Source: Chloropicon primus
Lineage: Eukaryota > Chlorophyta > Chloropicophyceae > Chloropicales > Chloropicaceae
Length of the DNA: 64,000 bases
Direction: 5' to 3'
NCBI GenBank assembly: GCA_023205875.1
Contig: CP060762.1
Coordinates: 558,001 to 622,000 of the forward strand
Part shown: positions 1 to 64,000 of the stretch, piece after piece
Numbering within the stretch: the first letter of the stretch is position 1
Layout: each line of letters starts with the position of its first letter
Program-made: the position numbers and the translations under genes
Notes under the pieces: generated by a model
What the model saw: the letters and a program-made list of their open reading frames with translations, nothing else
Told to the model about the DNA's origin: nothing
Database searches by the model: none

Positions 1-11
1 TTCGTTTGATA

Positions 12-995
12 CTATACAACTCGCGTCAGCTTCTCGCAGAAGCTGACGTACGGATAAGTGTGACACATGTCCATGCCGTACCAATAGTTGATGGCGATGC
101 AAGGGTGGCCGTCCTCGTCTGAGGCCTGGGAGACGGCGTGGAGCCACATAGCAGGCAAGTACAAGGCTTCCCCTGCTCTCACGGTGACTTGCATGGGAGG
201 AGGTCCTGGTCCGTACGCACTCGGAGGTGAGTTGGGATAGATAGGACACCAACGCACAAGGCGCAGAGGGTCTTCTACATCAAGCTTGAGGCCTCTGTCG
301 TACCGAGCAGCGGGAGCGGACCGCATACCGAGCCTGAACGAGTCCGTTGGCGGCAGCAGCATGAACGTCTTGATCCCGGTCACAACGAAGTACAAGTTCT
401 CGTAGTGATCTCGATGCATTGTCGTCACGCTCCTCTCGTCCCCGATCCAGATGTTCACGGCCTCCGGAGGGCTTCCAAACGCTTCCGTTGCGAATGGCAC
501 ATCCACGCCACAATCCTCCAGTAACGCAGGGAGCTCCGAGCTCAGCGAGGAGTTCTGTGCCGAAAGGTAAGGCACGCCTCCTCCGTCTTCCCTGCCCTTG
601 AGCGCGGCCAGAAACTCGGCGAACTTCATTGTCCTCTCGAACGGCTGCGCGAAAACCTCGCGGCCCGACCCCTTGTCGTGCACCAGAGCATCGGCGTAGC
701 CATCCGGCGTGAACGCCACCGTCACCTCGCAGTCCCCGACCCTCTCCTCCAGGTACTCGGCATTTGCCCAGGGTGATGTTCGCCACCTTTCGCGCTCCAC
801 AGCTCCGCGAAACACCGCTGGTCTCGATGGCACGACGTACTTTCGAAGGAATCCCGCCGCATCACCCATCGGGTAATCTTCCGGAGAGACCCGCTCCACC
901 CTCGTCCCAATCAATTCCCTTAACTCCTCGCTCAGCTCCACCAGCATCCTCCCTTCGTGTTCGCGTTCCTCCATCTCATCACAAGGACTCGGCAT
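12..995 (-). CDS. JMJD7: JmjC-domain hydroxylase, JMJD7-like
   Basis: A 327-residue intronless protein of the cupin-8/JmjC family, Fe(II)- and 2-oxoglutarate-dependent. The iron ligands are visible as H194-x-D196 (in TMHRDHYENLY) and H286 (in LPAMWLHAVSQ). K209 in GIKTF is in the place of the 2-oxoglutarate-binding lysine. Length and the motif order match JMJD7, which in animals hydroxylates a lysine of DRG GTPases. The protein is complete, with its stop at the left edge of the window. Alternative in-frame starts exist at M8 and M17. It is divergent from the CoA-binding gene. The family is secure; substrate is inferred only from the family. Confidence 0.85.
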   Translation of the reverse strand: MPSPCDEMEEREHEGRMLVELSEELRELIGTRVERVSPEDYPMGDAAGFLRKYVVPSRPAVFRGAVERERWRTSPWANAEYLEERVGDCEVTVAFTPDGYADALVHDKGSGREVFAQPFERTMKFAEFLAALKGREDGGGVPYLSAQNSSLSSELPALLEDCGVDVPFATEAFGSPPEAVNIWIGDERSVTTMHRDHYENLYFVVTGIKTFMLLPPTDSFRLGMRSAPAARYDRGLKLDVEDPLRLVRWCPIYPNSPPSAYGPGPPPMQVTVRAGEALYLPAMWLHAVSQASDEDGHPCIAINYWYGMDMCHTYPYVSFCEKLTRVV

Positions 996-1266
996 TCTGT
1001 CTTCACCCCCCTTGGCATTGGCTTCACCCCTCTGCTCCCCTTGGCATTGGCTTCACTCCCTCTGCTCCCCTTCCCTTTGACTTCACTCCCTCTGCTTCAC
1101 TCCCTCTGCTTCACTGCTTGGCTGCCAAGTGGACCTTCCCGAGGCTTGGCGAAGTAGTGCACGAGGGAGGTTGGAGGAGAGGGGCGGACCACACGATTCT
1201 ACGTCTCAAGATCTTTCGTTTGACCGGTCGCTTGCGCTCTTGCGCTCTCGTTCACGACCTCTGTGC

Positions 1267-1307
<41 letters not shown>

Positions 1308-1336
1308 TTCAACGAGGCATCCAACAGGGGAGGAGG
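996..1336. promoter_or_regulatory. Divergent intergenic region with promoter element and CAT microsatellite
   Basis: This gap separates two head-to-head genes. A short direct repeat of CTTCACTCCCTCTGCT-like units lies around 1020-1110. A copy of the recurrent element ACGTCTCAAGATCTTTCG lies at 1201-1218, pointing toward the rightward gene. A (CAT)n run follows at about 1266-1312, just before the start codon. No RNA gene is seen. Confidence 0.5.
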
Positions 1337-1915
1337 ATGGCAAGCGAACGGAGTGTGACGACGCGCTCAATGTCAGCGTCCTACAGAGGGAACCTCCTGT
1401 CCGAGAGACAGGCCTTGGAGGTCGCCAGGGCGGCGAAGAGAGTGGCAGTACTCGGCATCAAGACGGCAGACAAGTCGAGCCAAGCTTCCTATTACGTGCC
1501 AGAGTATCTGCAGAGCCAGGGGGTGGAGGTGGTGCCAGTGCCAGTGTACTATCCAGAGGTGAAAGGTAAGGTTGCTCGGCTGCTGTGATTGCCATTTGGC
1601 GTCCCGCTGCTGACACTCATGAACTGCGTTCGTCTTGAATGGGTTGCAGAGATTCTGGGCGAGCGAGTGTATCGCACGGTGTCAGAGGTCCCATCAAGCT
1701 CCTCCCTGTGCATCGTGGACGTGTTCCGGAGGCCCAAGGACCTCCACCAGCATCTCGAGGACCTTTTACAGGCCAAGCCAAAGTGTGTCTGGCTTCAGAG
1801 TGGCATCTCCGACAGAGATTTCGAGGAGGAGCTTGCCAAGAATGGAATCAAGGTCGTCAGCTCGCGCTGTCTTCTCATGGACCACCAAAGAGCTGTGAGG
1901 CAGTCCAGCCTCTGA
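1337..1915 (+). CDS. CoA-binding-fold protein (YccU-like)
   Basis: Two exons, 1337-1565 and 1650-1915, give 164 residues. The donor is AAAG/GTAAGG and the acceptor is TTGCAG/AG, with an 84-base intron. The start is the ATG after a purine-rich stretch; an ORF extends further upstream only through the CAT repeat and the promoter element. The protein is one Rossmann-type CoA-binding domain of the COG1832 family: VAVLGIK at the N-terminus, then CVWLQSGI and SSRCLLMDH near the C-terminus, which are the family's conserved blocks. Family members bind CoA-like ligands in bacterial structures but their role is unknown. No targeting peptide is evident. Confidence 0.8.
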
Positions 1916-2000
1916 GCAGCCCAGCCTCCGAGTCCTCGGAGTCGACGTCGGGGACTGACGACCAAACTAGGTTCGGTGTAGATGAAAAGTAAATCGGTTA

Positions 2001-4409
2001 TCATATCACGACTTTGAAGATTTTCCATCCTTCGGTTGTTGTCTTGAAAGTGTAGGTCACCTCGTAAGGCTCGCTGTACGCGGACCTCACCTTGCCGCCT
2101 CTCTTCTCAATCAGCTCGGCCTTCTCCTCTATCCTGACCTTGGCGGTGACGACGTTTCCACTCGTCCCGACGTTCGAGATGTCCATGACATTCACATCGA
2201 CGAGCTCGTACTTCCAGTAGCAGCCCGCTCTCTTGGCGCTGATGGCCCTTTCCTTCCACTCCGTCCAGAGGTCGCCCACGAGGGATTCCCTGAGACCCCT
2301 GATGTCGTGCTGCTGCCCCAGGGCACTGCTCTTGATGCCGTTCCACTTCTTGATGAGCCACCTGACCTCCGCGTTCGTCAAGGAAGCCTCAGGCTTCCTC
2401 GCTCGGGTTCCCGTTGAAACCTTTTTGGGAGCCTCCCTCACTTGCTGCTGGTGCCGCACGGCCGTTCTGGCCGGCCGGTCCTCCCTTCCGACGAGCCCAG
2501 AGGCTCCGAAAGCCAGGGCCAGCAGCCCCGCGATACAGGCCTTCCCCAGGAAGGAGAGGTCTCTGTCGCCCTGGATGATGGTCTTCTTCGTGCCGGAGAG
2601 AGCACCCGCGGCGCGGTCCACGCCAGAGTCCCACAGCTGCGCCAAGCCCCATTCCGCGGAGCAGTACCTCCTGACCCTCTTGTCGTCGAAGTACTCCTCC
2701 AGGGTCTTCCTCTTCCCCATTTTTCTCACATCCTTCGTGTCCCTGAAGAGTTCCATCTTGGACGCGAGGTACTGCTCAGCAAACGCGGTGATTCCCTCCA
2801 GGCCCCCTCCTTGCATCCTGATGAAGGTCATCATCATGCTTCCCGAGCTAGGCAGGTCCATCGATCCGGTTCCACTTCCGCCCGCCGTCATCTGCTCCAG
2901 CTCCTTGATGCTGCCCCCGACCGAGGCCTCGGCCTCCTCGAGAATTTCGACGGCCTCCTCGAGCTTGCCCAGCAAAACCATCCCAACCGCCCTCTCACCG
3001 GCGAGGTCCACCGCCCTGCCCGCCCCGACCTCGTCCTCTTCCACCTTGTTCAGGAGCTCCAGGCCCCGGACCACGAGCTTGGGCTCCTTGTCGAGGAAGC
3101 CCGACAAGATTCCGGCCAGGGCGGCCTTGTAGAGCATGCTCGAATCGTACCAGACGCCGACGGGCGTCTCGGGGGCCGCGAAGTCAACCTCTCTCCACGG
3201 AAGGAAGGCGAGCGTCTCCCTCACGGTCAGTGCCTTGAGAACCGCCTGAACGAAAGAGTTGGTGATGCTGGAGTCGATGTTGTCCTCCAGGAGAAGCTCC
3301 TCGAGGACAAGGGCGGCCTGCTGCCTCGTGGCGCCGTGGTGGTCTTCGAGGGGCAACCTCAGGTGGTCCAGGGCGCAGGGAGCCACGAGCCTCTCCAGGG
3401 TCCCCTCAATCTCCTCGCAGAGGAGGGGCATGAGCCGCGGCTTTCCGGGCGCGGACTTGAGGAGCTCCAGCGCGGAGTTCAAGTGCGCGCACCCCTCGGC
3501 CACCCTCCTCTTCTGCTTCCTCTTCGAGGGGGAAGGGGGTGGCCCAGAAGGGCTGTTGTCCAAGTAAACCTTCGCGAGCTCGCAGTGCGACAAGGCCACC
3601 GCGAGGGACACGTCCCTCCTCTGCGTCCTCGAGAGCCTGGCCCTCCTCTCCTGCACCGCCGGGGTCTGCACCCCCTCCGACGACGACGACGCGGGCATCA
3701 CGAGGCCGAAGAGGTCGGCCACCGGCGACGACCCGGACTGGTCGAGCAGGCTCGTGCCGAGCGCAATGCAGTTCTCGAAATCGCCCACCTCGACGAGGAG
3801 GAGGGCCACGCCGCTCATCCAGGACACGGGGAGCGCCACGGACTCGTGCGTGGGCCTGAGGGCGATGCCCCCCTGGGAGCCAGCCGTGCTCATCCTCACC
3901 CGGCTCCGCGAGGGGCTGCGACTCGTCAGCGCCTGCCTCGCGAGTTCCAGGACCCTCTGCCTCCCCTCCGCGGCGTCCGAGCTGAAGGGAATGCCCTGCT
4001 GGTTCGACGCCGCCGTCCTCGAGGCGTACGCCCTGTCCAGCTCCTCCCTCGACGCGTGGCGCTGGGAACCCAACCCCAGCACCTTGTAGTAGTCAATGGG
4101 CACCGGAAACGTTCGCTCCCTCCCCTTCACGCCGACCTCGAACGCCTCCGACAGGGAGGACGACAGGACCCTCCGTCCGCCATCCCTCGATGCCGCCAAC
4201 GCGATCCCCCCGGAGGACGAGGACGAGGTCTTGGAATGGCCAAAGCCGAAGCCTCTCCCCGGTTTCCTGATCACGCCATGGCGTGGGGGGTGAAGGTGAA
4301 GAAGATGCTGGTGCTGGTGCTGGTGGCGGCCAGAAGGAGCAGCAGACAAAGCACCGCAAGAGGAAGAAGAAGAGTGAGAAGCAGACGAAATGCTCGCCGC
4401 CTTGTCCAT
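2001..4409 (-). CDS. ARC6: Plastid division protein ARC6/PARC6-like
   Basis: An 802-residue intronless protein. The start chosen is M at 4409, giving an N-terminus rich in Ser and Ala as expected for a plastid transit peptide. A further in-frame ATG at 4496 would translate an E2F-like site and is less likely. A J-like region starts with IDYYKVLGL (about residue 105), a long helical region follows, and a hydrophobic stretch (LGKACIAGLLALAFGASGLV) is the likely inner-envelope segment. The C-terminal 115 residues (WLIKKWNGIKSSALG to TEGWKIFKVVI) match the IMS/DUF4101 domain of ARC6, which recruits PDV proteins. In plants ARC6 anchors the FtsZ ring. The promoter carries two E2F-like sites shared with the divergent neighbour. 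Confidence 0.88.
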   Translation of the reverse strand: MDKAASISSASHSSSSSCGALSAAPSGRHQHQHQHLLHLHPPRHGVIRKPGRGFGFGHSKTSSSSSGGIALAASRDGGRRVLSSSLSEAFEVGVKGRERTFPVPIDYYKVLGLGSQRHASREELDRAYASRTAASNQQGIPFSSDAAEGRQRVLELARQALTSRSPSRSRVRMSTAGSQGGIALRPTHESVALPVSWMSGVALLLVEVGDFENCIALGTSLLDQSGSSPVADLFGLVMPASSSSEGVQTPAVQERRARLSRTQRRDVSLAVALSHCELAKVYLDNSPSGPPPSPSKRKQKRRVAEGCAHLNSALELLKSAPGKPRLMPLLCEEIEGTLERLVAPCALDHLRLPLEDHHGATRQQAALVLEELLLEDNIDSSITNSFVQAVLKALTVRETLAFLPWREVDFAAPETPVGVWYDSSMLYKAALAGILSGFLDKEPKLVVRGLELLNKVEEDEVGAGRAVDLAGERAVGMVLLGKLEEAVEILEEAEASVGGSIKELEQMTAGGSGTGSMDLPSSGSMMMTFIRMQGGGLEGITAFAEQYLASKMELFRDTKDVRKMGKRKTLEEYFDDKRVRRYCSAEWGLAQLWDSGVDRAAGALSGTKKTIIQGDRDLSFLGKACIAGLLALAFGASGLVGREDRPARTAVRHQQQVREAPKKVSTGTRARKPEASLTNAEVRWLIKKWNGIKSSALGQQHDIRGLRESLVGDLWTEWKERAISAKRAGCYWKYELVDVNVMDISNVGTSGNVVTAKVRIEEKAELIEKRGGKVRSAYSEPYEVTYTFKTTTEGWKIFKVVI

Positions 4410-4477
4410 CGTATCGTTTCGCTCGCCCTCAAGCAAGCTTCCTTCTTCTTCTTCTTCTTCCCCGATCGAGGTTCGCC

Positions 4478-4530
4478 TCCCGCCAAAAAATCCCATTTTC
4501 TGATGCAAAAAATGTGCACTTTTGGCGGGA
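4478..4530. promoter_or_regulatory. Pair of E2F-like sites in bidirectional promoter
   Basis: TCCCGCCAAAAAA at 4478-4490 and TTTTGGCGGGA at 4520-4530 are inverted with respect to each other. Both match the E2F/DP consensus TTTSGCGGGA. They lie between ARC6 and the FkbM gene. The same word occurs upstream of MCM3 in this window. Confidence 0.65.
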
Positions 4531-4557
4531 GCGGTTACATATTGACGAATCGCCTTT

Positions 4558-5598
4558 TTGCTTGTGGCGCTCGCCTTCCTCGTGTGGGGGCGACGGAGTC
4601 CGAGGCCGGCGACGACGGGGGCGAGATCCGTGCACCTGGCGAGGGTCCAGGCGACGCCGAGGGTCCAGGCGACGACTCTGCCGCGCGGGAATGGGACGCA
4701 TCGACTCGCGGACGGCTGCCACCACGTGTTCCTGGACGTCGGGGCGAACATTGGGATCCACACCCGGTTCCTGTTCGAGCCTTCGCTGTACCCGGACGCG
4801 AGCTTGTCGACGGCGATTTTCGAGTCCCAGTTCGGCAGCGGCCGGGACAACAGGGACTTTTGCGCGTTCGGTTTCGAGCCCAATCCCGCTCACGCGGACA
4901 GGCACCGGGAGCTGGAGGCGATGTACGGCGCCATGGGCTGGAGGTACACACCCGTGCTCGCGGCGGCGGGGAACAAGGAGGGGGCACTGACCTTTTACCA
5001 CAACGCCAAAGGCGCCGGGAGCGAGGAGTGGGGGTTCTCCTCCTCGCTCCACGCGGATCCCAAGGACGTGATCGCGGAGGAAGTCCCGGTCGTCCACCTG
5101 GCCCGCTGGATCGAGAGGGAGATCATGGGGTGGAAGCTCCCGGCCCGCGTTTACGGCAAGTACGAGGGGGATCCCGGCCCCAAGGTCGTGATGAAGATGG
5201 ACGTGGAGGGGCAAGAGTACTACCTCCTTCCCAGCCTGCTTGCCACCGGGGTCATGTGCAAGGGGGTCGACTTTGTCTTCGGGGAGCACCACGCCCGCTT
5301 CTTCCGGTCGCACCAGAGCGGCACGGATTTTGACGCGCGAGGGGACCTGGACCGCTTCGACATCGACAAGCAGGCGTGGTCCTGGCACACCGCGTACGAG
5401 AAGATCTTCGGAGACCTGAAATTCAAGAAGTACCCCAAGGGAGAGCTCGTGGTGGAGTCGGAAGAGGACGCCTGGCGGATATTCGACTTGCTGGTGACGA
5501 TGATGATGTCCACAACCGAAGAGGATTGCAAGACGACCTTTCTCATGGCCGACGACGAGAGCTACCTCCACGATGGCGCCCCCTGGCCCGCCCCATGA
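4558..5598 (+). CDS. FkbM-family methyltransferase, membrane-anchored
   Basis: Up to 346 residues with an FkbM methyltransferase domain. The SAM-binding strand is FLDVGANIGIHT, FGFEPNP follows, and the C-terminal signature is KMDVEGQEYYLL. The N-terminus reads IAFLLVALAFLVW, a good type II signal anchor, so a Golgi or endomembrane location is likely. The start is unresolved: the frame upstream ends at a TGA at 4543 with no ATG between, and the first frame codon usable as a start is TTG at 4558. ATGs at 4503 and 4512 are in another frame. The catalytic domain is intact. Confidence 0.75.
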   Translation: MLVALAFLVWGRRSPRPATTGARSVHLARVQATPRVQATTLPRGNGTHRLADGCHHVFLDVGANIGIHTRFLFEPSLYPDASLSTAIFESQFGSGRDNRDFCAFGFEPNPAHADRHRELEAMYGAMGWRYTPVLAAAGNKEGALTFYHNAKGAGSEEWGFSSSLHADPKDVIAEEVPVVHLARWIEREIMGWKLPARVYGKYEGDPGPKVVMKMDVEGQEYYLLPSLLATGVMCKGVDFVFGEHHARFFRSHQSGTDFDARGDLDRFDIDKQAWSWHTAYEKIFGDLKFKKYPKGELVVESEEDAWRIFDLLVTMMMSTTEEDCKTTFLMADDESYLHDGAPWPAP

Positions 5599-5769
5599 GG
5601 CGAGCCCCCCCAAGTCGTCTCGAAGAAGCACTGGAGCAAAAATACAGAAGCACAATTGTCCTAAGGCTCGTTCACGGGGAGGCCATATGGTTCATGGTGT
5701 GAGCCCCCGCTCTCAGTCGTCGTCGATCAAAATCGTAAATAAACCTAACACACATACGCACACAAAGTA

Positions 5770-7188
5770 TTACAAATAAACAGTGTCCACCTCGCAATTC
5801 CCAAGTCTTGTGTCGCTTCCGCTGAACTCCTTCCAAAACGTGCTGTGGCCAAAAGCAACGATCACTTTCTGGGGCTGTTCCAGGACCCACTGGCGGAAGA
5901 GTCCCACCCGCTTCTGCAGGTTCTTCTTTGGCTCCCTGCTCTCGAACTTCATCTCTATCGCACAATTTTTGTTGGGCTGCCACCACCACCGCTCCTCCAG
6001 CGCCTCCTCCAGTGCTTCCTTCAAGTTTGGAAAGTCCTTGACGAGGTGAGACTTGGGCCTGCCGATGTCCCCGGTCGTGGCAAGGTGCTCCGCCATCAGG
6101 CTGCAGATGGCGACCTTGCCGTCGAGCGCGGAAGGCAGGGCGCCAAGGAGGGTCTGGATGCACCTCGTGAGTGGCGAGGCAACGAAAAGCACGGGGCTTG
6201 AGCCATCCTGGCCGCTGAGACGCCCAAGGGAAACCACGGAAGAAGGGCAGGGACGTCAGTTGTGGCTGATCAGCGAGCGCCGAAAGAGGTCAAACTCCTT
6301 ACCTTTGGGGCAATTTTTCAAGCAGCGTCGGCCTCAGGCTCGCCGCCTGCTGCTTGCCCAAGTCAGTGAGGGCCGCATCAAACACAAAGGGATCCTCAAG
6401 ACTCCTCGAGTACCGATCCAAGGCGTTGTACACGCTCTCCCCGTGCCTGACTATGATGACCTTCTTGCGGTCACATTTCTGAAGATGTAGGGCGTCTTCA
6501 TCACAGAATCCGAGAGGTTGGCGCCCGCGCCTTGGCCACTGGACGAGGGAACCCCGCACTGTATCTCCCCGCACCTTCCTGTCACCGGTGGTGTCGTGTC
6601 ATTGTAGACGGCCTCCTGTTGCGGGCCGTTCACTCTCTCGGGAGTCGCCTCCTCCGCGGTCGACTGCGGCTCGTCGTGGCTCCTCTCGTAGTTCTGCGAG
6701 CAGTGAATGACGAAGCCGTCGTCCTCATCCATCGCCGGGCCCCGCTCTTCCTCCTCGACCTTTGCGGGGGTGCGGCGGAACCTCAGTTTTCTCAACGAGG
6801 GCAGCGCCAGGGGAGAAGCCAGTGACGCCCCCGCGGAGGAGGTCCCTTCCTTCAGGGGAGTCTCAAAGTATGCCCCACCGCCATCTTTGCTTTCGTTCTC
6901 AAGCTGCCTCAGGAAAAACTCTCCAGCTTGCCAAAGGAGGGCGAAAGAAGGACAACCCTTGCGTCAGCACAACACAACACCTTTGGCCCTCCCAGCTGAG
7001 AACAACAGCAACAACAACAAAAAGCAGAAGAGCTTTGGCATACACTTACCTCTCACGCAGGAGCTCCTCCTCCGCTGGCTCTTCGTCTCCAAGCCAGTCC
7101 TTCTGTCGACGTTCTCTTGGTGGTTGAAGGTGTCCACGCCGTCGCACTTGTCCTCGAGGGATTCCCTCGGCCTCTTCGTGCTCGCCAT
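5770..7188 (-). CDS. Histidine phosphatase (phosphoglycerate-mutase-like)
   Basis: Four exons: 7050-7188, about 6586-6926, 6303-6478 and 5770-6214 (366 residues). Introns 1 and 3 have clear GTAAG donors; the second donor (GTGACA at 6585) is the only nearby one that keeps frame and is less certain. The catalytic motif VRHGESVYN is in exon 3, and FVASPLTRC and FGHSTFWKEF in exon 4 supply the second arginine and the second histidine. About 160 residues before the domain are acidic and disordered. The family includes fructose-2,6-bisphosphatases and many phosphatases of unknown substrate; nothing here fixes the substrate. No signal peptide is seen. Confidence 0.82.
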
Positions 7189-7883
7189 CGCGCGCAGAAT
7201 TCTAACGCAATGCTCTCTCCCTCCCTCCTTCCAAGCACAAACCTTTCTGTTCGCAACACTCACGTCAGGAGCACGCCATGATTGCCTTCCATTCGAAGAC
7301 GCCGCCAACGCCAACGCACCCCTTCGCCCTCACCTCTCCCTCTCTCAGTCTCTTCCCCTTGCAACCAACCACCACACCCATGCAATTGAATGGCCTTTCC
7401 ACGGACGCTTCTCTCTCTCTCCTCCCGTCAAGCGACGGCTCGTTCGAAAGATCTCGAGATACTCTTTTGCTTGATGTCCTCCCTCGCTCGGTCACCCCAA
7501 CCCCTTCCGCTCTCGTTCCTCCTCCCTTGGAGACCAAACACCCCGCACCTCCTTCGCGCTTCCTCGCCTCTCCACCTGTGAAAAAAACATTTGAACTCTC
7601 TCTCTCTCGATAACGGCTGAGAAGTTGGTGGAGAGGGCGAGCTTCCTTGGCGAAGTGAGGACGGAAGAGGGAGGGAGTCGTGCGGGGGACGACGCACAAC
7701 GAAAGAACGCCTCTCGGTCTTTCGAACGAGCCGTCGGTCGACGCGTTTGGTGCCCGGTGTGGTGCGGGAGGTAGGAAGAAGGGCGGAGGGAGGAAGGGCT
7801 GAGAAGTTGGTGGAGAGGGCGAGCTTCCTTGGCGAAGTGAGGACGGAAGAGGGAGGGAGTCGTGCGGAGGACGACGCACAACG
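7189..7883. promoter_or_regulatory. Divergent promoter region with recurrent elements
   Basis: The gap between two divergent genes carries one recurrent element on the minus strand at about 7424-7465 (revcomp contains CTCGAGATCTTTCGAACG) and one on the plus strand at about 7706-7740 (CTCTCGGTCTTTCGAACG followed by AGCCGTCGG). Each points toward its own gene. Long pyrimidine tracts fill the rest. Confidence 0.6.
7617..7883 (+). repeat. Direct duplication of about 87 bases, 180 bases apart
   Basis: The stretch beginning GGCTGAGAAGTTGGTGG at 7617-7703 recurs at 7797-7883 with one or two differences. It ends in CACAACGA in both copies. In the second copy this is followed by TG, creating the start codon at 7884. 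Confidence 0.9.
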
Positions 7884-9827
7884 ATGTTGAGATGGTTTAG
7901 AAGTCCCTCCAAGGACGGGAAGAAGCCCGAGGAAGGGAAGAGGCACAAGGTTCACCTGGGGGAGTCAAAAAATAAGTTTTATTTCGATGAGAAGCTGAAG
8001 AGGTGGAGAGTGGAGGGGGAGGAGGAGGGGGAGGAGGAGGAGGCGGGCCCTCCGTCTCCGCCCAAGATGTCGGCAGCGGCGGTGGCTTTCGGAGCCCCTG
8101 GAGGAGGTTTTTCTCACGGCAACGGGGCGCAGAGCGAGGGCATCTCGAGCGAGGGCGGTGGACTGAACTGGTCCGCGGCGAATCCGAACCAGGATCTGAG
8201 CCGATCCATGACTAGCAACGACACCCAGCGATCTTCAGCCAACGTGCGGAGGAACATTCGCTCGAGGTACGTGGATGCTTTTGGCAACCAGTCCGTCGAC
8301 TCCGCGGTCGCCGGTGCGGCGACCACGAAGAAGGCACCGCTGCTTCCCTTTGCTCCCGTTCCAAGCACTGGCGGCGGTTTGAACGGGAGTCACGCCACGG
8401 CAAGCGTCTCCATGTTTGTTCCGAGTCAAGTTGGGGACGAGGACGCCCAACAAGCGGGTGGTTATGCGAGCTTTCAGCCCTCGGATCCTTGGACGGAGAC
8501 CAAGGCGGCAGTCCAGCAACCCCAGCAGGAGGGGGAGCAGGAGGCGGAGTCTTCGCCCCCTGATCCACCGGGAGTCGCACAGCAGGCTCCCCTCGAGGGC
8601 GTTGGTGATCCTCTCACCTTGCACGAGAGCGTGCAGAGTGCCCCGTACTACCAGGACCAGGGCTTCGACTTTGGTCCTCGTGGGGACGTGGCGCCAGAGT
8701 CCGAGTGGGAACCTCAGTACGACATGTCACACGGCGTGGCAGTGCCTCAGCAAACTGCGCACCACAACGATTGGCACGAAGAAGGAGGACATGGCGATCG
8801 TTGCGGTAACTCGGAAGAAGCGACGCTGGAGGGGGGGTACGAGGTGGTGGATGGGGAGACGCGGGCGCAGGGGGAGCAGGACGATTTCGCCCACCTGATG
8901 CAGCAGACGAAAGCGGAAGAATTCGAAGGTCCCCTCACTCCGGGGGATTACGAATCTTCAGAGGGGTCGCGGGAGGCCGCCGGCCGACACAACGGCGACG
9001 ACGTGGGGCTGCCTGTGGCCGAGCAGCACGTCGTCCCTCCAGGCCGCACAGACGTCGATCATTCAGCGGATTGTTCGGGCGAGCTGCCGCGGCAGCCGTC
9101 TCTGGACGTCTACCTCCACAGCCCATCCTCCGGGGTGCAGGAAGCGTCTCCGCTGCAACAGCAGAGGCCGGAGGAGGATTGGCCCCCTTCTGAGAAATCG
9201 CCGGACACCGCCAGCGCGGGAACGAGGGGATCCCAGCACGCGCCTGGATCTTCAGACCGGGGGCACACGCCTCCCGAGAAGACGACTCTCAACGGCGATC
9301 CGGCAGCGATCGCCCGGGACCCCTACATCGTCGAGGGGGTGATCCGCAGCCTGGTCTGCGAGAACCAAGTCTTCAGGGACAAGGTGAAGTCCCTCGAGGA
9401 GGAAGCGAGCGCGCAAAAGGCGGAGCAGGTCGAGCTCAAACTCCAGCTGCACTGCCTGGAGTCGGACATGAACGACCTGCTGGTGTGCTTGGGCCAAGAG
9501 TCGTCCAAGGTGAGTAAGCTCGTGGGGGCCCTGAACGAGCTCGGAGTCGACGGCGGTGAGATGCTCCGGGAGGCCGAGGAGGCGATCCTGGCCCACCCGG
9601 GGGAATCTGGGGTGGCGCAGGAGGAAGTGGAGGGCAAGGGGGACAAGGGGGACGACGACGAAGCGAGCTCCACTTCGTCCTCCCTTTTCTGCGACGAGTC
9701 GGAGGCGGCGATGAGCCCCCCGCCCGCTCCTCCTGGCGGGCACGAGGACGAGGACGAGGAGAGCGTCTACGAGACGGAGGAGGCGGATTACAGCATGCCC
9801 ACCCTCCGCAACTCGATCCACCTGTAA
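7884..9827 (+). CDS. Sec16-like peptide plus p115/USO1-type C-terminus
   Basis: A 647-residue intronless protein. Residues 19-43 (KVHLGESKNKFYFDEKLKRW) match the short conserved C-terminal peptide of Sec16, the ER-exit-site scaffold. The middle 430 residues are disordered, acidic and glutamine-rich. From about residue 480 a coiled coil leads into LESDMNDLLVCLGQESSKV and an acidic tail, the hallmark C-terminus of the p115/USO1 vesicle tether. The p115 armadillo head is absent. The domains suggest a role between ER exit and Golgi tethering. The start is the first ATG after the duplicated promoter segment. Confidence 0.7.
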   Translation: MLRWFRSPSKDGKKPEEGKRHKVHLGESKNKFYFDEKLKRWRVEGEEEGEEEEAGPPSPPKMSAAAVAFGAPGGGFSHGNGAQSEGISSEGGGLNWSAANPNQDLSRSMTSNDTQRSSANVRRNIRSRYVDAFGNQSVDSAVAGAATTKKAPLLPFAPVPSTGGGLNGSHATASVSMFVPSQVGDEDAQQAGGYASFQPSDPWTETKAAVQQPQQEGEQEAESSPPDPPGVAQQAPLEGVGDPLTLHESVQSAPYYQDQGFDFGPRGDVAPESEWEPQYDMSHGVAVPQQTAHHNDWHEEGGHGDRCGNSEEATLEGGYEVVDGETRAQGEQDDFAHLMQQTKAEEFEGPLTPGDYESSEGSREAAGRHNGDDVGLPVAEQHVVPPGRTDVDHSADCSGELPRQPSLDVYLHSPSSGVQEASPLQQQRPEEDWPPSEKSPDTASAGTRGSQHAPGSSDRGHTPPEKTTLNGDPAAIARDPYIVEGVIRSLVCENQVFRDKVKSLEEEASAQKAEQVELKLQLHCLESDMNDLLVCLGQESSKVSKLVGALNELGVDGGEMLREAEEAILAHPGESGVAQEEVEGKGDKGDDDEASSTSSSLFCDESEAAMSPPPAPPGGHEDEDEESVYETEEADYSMPTLRNSIHL

Positions 9828-10139
9828 ATGAAAAAAGTGCAATCCACTGGGATCAAAACATTGGTGAATCACCCCTTCACTCACGGAGAGAGAGAGAGAG
9901 AGAGAGAGAGTTCCACCCAATCATCCGCTTCCTTCTGCTGTCCCCCCCCTCCCTGCCGTCCTCGTTTGGCATACCCCCTGCTGCTGAAAACGGATGATTG
10001 ATGGGACCCCTCCCCCCCTCCTGCCCCCTTCTGGGTGCCACCCTGGCCTTTGACTCCTCGTGATTGATTGGGACACATTGGGGTCCCTCCATCCCCTCCC
10101 TCCATCCCCTCCCCTCCATCCCCTCCCCTCCATCCCCGC
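9828..10139. repeat. Simple repeats between the p115-like gene and the island
   Basis: A (GA)n run of about 26 bases lies at 9884-9909 and a minisatellite of CCCCTCCATCCCCTCC-type units at about 10083-10137. No gene is visible. The second repeat marks the left edge of the island. Confidence 0.7.
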
Positions 10140-10151
10140 TGCGCTGGTAAG

Positions 10152-10607
10152 ATGTCGATTGTGTTGCACTCCGAACGACGGCGCGCCTTGTCGTCGTTTC
10201 ATTCGAACGCTGCGGAGTCGCCTTCCGTGTGTAGCGGTCGGAGCGACTATACTTTGACGGTTGAGCCGTGTCCTCACGGGACTTTTGTTGCGTTGGTGAC
10301 GTCCGTGTCCCTGCTCGCACACATCCTCGGCGCTTCTCTCTGCTGGTGGCACCCTGCCGTTTCCCACGTGGCGTTTGGCGTGAGCGTTTTCCTCCACCTC
10401 GTCCTGAACGCGTACAATTTTTCTCTGCGGACTCAAGATGCGCGGTTTTCGTTTCTTCTGTCCTCTTGCTTACTTTTGAGTATGGTTTCATTCATGATTT
10501 GCGCGTTGACTTCTACAGGCGCGACTGTTTCCATCGTGTTTCATATACTTTTGATCATGCTGAACATGGTTCTTTTGATACATAATCCTAATGAGTACGT
10601 CCAATAG
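10152..10607 (+). CDS. Small four-helix membrane protein
   Basis: A 151-residue ORF starting at the ATG in GGTAAGATGTCG. After about 38 polar residues there are four hydrophobic segments, roughly 42-60, 64-83, 92-113 and 118-140, ending in a short NPNEYVQ tail. I do not recognise the family. The predicted location is a membrane. A longer upstream reading frame only translates the CCCTCC minisatellite. It is the first ORF of the island. Confidence 0.55.
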   Translation: MSIVLHSERRRALSSFHSNAAESPSVCSGRSDYTLTVEPCPHGTFVALVTSVSLLAHILGASLCWWHPAVSHVAFGVSVFLHLVLNAYNFSLRTQDARFSFLLSSCLLLSMVSFMICALTSTGATVSIVFHILLIMLNMVLLIHNPNEYVQ

Positions 10608-10762
10608 AGTGGAGACAGCCGCAGGGTCCTGAAGACGGATACGACGTCACCGTCCTTGGCAGCACTTGCATCTTCTTCCTCTGTCACGGCCAAGGTCGAA
10701 AATTTCGTACTACGACGACCGCGGTTTCGCGCTCCTTCACCACCGCTCCATTCGACGGACAT
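10541..10762 (-). CDS. Possible 73-residue orphan ORF
   Basis: An ATG-started ORF overlapping the tail of the membrane-protein gene on the other strand. A TATATAAA box lies about 25-30 bases upstream of its ATG (about 10786-10793 on the minus strand). There is no recognisable domain. It may be a chance ORF. Confidence 0.25.
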   Translation of the reverse strand: MSVEWSGGEGARNRGRRSTKFSTLAVTEEEDASAAKDGDVVSVFRTLRLSPLYWTYSLGLCIKRTMFSMIKSI

Positions 10763-10786
10763 TGCTAATGGCCTGTTTCGGATGCT

Positions 10787-11005
10787 TTATATACGTTCTC
10801 TCAATTGCTTTTGGGCCGATTCCATGCACAACGCGAACGTGACTTTGTTGTGTTTATACTTGGTTCTCGACAGTATAAAATCGAGGTAAGGGTGTTCATC
10901 CATGATGAAGCGTCCCAAGGGGTCATCGGGGACATGATACACAAGCCAATCGACGAGGTCTTCGTCCCGCACGATCTTCACGATTTCATCAAAAGGAGTC
11001 GACAT
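10787..11005 (-). CDS. 72-residue hypothetical protein
   Basis: An ATG-started ORF, acidic at the N-terminus (FDEIVKIVRDEDLVDWLVYH), with a mixed composition that looks coding rather than low-complexity. No family is recognised. Its stop codon lies inside the TATATAAA box that could serve the next leftward ORF, a sign of compact packing. Confidence 0.4.
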   Translation of the reverse strand: MSTPFDEIVKIVRDEDLVDWLVYHVPDDPLGRFIMDEHPYLDFILSRTKYKHNKVTFALCMESAQKQLRERI

Positions 11006-11086
11006 CGCTCAATTGAATGGATCAGAAAGAGAAACGAAACAAACGATACAATTCATCTTACAGAAACAAACGGGGGGCCCATCCGG

Positions 11087-11344
11087 TCAGTCACGCGCCC
11101 GTTGTCGCCGAGTCGCCTCGATTGTACGGATGCGCCATGAGGTGAGCGCGCTTAGCACTGACGATGCAACCACGCAGAGCGCAAGTACCCGCGTTTCGAT
11201 GGATAAACCTTCAAGGTGCTCGAAAACGAAGTCGTAAGGCGAGTGGTCGACTGCTGATATTCCTTCAATGACTTGAGGGGGCTGAATGATGTTGTGTCCT
11301 TCATTCTCCGCCGAAAAGAATGGTGTTTCTTCGAGGACTTTCAT
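11087..11344 (-). CDS. 85-residue single-pass membrane protein candidate
   Basis: Begins at ATG 11344. The first half is soluble (MKVLEETPFFSAENEG), followed by one hydrophobic segment VLALCVVASSVLSALTSW at about 53-70 and a basic tail RTIEATRRQRAR. The positive-inside pattern favours a type II or tail-anchored protein. No family is recognised. It is divergent from the repeat nuclease-like gene with an AT-rich gap between. Confidence 0.4.
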   Translation of the reverse strand: MKVLEETPFFSAENEGHNIIQPPQVIEGISAVDHSPYDFVFEHLEGLSIETRVLALCVVASSVLSALTSWRIRTIEATRRQRARD

Positions 11345-11507
11345 TGTTGCATTGATGTAGTACAGTGTGCACGTCAAATGATAATGTGGGTGAAAACAAA
11401 CACGGAGGTAAAAACTGTCCCGGTTTTAAAAAAATCGTCATTTTTTTGTTTTCTGCAGCGCACCGCCGCTTCGCAATGGCCGCATCACCGCGTTCGAGGT
11501 GCGCGTC

Positions 11508-14500
11508 ATGGCGTCGGACGCGCCGCCGAGCAAACGCCGCCGTGTCGACGACTACGACGTGCCGTCTCCGATCGGCGCGTCCAAGGCCGAGACACGTCAC
11601 GTCGCGCATGTGGCGCAGCTGTTGTTTGAGAACGGCTTGCTTGAGCAGGGCGTGACCGGGCGCTCGCTCGCGAAGCACCTGACGGAAGGCAAGACCCACC
11701 ACAACACCGATGCGTTCTTCAAGCTCACGAATGGCACGGAAGTGCTGTTCGAGTACGACCCGGGCTTCACGCACGGCGACTCCGACGTGGGACGCGACCA
11801 ACGCAAGACGACCAAGCTCCGCGAAATGTTCCCTGACGCGTTCGTGGTCCGCTTGCGCGTGGGCGCCGCACACTTCGAGCAGCTTTCGCAGTGGGGGGAC
11901 AACGTGCTCGTCGTCGTCACCGAGTCGCAATTACCGAACGTTGCCGCGTCAGCTGCTGTGACCGCCGTCGCGCAGCGCATCCATCAAGGCGGTGCTGCAG
12001 CGACCAAGGCGTGCCCGAGCAGCAACCATGACAACGCCGCCGCCAACGATGCCGCCGCGGACGTGTGGGCGCGCATGAGCAAGGAGTTTGAAGCCGCCGA
12101 GCAGCGCGTCGCGACGCTCGTGGGTGGTGATCTCGACCTGGCGCGAAAGCTCATGGCCACCCCCGGAGTGCCTTCGCGTGTCCTGACGGGAGCCTTCGAG
12201 AAAAGCATCAAAGGGTTGCAAGATCCCAAGTTCGGCATAACCAACTTGGGCACGTTTGTCTGCGGCGGCGTCGCTGCAAAGTTCGACGATCCGGAGAAAC
12301 TCTTTGACATCCTCACGGCGCTCAAGACGCGCTTCGGCATCAAGAGTCTCCAGACCTTTGTTTCAGACAGCGTTGCGGCGAGGTTTGACGATCCCGACGC
12401 GCTCTACGCCGTGCTCGACACTTTGAGGACGCGCTTCGGCATCAAGAGTCTCCAAACCTTTGTTTCAGACAGCGTTGCGGCGAGGTTTGACGATCCCGCA
12501 GCGCTCTACGCCGTGCTCGACACTTTGAGGACGCGCTTCGGCATCAAGAGTCTCCAAACCTTTGTTTCAGACAGCGTTGCGGCGAGGTTTGACGATCCCG
12601 CAGCGCTCTACGCCGTGCTCGACACTTTGAGGACGCGCTTCGGCATCAAGAGTCTCCAAACCTTTGTTTCAGACAGCGTTGCGGCGAGGTTTGACGATCC
12701 CGCAGCGCTCTACGCCGTGCTCGACACTTTGAGGACGCGCTTCGGCATCAAGAGTCTCCAAACCTTTGTTTCAGACAGCGTTGCGGCGAGGTTTGACGAT
12801 CCCGCAGCGCTCTACGCCGTGCTCGACACTTTGAGGACGCGCTTCGGCATCAAGAGTCTCCAAACCTTTGTTTCAGGAGGCGTTGCGGCGAAGTTTGACG
12901 ATCCCGACGCGCTCTACGCCGTGCTCGACACGCTGAGGACGCGCTTCGGTATCAAGAGTCTCCAGACCTTCGTTTGTGGTGGCGTTGCGGCGAAGTTTGA
13001 CGATCCCGACGCGCTCTACGCCGTGCTCGACACGCTGAGGACGCGCTTCGGCATCAAGAGTCTCCAGACCTTCGTTTGTGACAGCGTTGCGGCGAAGTTT
13101 GACGATCCCGACGCGCTCTACGCCGTGCTCAACACTTTGAGGACGCGCTTCGGCATCAAGAGTCTCCAGACCTTCGTTTGTGATGGCGTTGCGGCGAAGT
13201 TTGACGATCCCGACGCGCTCTACGCCGTGCTCGACACGCTGAGGACGCGCTTCGGTATCAAGAGTCTCCAGACCTTCGTTTGTGGTGGCGTTGCGGCGAG
13301 GTTTGACGATCCCGACGCGCTCTACGCCGTGCTCGACACGCTGAGGACGCGCTTCGGTATCAAGAGTCTCCAGACCTTCGTTTGTGGTGGCGTTGCGGCG
13401 AGGTCTGACGATCCCGACGCGCTCTACGCCGTGCTCGACACGCTGAGGACGCGCTTCGGTATCAAGAGTCTCCAGACCTTCGTTTGTGGTGGCGTTGCGG
13501 CGAAGTTTGACGATCCCGACGCGCTCTACGCCGTGCTCGACACGCTGAGGACGCGCTTCGGTATCAAGAGTCTCCAGACCTTCGTTTGTGATGGCGTTGC
13601 GGCGAAGTTTGACGATCCCGACGCGCTCTACGCCGTGCTCGACACTTTGAGGACGCGCTTCGGTATCAAGAGTCTCCAGACCTTCGTTTGTGGTGGCGTT
13701 GCGGCGAGGTTTGACGATCCCGAGGCACTCTACGCCGTGCTCGACACTTTGAGGACACGCTTCGGCATCAAGAGTCTCCAGACCTTTGTTTCAGACAGCG
13801 TTGCGGCGAGGTTTGACGATCCCGCAGCGCTCTACGCCGTGCTCGATACTTTGAGGACGCGCTTCGGCATCAAGAGTCTCCAGACCTTTGTTTCAGACAG
13901 CGTTGCGGCGAGGTTTGACGATCCCGCAGCGCTCTACGCCGTGCTGGACACTTTGAGGACGCGCTTTGGCATCAAGAGTCTCCAAACCTTTGTTTCAGGA
14001 GGCGTTGCGGCGAGGTTTGACGATCCCGCAGCGCTCTACGCCGTGCTGGACACTTTGAGGACGCGCTTCGGTATCACCTTTGTGAATAACAGCGTTGCGG
14101 CGAAGTTCGACGATCCCGACGCGCTCTACGCCGTGCTCGACACGCTGAGGACGCGCTTCGGTATCAAGAATCTCCAGACCTTTGTTTGCAATAGCGTTGC
14201 GGCGAAGTTCGACGATCCCGAGGCACTTTACGCCGTGCTTGAAGAGCTCGAGCAGATGGTCGGCAAAGGCGGCGTGCTGATAGCGGGTTCGAACGCCTTC
14301 GCGTCGCGCATGTTGAAGCCTGGGTTTGTGGACGCGGTAGTCGCATGCGGGGACGCTCTGTCGGTCCTGGGATTGGATCCCGTCAAAGAGTTGCGGACCG
14401 TGTTAAACAAGGAGAACGCGAAGTTGATGAACATGATCGGCACGCTCGCCGCCAAGCTGAAGGCGTGCAGCGACGAGGGCGCAGCGCACCAGCTGCTTGT

Positions 14501-14558
14501 TTCGCTGCGGAACAAGAAAAGGAAACACGAGGCCATGATTGCCATGATTGATGCATGA
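11508..14558 (+). CDS. TALE-like 34-residue repeat protein with nuclease-like N-terminus
   Basis: A 1016-residue intronless protein. The start is ATG 11508; an in-frame GTG lies 9 bases earlier. Residues 8-13 (SKRRRV) look like a nuclear localisation signal. Residues about 30-125 resemble the PD-(D/E)XK/Vsr-like nuclease fold common in large zinc-ribbon-linked families: D68, E82-Y83-D84, H89, R96-D97-x-x-K100-T101 and the strand FVVRLR. A helical linker follows. Residues 242-917 are twenty tandem repeats of 34 residues (one of 30), consensus FGIKSLQTFV-xxx-VAARFDDPAAL then YAVLDTLRTR, varying mainly at residues 11-13. A helical cap of 99 residues ends the protein. The repeat length and variable register match TAL effectors; the fold could instead be mTERF-like. 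DNA recognition and cleavage are inference, not shown by the sequence. Its stop overlaps the ankyrin gene start. Confidence 0.7.
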   Translation: MASDAPPSKRRRVDDYDVPSPIGASKAETRHVAHVAQLLFENGLLEQGVTGRSLAKHLTEGKTHHNTDAFFKLTNGTEVLFEYDPGFTHGDSDVGRDQRKTTKLREMFPDAFVVRLRVGAAHFEQLSQWGDNVLVVVTESQLPNVAASAAVTAVAQRIHQGGAAATKACPSSNHDNAAANDAAADVWARMSKEFEAAEQRVATLVGGDLDLARKLMATPGVPSRVLTGAFEKSIKGLQDPKFGITNLGTFVCGGVAAKFDDPEKLFDILTALKTRFGIKSLQTFVSDSVAARFDDPDALYAVLDTLRTRFGIKSLQTFVSDSVAARFDDPAALYAVLDTLRTRFGIKSLQTFVSDSVAARFDDPAALYAVLDTLRTRFGIKSLQTFVSDSVAARFDDPAALYAVLDTLRTRFGIKSLQTFVSDSVAARFDDPAALYAVLDTLRTRFGIKSLQTFVSGGVAAKFDDPDALYAVLDTLRTRFGIKSLQTFVCGGVAAKFDDPDALYAVLDTLRTRFGIKSLQTFVCDSVAAKFDDPDALYAVLNTLRTRFGIKSLQTFVCDGVAAKFDDPDALYAVLDTLRTRFGIKSLQTFVCGGVAARFDDPDALYAVLDTLRTRFGIKSLQTFVCGGVAARSDDPDALYAVLDTLRTRFGIKSLQTFVCGGVAAKFDDPDALYAVLDTLRTRFGIKSLQTFVCDGVAAKFDDPDALYAVLDTLRTRFGIKSLQTFVCGGVAARFDDPEALYAVLDTLRTRFGIKSLQTFVSDSVAARFDDPAALYAVLDTLRTRFGIKSLQTFVSDSVAARFDDPAALYAVLDTLRTRFGIKSLQTFVSGGVAARFDDPAALYAVLDTLRTRFGITFVNNSVAAKFDDPDALYAVLDTLRTRFGIKNLQTFVCNSVAAKFDDPEALYAVLEELEQMVGKGGVLIAGSNAFASRMLKPGFVDAVVACGDALSVLGLDPVKELRTVLNKENAKLMNMIGTLAAKLKACSDEGAAHQLLVSLRNKKRKHEAMIAMIDA
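12231..14258 (+). repeat. Array of twenty 102-base coding repeats
   Basis: Units start every 102 bases from 12231; the nineteenth, at 14067, is 90 bases because KSLQ is missing. Residues 12-13 read in order: GG, DS, DS, DS, DS, DS, GG, GG, DS, DG, GG, GG, GG, DG, GG, DS, DS, GG, NS, NS. Residue 11 is C, S or N. Residue 17 is K or R and residue 22 is D, A or E. Two nucleotide classes are present: units 2-6 and 16-18 (GGCATC, TTTCA, GCAGCG) and units 7-15 (often GGTATC, TTTGT, GACGCG). Confidence 0.95.
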
Positions 14559-15433
14559 CACCCCCCTCTTCTGGTGTTTGGAAGCCCTGGAGGGGGCGTG
14601 TTATTCGTGAGTTGCTTGAGGAATGGGTCGCACTCGCTCTCTCACCCTCATTTGATGCCCGCTCACGCACATACATAGGCGGATGGGATTCGTCCTTACG
14701 CATTTTGGCAATGTTTGACATGCCCGACCATCTTGAGAAGATGGTCAAGGTTGGCGTCTCGTATGCGTTGGAAGCCGCCCACGAAAGCGTGGACCGTTGC
14801 AGCTACGACTGCCTTCGTGTGCTGTTGAAGTTCGGTAATATTGAGCTCGACTCCGGTCTCGATGGGGACGATGAGTGGACGCTTGTTCTGAGGGCTGTCA
14901 TCAACGATCACCCCAACTGTCTTCGAATTCTTCTTGAACATGGCGCTGATCCGAACGTCCAAATTGACGGTTTATCCCCTATTCACGAAGCTGCGGAGAG
15001 GGGCCACGTCGAGTGTCTTCGTTTGCTCGTCGCTTACGGTGCCGAAAAGGACTCTCTCTTGGAGAGTGGTGACATGACCCCTCTGCAATTCTGCGTCCGC
15101 GGCGGCCATATCGAATGCTTGCGTTTTCTGCTTGACGTCGGAGCGTCGCCGGACATTGCGAACGTGGACGGCACCACACCCATTATTTATGCGGCTGCGG
15201 AGAACCAAGTCGAGTGCTTGCGCATGCTTCTCGAGTCCGGTGCGGACAAGGACAGGGCAAACGGCGCAGGTTTGACGCCCGTGCAGCATGCTCGAGATCA
15301 TGGTCATGCCAGGTGCCTCAAGCTTTTGCTTGAGGCCGGAGCAACGCTGCCGGGGGCCCTAACGGGGGCCCTGACGGCCCCCGAACCCCCACGCTTGCAG
15401 CGGGGGTTGGAAGGGGGCTTGCCCCCTCCGTGA
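14555..15433 (+). CDS. Ankyrin-repeat protein
   Basis: A 292-residue ORF whose ATG overlaps the TGA of the preceding gene (ATGA, 14555-14558). About five ankyrin repeats span residues 105-265: CLRILLEHGADPNVQ, SPIHEAAERGHVECL, TPLQFCVRGGHIECL, TPIIYAAAENQVECL and TPVQHARDHGHARCL. The first 100 residues are helical and unassigned. The last 28 residues (from LPGALTGALTAPEPPR) are translated from a GC hairpin cluster and look acquired. The overlap is unusual for a nuclear genome and suggests polycistronic or foreign ancestry; an in-frame downstream ATG at 14711 is the alternative start. Confidence 0.75.
   Translation: MTPPSSGVWKPWRGRVIRELLEEWVALALSPSFDARSRTYIGGWDSSLRILAMFDMPDHLEKMVKVGVSYALEAAHESVDRCSYDCLRVLLKFGNIELDSGLDGDDEWTLVLRAVINDHPNCLRILLEHGADPNVQIDGLSPIHEAAERGHVECLRLLVAYGAEKDSLLESGDMTPLQFCVRGGHIECLRFLLDVGASPDIANVDGTTPIIYAAAENQVECLRMLLESGADKDRANGAGLTPVQHARDHGHARCLKLLLEAGATLPGALTGALTAPEPPRLQRGLEGGLPPP
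15350..15431. repeat. Cluster of GC-rich hairpins
   Basis: Three stem-loops in a row: CGGGGGCC/GGCCCCCG with loop CTGAC, AACCCCC/GGGGGTT with an 11-base loop, and AGGGGGC/GCCCCCT with a TT loop. A 12-base direct repeat CGGGGGCCCTAA/CGGGGGCCCTGA opens the cluster. It forms the 3' end of the ankyrin ORF. Confidence 0.85.
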
Positions 15434-15582
15434 GTGGAAAAGCTTCCCCGAGCCCCCACGCATTGAACTGCGCTACGAGTCAGTTTGTGTCGTGTGGCTC
15501 TTTCGTAAACCGTACAAACCCACGGGAGACTCGTTCAAAATGCGTCTAACCCTAATTAGCCCCCCGGCGCCGGCGCCGGCAG

Positions 15583-16374
15583 CACGTCCGTGACTTGGTT
15601 TACTCTCTCTACGCCGGCTTGTGCTCAGCGTTTTACGTCATTCCCCCGCCCGGGTCATCGGACAGCTTCACCTGCCTCTTTCAGGGCCGGGACATCGATG
15701 GGGGCCGGGGGGTCAGAGCAACGCTGAGCGGTGCGAGCGATGGCATGATTGAGTTGCTCCGGGAGGACTTTGGGTTGGAGCCTGTTGTGTGTGGCTTGGG
15801 GGAGAGGGGGAAGAGAATCGCAGACAAGCTGAAGATGGCCGGCGGGGATGGGCACAAGGTCCTTCTGTTCCTTGGGAGGGAGCAGGTTCACGGGCTCTTT
15901 GACTTTTTGATCACCACCTGTGGCAAAACGTATCACAAGCAGAGAGATGTGCCGACCCTGTTGGCCCCCGTGCCCTTTGAGGGCTCAAGCGTGAAGCGTT
16001 ACGCTGGGGTGTACAGGAAGAACACTCTTCTGAAACACAAGCACGAGAGGGGGCTTCAAACCTTCACCTTAACCTTTCAGGACGACGGAGGTCTCTTCCT
16101 GCCTCCCTGGGTGGTCGATCGGCTCTGCACAACCTTTCGCAAGACCCAAAGTTCCTTCTCGATGACCAGTGATTCGGGGGTCGACTTCAAAACAACGTCG
16201 TTGCAGTGTGGTGGTGGCGAGGACGGCAACAACAACGAGGACGTGAACGAGCGTGGAGAGGAAAGGTCGGAGTATGGAGGCGGGTTCTGGGATACGGAAG
16301 AGTGCGACAAGTGGCAGGAACGAGGAGGCAACATTGCGAACCTTCAGTGCGAGAAAGGTGTGTTTGTAATTTAG
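15583..16374 (+). CDS. DONSON: DONSON C-terminal half (5' part absent)
   Basis: About 263 residues without an ATG at the head. The frame opens at HVRDLVYSLYAGLCSAFYVI just after GGCAG at 15582, which could be a splice acceptor. Blocks typical of the DONSON C-terminal domain are present: SFTCLFQG, VHGLFDFLI, PTLLAPVPFEGSSVKRYAG and FLPPWVVDRLCTTFRKTQ. DONSON helps assemble and protect the CMG replicative helicase. The N-terminal half expected for the family (about 250 residues with a DWSLKT-like block) is not found upstream. Either the island sits in an intron or it replaced the 5' end. Codons are host-like. Confidence 0.72.
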   Translation, partial: HVRDLVYSLYAGLCSAFYVIPPPGSSDSFTCLFQGRDIDGGRGVRATLSGASDGMIELLREDFGLEPVVCGLGERGKRIADKLKMAGGDGHKVLLFLGREQVHGLFDFLITTCGKTYHKQRDVPTLLAPVPFEGSSVKRYAGVYRKNTLLKHKHERGLQTFTLTFQDDGGLFLPPWVVDRLCTTFRKTQSSFSMTSDSGVDFKTTSLQCGGGEDGNNNEDVNERGEERSEYGGGFWDTEECDKWQERGGNIANLQCEKGVFVI

Positions 16375-16391
16375 GCTTTCGTGTGTGCATT

Positions 16392-16769
16392 TCACAACGC
16401 GGTCTTCCAGGTCTTGCTGAACATGGCGAGGGTGCTTGGAAAGAGCTCGACCATGACTTCAGGGCTGCTCCCTCGCTGCAAGCACTCCTCGAGCAAGTAA
16501 AGCTCCTCGAGAAGGGTCCGGACAGCTTTGGCAGACTTCATCAGCTTTGGTTGGATCTCCCCCAATTCCCCCAGAAGGAACTGGTGCGTGCAAGCCGGGT
16601 CCCTGAATTCGTTTTGGAGGTTCACGAGCTCCTCCATCTCCCTCGCCAGCCCTTTGATCCTCTCCTCCACTGTCCTGGCCCCTGGACTGAGATTCGCGTT
16701 CCCGGCGCCCCGTTTCATCTTCCCTCTCCTGTACGCGGTGTACCTCGCGCTCATGGAATCCCCCTTCAT
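16392..16769 (-). CDS. 125-residue hypothetical coiled-coil protein
   Basis: Starts at ATG 16769 (MKGDSMSARYTAYRRGKMK). A basic head is followed by predicted helices with heptad-like leucines (ARTVEERIKGLAREMEELV and KAVRTLLEELYLLEECLQ). Only 17 bases separate its stop from that of the DONSON fragment, tail to tail. An open frame without ATG extends a short way upstream. No family is recognised; a small complex subunit is possible. Confidence 0.5.
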   Translation of the reverse strand: MKGDSMSARYTAYRRGKMKRGAGNANLSPGARTVEERIKGLAREMEELVNLQNEFRDPACTHQFLLGELGEIQPKLMKSAKAVRTLLEELYLLEECLQRGSSPEVMVELFPSTLAMFSKTWKTAL

Positions 16770-17053
16770 GTAGACATCGCCGTTGGCCTCTGACCTGGCC
16801 TCTGGGGCTGACGTGGATGACGAGCATTACTATTAATACAAGGGAGGCTCGAGACACGACGAGGCAGACGACTCAAAGCCGGGACAGACAAGGCCAGCGG
16901 GGGAAAACAAACGAAAGAGAGCACACAGAGCGAAGCTACGTCTCGCGGGCTTTCGAGCGGTGGGTCGCTTGTGTTGTGCGTCGTCCTGTGGAGTGCGTAA
17001 GGTCACCGGCAAGTCCGAGGGTTTTTCTTCTTTGGGACACTCAGAGTGGGATC
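16770..17053. promoter_or_regulatory. BCAT promoter with recurrent element
   Basis: CTACGTCTCGCGGGCTTTCG at 16935-16954, pointing toward BCAT, is one of the clearest copies of the window-wide element. It is followed by GGGTCGCTTGTGTTGTGCGTCGTCC, a diverged form of the downstream blocks. A fragment GTCTCGAG on the opposite strand near 16841 may serve the leftward gene. Confidence 0.6.
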
Positions 17054-18334
17054 ATGAACATGTTGGCAGCTGCGAGGGGATGGCAGTGCACAGGCGCGTC
17101 CATCGCGTGCCGAGGGGCGAGAACCTTTGCCGTGTCGGCGACGCCAAAGGAGAGCGTGGTGCCGGAGGGCTCCGAGTCCGACGGCCAGCCCGGCACGTTT
17201 TACGCTCGCGACCTGGAGATCAAGGTGGACTCGCCTGAGAACATCAAGCCGCTTCCGGAGGACTTGACGGAGTTGAGCTTCGGCAAGGACTTCTCCCCTC
17301 ACGTCTTCAAGGTGTGCTGGAGCGCCGCCAAGGGCTGGGGCACGCCCAAGGTCAAGCCGTTCGAAAGCTTGAGCATTCACCCTGCCGCTCCGGTGATCCA
17401 CTACGGCGTGGGCTGCTTCGAGGGGATGAAGGCGTACGCGAGCGAGTCCGAGGAGGGGGACATCTTGCTCTTCCGACCGGACATGAACTTGAAGCGATTC
17501 AACTTCTCCATGTCCAGGTTGAGCTTGCCTGCCTTTGACGAGAAGGAGTTTCTGGGCTGCCTCAAGCGCATGCTCCAGGTGGACAAGGACCACGTCCCTA
17601 GAGCTCCCGGTTATTCTTTGTACCTCAGGCCGTTCGCGGCGGGAACGACGGCTACCCTGGGAGTGGCGCCGCCCGCGGACTGCGAGATCAACGTCATAGC
17701 CTGCCCGGTGGGACCCTACTATGCCGGAGGCTTGGTCCCTATTGACGTCCTTTTGGACGAGGACCACGTGAGGGCGTTTCCTGGGGGGACGGGCCAGTAC
17801 AAGGTGGGGGGAAACTACGCGCCAACTCTTCAGCACCTTCAACGGGCGTCCAAGGAGTTCGACTGCAAGCAGGTGCTGTACACCCTGCCTGGGCAGGAAG
17901 CGAGCACCCTGAACGAGAGGTACGTGGCGGAGTGCGGGGCGATGAACATGTTCTTCCTGCTCGAGAACGGGGCCTCGGGGGAAAGAGAGCTCGTGACGCC
18001 GCCACTCGACGGGACCATCCTCGCTGGTGTGACCAGGGACACCATCCTCCAGCTCTGCGGGGAGTGGGATGACTTCAAAGTTTCGGAGAGGATGATTTCA
18101 GTCCGGGAGATTGAGGAGCATGCCAGCGAGGGAAACCTGGTGGAGGTCTTCGGCTCCGGAACCGCCTGCATTATTCAGCCCATCAAGTGTCTTGTCAAGG
18201 ACAACGGGGCCAGGATCAACGTGAGAGAGAACACAGGGGAAGACAAGCTTTCGGACAAGATTTACAAGGCCATCACAGACATTCAGTATGGTCGTGTCAA
18301 GCACCGTTGGTCCGAGAGCATCTACGCCCCTTGA
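17054..18334 (+). CDS. BCAT: Branched-chain amino-acid aminotransferase
   Basis: A 426-residue fold-type IV PLP enzyme that interconverts Leu, Ile and Val with their 2-oxo acids. The PLP lysine is K250 in GGTGQYKVGGNYAPT. HYGVGCFEGMKAY, YLRPFAAGT and the C-terminal EVFGSGTACIIQP are standard BCAT blocks. The first 30 residues (MNMLAAARGWQCTGASIACR) are basic and lack acids, consistent with a mitochondrial or plastid presequence. The ATG follows the promoter element by about 100 bases; a second ATG lies two codons later. Confidence 0.93.
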   Translation: MNMLAAARGWQCTGASIACRGARTFAVSATPKESVVPEGSESDGQPGTFYARDLEIKVDSPENIKPLPEDLTELSFGKDFSPHVFKVCWSAAKGWGTPKVKPFESLSIHPAAPVIHYGVGCFEGMKAYASESEEGDILLFRPDMNLKRFNFSMSRLSLPAFDEKEFLGCLKRMLQVDKDHVPRAPGYSLYLRPFAAGTTATLGVAPPADCEINVIACPVGPYYAGGLVPIDVLLDEDHVRAFPGGTGQYKVGGNYAPTLQHLQRASKEFDCKQVLYTLPGQEASTLNERYVAECGAMNMFFLLENGASGERELVTPPLDGTILAGVTRDTILQLCGEWDDFKVSERMISVREIEEHASEGNLVEVFGSGTACIIQPIKCLVKDNGARINVRENTGEDKLSDKIYKAITDIQYGRVKHRWSESIYAP

Positions 18335-18444
18335 GGCAGCGAGTCCTTCAGACATATCTACATCCGAAAGAATTTTGTCCACAAAAGTTATAAGGTTTTT
18401 TTGAGAAACGTTTAATTATTTACAATTCATATATACTTGCCCCT

Positions 18445-21400
18445 TCATGCATCATCCTCGCTGCTCTCGCTGCTCTGCTGCAAGTCGAGCTTCCTCACCA
18501 CGTCACCCCCCTTTGCGGAGCCGGGGGCATCAAACACTCTGAGCTTGCTCTCGACGGAGGAGATCACTTCTTCAAAGTTTCGTGGCGTGGCCGGCGTTGG
18601 AGGGGTCTTCACCCCACCTCCGTCGCTGCTGTCCGTGCTTCCTGCAGAATAGTATGGAGGAGGAGAGTCGCCAAAGGAATCTGAGCTGCTGTGGTCTTCG
18701 GCGGCGGTCGAGTCCTCTGAGGAATCAAAGCACTTGGTTGAGGTGGCAGGCCTCGCAGGCGCAGATTCCGTGAACGAAGTCTTTTGGGTCTCTCCCTCCT
18801 CGCCCCACGCGGAACGGATCGGAGTGGGCGGCCTCTCCGGCTTGTCCTTTGCCGTGGGATCGTCCGTGAAATCAAGGTTTTCCATCTCGATCAACTCCTC
18901 GGCCTCCGTTTCCTGGGGCGCTTGCGTGAGAGAAGCCAGCAAAGCATGGGCCAGGAACATTTCATTGAACTCGTCGGAGTATTCCACAGTCTCCCTGGCC
19001 GTCGCCTTCGAGGACTTGTACATCTTTGAGATCTCTCCCTGCACCACCCGAGCGATGTCTTCGGACGAAACGCCCCCGGTTTCCTGCGCAAGCTCCCGCT
19101 CAAGATCCTCCGACAAGAACCTTCCCAAGATTTCCTCGACGACGTTGTCCAGGGTGATCTCCTGCTTGAACTGCGTCTGGATCTCTTTCATCGTGTAACG
19201 GCTGGGCACAGCAGGAGGGGGCTCTTCGCTCTCGCCCTCGATTTTCAGGGAGACCATCTCAAAGGCATTCTGCGTCGTGTCTGCTCGCTGCGGAGCGATG
19301 TCTTCGATGTCCACGTCGCAGACTTCCTCGAATTCGGGTTCCTCACCCCCCTGCCCTTCCTTCTCGAGTTGGAGACCCAAAGCCTCCTCCTCGGCCTGGT
19401 CCGCTGCGTCCCTCGCTGGCTTTGGCGGCGTGTCCGTTTGCACCGACTGCTCAACCTGCTGCAGTTCGGATGGGTCCGTTTGAACCTGAGAATCCACGCC
19501 CGGCTCCGATTTCACGACCTTGGCGACACTCGGCTGCTGAGAAGCCTGGCCTTGGTTGTTCCTCTCCATGCTTTCTTCCAGCTTCTTGAGGCGACTCTCG
19601 AGATCTGTCGTCCTGGCAATCTCTGACGGTGCATCAGCCACCTTGGGCAATTTCTTGCTCTGGTACTTGCTCTTGTCGTACCCCGCAGCGGAGCTCGTGG
19701 ACAGGCCCGACACGTCGCTCGACACGCTTCCCTCTTGGGCAATCTTTGGCTTTGGGGAGGGCTTCGATCTCGACGACGACTGCTGTGGCCTGGCCCTGGC
19801 CCTGGTCTCTTCTCTGCCTCTTTGCGCCTCGAGAGGCTCCCGGAGTCCTTGACTCTGGGCTTTCTCCTCGTTGCGCTGGAGAAGGGCGCCCTTCTTGGGA
19901 ACGAAGGGGCTTTCCCGGACCGCTCCAGATTCCTTCTTGTTGTCTTTCAGTTGCATCAGAAGGGAAGAGGCAGATGCTTTGACCTTGGTGCCCTCATCCA
20001 CAATGTCTTTCATTCGCGCCGAATCCACTGCCCCGTCCACCGGTCCTTCCTCGCTGGCAAGCGTTGCTGAGACGTTACCATGAGGACGCCCTTCGCTTCT
20101 TTGGCTGATTGGCCTCTGTGGCTGGACTGGCAGCTTGGTCTCTTGCCTTGCAACGGGTTTGGTGACGACTGGCGCCACGAAGTTTTTGGCGGCAAGCCTC
20201 TGAAGGCGCTTGGGGATGTCATAAAAGTCTGAGACCAGGGTCTCGTCCATGCTCGGTTGGTGCCCAGCCGTTAGCGAACCCCCTCCCGAGAAAAGGTCAT
20301 CAATGGTGCTCGTAATGAAATCCTGCGGTGCCTCGGCGTCCTCGTGAAGGCCAGTGCCCTCTTGAAAGAATTGGTCGTAACTCGTCTCAAAGTCAGTCAT
20401 AGACTTTGAGGGCTTTCTGATTCGGGCTTTGATTCGCTCCAGCTTCTGAGATGCCACTGCACACTCCAGGTGCTGCCCTTTGTAATCGTATTCGCCGCCC
20501 AACAATCTTTCGACGACTTGTGCAGCAGGAGCAAGGCTGGAATCGGAGACGATCCTGTCTGCCATTGCCACAGTGTCGTACGAATCGATCCCAAGCTTTT
20601 TGTAGAGCTCCGCGTCTGCCCTCTCCTGCTGCAAGGCGAAGGAACTCCTTCTTTCTTCGACCTCTTCATCCCTCGCCGCTGCAGCGTTTTGCCCACCCCC
20701 GGTCTTCAAGACGTCCGAGAAAAAGTTTGGCCGCCCTTGGGGGGGCTCGCCTCGCCCTTTCCTTGCTTCCCTTCTGGATGATCTCTTGGCCGGACCTCCG
20801 GATTGAGAATCCTCGTCCAAATCCCCCGCACTGGACTCTTGCCCAGAACTCGAGGAGACCTCCTGCTCCGACCCCGCCCTCTCGGCCTCTCCTGCCTTCA
20901 GCCTGCCGTCCTTGACGATGGGCGAGGAGCCCACAGAGACATAAGCTGGCTGCTGGGTCGATTCGGCGGTCCTTTCTGGTGGCCCGGGGGGCGAGTCGGT
21001 CGTTTTGAAAGGCACCGCGACCTTTGTCTGAAGGTTTGCCCCAAGATTTTGCAGCAATTCCAGCTCAACCAAAAACTCTTGAGCCTTCTTCCTGATTTCC
21101 GTTGCTGTCGACGGCACCTCCTCCCCCGTTTCCGAAGTTCCTGCCACCGCGTCGTCGGTCGACTGCTTTGCTGCCTCCCCGTTGGCCTGGCCCTGCAGCG
21201 CCAAGAAGGTGTCCTCCCTTCTCACGTGAACTTTTGGCGTGCTCGGGCCCGGGGCTTCCCTCTGAACGAGAGGCCTCTGCGACCCACGAGTCCCCATGGC
21301 GCCCTCGTCCTCCCGTGCCCCCTTCCTCGTGTGATCGATCACGATGGGTTGGAAGGACTCGAACGCTTGTCCACCCGGTGATGCAGTCGCCTCGGGGTGA

Positions 21401-21891
21401 ATTCCCGAGGCGGACTGAGCGCTTGGCGACGTGCTGGCAACGCTCGCGTCTTCTGCCCTCGCCAAGCTCGCGTCGTTCTCGTCCTCGTCTTTCCATATGG
21501 GCTCCCCCTTGGCCAACCTGTCCGGGTCGCGAATCACATCGAAGACCCTCTTGAAGTATTTCTCCGCCACGTGGAGGTGCTTCTCGCTAGAGTCCAGGAC
21601 GTTCGAGACGTCCTTCCAAATGGCATCGGAGCTCTTCATGGCCACGGGCTTGGCCTTCTTCTTCTTCGGCGCCAACCTCCTGCTCTGGCTCTTCTGGACG
21701 GCTTCCGTCAAGATGCCTTCAAGCTCCAGGGACTTGCCCGGTCTCTCCACAACAGCGTCCACCTTCGACGGGACATTCCTCGCCACGAAGTTCTGACCCC
21801 GAAAGGCTTGGGCCGCCTCCTTCCTGTACTCCTCCAGCTCCCTCCTGTACCTCTCCCTCTCCGCCTTGAGGGCTTTCATGGCCCCTGCCAT
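18445..21891 (-). CDS. Long disordered coiled-coil protein, possibly TALPID3-like
   Basis: A 1148-residue intronless protein, mostly low-complexity, Ser/Glu-rich and disordered. It has a basic coiled N-terminus (ALKAERERYRRELEEYRKEAA) and a conserved-looking C-terminal block around residues 915-975 (YTMKEIQTQFKQEITLDNVV then EEILGRFLSEDLERELAQE). VQTD-type motifs occur twice before it (QVQTD, SVQTD). This order resembles the centriolar protein TALPID3, but the resemblance is weak. The neighbouring GCP6 gene gives some support for a microtubule-organising role. The promoter has two tandem copies of the recurrent element. Confidence 0.5.
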   Translation of the reverse strand: MAGAMKALKAERERYRRELEEYRKEAAQAFRGQNFVARNVPSKVDAVVERPGKSLELEGILTEAVQKSQSRRLAPKKKKAKPVAMKSSDAIWKDVSNVLDSSEKHLHVAEKYFKRVFDVIRDPDRLAKGEPIWKDEDENDASLARAEDASVASTSPSAQSASGIHPEATASPGGQAFESFQPIVIDHTRKGAREDEGAMGTRGSQRPLVQREAPGPSTPKVHVRREDTFLALQGQANGEAAKQSTDDAVAGTSETGEEVPSTATEIRKKAQEFLVELELLQNLGANLQTKVAVPFKTTDSPPGPPERTAESTQQPAYVSVGSSPIVKDGRLKAGEAERAGSEQEVSSSSGQESSAGDLDEDSQSGGPAKRSSRREARKGRGEPPQGRPNFFSDVLKTGGGQNAAAARDEEVEERRSSFALQQERADAELYKKLGIDSYDTVAMADRIVSDSSLAPAAQVVERLLGGEYDYKGQHLECAVASQKLERIKARIRKPSKSMTDFETSYDQFFQEGTGLHEDAEAPQDFITSTIDDLFSGGGSLTAGHQPSMDETLVSDFYDIPKRLQRLAAKNFVAPVVTKPVARQETKLPVQPQRPISQRSEGRPHGNVSATLASEEGPVDGAVDSARMKDIVDEGTKVKASASSLLMQLKDNKKESGAVRESPFVPKKGALLQRNEEKAQSQGLREPLEAQRGREETRARARPQQSSSRSKPSPKPKIAQEGSVSSDVSGLSTSSAAGYDKSKYQSKKLPKVADAPSEIARTTDLESRLKKLEESMERNNQGQASQQPSVAKVVKSEPGVDSQVQTDPSELQQVEQSVQTDTPPKPARDAADQAEEEALGLQLEKEGQGGEEPEFEEVCDVDIEDIAPQRADTTQNAFEMVSLKIEGESEEPPPAVPSRYTMKEIQTQFKQEITLDNVVEEILGRFLSEDLERELAQETGGVSSEDIARVVQGEISKMYKSSKATARETVEYSDEFNEMFLAHALLASLTQAPQETEAEELIEMENLDFTDDPTAKDKPERPPTPIRSAWGEEGETQKTSFTESAPARPATSTKCFDSSEDSTAAEDHSSSDSFGDSPPPYYSAGSTDSSDGGGVKTPPTPATPRNFEEVISSVESKLRVFDAPGSAKGGDVVRKLDLQQSSESSEDDA

Positions 21892-22533
21892 CCTCTACCT
21901 CTCCTCTGCAAACCAAAGAACCAAAACCAGAACGTCAATTCCTTGTCACTGCGTCATTCCCTTCGAGGTCGGGGTCTTCCGAAAGCTCTCGAGACAGTGC
22001 TTCTACCTTTTGCTCTCTCTTTCCCTTCCCGTCCCGTCCCCGGTCACGAGATCCAGTAACTCACCCCTTGCCTAAGCCAAGAAAAAACAAAAACAAAACA
22101 AAAGATGAACTTCATTCAGCGTTCAAATCCTCCACAGCACGTCATTCCCTTCGAGGTCGGGGTCTTTCGAAAGCTCTCGAGACGGTGCTTCCACATCTTT
22201 CTCTCCCTTTCCCTTCCCCTCTCGTCCTCGTCCTCAACCTCGGCCTGATCACTCACCCCCTTCGCTTCCTCCAGCAGCAGCTAAAACTATATTATTCAAA
22301 CTTGAAAGGAAGATCGTAGAGCGATCTCGCGCGAAAAAACCAAGGGAGCGCGAGCGGGAGAGAGAGAGAGAGAGAGAGGCCTCTGGGAGGCGAAGGAGGA
22401 AGGTTCGGGGATGGACGAGGGTTGAGATCGATCGTACGTCTCACGACCTTTCGATCGATACCTTGGTTGACGGGTTGGAGTCCACGCGTCAGTCGACGAC
22501 GACGGATTGTTCACATCGCATCGCGAGATCGGC
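21892..22533. promoter_or_regulatory. Divergent promoter with duplicated element
   Basis: Two copies of a block of about 75 bases lie at about 21952 and 22139. Each contains, on the minus strand, GTCTCGAGAGCTTTCG and then GACCCCGACCTCGAAGGG, facing the leftward gene. A rightward element CGTACGTCTCACGACCTTTC lies at 22434-22453, about 80 bases before the GCP6 start. A (GA)n tract lies at 22357-22378. Confidence 0.65.
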
Positions 22534-25500
22534 ATGGGCGATATCGGCATGGCACCGAGGTGGACGCGGGAGGAAGAGGACGGAGGCGTTCTCGGCCTCG
22601 TGCGACGCTTGTCTAAGAAGTTTTCGCCGCTCGTGGAAGGCGGAGGGGACAGCGGCGTGAGTGCCAAGTGGCTGGCACGGGCGAGGAAGGTGTCCATGGA
22701 GATCGTCCTCGCGAGGGGTCAGAGGCTTCTTTCCAAGGAGGACGGGGGGACGACGCGCGAGAGGGACGAAGAGGAGGTCCAAGCGAAGCTCTTGGCGATC
22801 AAGCTGAGTCTGGCGAGGCTTGAGAGGGAGGAGAGAAGCGGGACTTTGTTGGCGGACCGGCCGAGGGGAGGGTCAGTCACGTCGCCGTCGGGGTCGCGGG
22901 CGGGAGGACTCGACGCTCTCCTCGCAAAGTCAGTCGTTCCGCTGCCCGTGCTGAAGCTTTTGGTCCTGCTATCGCCACACTCTCGCGGTGGCGGGGGGTT
23001 CCGCATGGACGACGACGGCGCAGGTCTGTTGGAGTACGATCGGGACCTCGGGTCGATCTTGAACGGGTTCATGCCCGCGAAAGCGAAGGGGCTGCTACCC
23101 CTTCCTCGGATGATAGACGAAACGGGGGGGGAGGGCGACAAGGAGGACGTCGGCGCTCTGGGAGGACCCTTGGAGCCCCTGGGAGGTTTTAGCGGCAAAC
23201 GGGGAGGAGCGTCCTCGTTTTTCCTGGAAAGCCAGAACAGGGTGCACTCGGAGCTGGACGCAACGACCAGCGAGGAGGGGGACTCGCCTGCCTTCGCGTC
23301 GTCGTCGACGGCCTTGTCGATCATCGAAGCGGGGGAGCAGGGCAACATCGGAGGGGCAAGTTATTTCCAGGCCACGGCGAGCAGACTGCCCGTGCAAGGG
23401 CGAGGGCGACGCACGCAATCTGGGGAGCTGCCTGTGGTGAAGGCCGGGGGCAAAGGCTCGTCAGACCAAACGGTGACGGGTCGGAGCCCGGGGAATGGCG
23501 ATGAGGTGCTGCGAGGAATCGCAAAGATGATGGAGGAAGGCTGGTTGGCATCAGAGATCGAACTCAGCCAGCGGCAGACTTTTCGGACACGGCACAAAGT
23601 CCGAGGGGAGCCAAAGACCGACATCGAGTTGGTGAGGTATCTCCTGAACATCCTCCAAGGGTCCTTAGATTTCGTGCCCAAGCTGATCCAGTCGCGCCTG
23701 TGTTGGGCAGATTACGTCAGCACTCAGAACATGTGCATGGAATTTGTGAAGACGGGAGTGGCCCACCACAACCTCAAGTGCCTGGTTCACAACCTCCAAT
23801 ATGGTGCGGAGAATGCGAGGGTGGATCCCATAACTCAAGCCTTCGCGAGGACGATGGAAAATGTGCTCCTCCTCATCGACGTTGAGGCGGAGAGACTCTT
23901 TGCACAAGGAAGCGACTTGGTCGACAAAGCGACTTGTGATAAAGATGCCACAGTTGGGACCTCGAGGGCCTGCTACTCCTTTGCATCCCTGTCCGTGAGC
24001 GAGTTTTATGAGCTGACAATCCTGGTTAGAAGCCAGGTCACCTCCCTGGCCAATCTATGCGGATGCTTGACGGCCTTTGAGGACATCAAGAAGGACCCCG
24101 GCATTCTTCATAACAAGTGGAATAGGGTGACATTTCCCCGGGGCGAGGAGCTCTTGGATTACTTGTACAACCAATGCAGTTGCGCCAGTGGGCCCGAGGA
24201 ACAAGTGGTTCAGCGCTTGTTCCTAAATGCTCTCGAGCCCTTTGTCCAGAAGATCCATGAGTGCAGCTTTACGCATTTGCAATTGCCCAAGGAGGACTTC
24301 GTGGACAAGTACGCAGAGCTGTACCTTGGCGATGATGGAGACGAAACCGCTGACCATGCTCTGGGAATCAGCGTGCCCTCCTTCCTGAAAGACATTGCGG
24401 GCAAGATCAGACTGTCTTTCTTCCAGTACAACATACTGAAAGAGTTCGACCACTGTATTCCGTTGCTTTCCTTCATGGAGCACCTGTCAAAGGAGCTCAA
24501 GGTGCACGGCAAGTCCAGAGTGACCACGGCACTGACATTGGATGCTCGCGAGCTGGAACGAATTAGGGATCATTACACCACGATCTCTTCCGTAGCGAAC
24601 AGCGCCATCGATGGCTTGCTCTCCTTCCTTTCCGGGAAGAGGGCGTTCCAAAAAATCGCTTCGCAGACCGCTTCAAAGGCAAAGGTGATGTCCGTGGAGA
24701 AATCTTTAGCTAAAGCAGAGGAGGACAGCTTGATCCAGTCGAGAAGGAAGCGGGAAAGGCAGCAAGAGCTCGCGAGTGAAATGAAGTCTGCTGCTGCTGT
24801 TTACGAAGCAGCAAAGACTGCTGCCCGGAGTGCAGAGAAGGAGGCAGACAGGTTGAGGTTAGTGGAGGAAAGCCGGAGGAGGTCTGACATGATACAAGAG
24901 GCTTCTGTCATTTTGAGAGACCAAGCCGCCTTGAGAATGAAGAGGGTGCAGAAGGAGATTGATAGGCTCGAGTGGCGTCGGAGGAGAATAGAACTTCAAC
25001 CCAAGAGATTGACCTTTGACGGTGCTTCTCCTGCAAAGAAAGAAAGGGCCGGGGAAGATCCTTCTTGGCCTGCGGCGGAAGATGATCCGGAACTTGATAG
25101 GGCGTTGTCCCCTGAGCCTGATCACCAAGAGGGAGCTGAGGTTTCTGGCGAAATTGCGGAGCCCCGTCATTCCGAACCAGAGGTGAACGAGGACGTGGAC
25201 GAAAGCGAACGCGGCGCAGCAAAGGAGCTTACGCTGAAGGAAGGAGGAAACGCCGGTGATGTTTCCGAGCCAGATCAGACCAGCGAAGTTCGCAACTTCA
25301 GTGGAAATGAAATGGTTGGTGACAAGGGTGTGAACGGGAATGGCAGTTTAGCCCTTCAACCGTCGTCGAAATCGAATCGAAGAGGCGAAGAAGACGCCGT
25401 GCAGCTTGCTCCAGAATCAAGGGGAGACGTTGAAGCTGAGGCGGTGTCCCATCCTGCTGGCTTTGAGGAGGAGCACAGCGTCGGTCATTTTGAAGATGAT

Positions 25501-26481
25501 CAAAGCAGTGGAATATTTCTGGATGCGCCTTTGGAAGAGGCAATGCATGTCTGCGTTGTCCAGCGAGTGGACCTCCATTACTCTTGCATCAGCAGGCTGT
25601 GCGTGCAGTACTTCCTGGAAGAGCTTAATCTGCTAGAGTTTTTCGGAGCTCTGCGGAAGGTCTACTTGCTTGAGGCTGGCAACTTCGGGCACAGCTTCTT
25701 GAGCCACATCATCGAGAAGGAGGTGAGAGAAGAGGGTCTCAAGTCCCTCTTCGACCTGTCTGTCCGAATATCATCCTCTTACAGGAATCCCGAAGATGTG
25801 GAGACTTTCTATGACAGCGGCCTGGACGTGAAGATGGACGATCTCCTCTCCGGATTCCTGCGAAGCGTGAACCACAACAGTGCTTTGCAGTGGTTGGATT
25901 TGGAAAGGAGTGGCAAGAAGGCCAACGGGCCGAGCTTGTTTGGAGTGGGTTCTGCAATATCCTGGCCGTTCTCCTTGGTCGTGAGCAGAGAGATGCTTGC
26001 CAAGTACCAGCTCATCTTCGGCCACCTGTTCCAATTCAAGTATTTGGAGAGGAGTCTTGTGCACGCTTGGCAGGACCAGCAGGTCTTGCGGAGGCAGAGG
26101 CTGGACGGCTCAGAGGGTGCTCTGAGGGAATCGCTGCTCTGCAATGTTATGCTGAACTTCGTGAAGAACTACCTTTCGCAGATAGGGCTGAAGCTCCAGG
26201 GGCTGAGCGCGGACTTCCAGCGGAAGATGGAAGGCCCAGGCAATATTTGCGAGATCAACCAGCAGCACCAGAACTTCCTTGACAAGTGTCTGGATGCCTG
26301 CTTCTTGAGGCACCAAGCTGATGCTGGAGCCCGCAACCTGATCCAGACTGCTCTCCAATCCATAACGGAGCTGCTGAAGACGGATATGAAGACGCAGCAG
26401 TTCGAGGTGCAGCTGAGCCGGGCGGAGAGGCGCTTTCAGAATGCCTACCACTCTTTGAAGAAGATCATCGAGTTCTTGTAG
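22534..26481 (+). CDS. GCP6: Gamma-tubulin complex component 6-like
   Basis: A 1315-residue intronless protein. A GCP N-terminal GRIP1-like region spans about residues 370-670 (VRYLLNILQGSLDFVPKLIQ, VSEFYELTILV, LGISVPSFLKDIAGKI). It is split by a charged, partly coiled insert of about 350 residues from a GRIP2 region (HYSCISRLCVQYFLEELNLL to SLKKIIEFL), which binds gamma-tubulin. A long insert between the two GRIP domains is the mark of GCP6. It acts in the gamma-tubulin ring complex at microtubule-organising centres. The start chosen is the first true ATG; an in-frame TTG lies 27 bases upstream. Confidence 0.85.
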   Translation: MGDIGMAPRWTREEEDGGVLGLVRRLSKKFSPLVEGGGDSGVSAKWLARARKVSMEIVLARGQRLLSKEDGGTTRERDEEEVQAKLLAIKLSLARLEREERSGTLLADRPRGGSVTSPSGSRAGGLDALLAKSVVPLPVLKLLVLLSPHSRGGGGFRMDDDGAGLLEYDRDLGSILNGFMPAKAKGLLPLPRMIDETGGEGDKEDVGALGGPLEPLGGFSGKRGGASSFFLESQNRVHSELDATTSEEGDSPAFASSSTALSIIEAGEQGNIGGASYFQATASRLPVQGRGRRTQSGELPVVKAGGKGSSDQTVTGRSPGNGDEVLRGIAKMMEEGWLASEIELSQRQTFRTRHKVRGEPKTDIELVRYLLNILQGSLDFVPKLIQSRLCWADYVSTQNMCMEFVKTGVAHHNLKCLVHNLQYGAENARVDPITQAFARTMENVLLLIDVEAERLFAQGSDLVDKATCDKDATVGTSRACYSFASLSVSEFYELTILVRSQVTSLANLCGCLTAFEDIKKDPGILHNKWNRVTFPRGEELLDYLYNQCSCASGPEEQVVQRLFLNALEPFVQKIHECSFTHLQLPKEDFVDKYAELYLGDDGDETADHALGISVPSFLKDIAGKIRLSFFQYNILKEFDHCIPLLSFMEHLSKELKVHGKSRVTTALTLDARELERIRDHYTTISSVANSAIDGLLSFLSGKRAFQKIASQTASKAKVMSVEKSLAKAEEDSLIQSRRKRERQQELASEMKSAAAVYEAAKTAARSAEKEADRLRLVEESRRRSDMIQEASVILRDQAALRMKRVQKEIDRLEWRRRRIELQPKRLTFDGASPAKKERAGEDPSWPAAEDDPELDRALSPEPDHQEGAEVSGEIAEPRHSEPEVNEDVDESERGAAKELTLKEGGNAGDVSEPDQTSEVRNFSGNEMVGDKGVNGNGSLALQPSSKSNRRGEEDAVQLAPESRGDVEAEAVSHPAGFEEEHSVGHFEDDQSSGIFLDAPLEEAMHVCVVQRVDLHYSCISRLCVQYFLEELNLLEFFGALRKVYLLEAGNFGHSFLSHIIEKEVREEGLKSLFDLSVRISSSYRNPEDVETFYDSGLDVKMDDLLSGFLRSVNHNSALQWLDLERSGKKANGPSLFGVGSAISWPFSLVVSREMLAKYQLIFGHLFQFKYLERSLVHAWQDQQVLRRQRLDGSEGALRESLLCNVMLNFVKNYLSQIGLKLQGLSADFQRKMEGPGNICEINQQHQNFLDKCLDACFLRHQADAGARNLIQTALQSITELLKTDMKTQQFEVQLSRAERRFQNAYHSLKKIIEFL

Positions 26482-26577
26482 GGCACCATGCAAGCAAAGT
26501 GTAATCTAACGTTATTGTTAGTCTAATGATAATCTAATGGCGTACAAAAATGAAAAAATATATATGCTGATGACATG

Positions 26578-28353
26578 CTATGCCTTGCGCAGGTACTCTG
26601 TTCCCTTCTTTTTCAGGAAAATGTAATACTCGCCCTCGTTGTCGTCAGGCACCTGGAAGTGAATGCTCTCTTCTTTCAGATAGGACTCGAGCGCAGGTTT
26701 GAGCTTCGAAACACCGCCCTGCGACCCTCGACCCCTTCCTGTTATGACGTGAAACACAGTTCCACCGGGGAGATCCTTCAGGGTCGGAATCAGCCCACTC
26801 ACGGCTTGGATAGCTTCTTCCACACGAAGGCCGTGGAGGTCGAGACGGTAGTACGAAGAATTTCCCGAATTTATTTGCTGGCACATCTTCTCCGCAGCTT
26901 TGGCTGACCACTCTTTACTCTCCCTCTTGTACCTGCGTCCTTGATCGGCTAAGGCCCTGGCCTCTTTCTTGTGGCCGTTTTGGAATGCCTCGAACGCCAG
27001 CTGGAACGCCCGCCGCATTGCTGCGTCACATTGGCTTGCCTTGTTCCTAACAAAAAAAAAGGAAACCGAATGTCAGAAACGCCTAAACGCGCATGAGAGC
27101 AAAAGAGAATACGACTCACCTGTAAGCCCCGCAGTCTCTTTCGTTCGCTTCCAGGGACCGCTTTCTATCCTTCCGAGGCAAGAAGCTCTGGCGGACCACT
27201 TGGGGTGGCACAACCTTTGGGATCTTGTGTTTCAAACCCAATTCTGCCAAGCGCTCGATGGTCTCATCGAGATTGTTTCCCATGCTGCGGTGCGCGTCTT
27301 CAAGGAATTCCTCTTTCTGACCCTCAAAAATGTCCTTCAACGTGCGAAGATCTGATCTGAGCTTTCCCTTGTTCACTACCGTCTGCCACGAAGAATCGGG
27401 ATCTCCTGCGTCTTTCGGTGCATCTACGCTGTCCCCGCCCCAAAACCCAGCTGTGCTGTCCTCCTCCCCAAACTCCAGACTCAGAAGAGTCACGGCCTCC
27501 TGCACAGAGCCTTGAGCAGCCTCGAGAACATTGGTCAGCACGCTGAGTTCCAGATCAGGAAACTCCGTTTTCAGTAGCGAGATTGCATGAGCGTCGTTGT
27601 GTTTGTGCGGACTCTCCGGGCTTCCAGGTGGGGGCTCAAGGAGGGTTCCCACGCCCACCGTCTTCAGCATTCTCGTCAGAATTTCGGTAGACTTTGAGAT
27701 GTCATCCTCACAGAATGCCAAGACATCGGCGACCACCGCAGGGTCCACCTCCCCGTCAAAAACGGATTGCAAGAAAGTGATCTTTGACGACGACGACGAC
27801 GACGACCACAGAAGTCCAGTTGGCTCCTGCAGTTCAGTTGGCTCCTGTGTCTCTCTGGATGGAGCAGACTTTGGCGGCGCTGAGAAGCTCCGTTTCCTGC
27901 GACAAGACGAAGGAGGGAAGTGTGGTCAGCCCAGACTTGCCTGGTTCCAAGGAAGAGTACTTCGACTTACCCGGATCGGAAGTGGTGCCCGATGTTGTAT
28001 TCGTTTATCTCGGCCCACCACCTTCTGTGGGCACCCCGCTTCTGTTCTCTGGGTGCTGTGGTCTTCACCGGGGGCCCTGGATCCCCTTCTCCCAAAGCCT
28101 TGGCGAAGGACTGCCCCTCCCCGCACAAAGGTCTGCTGGAGGAGGCAGGGAAGAGCCCTGCCTCCTCTATCTCAACCGACTTTTGCGCCATAACTGCCTG
28201 GCATCTCACGACAGCCTCGCCTGGATCGAAGTCGGCTAAAACCAAGCTTTCCTCCACATCCTCGCGCGAGATACCTGGAAAACATTGGAGGAGAAACAAT
28301 ATGCTTTCTTCCACGCCGCTACTGCCCATCGCACTTCCTTCCAAGTCGACCAT
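26578..28353 (-). CDS. CUE-DUF1771-Smr domain protein (CID7/N4BP2-like)
   Basis: Three exons: 27971-28353, 27120-27896 and 26578-27046 (542 residues), with GTAAGT and GTGAGT donors and introns of 74 and 73 bases. Exon 1 has a CUE-like ubiquitin-binding motif (FPGISREDVEESLVLADFDP) and exon 2 a second and third CUE-like helix set (FPDLELSVLTNVLEAAQGSV). Exons 2 and 3 join in DUF1771 (YRNKASQCDAAMRRAFQLA). The C-terminal Smr domain shows LDLHGLRVEEAI and ITGRGRGS. Smr domains bind or nick nucleic acid, in eukaryotes mostly in mRNA and ribosome quality control. Confidence 0.85.
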
Positions 28354-29158
28354 GCCGCAATCTACTCACATTGCACCATCGCCACCGCCTCTCCTCTCAC
28401 GCCGCTGCTGCTGTCTCCTCCCTCTCTCTCTCTCCTTTTCTACGACGCTCGAGACGCCAAACGAGTCGTATGAGGTCTCACCTGAAAGCCCATGAGACGT
28501 AGATTCCTTCCTCATCCCGTGCACCCCTACCCTGCTCTCTCCTCTCTCTCTCGCCCCAAACTCACCTCGTTCCCTTTCTCCTGAAGACCAAAGGACAACC
28601 CAAGCCTTTTCTTTCGTCCAGTCCTCAGATGGCGTCCAAACTTCCGAAGCGAGGGGTCGCTGGAAAGACCAAGAGACACAGTTTCGCAGACGTCACGGTC
28701 TCTCCTCTCTTGCGACTCGCCTCGTTCTCAAACTCGTGCTGACCTCTTGCCCCTTCCTCCTCCTCCCTCCTCTCTGTTTTTATCTCTCCTGGTGGATTTC
28801 TCCCTTCCATAACGGCCGAGCACGAGGGCGAACGAGGGCGAAACGAGAGAGAGAGTGAGAAAGAAGGAGGAATGGAGCGCGCGGCGGGTTAAGAGGAACA
28901 CGGAGGACGTAACAGATGGAAGGCTCTTCTCTTGCTCTTTTAAAAGAGTTGTCGGTCGAAAGAAACGACCCGGTGGTGAGGAAGAATGGCCACCAAGGGA
29001 GAAATGCGACGAAGCTTAACTTTCGACCTTTCTTTCAGCCAATGCCTTGCTTGTTTCCTTGCCATTTAGTCGCTCTCAGGCCTGAAGAGCTCTTAGCTCT
29101 TAGTATTACACCAAAACAGTTATAATTACACAAAGACGGAGAGAAGGCATGGGGCAAT
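28354..29158. promoter_or_regulatory. Intergenic region with promoter elements
   Basis: A minus-strand recurrent element lies at 28482-28505 (revcomp TCTACGTCTCATGGGCTTTC), about 130 bases before the Smr-protein start. A plus-strand partial copy at about 28950-28980 (TGTCGGTCGAAAGAAACGAC) has no clear rightward gene behind it. Pyrimidine tracts and GAGA runs fill the rest. No gene is supported. Confidence 0.5.
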
Positions 29159-29978
29159 TCAATGCCACGAACTCGGCTTGGACTTCCTCAAACTGCTGGA
29201 CAGCAGCTTGATCTTCACTTTGGTATCGTAAGGCTGCAGGGCCCTGGGGGTTCCAACTTGCTTCCTTGGAGTGCCCATCACGGACGGGGCCCTGGAGCTT
29301 GCCCTGGTGCTGGCCACAGAGGAGGCACGGGAGCTCGGCACGGGGAGAGGAACGTCACCAATGAGTAAATTCTCGCACAAGAACTTGTCTTGAATCAGGC
29401 TGTTCATTCCTTTGCTCAGCACGAACACGTTATCGATGCCCTTCTCGAAAAAGATGTTCCCGGCTGCCACAGATTGCCTCTCCTTGATGTCGTAGAGAAC
29501 AATAATCTTCTGCGGCTCCCTATTGCAGAACTCCAAGATCTCCGGAATGAAAGGGTTCATCGCCCGGGAGAGCATTGACTTAGGAAAGTTCACCGCTCCC
29601 CTCACGTGGCAGCTGTCGTACTCCTCGCTCGTTCTCAAGTCAAGGAGGAGGACTTCCGGTGAGTCCTGCCGAGGGTAGTTGCCTTGTCAGTTCACAGTAA
29701 AGTAAGATTTGGAAAAAGCATCAAAGCGCACGAGCCCTTACCTCGTCGTCCTCAGCCTGGAGCAAGCTCACCAGCGTTTCTGCCCTGATCCTGCGAAAGT
29801 GCTCGTTCTTCCTGTACCTCACGTTCAAGTTAAGCTCTTCCCAACTCATGGCAGCTTTAGTGATGGTCTTTCCCGTGTTCGTCAAGGCCTTCACGTTCGC
29901 ATACTTCTTGCTCTCCGGCGGACGCTTCCGAGAAAGGTCGTCCCCTATCGACACCTTCTTCATGCGGTTGTTGTACAT
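29159..29978 (-). CDS. CEP41: CEP41-like rhodanese protein
   Basis: Two exons, 29742-29978 and 29159-29665 (247 residues), with donor GAG/GTAAGG, acceptor CGGCAG/GAC and a 76-base intron. Exon 2 is a rhodanese domain whose blocks VLLLDLRTSEEYDSCHVRGA, NFPKSMLSRAMNP and KIIVLYDIKERQS follow CEP41 closely. The rhodanese active-site cysteine is not conserved in CEP41-type domains, and the N-terminal KYANVKALTNTGKT block also fits. In animals CEP41 sits at the centriole and cilium and is needed for tubulin glutamylation. The Ser/Arg-rich tail is disordered. Confidence 0.85.
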
Positions 29979-30735
29979 GTTCACGCTTGTGTCCCGCCGT
30001 CTCTTGTGCTCCCTCCTCCTCCCTTGATAGTTCAAGCTCTCCTCCTGTCTAGGGCCTCTCTCACTTGGTCAAGTCAAGTGACCTACAATTCCAACGCCAA
30101 GGAAAGGAAAGGGTCCACCACCTTTGCTGCCACACTAGCGACGCGTCTCACCCTCTCTTGGCCATAAAACTCCAAACCTCTCCTCGCTCTACACACCAAG
30201 CCCTTCTGTCTGGACACACAAACCCAAAGCAGAGACCAAGTTAGGTGACTGTCCAAGAGACCGTCAAGAGACCGAGAGAAGGCTGTTGTCCATGGAGAGA
30301 CAGGTCCCAAGACCAGGACCAAGATGAATCTTTGGCCCCTTCCTTCCTCTCCACCTCGATCTTGTTCGCACAAACCTCCCTCCTGTGTGACTTACCTCGA
30401 GAGCCAGAGCTTGAGCTCCTCTCCACCTTGTCCTTGGGATGAGCAGCACGTGAGAGGGGGGTCGTGTCACTGATGGAGGGAATGGCGTACGAGGGAGGAC
30501 TGAGGACGGAGGACTGAGGAGGTTGCGAAACATCGCGAAAGTGCGTCTCGAGATCTTTCCATCGGTGTGTCACTTGACCCCATCGCGTGGTCCTTTGTCT
30601 TGAAATCCATCCTGGGAAAGGGGAGTGCTGACAGACAGAGATGGAGGAGGAAGCAAGCGAGGAGAGAGAGAGAGAGAGAGAGAGGGGTGAGAGGGGATGA
30701 AGGAAGGGTTGGAGTGCTGAAGGAGGGAGGCAGAG
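29979..30735. promoter_or_regulatory. Divergent promoter region
   Basis: A plus-strand recurrent element GTGCGTCTCGAGATCTTTCC lies at 30541-30560, about 180 bases before the beta-lactamase-fold gene. A (GA)n run is at about 30661-30684. The remainder holds pyrimidine-rich sequence and no supportable gene. Confidence 0.5.
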
Positions 30736-32223
30736 ATGGAGGAGCCCGGGATTTGCGGAGAGGGGTTAGCCTTGAGGTCGGGAACGGACGGAACCCTCGA
30801 CGACGTCAGCGATGACCAGCAGACGGACATCTCGAGAATCATGCACGCTGCGATAGCCGAGAAGGTATTCCCTGGAGGCGTGGTGTGCTATGGGAAGCTG
30901 AGCCCTGACGGAAAGGTCTTGCTTAGTGGCACGGAAGCGTTTGGAACGCTCACCTTCGAATCGAACGTCCCTGTGCAATCGGACTCCGTCTTCGATTTGG
31001 CTTCGCTCACCAAGGTGCTGGTGACGTCCACTGCGGTTCTTCTCCTCGTCCAGAAGGGTGATCTGGAACTGGACGGCCTGGTGAGTCAGTATCTTCCAGA
31101 GTTCGGGGTGAACGGCAAGGAGTCCGTCACGATAAGACACCTCCTGACCCACACGGCGGGCCTCAAGGCCTGGTACAACTTCAACGCGATGGGCCTCGAC
31201 ACCAAGGAGAAGGTCGTGGACTTTGTGCTTCAGGCTCCGTTAGTCTATGCCCCTGGCGCCGAATACTGGTATAGTGACCTGTCCATGATTGTTTTAGGTG
31301 TCATCGTGGAGAAGATTTCCGGACAGCCCCTGGACGGGTACGCCAAGGAGTTCATCCTCCGGCCGCTCGGAATGGAGTCCAGCGGGTACTACCGACCGGT
31401 GAGCACCACCGAGGCGGGGGAAGAGCCCGAGACACCGATGCCGACGAACATTGTGCCTACCGAAGTGGACACGAAAGTGAGGGAGAGGCTCCTTTGGGGT
31501 GAGGTGCACGACCTGAACGCTTACCTCATGGGTGGGGTGGCCGGCCACGCGGGGTTGTTCTCAAACGCCTTGGACATCTCAAAATTTTGCTCTGCCGTCT
31601 TGCGGAAGGGACTCATCGAAGGGGCGGCCGGGGGAAGGTTGTACTCGGAGAGCTCTTCTTCCCTGTTCCTCTCGAGGCTCTCGGATTCGTCGCCTTACGG
31701 ATTCGGTTGGAACCTCTACGGCGAGCCACGGAGGAAGGACACGGAGGAGAAAGCGGTGGAGGAAGAGGCTCAGCCCCAGCCCCCCCCACCCGCCGGTGCA
31801 GAGAAAGCGGGGGAGAGAGAGGAAAGGACCGAGAAACGCCCAGAACCGATCCCTTACCGGTCGGGGGGCAGGTTTCTGAGCCAGGAAGCAGTGGGCCACA
31901 CCGGCTTCACCGGAACGTCGATCTGGCTGGACCCAGCCAAGAACTTTTACGTGATTCTCCTCACCAACGCCGTGCACCCCAACTCCCTGAGCGAGAGCGG
32001 GGACAAAATCAAGCAAGTGAGGCCAGCCATCGCAGAGGCTGCTTTCCGCCTGTGCTTTCCCGAGGAAGAAGGCCTCGAGGAGGTCGACCGAAAACCGCTC
32101 CTTCCCCCGGGGAGTGACAAGGTTGGCAGCATCTCCAGCGGCGCCATTCGCATGCAACGGCATTGGAGGCAAGTCAGGGATATCACCTGCTTCCTTGCTG
32201 TGTGCTTGTGGTCCACCCTGTAA
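30736..32223 (+). CDS. Serine beta-lactamase-fold hydrolase
   Basis: A 495-residue intronless protein of the class C beta-lactamase/esterase family. The catalytic S90-x-x-K93 is in DLASLTKVLVTST, Y179 in YWYSDL is the second motif, and HTG in GHTGFTGTSIW is the third. A Pro/Glu-rich insert (about residues 335-375) is unusual. Eukaryotic members (LACTB-like, EstB-like) act as esterases or peptidases rather than in antibiotic resistance. A predicted C-terminal hydrophobic end (ITCFLAVCLWSTL) could be a tail anchor. The gene was probably acquired from bacteria long ago, since codon use is local. Confidence 0.85.
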   Translation: MEEPGICGEGLALRSGTDGTLDDVSDDQQTDISRIMHAAIAEKVFPGGVVCYGKLSPDGKVLLSGTEAFGTLTFESNVPVQSDSVFDLASLTKVLVTSTAVLLLVQKGDLELDGLVSQYLPEFGVNGKESVTIRHLLTHTAGLKAWYNFNAMGLDTKEKVVDFVLQAPLVYAPGAEYWYSDLSMIVLGVIVEKISGQPLDGYAKEFILRPLGMESSGYYRPVSTTEAGEEPETPMPTNIVPTEVDTKVRERLLWGEVHDLNAYLMGGVAGHAGLFSNALDISKFCSAVLRKGLIEGAAGGRLYSESSSSLFLSRLSDSSPYGFGWNLYGEPRRKDTEEKAVEEEAQPQPPPPAGAEKAGEREERTEKRPEPIPYRSGGRFLSQEAVGHTGFTGTSIWLDPAKNFYVILLTNAVHPNSLSESGDKIKQVRPAIAEAAFRLCFPEEEGLEEVDRKPLLPPGSDKVGSISSGAIRMQRHWRQVRDITCFLAVCLWSTL

Positions 32224-32295
32224 AGCCTTTGTAATCGTAATCGACCTGGCTCTCACATCACAACCAAACTCTCGTCTCCTCTCTGTCAATCCGCA

Positions 32296-32599
32296 ATGGA
32301 CCCGCCGTCTGAAGACCAGAACGTGAAGGTGACGACGTGGTACACGTGCGCCCGCTGCGGTGCGGACACCGCGATACGAAGGGACGTTATCCTCGGCTCG
32401 CTGGGCAAGCAAGCGCAGTGCTTGGTGAGTCCTTCCCCTTTCCCTTCCCTCCCGGCGGGGCGATTGTGGCCTCCTTGTCGAGCTAGAGCTAACCCTCTGT
32501 CTCTCTCGTCTCTCGCTTGCTCCTCTTCGCCAGGCGTGTGGCTGCGAAATATTGTACAAGAAGAGGACGAAGCGCGTCCAGATGCATCTCGCCCGCTAG
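32296..32599 (+). CDS. RPB12: RNA polymerase I/II/III subunit RPB12 (ABC10-alpha)
   Basis: Two exons, 32296-32424 and 32534-32599 (64 residues); the donor is TTG/GTGAGT and the acceptor CGCCAG/GCG. The zinc ribbon is C-x2-C (CARC) in exon 1 and C-x2-C (CLAC) across the junction, followed by CEILYKKRTKRVQMHLAR, the almost invariant C-terminus of this subunit shared by all three nuclear polymerases. The length agrees with the family. It starts only 72 bases after the previous gene. Confidence 0.93.
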
Positions 32600-32699
32600 A
32601 CCCTGCAACTCGCCCGCCCACCGGCGTTGGTTTTGGCTCCAACGCCTGCTCTGCTTCGCCAGGCGTTGGCCGTAACGCTCGTGGACTTCGGCGACGACG

Positions 32700-35421
32700 A
32701 TGGAGGGGGTTGGTGCCCGAGGGGGAAGGGTCGGAGGGACGACGGCGGGCGTAGCATCCGCTCTGGAGGCGGCGGCAGACTCGTGCGCGGGTTCCCGCCC
32801 GAACGAGGGTCACGGCCCCGGCAAGCAGACGCGGCTTGAGGAAGTTGTGGCGAGGGCCATCAGGGGGACGATGGACGCCCTCGAGGAGGAGAGGACAGAC
32901 GCCGAGATTCTGGTGAGGGAGATCGAGGAGTCCCTCCGGAGCCTTGACACTGTGGGCGAGAACGCCAACTTGTGGGTCTCGACGCCGATCCGAAGCTGCA
33001 TGAACAAGCTGAGCCTGCTCGACACGCACAACTTGGACCAGCAGCAGAGGGCCACCCTAAACTTGCTCGCAGCCTGCCACAGGAACCTCAAAGAGGTCTG
33101 GAACGACTTGAGGGAGTGCGTCATCCTCGAGAAGCGGGCAGGAAAGGCGACGGAGTCCATGCGAAGGATCATGGATGTCCAAGAGGAGGGGAGTTATCGG
33201 TCGAGGGCTGTTAGGCTCTGCCCAGAGGAGAGCGAAGGCGATTCCGGGCCGCCGCCGTCGCGCCAAGGTTTGAGCCAAGCTGATTCACTCCGTCTCAGCG
33301 TGTGCAGTGATGAGGCGGACGACCTCCGGCAAAGGAGCATTCTTCTGAAAGCCTACGTCAGGCTGATGAGAGCGCCTGCGAGCCCCAATCTGGTCAAGGC
33401 TCTGAAGCAATGCTTCGCCGACGGGCGCGGCTGTTACTCTGAGTTTGACACTCTTGCCCACGGCTGGCTGGAGGAGTGGACCCACCTGACTACAATTATG
33501 GAGGCGGTATTCCGAGCGTACTTCTCCATAGCAACGCAGAACCCAGGATTACTGCTGGAGTGCATGAAGGTGGTGGAAGTTCACGAGAATGTCGCCGCGG
33601 ATTATCATAGGGCGTGCCAGCGCATAGAGAAGAGCGGCGTGTTGGCCTCGAAAGAGGAGAAGGATGCCGTCCTCTTGCACAGCATGATGCCCGTGCTCTT
33701 GGAGGCCGGCCACGCCTCCAGATCCACCCCTCGGCCAGCGGCAGGCAAGAGCCCGAACCAAGTGCATGACAACCTGGTGGACCTGTTTGTGAAAACGGTG
33801 AGCAGCAGTATCAAGAAGCGAGTCGTGGAGGTGGCGCGACAAGCATTTTACGAGGAGACGTCCGGCGATACGAGGAGCTTGGTGCTGGATGCCCTGGTGG
33901 AGGACTTGTACACGCACCACGAGGACATTAATGTCCTGTGTCCAGAAAGGTTCAATATGGCGATGACGGTGTGCACAATGTACAGCGAGCACCTTGCGAG
34001 CTGCCTGAGAGATTTGTTGAGGGAAATTCAAGGCAGCCGGGGGCAGTCGGGAGCCGGCGGAGCTGGTCAAGACATCAGCTTCTCAAACGCAGATATCCTC
34101 TCCTTGATCACTTGGATCGAGAGATTCATCTCGGCAACGCTGAAGATTTCACTTACGAAGAGGAGAAGCTTCAAGACGGAGCAAGATCTCCAAAGCGGTC
34201 AAGTGAGTGACACCCTGAATGGAGAGCTGTTGTCTCAACTCGATATATTCCGAAAATTGTACGTCAGGAGAGCCTGTGCAAAGCTAAGGGAGTGGATGCA
34301 AGGAATACTGAGCAAGGAGACCCTCTGCCTGAAGGAGCTGACGCCGGAGCAGGCCGAGAAGATGTCCACCCCTCTGATATCAGCGGGACCCATTGACGTG
34401 TTCTCTGCAGTCCAGTCCGAGTTGCACACCATGCTTGAGGAGGTATCAGACCCGACCCTTGCTGCCTGGTCCGCAAGCTCCATAGCAGAGTTGATCTTGG
34501 AACACTCCGAGGATTTTGAGAATGTAGTCGAAGATATTGAATACGACGAACAGCGATACAAGGGAGGATCGGACTCCTTGGAGAGATCCAACTCCTCGCC
34601 GGCTGTGTTTGCGAAATCGATCCCTCCTTTTCTCGGGAGACTGGCGGTTGCTGAGCCTCACCACCAGACTCTCGAAACGAATCAGGTCACGGTGGAGCAG
34701 TACTGCATCGTAGCGAACAGCTGCGCTGTCTACCACAAGGAAGCGAGCGAGGTCGTGCGGCTCGTGGAAGCAAAATTAGGTGTTTGGGACTTATCCTCGA
34801 CGAGCTCGGCAACGTCCATCGTTTTGAGGGACGCACAGAGAAGTGTGAAGAGGTTTGAGAACCTCATGAAGAGCTCCATCGTCCGATTCCAGAGGTCCAG
34901 CAACCTGTCGATCAATTTCTTGGTGAAACTCGTTCTTCAGGACATCGATCAGACGCTGCTGGACCTGTTCGGGGAGTCATGGCTAGCGGAAGGCAACAGA
35001 TGCATCGAGACTTGCTGTGCAACTTTCCACGACTACTGCATCGACATCGCCGAGTACTTGCAGCCAGGCGTGTACACCGAGTTTCTTAGAGCTCTCTTTG
35101 ACCGTTTCGTGAATTACTATCTCTCGGGTAAGTTCGAGGCAGAGACTAGACTAGAATTCGAAGCTAATACGCATACTGAACTTTCTATTTTCTTCCGTCC
35201 AATACAATTCTTCAGGTTTATACTCTTGTTATTCAGATGGACGCGTGGAGGCCAACTGGAAGAAACCTGTGAAGAGAGACGTCAAAATCGCAACGGAGTG
35301 CGCCTCGGTCTTGGTTTCTCTTGGTGGATCTGGGTTGTGTGACACAAGTATCGTGTCAAAAGGCATCAAAGACGGCCTGAAAACAATTGTTGGCGAGTTG
35401 GCAAAGATGATCAAGACCTAG
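32700..35421 (+). CDS. SEC6: Exocyst subunit Sec6 (EXOC3)
   Basis: Two exons, 32700-35127 and 35237-35421 (870 residues), with donor CTCGG/GTAAGT, acceptor ATTCAG/AT and a 109-base intron. The long helical protein has Sec6 landmarks: VEDLYTHHEDINVLCPERFN, DILSLITWIERF and SWLAEGNRCIETCCATFHDY before a C-terminal helical bundle. It tethers secretory vesicles to the plasma membrane within the exocyst. The first 60 residues are Gly/Ala-rich and probably disordered. The start at ATG 32700 lies about 100 bases after the RPB12 stop. Confidence 0.83.
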
Positions 35422-35453
35422 CTAATAACAGATTTCAATTTCAAAGGCATTGA

Positions 35454-37246
35454 TCACTGCAGCTGGTAGACGCAGCGCTGCTGCCTCCTATTTCCTGCCG
35501 CCAGTGTCCTGGTGTGCAAGCGGTGCAGCAGCATTGGAATCGGATTACCGGCCCTGAGGTCGTAGGACTCGAAATTTGGTGTCATATAAAACATTCCCGC
35601 AACACACTCGCCGTGAATCACCTCGAGCGTGTCCAAGTGCTGCGGCTCCGCTGCATCCCCCTTGCTTTCCCCTTGGAGCATGTCTCTTCTCACCCCTCCC
35701 TTGCTGATCAGGAAGTTGACCCTGTCCCTAAACTTCTTTCCGCTCCTGCGTAGTGCTCTCCTCCATCTCGGCAACTTTTGCCTCCACTTGATGCCAGAGA
35801 ACCCATTCGAAACGTAGCCCAAACCCAAGAGGGGGTAGTTTCGGTGACTCAAGAGGGACTCGTCGCTCGCTTCGAAGACGGAGGCGTTGAGCAGAGGCTT
35901 TCCCATGTTCGTCATCCCGAATGTGCCAAGCTGAATGCTGGTCCTCTTGCCGTACTTGTCCGGTGGCGCTACGACCATCAGGTCCACCGCGTCTTCCTGC
36001 CCTAGCAGCTCCGAGGACAACGACTGCGGAACGGAGCCAAAAGAAGCGAACCTCCCAAGGTTGAAGACGTCATATTCTCGCGGGATCATCGACTCGTGAC
36101 CACCATCCGGCTTCTGAAAATCGAAGACGAACTCCGCCCCGACCCTTACGTACTCTTTCTGGCACCTCAGCAAGTGCTTTCTCACTCCTCGGACCGCCGC
36201 GATGCAGGCGTCCTGGGCCTTCACCAAAGCAGGCATCTTCCAGCCAGTGCCGCTGGTTTGCTCCATGTCGACTGTGCCATGCTTCGGCTCATGGAACAAG
36301 ACTCTTGGCAGCGGTATTCCAAACAAACCCTCGTATAGAACGTCTGAACCCTCCAGCTTCTCGAAGGCTTCCTTGAGCACCGCTTCGGCGCTCCCGCCCT
36401 TTTTCCCTCCCAGAGCGTCAATGATGCTCCTCTTCCACTCCCTGTAGGCAATGGGCTTGGTCGTGGTCGCGCACACCGCCAGACCAAGGTCTCCGGCGTG
36501 GTCCAGGACGTAGTCCTTGGGCCCCGTGGCCCCTCCAGAGCCCGCGTTGTAGAGGGCAGTGGGGTTGCACTTCCCCCGCCCGAACTCTTTGCTAATTTCT
36601 CGTGACGTCGCTTCCGGATCGCACCACAGCGCCACCGACACGCACCCGTCCTTGAACAAGTTTGCTCCCACGCACTCCCTCCGCTTTCCCTTGCTGGTGC
36701 GCTGGAGAACCCTCTTGGACATTTCATCACTGCTCCAAGCAGCTTCGTCCTCCGTCGTGCTCATGGACGTGAACGAGCCCAGACCGCCGCCCTTCTTCCC
36801 GATGGATGACTTCCCGAGGAGTGCCTCCTCGAACGTCGCATCCTCCTCCGTCCCGCCGAACCAATCCGTCCACAGGAGGTCCTCGGCGCTCAGCTGCGAG
36901 CTGCAAAACAAAACAAAACAAAAACAAAACAAAACAAAAACGTTCTTTAGTTCAGTTTCCTTCCATGCACGCTTCACCGAAAGAGAGAGCCGAGTCGTAA
37001 CGTGTCGTGAAGATTCCCCTCGTCCAACGAAGCGTCCCGCAGCTCCGCTTCCCTCCCTCCCACTCCCTCTGCAACTCAACCTTACCTGTACAAGGACCTC
37101 GTGTCCCAGAGGTCTTCCTGCTCGGCAGTCATCGTCTCCGTCGTGTCAAACCTTGCAATGTTGGTACCATTCGAATGAAAAACATCTTGTGAGTGTTGTG
37201 CCATCCCTTCCGCCTCGCTTCGTCCCTCCTCGCCCGCCGTAGCCAT
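35454..37246 (-). CDS. Conserved-looking protein of unknown function
   Basis: Two exons, 37086-37246 and 35454-36900 (535 residues). The intron has donor ACAG/GTAAGG and ends in an unusually long T-rich acceptor tract of (TTTTG)n before GCAG. The chosen start, ATG 37246, gives MATAGEEGRSEAEGMAQHSQ. The protein is mixed alpha/beta, with the blocks GWKMPALVKAQDACIAAVRG, YVRVGAEFVFDFQKPDGGHE and DLMVVAPPDKYGKRTSIQLG. No family is recognised and no signal peptide or membrane segment is seen. The apparent hydrophobic stretch VFVLFCFCFVLFC in the genomic frame is intron, not protein. Confidence 0.65.
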
Positions 37247-37513
37247 CACGAGACCCCGATCCCGATCGAGTCCAACCGCCGACACGACAGCTCTCTGCCC
37301 TCGGATAAGATTGCAGACTTTTTTGGAGGACGAGGGAGGAGGAGGTGAATGGGTGGGTTTTTGGAGCGATGAGGAGGGAGACACGAGGGGGTTCAGGGGA
37401 GGAACAAGGTCTTGAAGGATACTACGTCTCACAGGCTTTCATTTAAGTGCTCACTTGGTGTTACCATGTAACTGACACTCTCTGACCAAAGACAGATAAC
37501 AGAAGAGAGAGAG

Positions 37514-37545
<32 letters not shown>

Positions 37546-38255
37546 CACCCTTCCCCTCGATCGATGGGTACATGGAAAGAGCAAGGGCAATGGCTCCACC
37601 TAATCTTGCTTGATCTTGCTTGATCTTGCCTCCCGTCCTCGTCCTCGTCCTCCAACCCTCTCCCATCCATGTTGACGAGGTAACAGACACCAAGGGAGGC
37701 AGACAGAAGAGAGAGAGAGTGTGGCTCCACCTAATCTTGCTTGATGTTGCCTCCCGTCCTCGTCCTCCACCCAACCCTCTCCCATCCATGTTGACGAGGT
37801 AACAGACACCAAGGGAGGCAGACAGAAGAGAGAGAGAGAGTGTGTGTGTGTGTGTGTGTGTGTGTGCACCCTTCCCCTCGATCGATGGGTACATGGAAAG
37901 AGCAAGGGCAATGGCTCCACCTAATCTTGCTTGATCTTGCTTGATGTTGCCTCCCGTCCTCGTCCTCGTCCTCCAACCCTCTCCCATCCATGTTGACGAG
38001 GTAACAGACACCAAGGGAGGCAGACGAAAGGACGCCGTCCTCGCGCGAGAACGAGAGAGAGAGAGAGAGAGAGGGAAACGCAGAGCAAGGGCGGGAAGGG
38101 GCGTCGGAAGAGGGGGGAGAGAGTCGTGAAGTTGAGAGGATTATCTTATCCTCTTTCGAACAAGCCGTCGCACGAAAGAAACGACGCAGTGGTCGAGGAT
38201 TTGAAGCGAGGAAGGGACTCATTCACTCGACAGAGAGAGGGAGAGAGAGAGAAGG
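37247..38255. repeat. Intergenic tandem repeat block with GT microsatellites
   Basis: Three direct copies of a unit lie at about 37498-37702, 37705-37825 (lacking the first half) and 37826-38026. The unit runs from GAGAGAG and (TG)n through CGATCGATGGGTACATGG to CCATGTTGACGAGGTAACAG. (TG)n runs lie at about 37519-37545 and 37841-37866. A recurrent promoter element ACTACGTCTCACAGGCTTTC is at 37421-37440, and CTTTCGAACAAGCCGTCG with CGAAAGAAACGACGC at 38147-38185, upstream of the kinase. Confidence 0.85.
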
Positions 38256-39624
38256 ATGGAGCTGGGAGGGGTAAGGGACATGAGGATCGAGGACGTGGAC
38301 GTGGACGTGGAACTGGAGGACGCGGAACTCGTGGAGGACAACGAAGTGGAGCAACCTCCGAAAAAGAACGACGGGGCGGAACCTAAACCGAGCACGAGTC
38401 GCCATCGTCACCACCACCCGCGTCAAGTTGTGGAAAGGGAAGGGAGAGAGAGGGCCGCTCCGTCGGAGAAGAGGGTCAGCAGCAAGGAGAGGAGGGAGAG
38501 GAAGGAGTCCAGCAGTGACAGCAGCAACGACACCCTCGGGGCGAGCAACTTCGAGGAGCTCCGGGTGCTCGAGCACAACCGCACCATAGGAGAGTTCGAC
38601 TGGTGGGGTCTCTCGAGCAAGCGTGACTGGGTTAGAATTGGAAAGGGCGGCTACGGCTGCGTCTACAAGGTGAGTGCGAGAGCAAACCCTTCCATTCCAT
38701 TCCCTTCCTCCGCGAAGATGATTTCTTTCTTTCCTCTCCCTTGTCATTCTCCTCCTCCGCTCGCTTGCTTGGAGGAGGAAGCAAGTCTAACTCGGTTGCA
38801 CCAACCTCCCTTTGCTCCGCGTGCTTCCCTCCTCGCAGGCTAAGTGGTATGGCAAGACGGTTGCGATCAAGGAGGCCCGAGTGAACAGCAAAGGCAGCGC
38901 GAAGAGGGCTCTGGAGAGAGAGGTGGAACACCTGAGCAAGATCCACCACCCCAACGTCATACACATCTTCGGTTGGTTCTCGAGGAAGAACGCCATGTAT
39001 CTCGTGATGGAGTACGTCCCGCACTGTCTCAGGGACGACTGGACTGCGAGCAGGGTGGACATGCTTCGGATTATGCTTCAGGTGGCTCGGTCTCTCTTCT
39101 TCCTTCACAGGAAGGGCATCGTGCACAGGGACATAAAGACGAGGAATATCTGCGTCACGGCTGACTACAAGGTGGCCAAGCTCATCGACTTTGGCCTGGC
39201 CGCCAGCATCCACAGCCCGACGAAGGAGCTCATGAGGAAGGTGGGGACGAAGAAGTACAGGGCGCCGGAAGTGAACGGCACGACCATTCAAGGCTTTGGT
39301 GTCGATATTTACAGTTACGGCGCCATGCTTCTGAGGATCTGCAACGACTTTTCGGACATGAGCACGGATTACTCCCACGTCACGAAAATTTTGCAGCCCC
39401 TGGCCACCTCCTGCCTGGACCCCAACCCGAGGAACCGCCCCACGTCGTACGAGATCCTCAAGTACCTCCACGACTGCCTCCACAGGAACATGTCGATGAA
39501 GGAGCCCTTCATCAACAGCATGGTCCAGGAGCTCAAGGAGAACTGTTTGGGCCTCGGCAGAGCAGTCGCCTTGAGAGAGGACCCTGATTTCCCTCAGCTT
39601 AAAAAGAGTAAGACTGTCCTGTGA
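38256..39624 (+). CDS. Protein kinase
   Basis: Two exons, 38256-38669 and 38839-39624 (399 residues), with donor AAG/GTGAGT, acceptor CGCAG/GCT and a 169-base intron splitting the ATP-site strands. After an acidic and basic disordered head come the glycine loop GKGGYGCVYK, the catalytic K149 in VAIK, HRDIKTRN (H234-R235-D236), DFG in LIDFGLAAS, and RAPEVNG. All catalytic residues are present, so the kinase should be active. The fold is close to tyrosine-kinase-like or CAMK-like plant kinases, but the specificity cannot be read. A GAGA tract sits directly before the ATG. Confidence 0.88.
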
Positions 39625-39673
39625 CCTGTCATCCACCATCCTTTTTTCCCTTTTCCTCCCCCTCCCCCAATGA

Positions 39674-40423
39674 ATGAAGGTCTCTCTCAGCAGGATGAAG
39701 GCGAGGTCGTGGGTGGTGGCCGTGGTAGCCGCAGTGGCGGTGGCGACGCCTCTTCTCACCCGCTACCTCGAGAGGGCCTTCCTCGAGAGCGGAACTCGGA
39801 TCGAACCACGAGGGGAAGGAAGCATCTGTGTCGTTCTGGGCTTTGCTCTGCACAAGGATGGCTCCCCTACTCCAGATCTCCGGGACAGGGTGAGGCAAGG
39901 CCTCCACCTCTTCGAGCGCGGAGCGGTTGGTTCCATCGTGTTCAGTGGGGGTCACCCGGGTGGAGGCCTCCGAGGGAACAAGTCCGAAGCGGAGGTGATG
40001 GCCACGTACGCCAAGGGGCTCCGCCTTGGAAGGGAGGGTCACTCCTCCTACTACTACTCCTACTCCCTGCTGGTGGATGAGGATGACGACCAGTGGTTCC
40101 TCGAGGAGGAGTCCACTTCAACGAGGACCAACGCCTTGTTCACTATCCGGAAGATCTCGGGGGAAGGGATCGGGGGCAAGACCGAGGGCGGCCTTCGGAT
40201 AGTCGTCGTGACCTCGCCCTTCCATCAGTATAGGTCGGGACTCACCTTCCAGAAGGCGTTTGAGGACCTACGGGCGGAGGCGGAGGCCAAAGGCACTCCC
40301 CTCGGTGGTGAGATGACCTTCAGCGTGGCCAGGATGGAGGAGGGTGAGGCCAGCCACCGCGTGAAGCACGTTCTGCGAGAAGTGGCAGCAATTGTGTGGT
40401 ACAAGCTCAAAGGTTGGATTTAG
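39674..40423 (+). CDS. DUF218 (YdcF/SanA-like) membrane-anchored protein
   Basis: A 249-residue intronless protein. An N-terminal signal anchor (WVVAVVAAVAVATPLL, about residues 13-28) is followed by a DUF218 Rossmann-like domain: ICVVLGFAL, IVFSGGHPGGG, ESTSTRTNALFTI and RIVVVTSPFHQYRSGLTFQK. Bacterial relatives affect envelope permeability; plant and algal relatives are uncharacterised. It starts 49 bases after the kinase stop, so its promoter must lie within the kinase 3' region or the two transcripts overlap. An overlapping ATG four bases earlier is in another frame. Confidence 0.82.
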   Translation: MKVSLSRMKARSWVVAVVAAVAVATPLLTRYLERAFLESGTRIEPRGEGSICVVLGFALHKDGSPTPDLRDRVRQGLHLFERGAVGSIVFSGGHPGGGLRGNKSEAEVMATYAKGLRLGREGHSSYYYSYSLLVDEDDDQWFLEEESTSTRTNALFTIRKISGEGIGGKTEGGLRIVVVTSPFHQYRSGLTFQKAFEDLRAEAEAKGTPLGGEMTFSVARMEEGEASHRVKHVLREVAAIVWYKLKGWI

Positions 40424-40518
40424 AACGACAGAGTTTGGTTCTGCAGACAAGATGTACAATAACATATATATACTTTTTACCCGTGGTTTTGCAAGCAGCT
40501 GGCGCCCAGGGCCAAAGG

Positions 40519-42489
40519 TCATCCCTCGGCAGGGTCTCGCACCAAAAACAATTCTGTCATGATCATGTCGAACTCCCTCTTGGTCGTGCCGCACTTGACG
40601 AGGAACTCGTTGATTTTGTCCTTTCCCGAGGTGAGGTTGCCCCTCAGCTCCACCACTCTGTTCTCGACCAGAGCCCTGAGGAGGGAGAGGCCCACGATGC
40701 ACCACTCGTCGAAGCTCAGGCTGGTCACGGGGGAATCGAATCTCAAGCACTGGATCGCGCGCATGAGGTCCAATTCGAGGTCGCCGAAACGCGCATGAGA
40801 CCTCGCAGAGATGTTCATCTCTTGGTAAACGTAAGGCAGAACCCTCGAGAGCTGCTCCGCGAAGAGCTTGGCCCTCTGATCATGCTCGCCATCTGCCTCG
40901 CCCTTGCCCCCTCCCCCGCCTTCCGACAGACCCATGTAGGCCTGGTCTAAGAATTTCAGCACCTTTTCAGTGATCACGGTGTTGAGGAAGTTGTACACGG
41001 TGCAGAAGCTGGAGACGAAGGTGAGCTTGTAGTTGTCCAACTGGTTGTTTCCATCAGCCTCCTCGTCACTCGTGTAAAGCATTTCGTCCTCGCCGCCCAT
41101 CTCGGCATCGCAAAACTCCTCCTCGAACTGGTTGGACTCCAAGATAGCTTTCCGCAGAGCCTCCTGCCTCTCGTTCAGGGACGACGATGGGATCAAGCTC
41201 GCCAGGTTGTGCGGCACTTGCAGGATGGGCGCCCCCCCCTCGGGGATCAAAGCCTCCTCCCCCTCCAAAGCCGCCCCACCGTACCCGGCCTCGCCCATCT
41301 CGGCGTCCACGTGGTGGCCGCCCGCCTCACCTTGGGTGCCCTCGGAGCCGCCACCATTCATGACCTTCAAGCGACCGACCTGAATACCCTCCTCCCCATC
41401 TTTCCCCTTTGCCTTTTGGTTCTCAATCTCGAAATAGATCACCGGCTGGTCCCCGCTCGTGAGAGAGGGGGGCGGAGGCGCGCTGCCACGAGGCTGGGTC
41501 GCCTCCCCTCCCCCGGGGGGCGCCTGCACAGCCTTGCTCTCCGCCCCGCCGGGTGCAACAACCCTGGACTCCTCGCCGCCACCGCTCTTCTTCCGAAGTG
41601 GAAATGAGCTCTTGCCCCTCCTCTCAACGACTTGACTCTCCACAGGCCTCCTCCCCGACGGTTTCGGATCTTGGAACGAGACTCTCTTCTTCTTCTTCTT
41701 CTCCTTGACCTGCCTCTCCACGACGACGGCCCTGCCCTTCCCCCTCTGCTGCGCAGCAGCCTTGCTCACCACACCGTTCGCTTCGATGCGGTACCCCGGG
41801 GAGCCCTTGGCGGCGTGAGTTGGAATGTTCACAGCCGGAGCAGAAGGTGCCTCCTTGCCATCGGTGGACGACGGAATCGCCGCGGGAGCTGCCCGAGGGA
41901 CGAAGCAGGCACCGGTCTTCTCATCAAAGTCTATCGTACTCCCAAGGCCCCTCGCGTAATCCTCTGCTGCTACTGCGCATGCCCTCGAGCAGAACTTCGA
42001 AGTCACGTCGAGGAAGTAGACGCGCTTCTCGCGCAAGCTGATGTCGTACTTGGTGTTGTACCTTCTCGTTCCTACCGATCCCGTCTCGTCGTGCGTGTTG
42101 GAAGTCTTGTTCCTGTTGCCACAAGTTGGGAGGGCACAGAGCTTCAGCTCGGACACGCACCGCTCCTCGCAAAGGTCGACGAACTCCTTGGACGTCAAGG
42201 GCAGCGCCTCGAGCTCCTCACGCGTTACCGTCTCGGACGACAGACGCCACACCGCTCCGAACACTGCACCCTTCCTCGCCTCGAGTGCTTCTCTCACCAC
42301 CTCCTCCCTCGTCCTCTTCTCATCCTCTACCTCGTCCTCCACGACAAAGGCAGCAGCGTCCTTGGTGTCCGCGTCGACGGTTCGGCTGCTTCCGACCGTC
42401 TCGACGACCTTGCCCTCCCCTCGATCCTCCTCCTCCTCGCTCTCGCTGCCTCCGTAGCTCAGCGCCGGCAGGAAGGAAGCGGACGCCAT
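40519..42489 (-). CDS. RPAP2: RPAP2/Rtr1-type CTD phosphatase
   Basis: A 656-residue intronless protein. The N-terminal acidic tract leads to the Rtr1 zinc domain at about residues 110-180: VDLCEERCVSELKLCALPTC, then YDISLREKRVYFLDVTSKFC and SRACAVAAEDYARGLG, giving the expected C..C..C..C zinc set. RPAP2/Rtr1 removes Ser5 phosphate from the RNA polymerase II CTD and aids polymerase import. A disordered basic centre is followed by a helical C-terminal domain of about 200 residues (VITEKVLKFLDQAY). The start is the ATG giving MASASFLPALSYGG; an ORF extension upstream lacks conservation signals. Confidence 0.87.
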   Translation of the reverse strand: MASASFLPALSYGGSESEEEEDRGEGKVVETVGSSRTVDADTKDAAAFVVEDEVEDEKRTREEVVREALEARKGAVFGAVWRLSSETVTREELEALPLTSKEFVDLCEERCVSELKLCALPTCGNRNKTSNTHDETGSVGTRRYNTKYDISLREKRVYFLDVTSKFCSRACAVAAEDYARGLGSTIDFDEKTGACFVPRAAPAAIPSSTDGKEAPSAPAVNIPTHAAKGSPGYRIEANGVVSKAAAQQRGKGRAVVVERQVKEKKKKKRVSFQDPKPSGRRPVESQVVERRGKSSFPLRKKSGGGEESRVVAPGGAESKAVQAPPGGGEATQPRGSAPPPPSLTSGDQPVIYFEIENQKAKGKDGEEGIQVGRLKVMNGGGSEGTQGEAGGHHVDAEMGEAGYGGAALEGEEALIPEGGAPILQVPHNLASLIPSSSLNERQEALRKAILESNQFEEEFCDAEMGGEDEMLYTSDEEADGNNQLDNYKLTFVSSFCTVYNFLNTVITEKVLKFLDQAYMGLSEGGGGGKGEADGEHDQRAKLFAEQLSRVLPYVYQEMNISARSHARFGDLELDLMRAIQCLRFDSPVTSLSFDEWCIVGLSLLRALVENRVVELRGNLTSGKDKINEFLVKCGTTKREFDMIMTELFLVRDPAEG

Positions 42490-43176
42490 GATTGATCTGC
42501 AGACTCCACTGGCGTTGGCGCGGGAGGGGAGGGGGAAGAGCAGAATGAAACCTTGCAGGGTGAGGCTAGACTGATGGTGGGGAAGGCAGTGGGTGCAAGG
42601 CTGGAGAGAGGAACAAAGTACAAGTGCTCCTTGCATGATGTATGGCATGAAACCCGACTACAATGCTTTCTTTATGGAACCCTGCGACGACGCATGCACC
42701 TTGTTCCTCGTTTCACTGTGCCTCGATCCACTCCCTGATCTCTCTATACCCGAAGCACATATCATGGCATTGCGTTGGATTCCAAGGGCAAGGCGGGTCC
42801 TAACTTCGAGCCCACTGCAGAACATCGAGGTGACCTCCCATAGCTGCATAAGTACAATTCGACTCGGTCCAATCACAAGGCGGGTCCTGGCTTCGAACCC
42901 ACTGCAGAACATCAAGGTGACCTCCCATAGCTGCACCGAGACAAGTCCATCTATCGAGCTCACAACCCTCGCTCGTCAACCATTCAAATATCTCTGTGTG
43001 ACCGCCAACAGCGGCTCCTGCAGCTACACCACGATATATCGAGTCTCCGAGTCTCCGAGCCTCCCCAAACGCACGCCTCCGTCCTCCTTCCCAACCCGTT
43101 ACTGGCCGAGTTTACAAACAAACGAGGGAGGGAACAAAGACAAGAATCGTAGCGATGCAATGCAATGCCACAGGAT
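42490..43176. repeat. Intergenic region with 87-base tandem duplication
   Basis: A unit starting CAAGGCGGGTCCT at 42789 and again at 42876 is repeated with few differences, through GACCTCCCATAGCTGCA. Each copy contains GCTTCGAACCC or a close variant, reminiscent of a tRNA B box, but no cloverleaf forms. No gene is supported; the region is the RPAP2 promoter side and the 3' flank of the ArfGAP gene. Confidence 0.6.
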
Positions 43177-44488
43177 TTAGAGGAACGAGTCGAAGGCGTT
43201 GGTACCCGATTGGTACCCTTGGTACTGCTGCTGTTGCTGCTGACGCTGTTGCTGCTGACGCTGCTGCGAGAAGGGTCCAGAATGCATGCCGCCCATCTGC
43301 ATCGTGCCGTAGGAGGAAAAGTTTGCGGGGGCTTGCGCCTGTGCAGGCACGCTCCTGCTGGTTTGCATTTGGTTGAAAAAGGAGTCCATTGGATTTGCGC
43401 TTGCAGAATTGTCGTAAAGAGACATGATGTCGTCTTTGGAGCTTTGCCTTCTCTCCACCAGCGGCTTCTGGACTCCCTGCGAGGTTGCCGCTGGTGTGGC
43501 ACCAGCAAAGGTAGATCGGCTCTCGGACGACACGCTGGCAACCACAAAATCGTCCCAAGCATCACCAGAGACTTTGCTCTGCAACGGGGCATTCGAGGCA
43601 GGCGCGGCCGACCCCACAGAAAGGCCTTCCAGTTCATCCATGATGCTGCTCGGCTTCTTCTCGAGGGCGCCATCCGTCACGTTCGGTGGGTCGGGACCCA
43701 GCAAGTCCGGGAGAAGGTCTCCCTCGCTGCCATTTCTGGCCTCAGAGGGTGCCGCGCGTTGTGGCTCCACGATTCTCTTCGCTTTGGGGGCAGAGGCCTG
43801 GCGGGGAGCCTCCTCCTCAACGCTGTCGCTGTACCATTTCCTCTGAATATACTTCTGCTCGATGAACCTTCGCACCGCGCTCTGCCCGTCCTTGGCGTGA
43901 CTGGGTCGCTTGAACGACGCCGGCAGCCTTGCCTCATACTTTGCGTTGGACCGAGCGTTGCCCGTCTGCGTCATTTTCAACACCTGGTCCGGCTGCCACG
44001 TGTCAAGAGTTGTCGAGCGCACCTGAGAGATGTGCACGCCGAGGCCGCGGTGGATGCCAGAGCACTGCATGCATATCTTCCGCGACGAAGAGAAGTCCGG
44101 AGGCGCCCACGTGCACCAGAAAGAGCGAGCGAGGGGTCAGAACAAGGAGAAGGAAGGAAAAGCAAAAGGAGCCGCCTCTAATGCGTTTCGTAGAAACGCC
44201 TCTCCCTCCTCGCTCCTCACTACTTACGAAGACTCCGATGTTGACACTTCCAGGGGAAGACGGAGAGGGGCAGCGTTGTCAGTGTGACGAGCTCGACGTT
44301 GCCATCTCGCGCGCGCGAAGGGGACGGACCCCCCTCTCTCGCTTTCGTTCCTACCTGGCCCACGTGGGCGTCGACGCTTTGCAATCGACACAAGTCGAGT
44401 TGGTCTCCTCCTGCCTCAGCTTTGCGAGGGTCGCCTTGTGCTTCTTGTCCAGGCTCGCCGACCCAGACCTATTCTTGAACGACGCCAT
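43177..44488 (-). CDS. ArfGAP domain protein (SMAP/AGD5-like)
   Basis: Three exons: 44355-44488, a micro-exon 44228-44246 of 19 bases, and 43177-44076 (350 residues). The micro-exon encodes S-VNIGVF, exactly the segment joining CVDCKASTPTWA to ICMQCSGIHRGLG, so the ArfGAP zinc finger C-x2-C-x16-C-x2-C is complete only when it is included. The arginine finger is in CSGIHRGLGVHIS. The C-terminal half is disordered and Gln-rich with a possible clathrin-box-like LLPDLL. It should stimulate GTP hydrolysis on Arf in vesicle budding. A minus-strand recurrent element lies about 50-110 bases upstream. Confidence 0.9.
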
Positions 44489-44872
44489 CCCCCCTTTCAG
44501 CCGTTACGCGACCGACGAAGACGTAACGGTTACTCGCGTCCTCCAGTCCTCGCCAGAGCGTCGTTTCCTTCGAGCGACGGCTCTTTCGAAAGAGCAAGAG
44601 ACGGCGCTTCCGCGTGTTCGACCTTCCGCCTCCCCGTTTCCCCGACGCGCGCTCCAGCCCTCTTCGTTCTCTCTCTCTCCCTCCTCCTCGTGATCGATCG
44701 TCGATGGCGGTTGAAAATAAATTGTGAAAATAAATTGCTGTTTGTTGAAGGCATGATGGCGGTGATCTCGGGCGCTTCCTGGAGCACCACCGCGTGGCGG
44801 TGTTCCACAACGACGGGGATCCGATGCAATTTGCTAATCTGATCGTGTAACGTGGCGGTGATGGCGTTGGCC
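44489..44872. promoter_or_regulatory. ArfGAP promoter and ABCG 3' flank
   Basis: On the minus strand GCCGTCTCTTGCTCTTTCG, then AAAGAGCCGTCG and CGAAGGAAACGACGC, occupy about 44547-44613. This is the fullest three-block copy of the recurrent element. The rest is pyrimidine-rich and AT-rich 3' flank. Confidence 0.65.
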
Positions 44873-46756
44873 CTAGCCGAAGACAAGGGCGAGGAGCCCC
44901 CTTCTCAGCTTCTTCTTTCCATCTTTCCTCTTGAGGATTTGGTAGGCGGCGAATCGGAGGGCGATGATGAAGCCAAGGTTGACGAGCAGCCAAAGACCCC
45001 ACTTGACGTCGTCCATGCCGTTGACCACTGCGAGGGCATCGTCCCCCCTCTCGCCGTAGCACACGGCGTCACCGGGCTTGCACGCGGTGAGGTTCGTTCC
45101 CGAGAATTCCAACCAGGCCTGGCTCTCCCAGGTGTACTTGAATGGCGACAGGTAGTGGATCCACCTGACCGCCCAGGTAATGCTGTTCGTCTCGAGGAAG
45201 AGCCCGTTGAGCACGAAGTACATGCTGATGAAAGAAGCCATAACGGCGATGGCTGCGATGAAGTTGTTGATCAGGACGCCAAGTATGAAAGCAAGCGTTT
45301 CCACCCAGTACAGGTGCACGAAGAACACCAGGACCTGGGCGAGGTACCTGTCGAACTTGGGGTTTAGCCCAACAATCCAGTAGACTGGCGTGATCGACAA
45401 GAAGCTGAGCATGAGGACGAAAGGCAGGTGGCAAATGCTGATGCTTGCCATCAAAGACGCCGGGTGGTACATGTTGTTCATCCTCTCCCTGTTAATGGTT
45501 CCCGCATCGAGAGAATACACGGGGGCCGCGGCCATCGCCATGTAACTCATGAAAGCCGTAACCCAGTTCCACAGGAACATCCTGTTGAAGATGTCCGACT
45601 GCTTCAAGGGGTTCTGCCAGCCAATGTTGAAGTAGCACAATCCGAAGAAGAACGACATGTTGAGGTACAGCGCGACTCTTGGCAAATATGCCGTTGGATC
45701 CCGCAGGTAACCGATGAACGTCCTGCTGAGCAGAACCGGGAGCTGCTGCGAGAGCCTTAAATTCTTGTGCCCCTTGCCGCTCTCGAGCTCCTTGCTCCCG
45801 AGTGAGTTGGCCACCTCCAGCAGCTCCTTGGCCTCGTTGGACTGGGACCACTCCGAGACGAGCTTTTCGACTTCCTCTCGAGAATCCCTAAAGTCCGAGT
45901 TCGTGACCTCCATGAGGAAGTCTGCGGGGTTGCACAAACTCGGGCACTTTAGGTCAAACTGAGTCTCGAAGTACGCGCAGGCGCTCTTCGCGGGGCCAAA
46001 GTAAGCGATGGAGCCTTGGCTCAGCAGCATGATTTGATCAAAGGACAAGAATATCCGTGACTGAGGCTGGTGAATGCTGCAGACAATGGCCTTGTTGAAC
46101 TTGGTAGCAATCGAATCGAGCAAGTCCATGATGGCTGCCGCCGAGGCAGAGTCCAGGCCAGACGTCGGCTCGTCGAGGAAAAGGATCAGAGGGGATTTTA
46201 GGAGCTCTATCGCTAGAGACAGCCTCTTCTTCTGTCCTCCACTTATGCCTCTCAGCAGCAAGTTCCCCACCTTTGTGTCCTTGCAGCTGCTCAGGCCGAC
46301 CGCCTTGATGAGTGACTCCACCTTCCCCTTCACCTGGTCCGCGGACTCCCCGAGGTAAAGACGAGCCGCATACTGCATATTCTCACTCACTGTCAGAGCA
46401 GGCCACAAAAAGTCGTCTTGCATCACGTAGGCACAGTGCTTGTGGAACAGACTCTCTGTCATCACCTGCCCGTTGATCTTAATCTCCCCTTCGACAGGCG
46501 TCGACATCCTCAGCGCCAAGGCGTCCAACGTGGTCGTCTTCCCCGACCCCGAGGCACCAATGATGGCCAAGGTCTGTCCAAACTTCACGTATCCCGTTAT
46601 TCCTTTGACGAGCCATTTTCCCTCATCAGTGCCGCCGGGCAAGCGATACCCAACCTTGTTGAACACGAGGGCGCCATCTTTCCCAAGAGACTGCTCCTCC
46701 TTCACAAAGGCCTCCGTAGAAGGACTCTTCTTCATTCCTGTCTCACTCTCCCCCAT
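44873..46756 (-). CDS. ABCG-type half-transporter
   Basis: A 627-residue intronless protein with the ABCG order: nucleotide-binding domain first, then six membrane helices. Walker A is GASGSGKTTT, the Q-loop lies in YVMQDDFLWPALTVSENM, the signature is ISGGQKKRLSLA and Walker B is LILFLDEPTSGLDS, so ATP hydrolysis should be intact. The membrane part runs from about residue 360 to the basic C-terminus (KRKDGKKKLRRG). A half-transporter must pair with itself or a partner. Substrate is not deducible; sterol, lipid or pigment export is usual. The start MGESETG is preferred over an upstream ATG lying in simple repeats. Confidence 0.9.
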   Translation of the reverse strand: MGESETGMKKSPSTEAFVKEEQSLGKDGALVFNKVGYRLPGGTDEGKWLVKGITGYVKFGQTLAIIGASGSGKTTTLDALALRMSTPVEGEIKINGQVMTESLFHKHCAYVMQDDFLWPALTVSENMQYAARLYLGESADQVKGKVESLIKAVGLSSCKDTKVGNLLLRGISGGQKKRLSLAIELLKSPLILFLDEPTSGLDSASAAAIMDLLDSIATKFNKAIVCSIHQPQSRIFLSFDQIMLLSQGSIAYFGPAKSACAYFETQFDLKCPSLCNPADFLMEVTNSDFRDSREEVEKLVSEWSQSNEAKELLEVANSLGSKELESGKGHKNLRLSQQLPVLLSRTFIGYLRDPTAYLPRVALYLNMSFFFGLCYFNIGWQNPLKQSDIFNRMFLWNWVTAFMSYMAMAAAPVYSLDAGTINRERMNNMYHPASLMASISICHLPFVLMLSFLSITPVYWIVGLNPKFDRYLAQVLVFFVHLYWVETLAFILGVLINNFIAAIAVMASFISMYFVLNGLFLETNSITWAVRWIHYLSPFKYTWESQAWLEFSGTNLTACKPGDAVCYGERGDDALAVVNGMDDVKWGLWLLVNLGFIIALRFAAYQILKRKDGKKKLRRGLLALVFG

Positions 46757-47234
46757 GCTCCTGTTGCTGCTGTTGCTGCTGTTGCTGTTGATGATGACAA
46801 AGGTGAGAGGAGAGGCGATGAGAGGAGAGGAGAGGAGAGCAAACCAATGCTTGACACGATGCGATGCGATGCGATGGCCCAAGTCTCCGTCTTGCGATTC
46901 GTGTCCTTGTCTGCTGTCTATCTGTCAAGCATCAAAGGCGCAACCTAAAGATTCTAAATTGAACTTATCCAAAAGAGTTGGAAGAGCTGGCCTCGGCCTT
47001 GGCTTTGTGGACAGAGAGAGGAGGAGGCGGAGAGGGACAGGAGCAGCAGGAGGGACAGGAGGAGGCTTGCTTCGGCTTCGGTTTGCATTACTTGTCATTC
47101 TCCCCTGGAGTTTACATTCTCTTCCACTTCCACCACCCTTGGGCGTACAGTTGGAAGAGCTGGCTTGGGCTGCATGGTGCAGGGGTGTCGGGCTTGGAAA
47201 GGTCGGGGTGTGCTTGTCCGGTCTTCAAAGGATT
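46757..47234. other. Divergent intergenic region
   Basis: The gap contains a GTTGCTGCT trinucleotide run (46762-46796) and short GAGAG and GCGAT repeats (46805-46875). A duplicated GTTGGAAGAGCTGGC block occurs at about 46978 and 47151. No gene or copy of the recurrent element is seen. Confidence 0.5.
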
Positions 47235-48799
47235 ATGAGATGGGGTACATTCGTTTGGCTGACCGTTACCTTTGTGATGTGTGGCGCAACCTTCCTGTCC
47301 AGCCACTACCATCTTACTGAGAAGGGCCACTTCACGCCTCTGAACAATCGGCTTCACTTTCTTGGACACCATTCTGAGGCCAATGCGATGTCAAGCTTCC
47401 TCGTCCACTTGCTGGACAGGAAGGAAGGGGGTCAGGTTTACGAAGAGGCCGAGGATATATCCGAGTTCGAGGAAGCGGAGGAGATCGTCGAGGAGGTTGA
47501 CGACGATGACGACGATGACAACGACGACGAAGTGGATGCCTTGGAAGGGGAGGAGGAGGAGGGGGTGGAGGGCGAGCAGGACCAGGGGCAGGGAGACGGG
47601 AACGGTGATGGGGAAGAGCCCGGGGATGGCCTGACGCTGAATGTAGGCCCCAGAAGGAGAAGGAGGAGGAGGAGGGGCGGAGGCAAGAACGGTGACCGGA
47701 AGAAACCGGACCACCCGAGGCTGAAAAGGTATGTTGAAAGATGTCCTGGGAGCTGCATTCTGACTCGATTGAGGAGGCAGAACGCCCGGGTGCACACGGG
47801 AAACGCGAGCCACTTTGACGCCATTGTCTCGTCAGATGACGGGAGCGAGTGCAAGGGCAAGTGCAGTGGCCACGGGTTCTGCAAGGAGGACAAGTGCGTG
47901 TGCATGGCGTTGTACGAAGGTGAATACTGCGACAGGCCTCGGCCTCTTCCCAAGGGGCTCCACTCTGCCTTCGACAAGAATGATTTCGTCCTGAATGCGG
48001 AGACCCTCAAGAGAAAGGTGGGACAGATCATCACGTACAAAACAAACCCCAAAAAGGGTGACGGGCTCACGCACACGCTCAAGCTATCCGTGTCCGAGCA
48101 GATGGTGAACTTGCTCCCAGAGTCAGACATTTTGTCGGACAAGTTTTTTGAGACTTGTGCGATTGTAGGCAGCTCGGGGGTCCTGCTTGCTTCCCAAAAA
48201 GGGAAAGAGATTGATTCCCACTCGGCTGTCATTCGATTGTAAGTTGTGCCCCAGCTCGCACCGCCCCCCTTCCCTCTCTCGTTCCGTTTTTAGGGAGGGA
48301 TCCATCCGCTGACAACGATTCGTGTCCCTTCTCGACCTGCCACGCGCACAGCAACAAGGCCCCGACCAAGGGGTTCGAGAAGTACGTGGGAAGCAAGACC
48401 ACCCTGAGATTGGTGAACACCAACCACGCCCTCATGATGCACGAGAACGAGACGATCATCCAACAAATGCAGAGCCGCACGGGTTGGCTCATCTACAGAA
48501 AGATCATGAAGCAGACCTCGAACGAGAGCAACCACTACGCGTTTCACCCTGACTTCTCGACCTACGTGAGTTCAAACACAAGGGCCTTGCCCACGAACGG
48601 CTACTTCGCTCTGTTCTTGGCGCTGCAAAGGTGTCAGAAAGTCAGGATGTATGGCTTCTTGCACTCTTCGAAGAAATACAGTTACCATTATTTCAACAGA
48701 GAAAGACCGACGAGGGGGGGATCCGCGATCCACGACTACGCCGCCGAGCACGTCGACATTCTAAGGCTCGCCAACGCTTCTGTGATCGAGATGATGTAG
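47235..48799 (+). CDS. GT29 sialyltransferase-like protein with EGF-like motif
   Basis: Two exons, 47235-48238 and 48352-48799 (483 residues), with donor CGATT/GTAAGT and acceptor CACAG/C. A short cytoplasmic tail and signal anchor (FVWLTVTFVMCGATFL) give type II Golgi topology. A long acidic stem is followed by a basic arginine run. An EGF-like motif CKGKCSGHGFCKEDKCVCM precedes the catalytic domain. The L-motif is CAIVGSSGVLLASQKGKEID, continuing across the intron as IRFNKAPTKGFEKYVGSKT. The S-motif is LPTNGYFALFLALQRCQKV and the VS-motif HDYAAEHVDIL has both H and E. Green algae carry GT29 proteins, though their donor sugar is unproven. Confidence 0.88.
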
Positions 48800-48930
48800 G
48801 ACGCCCCCAAAGGCACACGATTTAGGGGGATCGGTGCAGGCTTATGTAACAATATGCATTTGTGACAACAGCTAGCAAAAGAAAAAGAAAAAGAAAAAAT
48901 CTGTTCTTTATTTATGTACAACCAACTCTT

Positions 48931-50286
48931 TCACAACTCTACTTTACATTTCTTTCCGCCATAAAACGTCATGATGAAGGTCCCGAACTTGGAGGCGAGG
49001 GACAGCGGCGTCTTCTTCCTCTTCAGGTTCGAGACGTCGAGGCTGAAGGAACCGACTTCGGCTTCCCCGCAGTAAGCAGTAACTTGGCTCGCATTACCGC
49101 CGCCGTTGCCCCTTCCCACGGCAAAGTTCACTTTCCCCTCGTACTTGTGAGCAAAAGCGTCAAACATGAACCTGAGCGTGCCGCGGTACCCCTTTCCATC
49201 GCCGTCCACAAACAGGAGGCACGTCCCCCAGTCCCCCGTGGCCTGACCGCAAGGCCCTCTGCCCCTCAGGGCCGCCACATTCCCAACGGACTTGACCTTG
49301 GACTTCATGCTCTTGCCGACAAACTCGGCCAAGGTATCCTCGTTCATCCTCTCAAACCTCTTGTGGAAGGTCCTCTTCCTCCCCCCGGCGTACGAGGCGA
49401 TCTCCGGCTTCTTCTGGACGTTCTCTGGCTTGAACCCCTCGGCTTTGCACATCTCCCCCTCCTTCCTGCAGTCCACTTTCTGCACGTTGATCACAAAATT
49501 GATGTTCGACGTCGCCTTCTCAAACTTCTCCCCCGTGATGCCCAGGCCGTTGTAGTTGGCCCTGGACGAGTAAAAGATGACGAGGTAAATCTTCTTGGAC
49601 GACTTTTGCTTCGCCTTGGCGAAGAGCTCCTCGGTCATGTCCTCCACGTGCGTTCCTGACTTGAACTCCAAGCCCTTCCCCGCGGGCTGCCTCGGCCTCT
49701 GCCTCTGCCTGCCGCGGTGCCCTCCCGCGCCGTGGCCGAATCCCGCGCCGCCAAACCCCGCGCCGCCCCCCATGCCACCGAAGTTGAACTGCTTGCCGCC
49801 GCCCCCGCCACCAAAGGAGAAGCCCGACCCGCCGCCCCCCATCCCGCCAAACATGCTGGCGAAGAGGTCCTCGATGTTCGGACCTCCGCCCCCGCCGCCC
49901 CCGCCGCCTCCGAAGTTGAACCCCCCGAAGTTTCCTCCTCCACCACCTCCACCTCCCCTGCCACCGTTGTTCACCCCGTCCTCCCCCCACATGTCGTACG
50001 TCTTCCTCTTCTCCGGGTCGCTCAGCACCTCGTAGGCGTTGTTCACCTCCGCGAACTTCGAAGTTGCCTCCGCGTCACCGCCGTTCTTGTCCGGGTGGAG
50101 GGACACGGCAAGCTTCCTGTAAGCCCGCTTGATGTCCGCCGGGGACGCGCTTCGAGCGACGCCGAGCGTCTTGTAGTAATCCCCAGCGGCGACGACGAGG
50201 ACGACTTGAGTCACCAGCAGGAGACAGACAGCGAGCAGCCACGGGCCAGCCCACGTGCTTCCGCCCCTCCTCCCCACCTCCCCCAT
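48931..50286 (-). CDS. ER J-protein with thioredoxin-like C-terminus
   Basis: A 451-residue intronless protein. A signal peptide or anchor ([20 protein letters not shown]) precedes a J-domain [20 protein letters not shown] with the HPD triad in LHPDKNGG, then a long Gly/Phe-rich linker. The rest is about 250 residues with thioredoxin-like character ([18 protein letters not shown]) but without CxxC, so not a redox enzyme. It should activate an ER Hsp70 (BiP). The minus-strand element CTACGTCTCGCGAGCTTTCG lies about 190 bases upstream. An in-frame upstream ATG-less extension is probably 5' UTR. Confidence 0.85.
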
Positions 50287-51598
50287 CCTTCCCTTCACCG
50301 GCGACGATTCTTTCGATCGATCGAGACCGCAGAGACCGACACAAGATCCCTCTCCCTCCTCCCCCACCGCTCCTTCGCCCCTCCTCCTCTGCCTCCCCCC
50401 TCGTGCCCCTCCGCCTCCAAGCGACACCCTCGATCGCCCCGGTCGCCAAATCCTTCAAAAGAGGTGTCAAACGAAAGCTCGCGAGACGTAGCTTCTTTCT
50501 GTGCCCTTGGTGCTCGGCGTCCACTCGCCCTCTCCCCTCCTCGCTCGCGCGCAAACCGAGCAACGCCCCGCCTTGCCCCTCGACGCTTCGACGATCTCCC
50601 CGAGGGTCTGATGACGCAAATCGAAATTCTCATTGGAGGAATCTTTGACAATGGCGATGAATGCGCGAGGACCGACAATGGCGATGGCGGGTGTTCGCCT
50701 GGGACGCACCTCGACCAGTTTCTCTCTCCCTTTCCCTCTCCCTCTGTCTCTGTCTCTGTCTTGGATGATGCTCACTTTTGTCGTGATGGGTGGGATGGAG
50801 GAGGGAGACCGGTCTCCTGTGATGCTGATGCTGATGCTGATGGACGCATCACGACCAGTTTCTCTCTCCCTTTCCCTTTCCCTCTCCCTCTGTCTTGGAT
50901 GATGCTCACTTTTGTCGTGATGGGTGGGATGGAGGAGGGAGACCGATCTGCTGCCCACTTCTCCTTCTCCTTCTCCTTCTGCTGATGCTGATGCTGATGC
51001 TGATGCTGATGCTGGTGCTGGTGCGCGTTACTCTGGCATTCCTTGCTTGCTCTTCTCGAGAACCTTGAGCGGAGGACCTCCTCTCCTCTCCTCTCCTCTC
51101 CCTTCCCCTTCATCTTCATCTTCTGTTCCTCCTCGAAGAGACGACACAAGATGGATTTGGTACACAACGCAAAGTGCTGTGGTGAGTGCTGTGGTCGACC
51201 CCAGTGGTTCAACGGTCACCGGAGTCCACGTGATTCTGCTTCTGCTTCTCTGCTTCTCGCAAGGTGGACCAGAAAGGACAACGACGAGGACGACGACGAC
51301 GAGAACAACGACGTCAAAGGAACGGCGTGGTGCTTCGGGATAGCAAACGAGGGAGCTCTTTCTGTGCCCTGGAGGGGAAGAGAGGAAGGGTTTATTCCCT
51401 CAGCAAGCGCGCGCAAGAGCGTAAGGAAAAACAAAAAGGAAAAAAAGACCAACATTGGGGACATTCGGCCCATTGGACTGACTGGTTGGCACCGCCTGCT
51501 TGAGAGGTGCTTGGTGTGTGACTTTAAGAGAGAGAGAGAGACTAGACTTTGGGTTGCTCGTGCTGGTTTTTGTGGGGACTCGGTGAATCGTTGCAAGG
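50287..51598. repeat. Intergenic region with direct duplication and TGATGC repeats
   Basis: A 105-110 base block, beginning CGCACCTCGACCAGTTTC at about 50705 and CGCATCACGACCAGTTTC at about 50844, is repeated 139 bases apart. (TGATGC)n runs are at 50820-50842 and 50981-51030. A minus-strand recurrent element is at 50474-50497. A short ORF at 51151 (MDLVHNAKCCGECCGRP) followed by GTGAGT could be a non-conserved 5' exon of the p25-alpha gene, but this is not supported further. Confidence 0.75.
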
Positions 51599-53335
51599 AT
51601 GGCTTTCTCCTCGCAACGCCGTAAGTCCGTTTCGGAGTTCGTGAAAAAACGTCCGAACTATCCTGGCTTGGAGGACACCTTTCGGAATTTCTGCGAGACC
51701 AAGGCAGGACCCGCGAAGAGTGGCTTCGTGGAGATGGACGGCAAGACTTTTGCCAAGGTTTTCAAGGACTGTGGACTGATGGGCAACAAGAAAGGTCAGC
51801 TGAGCACCATCAGTATCGACATCAACTTCAGCAAGTGCAAGCCCAAGGGAGAGAGGAAGATTGTCTACAAAGATTTTTTGGAGGCTGTCCACATTTGTGC
51901 CACGGAGATGGGCCTCAGCTACGAGGAGCTGTGCGAGAAGATTGCGTCCACCAAGGGACCAAAGTTCGAGGGAACAAAGGGAAGCACCTTCGTTGCCTCG
52001 AGCATTGACAGGCCCAAGGTCACGGAGGAGGTCAGCCTTCCTCCGGCCACCGAGGTGGAGGGCCTCCGCCAAGTCTTCCAGGCGTTCAACGTGTTTGGTG
52101 GCGGAGACCCTGACGCCATGCCGAACGACAGGTACATCAAGCTCTGCAAGGATACCGGCGTCATCGACAGGAAGTTCGACTCCACGGCTTGCGACCTCGT
52201 CTTCAGCAAGATCAAACCCATGGGAGAGAGAAAGATCACGTACAAGATGTTCCGCGAGTGCGTGAACCACATTGCCTACCAGAAGGGTAAGGACTACAAG
52301 GCCCTTGCCAAGACGATTGTGGACGCCGGGGGGCCCGCGAACTCGGGAACCAAGGCGGACGCCGTCAAGTTCCACGACGACAAGAACCTCTGGACTGGTG
52401 CTTACGGAGAGGCCGTCGGCAGGAAGGCGCCTGTGAGAAAGGACAGCGCCGATGGTAGCGTCATCACTCCAGCGAACGAGTTGCCTTCCCTCCCCGGCCT
52501 CGAGGACACCTTCGACTCCTTTTGTGTGGGGAAGATCACGGGAGTGTCCAGCAGCGGCGTAGACATGGATGGAGTGACGTTCTCAAAGCTGTTCAAGGAC
52601 TCTGGCCTCATGGGAGAGGGCCAAGGGCAGGTCAACACGATCAGGATTGACCTCGCCTTCAACGCCGTCAAGCCAAAGGGTGACAGGAGGATCGTTTTCG
52701 CCCAGTTCCGACAGGCGGTCGACCTCCTGAGCAGAGACATGGGCATCACCTACGAGGAGTTGAGCTCCAAGATCGCCGAGTGCAAGGGCCCCATCTTCGC
52801 CGGCACAGAGGGAACGACCTTCGTCGCCTCCACTCTCGTGAGGGAGAGGGTGATTGAAGACGTCCAGCTCGACCCGCCAGAGGAGGTCCCTGGTCTCTTG
52901 GAAGTCTTCCAGGCCTTCAACGTCTTTGGTGGCGGAGACCCGGACCAAATGCCGAACGACAGGTACATCAAGCTGTGCCAGGAGTGTGGCGTCATTGATG
53001 CCGAGTACGACACCACGAAGGCTGACTTGGTCTTCGTGAAGATCAAGCCAAAGGGCGCTAGAAAGATTGATTACGAGAAGTTCAAGGACGTGATCAACCT
53101 CATTGCGTACCAGAAGAGCATGGGGTACCTCACGCTGGCCCAGAAGATCGTGGAGGCCGGCGGCCCGGTCAACAAAGGAACGGTCGCGGACTCGGTCAAG
53201 TTCCACGACGACAAGGAGCTCTGGACCGGAGCGTACGGAGAGAGAGTGGACAGGAAGGCGCCAGAGAGAAAGGCTCCGAGAAAGGCTTCGATTGTGAAGG
53301 CGGCAGGAGCCGTCATGGCCCTCAAGAAAACGTAA
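51599..53335 (+). CDS. Four-domain p25-alpha (TPPP-like) protein
   Basis: A 578-residue intronless protein made of four p25-alpha units in the order A-B-A-B: A starts PGLEDTFRNFC and PGLEDTFDSFC, B starts LRQVFQAFNVFGGGD and LLEVFQAFNVFGGGD. Both B units end in the TPPP signature KFHDDKNLWTGAY and KFHDDKELWTGAY. Single-domain TPPP proteins bundle and stabilise microtubules and track the presence of flagella across eukaryotes. Four units in one chain could crosslink tubulin at several points. The highly basic C-terminus (APERKAPRKASIVKAAGAV) is typical of tubulin binders. Confidence 0.9.
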   Translation: MAFSSQRRKSVSEFVKKRPNYPGLEDTFRNFCETKAGPAKSGFVEMDGKTFAKVFKDCGLMGNKKGQLSTISIDINFSKCKPKGERKIVYKDFLEAVHICATEMGLSYEELCEKIASTKGPKFEGTKGSTFVASSIDRPKVTEEVSLPPATEVEGLRQVFQAFNVFGGGDPDAMPNDRYIKLCKDTGVIDRKFDSTACDLVFSKIKPMGERKITYKMFRECVNHIAYQKGKDYKALAKTIVDAGGPANSGTKADAVKFHDDKNLWTGAYGEAVGRKAPVRKDSADGSVITPANELPSLPGLEDTFDSFCVGKITGVSSSGVDMDGVTFSKLFKDSGLMGEGQGQVNTIRIDLAFNAVKPKGDRRIVFAQFRQAVDLLSRDMGITYEELSSKIAECKGPIFAGTEGTTFVASTLVRERVIEDVQLDPPEEVPGLLEVFQAFNVFGGGDPDQMPNDRYIKLCQECGVIDAEYDTTKADLVFVKIKPKGARKIDYEKFKDVINLIAYQKSMGYLTLAQKIVEAGGPVNKGTVADSVKFHDDKELWTGAYGERVDRKAPERKAPRKASIVKAAGAVMALKKT

Positions 53336-53415
53336 AAGCTAGAAGAGATTTTGATGTAAGAAGCCCATATTTTGAAGAACAAGGCCATCTATCTCTTTGA
53401 GTCGCTCGTCGTCGC

Positions 53416-54570
53416 TCAGGTCGAGTTCGCCGGCGCGCTCGTCTCCTCCCGCGAGGGGGGCGGGGCCGCCTCCTTCTTCTTCTTCTTCGGCGGCGGCGCG
53501 GCGCCACCGCTACTGCTTTTGTTCTTCTTCTTCTTCTGGTTCACCGTGCTCAGGGCCTTGTCCATGCCGTTCGCCATGACGGACTCCACGACCTTGACGC
53601 AGTTCTGGACCGCAAAGTCGATGTCCTCCTTCTCTTCCCTCGCGAACCTCTGCAGCACGTGCTTCACGATCGTTATCCTCGGGTTGCTCGGCCGCCCGAT
53701 CCCGATCTTCAGCCTCGGGAAGTCCTTCTTGCCGCCAAAGTGCTCGATGATGCTCCGCATTCCGTTGTGCCCGCCGTGCCCCCCGTTCAGCTTCAGCTTC
53801 ACCTGAGCGTTCGGCAAGTCGAGGTCGTCGTAGATCACGAGGACCCTCTGCCTGGGAACCTTGTAGTACCGGCTGATCTTGCCCACGGACTCCCCGCTGA
53901 GGTTCATGAACGTCAGGGGCTTCACGATCATCACAGTCTCCCCGGCGATCTTCCCCAGGCCGACTTGGGCGTTGGCCTTCGCCTTCTTCAACGGGATCGA
54001 GTTCTGTCTCGCGACCTCGTCCACGGCCATGAACCCGACGTTGTGCCTCGTCCCGTCGTACCTCGCCCCCGGGTTGCCGAGGCCCACGACCAGCCATAGG
54101 TCCTTGACGGGGCCCTCCAAGTCTCTCTTGGCCGCGGCCCTCGCGGCCAGTCCCCTCGTGATGCCCCTTGACATCCTCCCTATCGCCCGAAGGGGCCCAA
54201 GCATGCCGACGTTCAGCACAGCGAGTCCAAACCTGCTCACCGTCTTCGTCAACGACCCCAGCAGCCTTAGCATGTCCCACTCCGACCTCTCCTCCCTCCC
54301 CCCAAACCCAAACCCCTCCCCGTCGTCAGCAGCAACGAGACGCGTCGTCGCAACCCCGCCGCTTCCTCCCGAGGCCTCCCGCCGAATTCTCAAGAAGCCG
54401 AAGCCTCCCCTCGCGGGACTTGCTCCGACCTCAACCCACGACGAGGCCCGCCAAGACGACGGCGACGACAATTTCCCCTTCGTTGCACCGCAGCAGGGTC
54501 GACGACGACAACGACGACGACGAGTCACCAGTACCTTGCGAGCTCCTCCCTCGAGCTGCTTCGAGGGCAT
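53416..54570 (-). CDS. PTH: Peptidyl-tRNA hydrolase, organelle-targeted
   Basis: A 384-residue intronless protein. The PTH domain spans about residues 145-330: LVVGLGNPGARYDGTRHNVG has the catalytic histidine and the substrate asparagine, VKPLTFMNLSG and VIYDDLDLP supply the third conserved residue, and KLNGGHGGHNGMRSI closes the site. It recycles peptidyl-tRNA that drops off ribosomes. The first 140 residues are Arg/Ser/Ala-rich and look like an organelle presequence. The lysine-rich C-terminal tail is extra to the bacterial enzyme. The gene is divergent from MCM3. Confidence 0.9.
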   Translation of the reverse strand: MPSKQLEGGARKVLVTRRRRCRRRPCCGATKGKLSSPSSWRASSWVEVGASPARGGFGFLRIRREASGGSGGVATTRLVAADDGEGFGFGGREERSEWDMLRLLGSLTKTVSRFGLAVLNVGMLGPLRAIGRMSRGITRGLAARAAAKRDLEGPVKDLWLVVGLGNPGARYDGTRHNVGFMAVDEVARQNSIPLKKAKANAQVGLGKIAGETVMIVKPLTFMNLSGESVGKISRYYKVPRQRVLVIYDDLDLPNAQVKLKLNGGHGGHNGMRSIIEHFGGKKDFPRLKIGIGRPSNPRITIVKHVLQRFAREEKEDIDFAVQNCVKVVESVMANGMDKALSTVNQKKKKNKSSSGGAAPPPKKKKKEAAPPPSREETSAPANST

Positions 54571-54791
54571 CGACCTGCCGACCAGCCGAGAGGTCGTCGA
54601 GATGATGAGAGGACCTCGAGTCGATGAAGGTATGTTTGGAAAGAGGAGAGAGAGAGAGAGAAATGCTTTCGATTGATGTCGGTCTCCTCTCCCCTCCGAC
54701 ACCTTCCTTGCTCGTGCGTGCTCGTCGCGCTCGTCGCTTGAGCGAACGAACGAACCGCAACTCTCAGTTTTTCAATATTTCGGTTAATACG

Positions 54792-54854
54792 AAATGTAAC
54801 ACTAGTAAAAGTAAATGTAACACTAGTAAAACTAAATGTGACACTAGTTTTTTG
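54792..54854. repeat. Three tandem 21-base units in the PTH/MCM3 promoter
   Basis: AAATGTAACACTAGT and its variant AAATGTGACACTAGT recur with an exact 21-base period at 54792, 54813 and 54834. The last unit runs straight into an E2F-like site. Confidence 0.85.
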
Positions 54855-54907
54855 GCGGGAACTCGAATTTTTTTCGTTCTTTTTTTTGCGCCGATTTTGG
54901 CGGGAGG
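54848..54907. promoter_or_regulatory. Three E2F-like sites upstream of MCM3
   Basis: TTTTTTGGCGGGAA at about 54848-54861, TTTTTTTGCGCC at about 54881-54892 and TTTTGGCGGGAGG at 54895-54907 all match E2F/DP site forms on the plus strand. They lie about 310-360 bases before the MCM3 ATG and about 280-340 bases upstream of the divergent PTH ATG. MCM genes are classical E2F targets in plants and animals. Confidence 0.75.
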
Positions 54908-55212
54908 ACGAGGAAAAGGGGAAAGGAAAGGACGAGGGGCGGTTGTTTTTGTTTCTTCGACGGACGGAGCGGACGAGGACGACGTGACCGTGACGTGAAT
55001 CCAACAACGCACCGCACGCGCGCGCGCACGCCAGGGGTTGTTTGCTCTTTCGTGTGTTTTTCTTCTGCTTTCTTCTTCTTCTTCTTCTGTGTGTGTGTGT
55101 CTCAGAGGAGGAGGACGAGAAAGCTTTGGCCACCGAAGAAGGGAGGAGGGTTTTGGTTTAATTCAGTTTGTTTGTCTGTTGTTGAGCGGCGTTTGGAGGA
55201 AGAGACGGAAGG

Positions 55213-57555
55213 ATGAACGAGCAGGCGGACGTGAGGAGGCAGTACAAGGCCCAGTTCATCGATTTCTTGAACCCGGATGGAGGCCACGGCGCGCACATGG
55301 ACGCGATCCGGAAGATGATCCGTGACAAGGAGAGGAGGGTGAAGGTGGACCTGGCGGACTTGAGGAACTACGACGCGGGTCACGAGACGAGCCTCGCGAG
55401 GACGCTCCTCGACCGCCCGACGGAGCTCCTTCCCGCGTTGCAGGACGCCATCGCGGAGATCGTGAGATCGGAGGAGCCCAAGTACCTCGAGCCCCTCGAC
55501 GAGGTCCACGCCTCGATCGTGGGCAGCTTTGGGTTCCAGAGGGTCAGCCCCCGCGAGCTGATGAGCACGATGCTGGCCAAGCTCGTCAACCTGGAGGGGA
55601 TCGTTACGAGGGCTTCCCTCGTCCGCCCCAAGGTGCAGAGGTCGGTCCACTACTGCGCTGAGACGAAGCAGTTCCACACCAGGGAGTACAGGGACGTGAC
55701 CTCCCTGACTGGGCTGCCCACCGGAAGCGTGTACCCCACGAGGGACGAGGCCGGGAACTTGCTCGTGACCGAGTACGGCCTGTGCAAGTACAGGGACAGC
55801 CAGACGATATCCATTCAGGAGATGCCGGAGAACTCGCCGCCAGGTTTGCTGCCGAGGTCGATCGACGTCATCCTCGAGGACGACCTGGTCGACTCGTGCA
55901 AGCCCGGGGACAGGGTCTCGATCGTGGGCATCTACAAGGCCGCGCCCTCCAAGGGGGCGGGGTCGATGAGCGGGGTCTTCAGGACCCTCCTCGTGGCCTC
56001 CTCCGTCTCGAGCATCGGCAAGGAGTCCCAGCAGCTCAAGCTCACGGCGAGGGACACGAGGAACATCAAGAGGATCTCCCAGAGGGAGGACTGCTTCGAG
56101 CTCCTGGCCCAGTCCCTCGCGCCTTCCATCTTCGGCCACGACTTCATCAAGAAGGCCATGGTCTTGCTGCTGCTGGGCGGCATCGAGAAGAACCTGAAGA
56201 ACGGCACCCACCTCAGGGGAGACATCAATTTGCTCATGGTGGGAGACCCTGGCGTGGCCAAGTCCCAGATGCTCCGCTCTGTGATGAACATCGCGCCCCT
56301 GTCCATCTCCACGACGGGAAGGGGCTCGAGCGGCGTGGGTCTGACCGCCGCCGTGACCAGCGACAAGGACACTGGAGAGAGGAGGCTCGAGGCCGGCGCC
56401 ATGGTCCTCGCGGACAGGGGCGTGGTCTGCATCGATGAGTTCGACAAGATGGGAGAGAACGACAGGGTCGCGATCCACGAGGTCATGGAGCAGCAGACCG
56501 TGACCATCTCCAAGGCCGGGATCCACACCTCCCTGAACGCGAGGTGCTCCGTCGTGGCGGCCGCCAACCCTATCATGGGAACCTACGACCACAACTCCAC
56601 GATCACCAAGAACATCTCCTTGCCCGCCAGTTTGCTGTCTCGTTTCGATCTCCTGTTCATCGTCTTGGACCAGATGACCGCGAGGCACGACAGGGACTTG
56701 AGTGAGCACGTGCTGAGGATGCACAGGTACAGGCGCCCCGGTGATGACGGCACCTCCGCTGGGCTCTTCAACGAGAGGCGAGCGGAGGACGAGGAGGACT
56801 TGGACATGGAGGAGGAGGACAACGTGATCCCGATCTTCATGAAGTACAACCGCCTCTTGCACGGACCCAGGACCTCTGGGTACAAGGACTTGCTCCACAC
56901 GGAGTTCCTCAAGCTCTTCATCGCTTACGCCAAGAGGAGAAACCCCGTTCTCACCTCGGAGGCCTGCGAGTCCATCGTCAATAACTATGTCGAGATGCGC
57001 CAGGACGCCACCAACAAGACCATCCCGATCACGGTGAGAGCCCTGGAGACCATGATCAGGCTGGCCACGGCGCACGCCAAGCTGAAGCTGCACACGGAGG
57101 TCTTGCAGGAGGACGTCGACATCGCGTTTGACTTGATGCAGTATGCCCTGTACGCCAGGTCCAAGGACAAGTACGAGGAGGCCCACAGGAGGAAGAGGCA
57201 GAGGACGTCCCAGCCAGGGGAGACCCCAGAGGGCGAGGCCCCAGAGGCCAGAGGGGGTGACGCATCCGCCGCGGGAGCGAGTGCAGCTGGCGCGGAACAG
57301 CCCCAAGAGCAAGAGCAAGCGCAGGCAGCGGACGGGTCCTCTGCGCTCACGGAGGAGGAGAAGGAGCGCGTCTTCGCCGCTTACCGTACCTGCAGCCTGC
57401 AGGACGAGTACTCCAGCACGGTCTCACTGCAATCCATCGAGGCCTTGTGCCCAGCCATCTCGAGGGACAAGATCCTCGAGGCGGTGAACCAGCTCAAGGA
57501 CCAAAACATCTGCGGCCCAATAGACACGGATACGAACGAGATCTACAAAATCTGA
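55213..57555 (+). CDS. MCM3: Replicative helicase subunit MCM3
   Basis: A 780-residue intronless AAA+ protein. Walker A is GDPGVAKSQ with K350, Walker B is [10 protein letters not shown] and the arginine finger is in LLSRFD. Wording such as [19 protein letters not shown] and [20 protein letters not shown] fits MCM3 among the six paralogues. The N-terminal zinc motif is degenerate, as in MCM3. A disordered Glu/Ala-rich linker precedes a C-terminal winged helix ([20 protein letters not shown]). It works in the MCM2-7 ring at replication origins. The E2F-like sites upstream suggest S-phase expression. Confidence 0.93.
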
Positions 57556-58163
57556 AGGGAGAAGAAGAAACTTTTAAAGTTCCAAATTTGGAATAACATC
57601 GCCACTACTCCATTCCGCTTTCATTCTCCCCTCAGCCGCCTATGGAACAAACCAACTCTCAATCATTCCACCCACCCCAAAAAAGGTGCATCAACCACCA
57701 CCCTTGCTATCTCCTCAGCCCGTGATCCAATCTCGTTTGCCACAGGAGAGGTAAAGGGGGGCACCACCTCTCCTCAACAACCCATCCCTCTCTCTCTCTC
57801 CTCAGACACACCCACCCATCATCCACTCTCATCCTCCTGGGCCTCTTCCCTCTCCAGATCCTCGGCTCTCAGATATTAATGGGGGTTTTTAGGAGAACGA
57901 GGCGGACGGTGACTTGATTTGGAACCCCTGAGGACTCCGGGGTGCGTGACGAGTGCCAGGGTGCGAGCGAGGGCTTCCTTTCGTCATCTGGATTCTCTTT
58001 GTGCTGGCTTGCTCCCTCGATCGCCGTAGAATTCGCTACACACACCACGCGGTTTGCCCTTGAGAAAGATCCTTTTTGCTTTGGCTTGAGTTTGCAAGCT
58101 CGAGTGTGTGCGTGCGTGTGTGTTGTGTCGAGAGGCGTGTGGCGGCGAGGAGGCGTCGGAGAG
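57556..58163. other. Intergenic region without visible gene
   Basis: The gap holds the MCM3 3' flank, long C- and T-rich tracts (57600-57860) and a GTGTGTGCG-rich stretch just before PEX7. An in-frame extension of PEX7 upstream of its ATG lacks conservation. The recurrent element is not seen here. Confidence 0.4.
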
Positions 58164-59400
58164 ATGTTCTACAAGACGCAATTCAATGGGTACTCGGTGA
58201 AATTCTCGCCCTACAACGAGGGGCGGATAGCCGTAGCAACGGCCCAGAACTTTGGGATCATTGGGAACGGGAGACAGTATGTCCTGGACGTGACGCCACA
58301 AGGGCTGAGAGAGGTTGCGGCGTTCGACACCGTGGACGGGTTGTATGACTGCACGTGGTGCGAGGGCAATGAGAACGTGCTGGCGTCTGCGAGCGGAGAC
58401 GGGAGCATCAAGGTGTGGGACATAGCAGCACCGCCGCAGATGAACCCCATACGAAGTTACGAGGAGCACGGGCACGAGGTGTACTGCGTGAATTGGAACT
58501 TGGTGAATAGGGACTGCTTCCTGAGCGCGAGCTGGGACGACACGATAAAGCTGTGGAATCTCCAGTCGCCAGGATCGTTGCGAACATTTGCCGAGCACAA
58601 GTACTGCTGTTACGCCGTGGCTTGGTGCCCGACCAACGGGGAAACGTTTGCGTCCGCCTCTGGCGATTGCACGCTCAAGTTGTGGGACATCAGGCAGCCC
58701 GCGAGTACCCTGACGATCCGGGCGCACGACTTCGAGGTGCTGTCCTGCGACTGGAACAAGTACGAGGACTTCACTTTGGTTACGGGCTCCGTGGACAAGA
58801 CCATGAGGGTGTGGGATATCAGGCAGCCCAGTGTTCCCGTGAGAGTGATGCCAGGGCACAATTACGCGGTGAGGAAGGTGATTTGCAGCCCTCACGCAGG
58901 TAACCTCGTAGCGAGCTGCAGCTACGACATGACAGTCTGCTTTTGGGACATAAAGGCTCCAGGTAAGGGGAACCGAGGCAACGAACCAGAGGGAATGAGA
59001 TTATTATTAGCACTTTTATCAAATGCCGCTGGGATCGTAAGGCTTCTTAAGCTCCAGTCGGTACTAACGGGGTGCAAGAGCAACTCATGCCCCATACTAA
59101 TAGCACATCGGGAGCTTCACACACCTCCTCTTGTGTTACGCTAGTGGGGCACACTCGACTCGAACCTGAGAACGACCTTGTCCTGGGCGCGGAGCCGAGA
59201 CTGACGAGACCGAACGACTTTTCCTTCTTCGTTTTCCTTCGTTCGGCCGCACAGGGGAACCCTTGATGCAGAGGTGGGCTCACCACACGGAATTCGCGGT
59301 GGGACTCGACTTGAGCGTGTTGCAGGAGGGCATGTGGGCATCCACGGGGTGGGATGAGCTTGTCTACGTGTGGCACCAAAGTCAGGACCCGAGGGCCTAG
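58164..59400 (+). CDS. PEX7: Peroxisomal targeting signal 2 receptor PEX7
   Basis: Two exons, 58164-58962 and 59255-59400 (314 residues), with donor CCAG/GTAAGG, acceptor CACAG/GG and a 292-base intron, the longest in the window. Six or seven WD40 blades end in VWDI, LWNL, LWDI and FWDI strands. The N-terminal FNGYSVKFSPY and the C-terminal HHTEFAVGLDLSV and GWDELVYVW are PEX7-specific. It imports PTS2-tagged enzymes into peroxisomes. The intron contains TACTAAC and TACTAAT, which match the branch-site consensus but lie far from the acceptor. Confidence 0.93.
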
Positions 59401-59650
59401 GGAAGCAGGAGGCATATGAGAGGTGTTGTTGGCGCAAATCAGGCCAGGGGAGGGGGGGAAGAGCCGAGTATTTTATTCGTTTATACAAGACAAGAGAAAC
59501 AGGACAAGAGAAACAGAAGATCGAACCAATCGATGATAATCTTGAATGATGAGAAAAAGAACAACTGTATACAAGCAAAGATTGCATGGACATTTCGACA
59601 GGTGGTGGTTGCCCGGAGTTCTAGATCTCCCCCCTTCCCTCTTCTGCTCT

Positions 59651-61435
59651 CTATCTCTCCCATGCGGCAAAGGGAAACGTTTGGCACACCCTGTCGGTGC
59701 TCTTGCTTCTTCTCGCCGCGTGATTTGGCGAGGAGATGGCCTCGACATGCTGGTGTATGGCGCGGATGCCCTCCGGCGTAACGGCCCTCCTCTGAGCACC
59801 CTTTCCCGCCGCCATCTTTTTCCTCCTGGAGTGCCTGACGTACCTGCTCGGGCGAACCTTCACCCGGGAGGACGCGGCGTATTCCGTTCCGGAGTCATAG
59901 TCCGAGTCCGTGGCCCTCCTGGTGTACACCGGCTTGGCCGGCGACGACGGCGTGTTGTTCCTGCTGTTGACGTACTGGCGGGTTGCCGTCTTTCCCTGCT
60001 CCAAGGGCAGCTGAGACATGAGGGACTCCCCGACCGTGGAGATGGACGAGTTCGTCGTCGTCCTCCTCTGGATTCTGGCCTGCAGGACGTCCAGGGGATG
60101 CACGGCGCCCGGGGCCTCCGAGCCCCAGTGAGGCTCCTCCAGTTGAGGCGCGTTCCTCCTGTACATCGGGAAGACCCTCGAAGTGAAGGGCCCCTGCAAG
60201 CCGTAGTGCTTCCTGCTGTTGAACTCCCTCCTCACCAGATAGGCCCTGAAGTGCGATTGGATTGTCACCGCGGCCTCCTCCACGTCCGCGAGCCACTCCC
60301 ACTTTGACATTTGGCACAGCGAGCACAGCGCGCTGACCTGGGAGGCGTGGAGGGACTGGAGCTGGGACGAGTACAGGGAATCCACCTGCCTCTTGCACCA
60401 CCTCCTGATCAGGGTCCCGCCCTCGCTCCTCGAGTAGGTCGACCAGTCAACGAGCCTCCTCGCGATGCCGAAGGCCTCCCTTTGGATCTGGTACAGGTCG
60501 TCCTTGGGGGTCGATCCCCCCGACGTGGGGTGCCCGAACGACTGCACGATGAAATCCAGCGCGTCGTGAATCTCGGCGTGGCCCAGGAAAGCGTCCGCGA
60601 AATCTTCCGGGCAGTTGTGGCACAGGGACTCCAGGGCCAGCAGCGCCCTGATCTTCGTGGCGTCCAGGGTCTGGTAGGCCCTCGCCTCCCTCTCCTCCTT
60701 GGGACGAAAGAGCGCGGCGAGGCCCGAGGCTTTCCGACCCTGGCGGCCGCTCTCATCGCCCCGATCCCGCGGCGTCTTGGTGTACAGGGCCCCCGACAGG
60801 GCGTCCAGCACGAGGGCCACCTGCTTCGAGTCCACGGACGACGACGACGATGACGAGGAGGAGGAGGAGGAGAGGGCACTCTCCAGCTCGACCAGGTGGG
60901 CGTAGAACAGCAGGGGGGAGTCCTGCTGGATCGTCTGGTGCACGAGCCTCTTCAGGAGCCGGGCGGCACCGTGGTGCTCCCTCCCCGCGATCTTGGCCAG
61001 CAGCTGCACGAGCCTCTCCCTCCTGTTGAGGGCGGACGACGAGTCCCTCGTGGCCTCCTCCAGCGCCGCCGTCGCCCTGGTCGCCGTCGGGACCCTCGGG
61101 ACGCGAAGGTCGCGATCGAGGACGCCTGCCTCGAGCTTCGCCTTGTCCGACGCGAAGGCCTCCGACTCGTCGAGGGCTCGCGCAGGATGATCATTGTTGC
61201 GAAGACGGCGCGAGGTCAACGGCGCCTTGCCAGCCGGAGGGGTGCTCAGCTCCACGTCGCTCAGGACCTCGGACGACGGAGTGGTGGTGTTGGAGGAGGG
61301 CGTGTAGCTTCCGTCATCCCGTCGCCCCGTCGGGACGTCGTCGTACGTGCTGCTCGTCGCCCCGCTCCCCGTCGCGGACCCCACCCTGTACGTCACGAAC
61401 TTCAAGTACTCCCTGTCCGTCGCCGCGGCGGCCAT
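59651..61435 (-). CDS. IQ-motif protein of unknown function
   Basis: A 594-residue intronless protein starting at ATG 61435 (MAAAATDREYLKF). A disordered N-terminus of about 140 residues precedes an all-helical region (ERLVQLLAKIAGREHHGAAR and ALLALESLCHNCPEDFADAF), with a serine run (about residues 190-202) inside. An IQ motif VTIQSHFRAYLVRREF at about residue 405 should bind calmodulin or centrin. The C-terminus is basic and Ser/Arg-rich. The helical part may be an armadillo-like scaffold, but no family is recognised. Its weak upstream GCTCTTCGAGAGCCG resembles part of the recurrent element. Confidence 0.7.
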   Translation of the reverse strand: MAAAATDREYLKFVTYRVGSATGSGATSSTYDDVPTGRRDDGSYTPSSNTTTPSSEVLSDVELSTPPAGKAPLTSRRLRNNDHPARALDESEAFASDKAKLEAGVLDRDLRVPRVPTATRATAALEEATRDSSSALNRRERLVQLLAKIAGREHHGAARLLKRLVHQTIQQDSPLLFYAHLVELESALSSSSSSSSSSSSVDSKQVALVLDALSGALYTKTPRDRGDESGRQGRKASGLAALFRPKEEREARAYQTLDATKIRALLALESLCHNCPEDFADAFLGHAEIHDALDFIVQSFGHPTSGGSTPKDDLYQIQREAFGIARRLVDWSTYSRSEGGTLIRRWCKRQVDSLYSSQLQSLHASQVSALCSLCQMSKWEWLADVEEAAVTIQSHFRAYLVRREFNSRKHYGLQGPFTSRVFPMYRRNAPQLEEPHWGSEAPGAVHPLDVLQARIQRRTTTNSSISTVGESLMSQLPLEQGKTATRQYVNSRNNTPSSPAKPVYTRRATDSDYDSGTEYAASSRVKVRPSRYVRHSRRKKMAAGKGAQRRAVTPEGIRAIHQHVEAISSPNHAARRSKSTDRVCQTFPFAAWER

Positions 61436-62884
61436 GATATCCACGACAACGAGGGAGGGAGGGATCGAGGGAGGTGCGCGCCGCGCGTTGGACGTTCAAG
61501 AGGGTTGAGGATCGTAATCGTCGCAAACCTCGCCCTCGCGACGCTCTCCTCTTGTGGTAGTTGCGTCAGTTGTGCGGCTCTCGAAGAGCGAGAGAGAATC
61601 TGTCGTTAACGGCTAGGCTAATTTTTCGTAACGGAAAGCTCCGAGGGGAGGGGATCCCATGGAAAGGCTTTGGCTTTGGGTTTGGGCGACGGGAGAGAGG
61701 GGAGAAAGGAAAGGCATAGGCATCCTGGCGCGCGGCGGTGGTGGCGTGACTCGTTCCATGCTTTCTTCAGGAAGCAAGGCCTTTGCGAGACAGAGACGTC
61801 TCGCCGCTCTTGTTCTTTGTTTTGTTTGTTTCGTCTTGTCTTTCTCTCTTGGAGGGAAGGAGCGTGGAGGGTGTGTGGTGGGGGGCTTTCGTTCTTGCAC
61901 AAGGAGGACGAGGAAGAAAAAGAAAAAGAAGAAGAAGAGGCTCCACCGAGGGGGGAGGACACCTCCCCGATGACAATTTTGCACTGGCCCTCGGTGTCAC
62001 ACCGTCGCTTTGCTTCTCGAGGTTGTCTCGGGGCTGACCCACGAGCAAGGAGGAAGAAGAAGAGGAAGGAGCCAGAAGGAAGAAGAGGAAGAGGAAGAGG
62101 AGCCAGAAGGAAGAAGAGGAAGAGGAAGAGGAGCCAGAAGGAAGAAGAGGAAGAGGAGCCAGAAGGAAGGAGGAAGAAGATGCTCCACCTCACTCACTCG
62201 CTCGTCACCCTCGGTGGGCCCGTTGCCCGGTTGTAAGCCAGTTGTAACAGGAAATCTCTCTTTTCCCTTCAAAGGGGGAAAAATTCAAATTTTTCTGATT
62301 TTTTTTCCTTTTCTATGTTTTGTTCGCCGCGTTCTTGTGCTTTTCGCGCCTTGGGCTAAATGTTTGGACGAGGAGAGGCGGCGAGTCGTAACGCCGATCG
62401 ATCGGTTACAGAACAGAGAGGGGAGGAAAGAAACCAACCACAAGGTGGCGGGACTCTGGGGATCAACGCCTGCGAGGGAACGTGAGGAGGGTTTGGGCGA
62501 AGGGCTTCGTCCCTTTTTTTTGGTGGTCCCCTTCCGTTTTTTTTCTCTCTCGCGCGCGGGGGACGAAACCGAGAACGAGAACGAGTTTTTTTGTTTTTGT
62601 TTTTGGGGTTGACCCGGCACCTCTGGGTGGTGATCCATAGGGTATTGGAGATTGGGATTGAGAGACTCATTCATGGGCCTTTGAGCGCGCGAGCCTGCTT
62701 GAATCCCCCACCCCACCCCTTTCCTGGACGCTTGCTTTGCGTGGGCCGTTGTACCACCCATCCACGCAATCGCAAGCGCGCCAAACACACACACACACAT
62801 CACACACACACACACACTGCTACGACCGACTATCGATCCGCTCCACCACCACCTGGTCACCACCTGGCTTAGCCCAGACCTAGC
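61436..62884. repeat. Long intergenic region with purine minisatellite
   Basis: A minisatellite of GAGCCAGAAGGAAGAAGAGG-type units of about 24-36 bases fills 62047-62175. T-runs lie at 62295-62310 and 62514-62521, a (TTTTTG)n stretch at about 62586-62606, and a (CA)n tract at 62786-62818. Long open frames here only translate the repeats. No gene is supported. It is the upstream region of the homeobox gene and presumably holds its promoter. Confidence 0.6.
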
Positions 62885-64000
62885 ATGAACGGCGAAAGCC
62901 TGGGCGACAACAAGAGCAGCATGGCTCCCGAGAATGAATTGCACGGCAGCAGCAAGGAGGGCCACTCCCCTCCCCCCGCCTGCTCGCCGGAAGCCTCCTC
63001 CGACAAGGAGAACCGCCACCACAACAACCACGACAGCCATTCTCGGCAACCGCCACCGAGCAACACTAGAGGAGGAGCCAACACTAGAGGAGGAGGCAAG
63101 TCCGAGCTGGCCCGCCAGGTCAACCGCTTCTCGTCGGAGGAGCTCCAGTACCTGGAGCAGAAGTTCGCGGAGACCCCGACCCCGAACCTGGCGCTCAGGG
63201 AGGAGATCGCCCTCGCCCTCTCCAAGAGGAGGATGCAGAACGACTACGAGTGCATGAAGGGGGGGGCGACGATCACCAGGCTGACCCAGGTCCAGATCAA
63301 GTACTGGTTCGACCACCAGAGGAGGAAGAGGAAGAGGCTCAAGCTGAACCAGGACGCGGCGGCGAGGAAGATGCAAGCGATCGCCGAGCACGCATACAAC
63401 GGGAAGAACCAGCTCCCGGTGGCGGCGCACTACCTGCAGGGCCACCCCCTGGCGTACCAGCACCCTGGGGTGTCCATGAGCCCGGTGCCCCAGTACGACC
63501 CGAGCAGCAGCCAGTACCACTTCCAGGCCAAGACCCCGACCGGCGTCACCGCGACCTGCGACGTGGCGGGGCTCCAGCGCACGAGCCCCACGGGGGTTCT
63601 GCCCAGCCCGGTCCCCCTCAGCTTCGGGCCCTACCAGGCCTCCGCCGCTGGCCAGCAGCCCCCGCTGACCTCCCAGCAGAGCTCCGTGGGAGGCGCAGCC
63701 TCGATGCAGATGCAGATCCCGGCGAGCGTCCCCGCAGCCCCGGTGGCCATGCCCCTCCCCCTCCCCCTGCCGAGGAGCCAGGGAGGCGGCAGCCCCCCCC
63801 TCCCAAGCCAATCGGGCCACGGCTGGGACATGAACCACTACATCAAGTACTGGCAGGCCCTGTCGGTTCTGACCAAGAGCAGCCAGGGCCCAGTCGGCGG
63901 CCCGGCCTTGCTCCAGCAGCAGTTCAAGGTGGAGCAATACGCCCAAAACGACGTGATCGTCAAGAGGTTCGAGGGGCTCACCAAGGCCCTCTTCGTGCTG
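62885..64000 (+). CDS. Atypical homeodomain protein (3' end outside window)
   Basis: At least 372 residues, open at the right edge. The homeodomain is at about residues 79-157: helix 1 is RFSSEELQYLEQKF with the canonical F and L positions, helix 2 is LREEIALALS and helix 3 is TQVQIKYWFDHQRRKRKR. Between helices 2 and 3 there are about 18 extra residues (RRMQNDYECMKGGATITR). The recognition helix reads W-F-D-H-Q-R-R, lacking the nearly invariant Asn51. The remainder is Pro/Gln/Ser-rich and disordered, typical of a transcription-factor activation region. No close class such as TALE, WOX or HD-ZIP fits. Confidence 0.8.
   Translation, partial: MNGESLGDNKSSMAPENELHGSSKEGHSPPPACSPEASSDKENRHHNNHDSHSRQPPPSNTRGGANTRGGGKSELARQVNRFSSEELQYLEQKFAETPTPNLALREEIALALSKRRMQNDYECMKGGATITRLTQVQIKYWFDHQRRKRKRLKLNQDAAARKMQAIAEHAYNGKNQLPVAAHYLQGHPLAYQHPGVSMSPVPQYDPSSSQYHFQAKTPTGVTATCDVAGLQRTSPTGVLPSPVPLSFGPYQASAAGQQPPLTSQQSSVGGAASMQMQIPASVPAAPVAMPLPLPLPRSQGGGSPPLPSQSGHGWDMNHYIKYWQALSVLTKSSQGPVGGPALLQQQFKVEQYAQNDVIVKRFEGLTKALFVL

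Follow-up and report, generated by a model that had tools for sequence, protein, structure and literature searches.

A nuclear green-algal gene and its relatives, joining enzyme-like domains to tandem repeats with a variable triplet

Does a eukaryotic gene encode, in one chain, a nuclease and the means of addressing it to a DNA sequence? We interrogated a candidate gene within a window (the whole analysed stretch of 64,000 nucleotides) that corresponds to C9:558001-622000, a region of one contig in the 17,584,162-base, 20-contig genome of Chloropicon primus. Table 1 of PMC12301720 describes the RCC138 genome as 17,584,162 bp in 20 chromosomes. CCTAAAA-type telomere units stand on all three contig ends fetched; because the contig belongs to a 20-chromosome genome with telomere units at these ends, the repeat gene belongs to the nuclear genome of this marine green alga. 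Ordinary eukaryotic genes lie nearby, among them aminotransferase IV, gamma-tubulin complex protein, Sec6 and MCM. Elsewhere in the window, an ORF at 30736-32223 contains a beta-lactamase-fold domain (PF00144, E 5.9e-59), and a glycosyltransferase family 29 (sialyltransferase-like) match falls at an ORF end at 46440-48242 (E 2.4e-10). The word TALE is absent from the main text of PMC6731263 and PMC12301720.

The coding sequence occupies 11508..14558 on the + strand, like every other feature written below in the form start..end, and encodes 1016 aa with no intron needed. The initial annotation placed the start at 11508, and the first ATG indeed lies there in an intact frame; read from a GTG at 11499, the same frame extends to 14558 and comprises 1019 open codons. 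The basic stretch SKRRRV (11529..11546), which we take from its motif to be NLS-like, is present as annotated at residues 8-13 from the ATG. It is followed by a nuclease-like domain (11571..11987; residues 25-163 in GTG numbering), a helical linker plus degenerate N-cap (12036..12251), the 20-repeat array (12252..14279), and a C-terminal cap with a FASR motif (14280..14558) that is common to the glycosylase-type relatives described below. An ankyrin-repeat ORF (14555..15433) begins directly 3′ and overlaps the stop of the repeat gene.

Within the array, 18 of the 19 repeat intervals measure 34 residues and one measures 30; this shortened unit precedes the repeat with triplet NNS and is kept in all three genomic copies. 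The triplets at positions 11-13 run CGG SDS SDS SDS SDS SDS SGG CGG CDS CDG CGG CGG CGG CDG CGG SDS SDS SGG NNS CNS. Across 36 internal repeats of the window gene and its contig-15 copy, the main non-synonymous columns are 11, 12, 13, 17 and 22, so the annotated picture of twenty near-identical repeats varying at 11-13 (and 17, 22) holds, with the addition of three columns that each vary in 2 of the 36 (F/S, D/N, S/N); other changes are synonymous. At the DNA level the triplets occur as the cassettes TCA GAC AGC, TCA GGA GGC, TGT GGT GGC, TGT GAT GGC, TGT GAC AGC, AAT AAC AGC, TGC AAT AGC and TGC GGC GGC, in which different codons encode the same residues. An alphabet generated by simple adenine/guanine transitions (all RRY-RGY codons) is unlikely as a pure process, the window codons being mixed (TCA, GGA, GGT, GGC). 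In the predicted structure the triplet lies fully in coil in 16 of 20 repeats, with the first helix short or missing in some; in the model of the relative P0024, the following helix begins at or within the triplet. Pfam matches of the array (DUF4113, YAcAr, PBP1_XylR and others) are repeat-summed scores, nearly all without a single passing stretch, and the 21 PDB sequence matches to a repeat profile (best E 0.043, EFR3) are at chance level. An address search with a guessed code found 2 and 3 places (1-2 mismatches) vs 3 and 2 for reversed-pattern controls and was uninformative.

Two further genomic copies bear on how the array changes. Contig C14 has a second copy of the segment 10595..15590, which outside the array matches exactly save for one gap in the 760 bp 5′ of it, with 1431 bp identical from 14160 (within the last repeats); the frame of this copy is interrupted and the gene broken. 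The segment 11489..14928 is duplicated on contig C15, where the gene is intact with 22 repeats. Here 760 bp (11489-12248) and 769 bp (14160-14928, beginning with the last 120 bp of the array) are identical, whereas the arrays differ in the presence of two repeats and in 7 of 20 aligned pairs; codon 12 is changed in pairs 8 and 11, and pair 8 is changed nowhere else. Near-identical flanks around differing arrays show that arrays change faster than flanks, with the caveat of possible assembly error inside repeats. The ankyrin-repeat ORF is co-duplicated on C14 and only partly on C15. The adjoining window segment 15587-16792, which begins where the C14 duplication ends, is 99.75% identical to contig C19 (L031:4333-5539), making this region a mosaic of recent segmental copies.

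A search of 5.8 billion proteins returned relatives P0002-P0029. The initial annotation had proposed looking in algal genomes, giant-virus genomes and marine metagenomes, and homologues were found in other algae, in one giant-virus record (P0018, from a Megaviridae environmental sample placed in Mimiviridae) and in environmental samples. Viral contigs and prokaryotic genome contigs gave no relative by a method that relies on an exact DNA pattern or on stretches of conserved peptide and may overlook divergent members. With the window's own protein counted, the set numbers 29; by alignment, 20 have the nuclease-type N-domain and seven a second type (P0011, P0014, P0019, P0020, P0024, P0025 and P0028), among which P0025 (Ochromonadaceae sp. 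CCMP2298) is incomplete and P0020 (Tribonema minus) least alike; P0013 has no N-domain. We rejected P0015, a bacterial-looking protein with other repeats (E 1.2e-3), as unrelated, and also a weak match to P0010 on contig C1 (E 0.048), where the ORF resembles a membrane protein. P0002, from eukprot, is 90% identical over 423 residues; in its predicted protein the repeat gene comes attached to an amine-oxidase-type region (PF01593) and a further N-terminal region, which may be a fusion created by the gene model. The repeat-enzyme family is real and widespread, and it is unnamed in the databases searched. No prior account appears among the literature matches listed, which is weak evidence of novelty since preprints and most subscription papers lay outside the scope.

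The relatives share a small alphabet at the variable site. Repeat intervals are mostly 32-38 residues. Using a permissive pattern that constrains residues around, not at, positions 11-13, we counted 175 repeats in 24 proteins, leaving out P0015 and the near-copies P0004, P0007, P0008 and P0017. The pairs at 12-13 are DG (44), GG (40), NS (32), NG (23), DS (16), SG (6), GS (3) and others (11), and position 11 is C in 119 repeats and S in 39; some odd triplets (KKK, VTL, ISI, MCE and GRG) are probably misplaced repeats. Residue 11 is linked to residue 13, with S accompanying S in 26/39 and C accompanying G in 96/118 (Fisher p 1e-7, the repeats not being independent). Between consensus repeats from 19 arrays, mean identity is 70% in columns -2 to +8, partly owing to how the pattern was built, and 17% in the remaining columns. 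When 12 four-repeat stretches are aligned, few columns are invariant; these include the core residues F, V and A. Fifteen arrays have four or more internal repeats. Position 12 is unsurpassed in variability among the 34 columns in six of them, and at most one column exceeds it in 11 of them; the exceptions are P0009, P0019, P0020 and P0023 (5, 5, 18 and 3 more variable columns). This concentration exceeds chance (binomial p about 3e-6 for the six arrays, given ties and arrays that are not fully independent). In the window gene, position 11 is as variable as 12-13.

The N-terminal domain is likely a nuclease domain. The annotated pattern of D68, E82-x-D84, H89 and D97-x-x-K100 (ATG numbering; 11709..11807) is recovered by alignment and model: D68, D84, H89, D97 and K100 are invariant in 14/14 aligned N-domains, representing the 20 nuclease-type proteins with 6 near-copies left out, and E82 is present in at least 90%. 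R115-x-R117 also falls within the domain. The model places an alpha-beta-beta-alpha-beta core at residues 29-161 (pLDDT 82-92 over residues 31-160), in which D84 occupies the place of the canonical (D/E)xK lysine and a lysine follows only at K100, on the next helix. Matches to REase_MTES_1575 (PF18741)/DUF559 are weak (best E 0.017, 15.7 bits vs a cut-off of 38.2); none of the 14 N-domains reaches the Pfam cut-off, and neither family has a Pfam match in this genome. PADLOC matched 0/14 N-domains and NCBIfam gave 2 stray matches. The N-domain profiles match PDB sequences only at chance level (a xylosidase at E 0.39, an Elongator subunit at E 0.43), and PHROG 9902, a phage family of unassigned function, matches 4/14 (best E 1.4e-5), which we deemed uninformative, although it may be a related phage nuclease.

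In the sister branch, arrays of this kind carry a glycosylase-like N-domain instead of a nuclease-like one. This assignment comes from the predicted structure of P0024, the one protein of the seven that was modelled, whose residues 13-190 adopt a UDG fold (Z to 10.4) at pLDDT 38-83 in blocks of ten and Foldseek E of 0.05 and above. Array and C-cap are homologous between the two branches with their unrelated N-domains.

Together, these results lead us to favor, with a probability of about 0.58, a nuclear, protein-coded, DNA-addressed nuclease whose arrays are re-edited as in genetic conflict. The tandem repeats would form an alpha-solenoid, each repeat reading one base through its loop at positions 11-13, so that triplet order would set an address of ~20 bases, and the PD-(D/E)XK-like domain would cut or nick at or next to it. 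Recombination and triplet changes would rapidly re-edit arrays, as expected for defence against viral or mobile DNA or for a selfish element; a giant-virus record also contains a relative. We advance only tentatively the broader proposal that algae and giant viruses, independently of bacterial TALEs, evolved a modular repeat for reading DNA, its alphabet counting five to seven words and residue 12 (D, N or G) serving as main base reader, coupled naturally to a nuclease and a base-excising glycosylase, with addresses rewritten by array recombination in host-virus conflict.

Other readings of the array and its N-domain are each unlikely. It is doubtful that the array, in the manner of PPR or OPR solenoids, recognises RNA or single-stranded nucleic acid beside an RNA-processing or inactive nuclease fold. 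A little more doubtful is a solenoid for protein binding or scaffolding, with loop variation arising from turn-forming constraint and relaxed or diversifying selection and with N-domains that act elsewhere. N, D, G and S all favor turns, and an ankyrin-repeat gene adjoins the repeat gene, yet arrays that are about 17% identical elsewhere use the same small set of pairs, the array is common to two unrelated, probably DNA-acting N-domains, and residues 11 and 13 are associated. Least probable is a DNA-binding array with a catalytically dead N-domain, a DNA-addressed regulator. The position of D84 would suit it, as would the 3/13 structure-comparison rows on the N-domain (VIA-align, 50 rows for the window model) that belong to RNA polymerase subunit E, which is related to the PD-(D/E)XK fold but inactive; however, the five invariant residues go beyond what the fold alone seems to need.

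Natural sequence-addressed nucleases mostly use guide nucleic acids, and most known modular protein readers are bacterial. If the DNA-addressed reading is true, the TALEN design exists in nature, in a family shared by eukaryotes and viruses whose nuclease- or glycosylase-like domains bear an address-like array; its members would be nature's equivalents of engineered TALENs and glycosylase editors. It would also provide a compact new DNA-reading repeat and hint at a so far unrecognised form of genome conflict among marine plankton. The few triplets and abundant natural variants would make the code question directly testable.

A screen of 47 million proteins for TALE-like repeats found three novel types, in Cryphonectria, Phytophthora and Trypanosoma (PMC5472282), none of which the algal repeat matches by sequence; PMC11417379 reports STAR, MOON, pTERF, NORD and MIRAGE, and PMC12482156 Legionella TAL-like proteins. 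The array resembles TALEs and TALE-like proteins (Xanthomonas TALEs, RipTALs, BurrH/Bat, MOrTL1-2, STAR) in its helical tandem repeats of ~34 residues, near-identical except at positions 12-13 (here also 11), probably in a loop, where D, N, G and S recur; TALE variable sites include the same letters. It differs in having no detectable sequence relation to them, in its core T-F-M/V-[C/S]-[N/D/G]-[S/G]-V-A-A, in its natural N-terminal enzyme-like domain and in sitting in eukaryote genes and a giant-virus record. To our knowledge, and in the accounts cited here, described TALE-like proteins are not nuclease fusions. No TAL effector family appears in Pfam at E<=1 (six family members), and sequence searches of PDB at E<=10 (whole protein; 12 x 4-repeat profile) give no TALE chain, so that by sequence the array appears to fall outside the TALEs. 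Foldseek places AvrBs3, dHax3 or RVD entries in 5 of the best 50 rows (E 0.085-0.23, 15-17% identity) among other solenoids, and VIA-align lists no TALE among the best 50 rows for the window model, which is no evidence of differing folds. The annotated idea of a natural TALEN-like nuclease is partly supported: the TALE-like layout and invariant catalytic-like residues stand, no TALE homology appears by sequence, and DNA is the inferred target; the array likely works like a TALE.

PPR proteins are likewise alpha-solenoids of ~35-residue repeats with code positions and give the best solenoid Z, but the algal variable residues appear to lie in the loop and no PPR family matches by sequence (Pfam, six family members; PDB repeat profile). 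The mTERF-like solenoid raised in the initial annotation has no family or structure match among the matches listed (Pfam, PDB, VIA-align, Foldseek). The sister N-domain differs from the uracil-DNA glycosylase superfamily (family 4, UdgX, MUG/TDG) in lacking a Pfam UDG match in the four scanned and in being joined to an array. The nuclease-like domain shares with the PD-(D/E)XK Vsr/DUF559/REase_MTES_1575 group the alpha-beta-beta-alpha-beta order of the model, the weak PF18741 matches and an E-x-D-(G)-x-x-x-H ... D-x-x-K ... R-x-R layout, which we take to be that of the group, but lies under the Pfam cut-off in all 14 and is joined to the array. Engineered TALENs use the FokI nuclease; the algal protein is natural, with a PD-(D/E)XK/Vsr-like rather than FokI domain at its N-terminus and a putative code and cutting activity, and like them it combines a nuclease-like domain and an address-like array in one chain.
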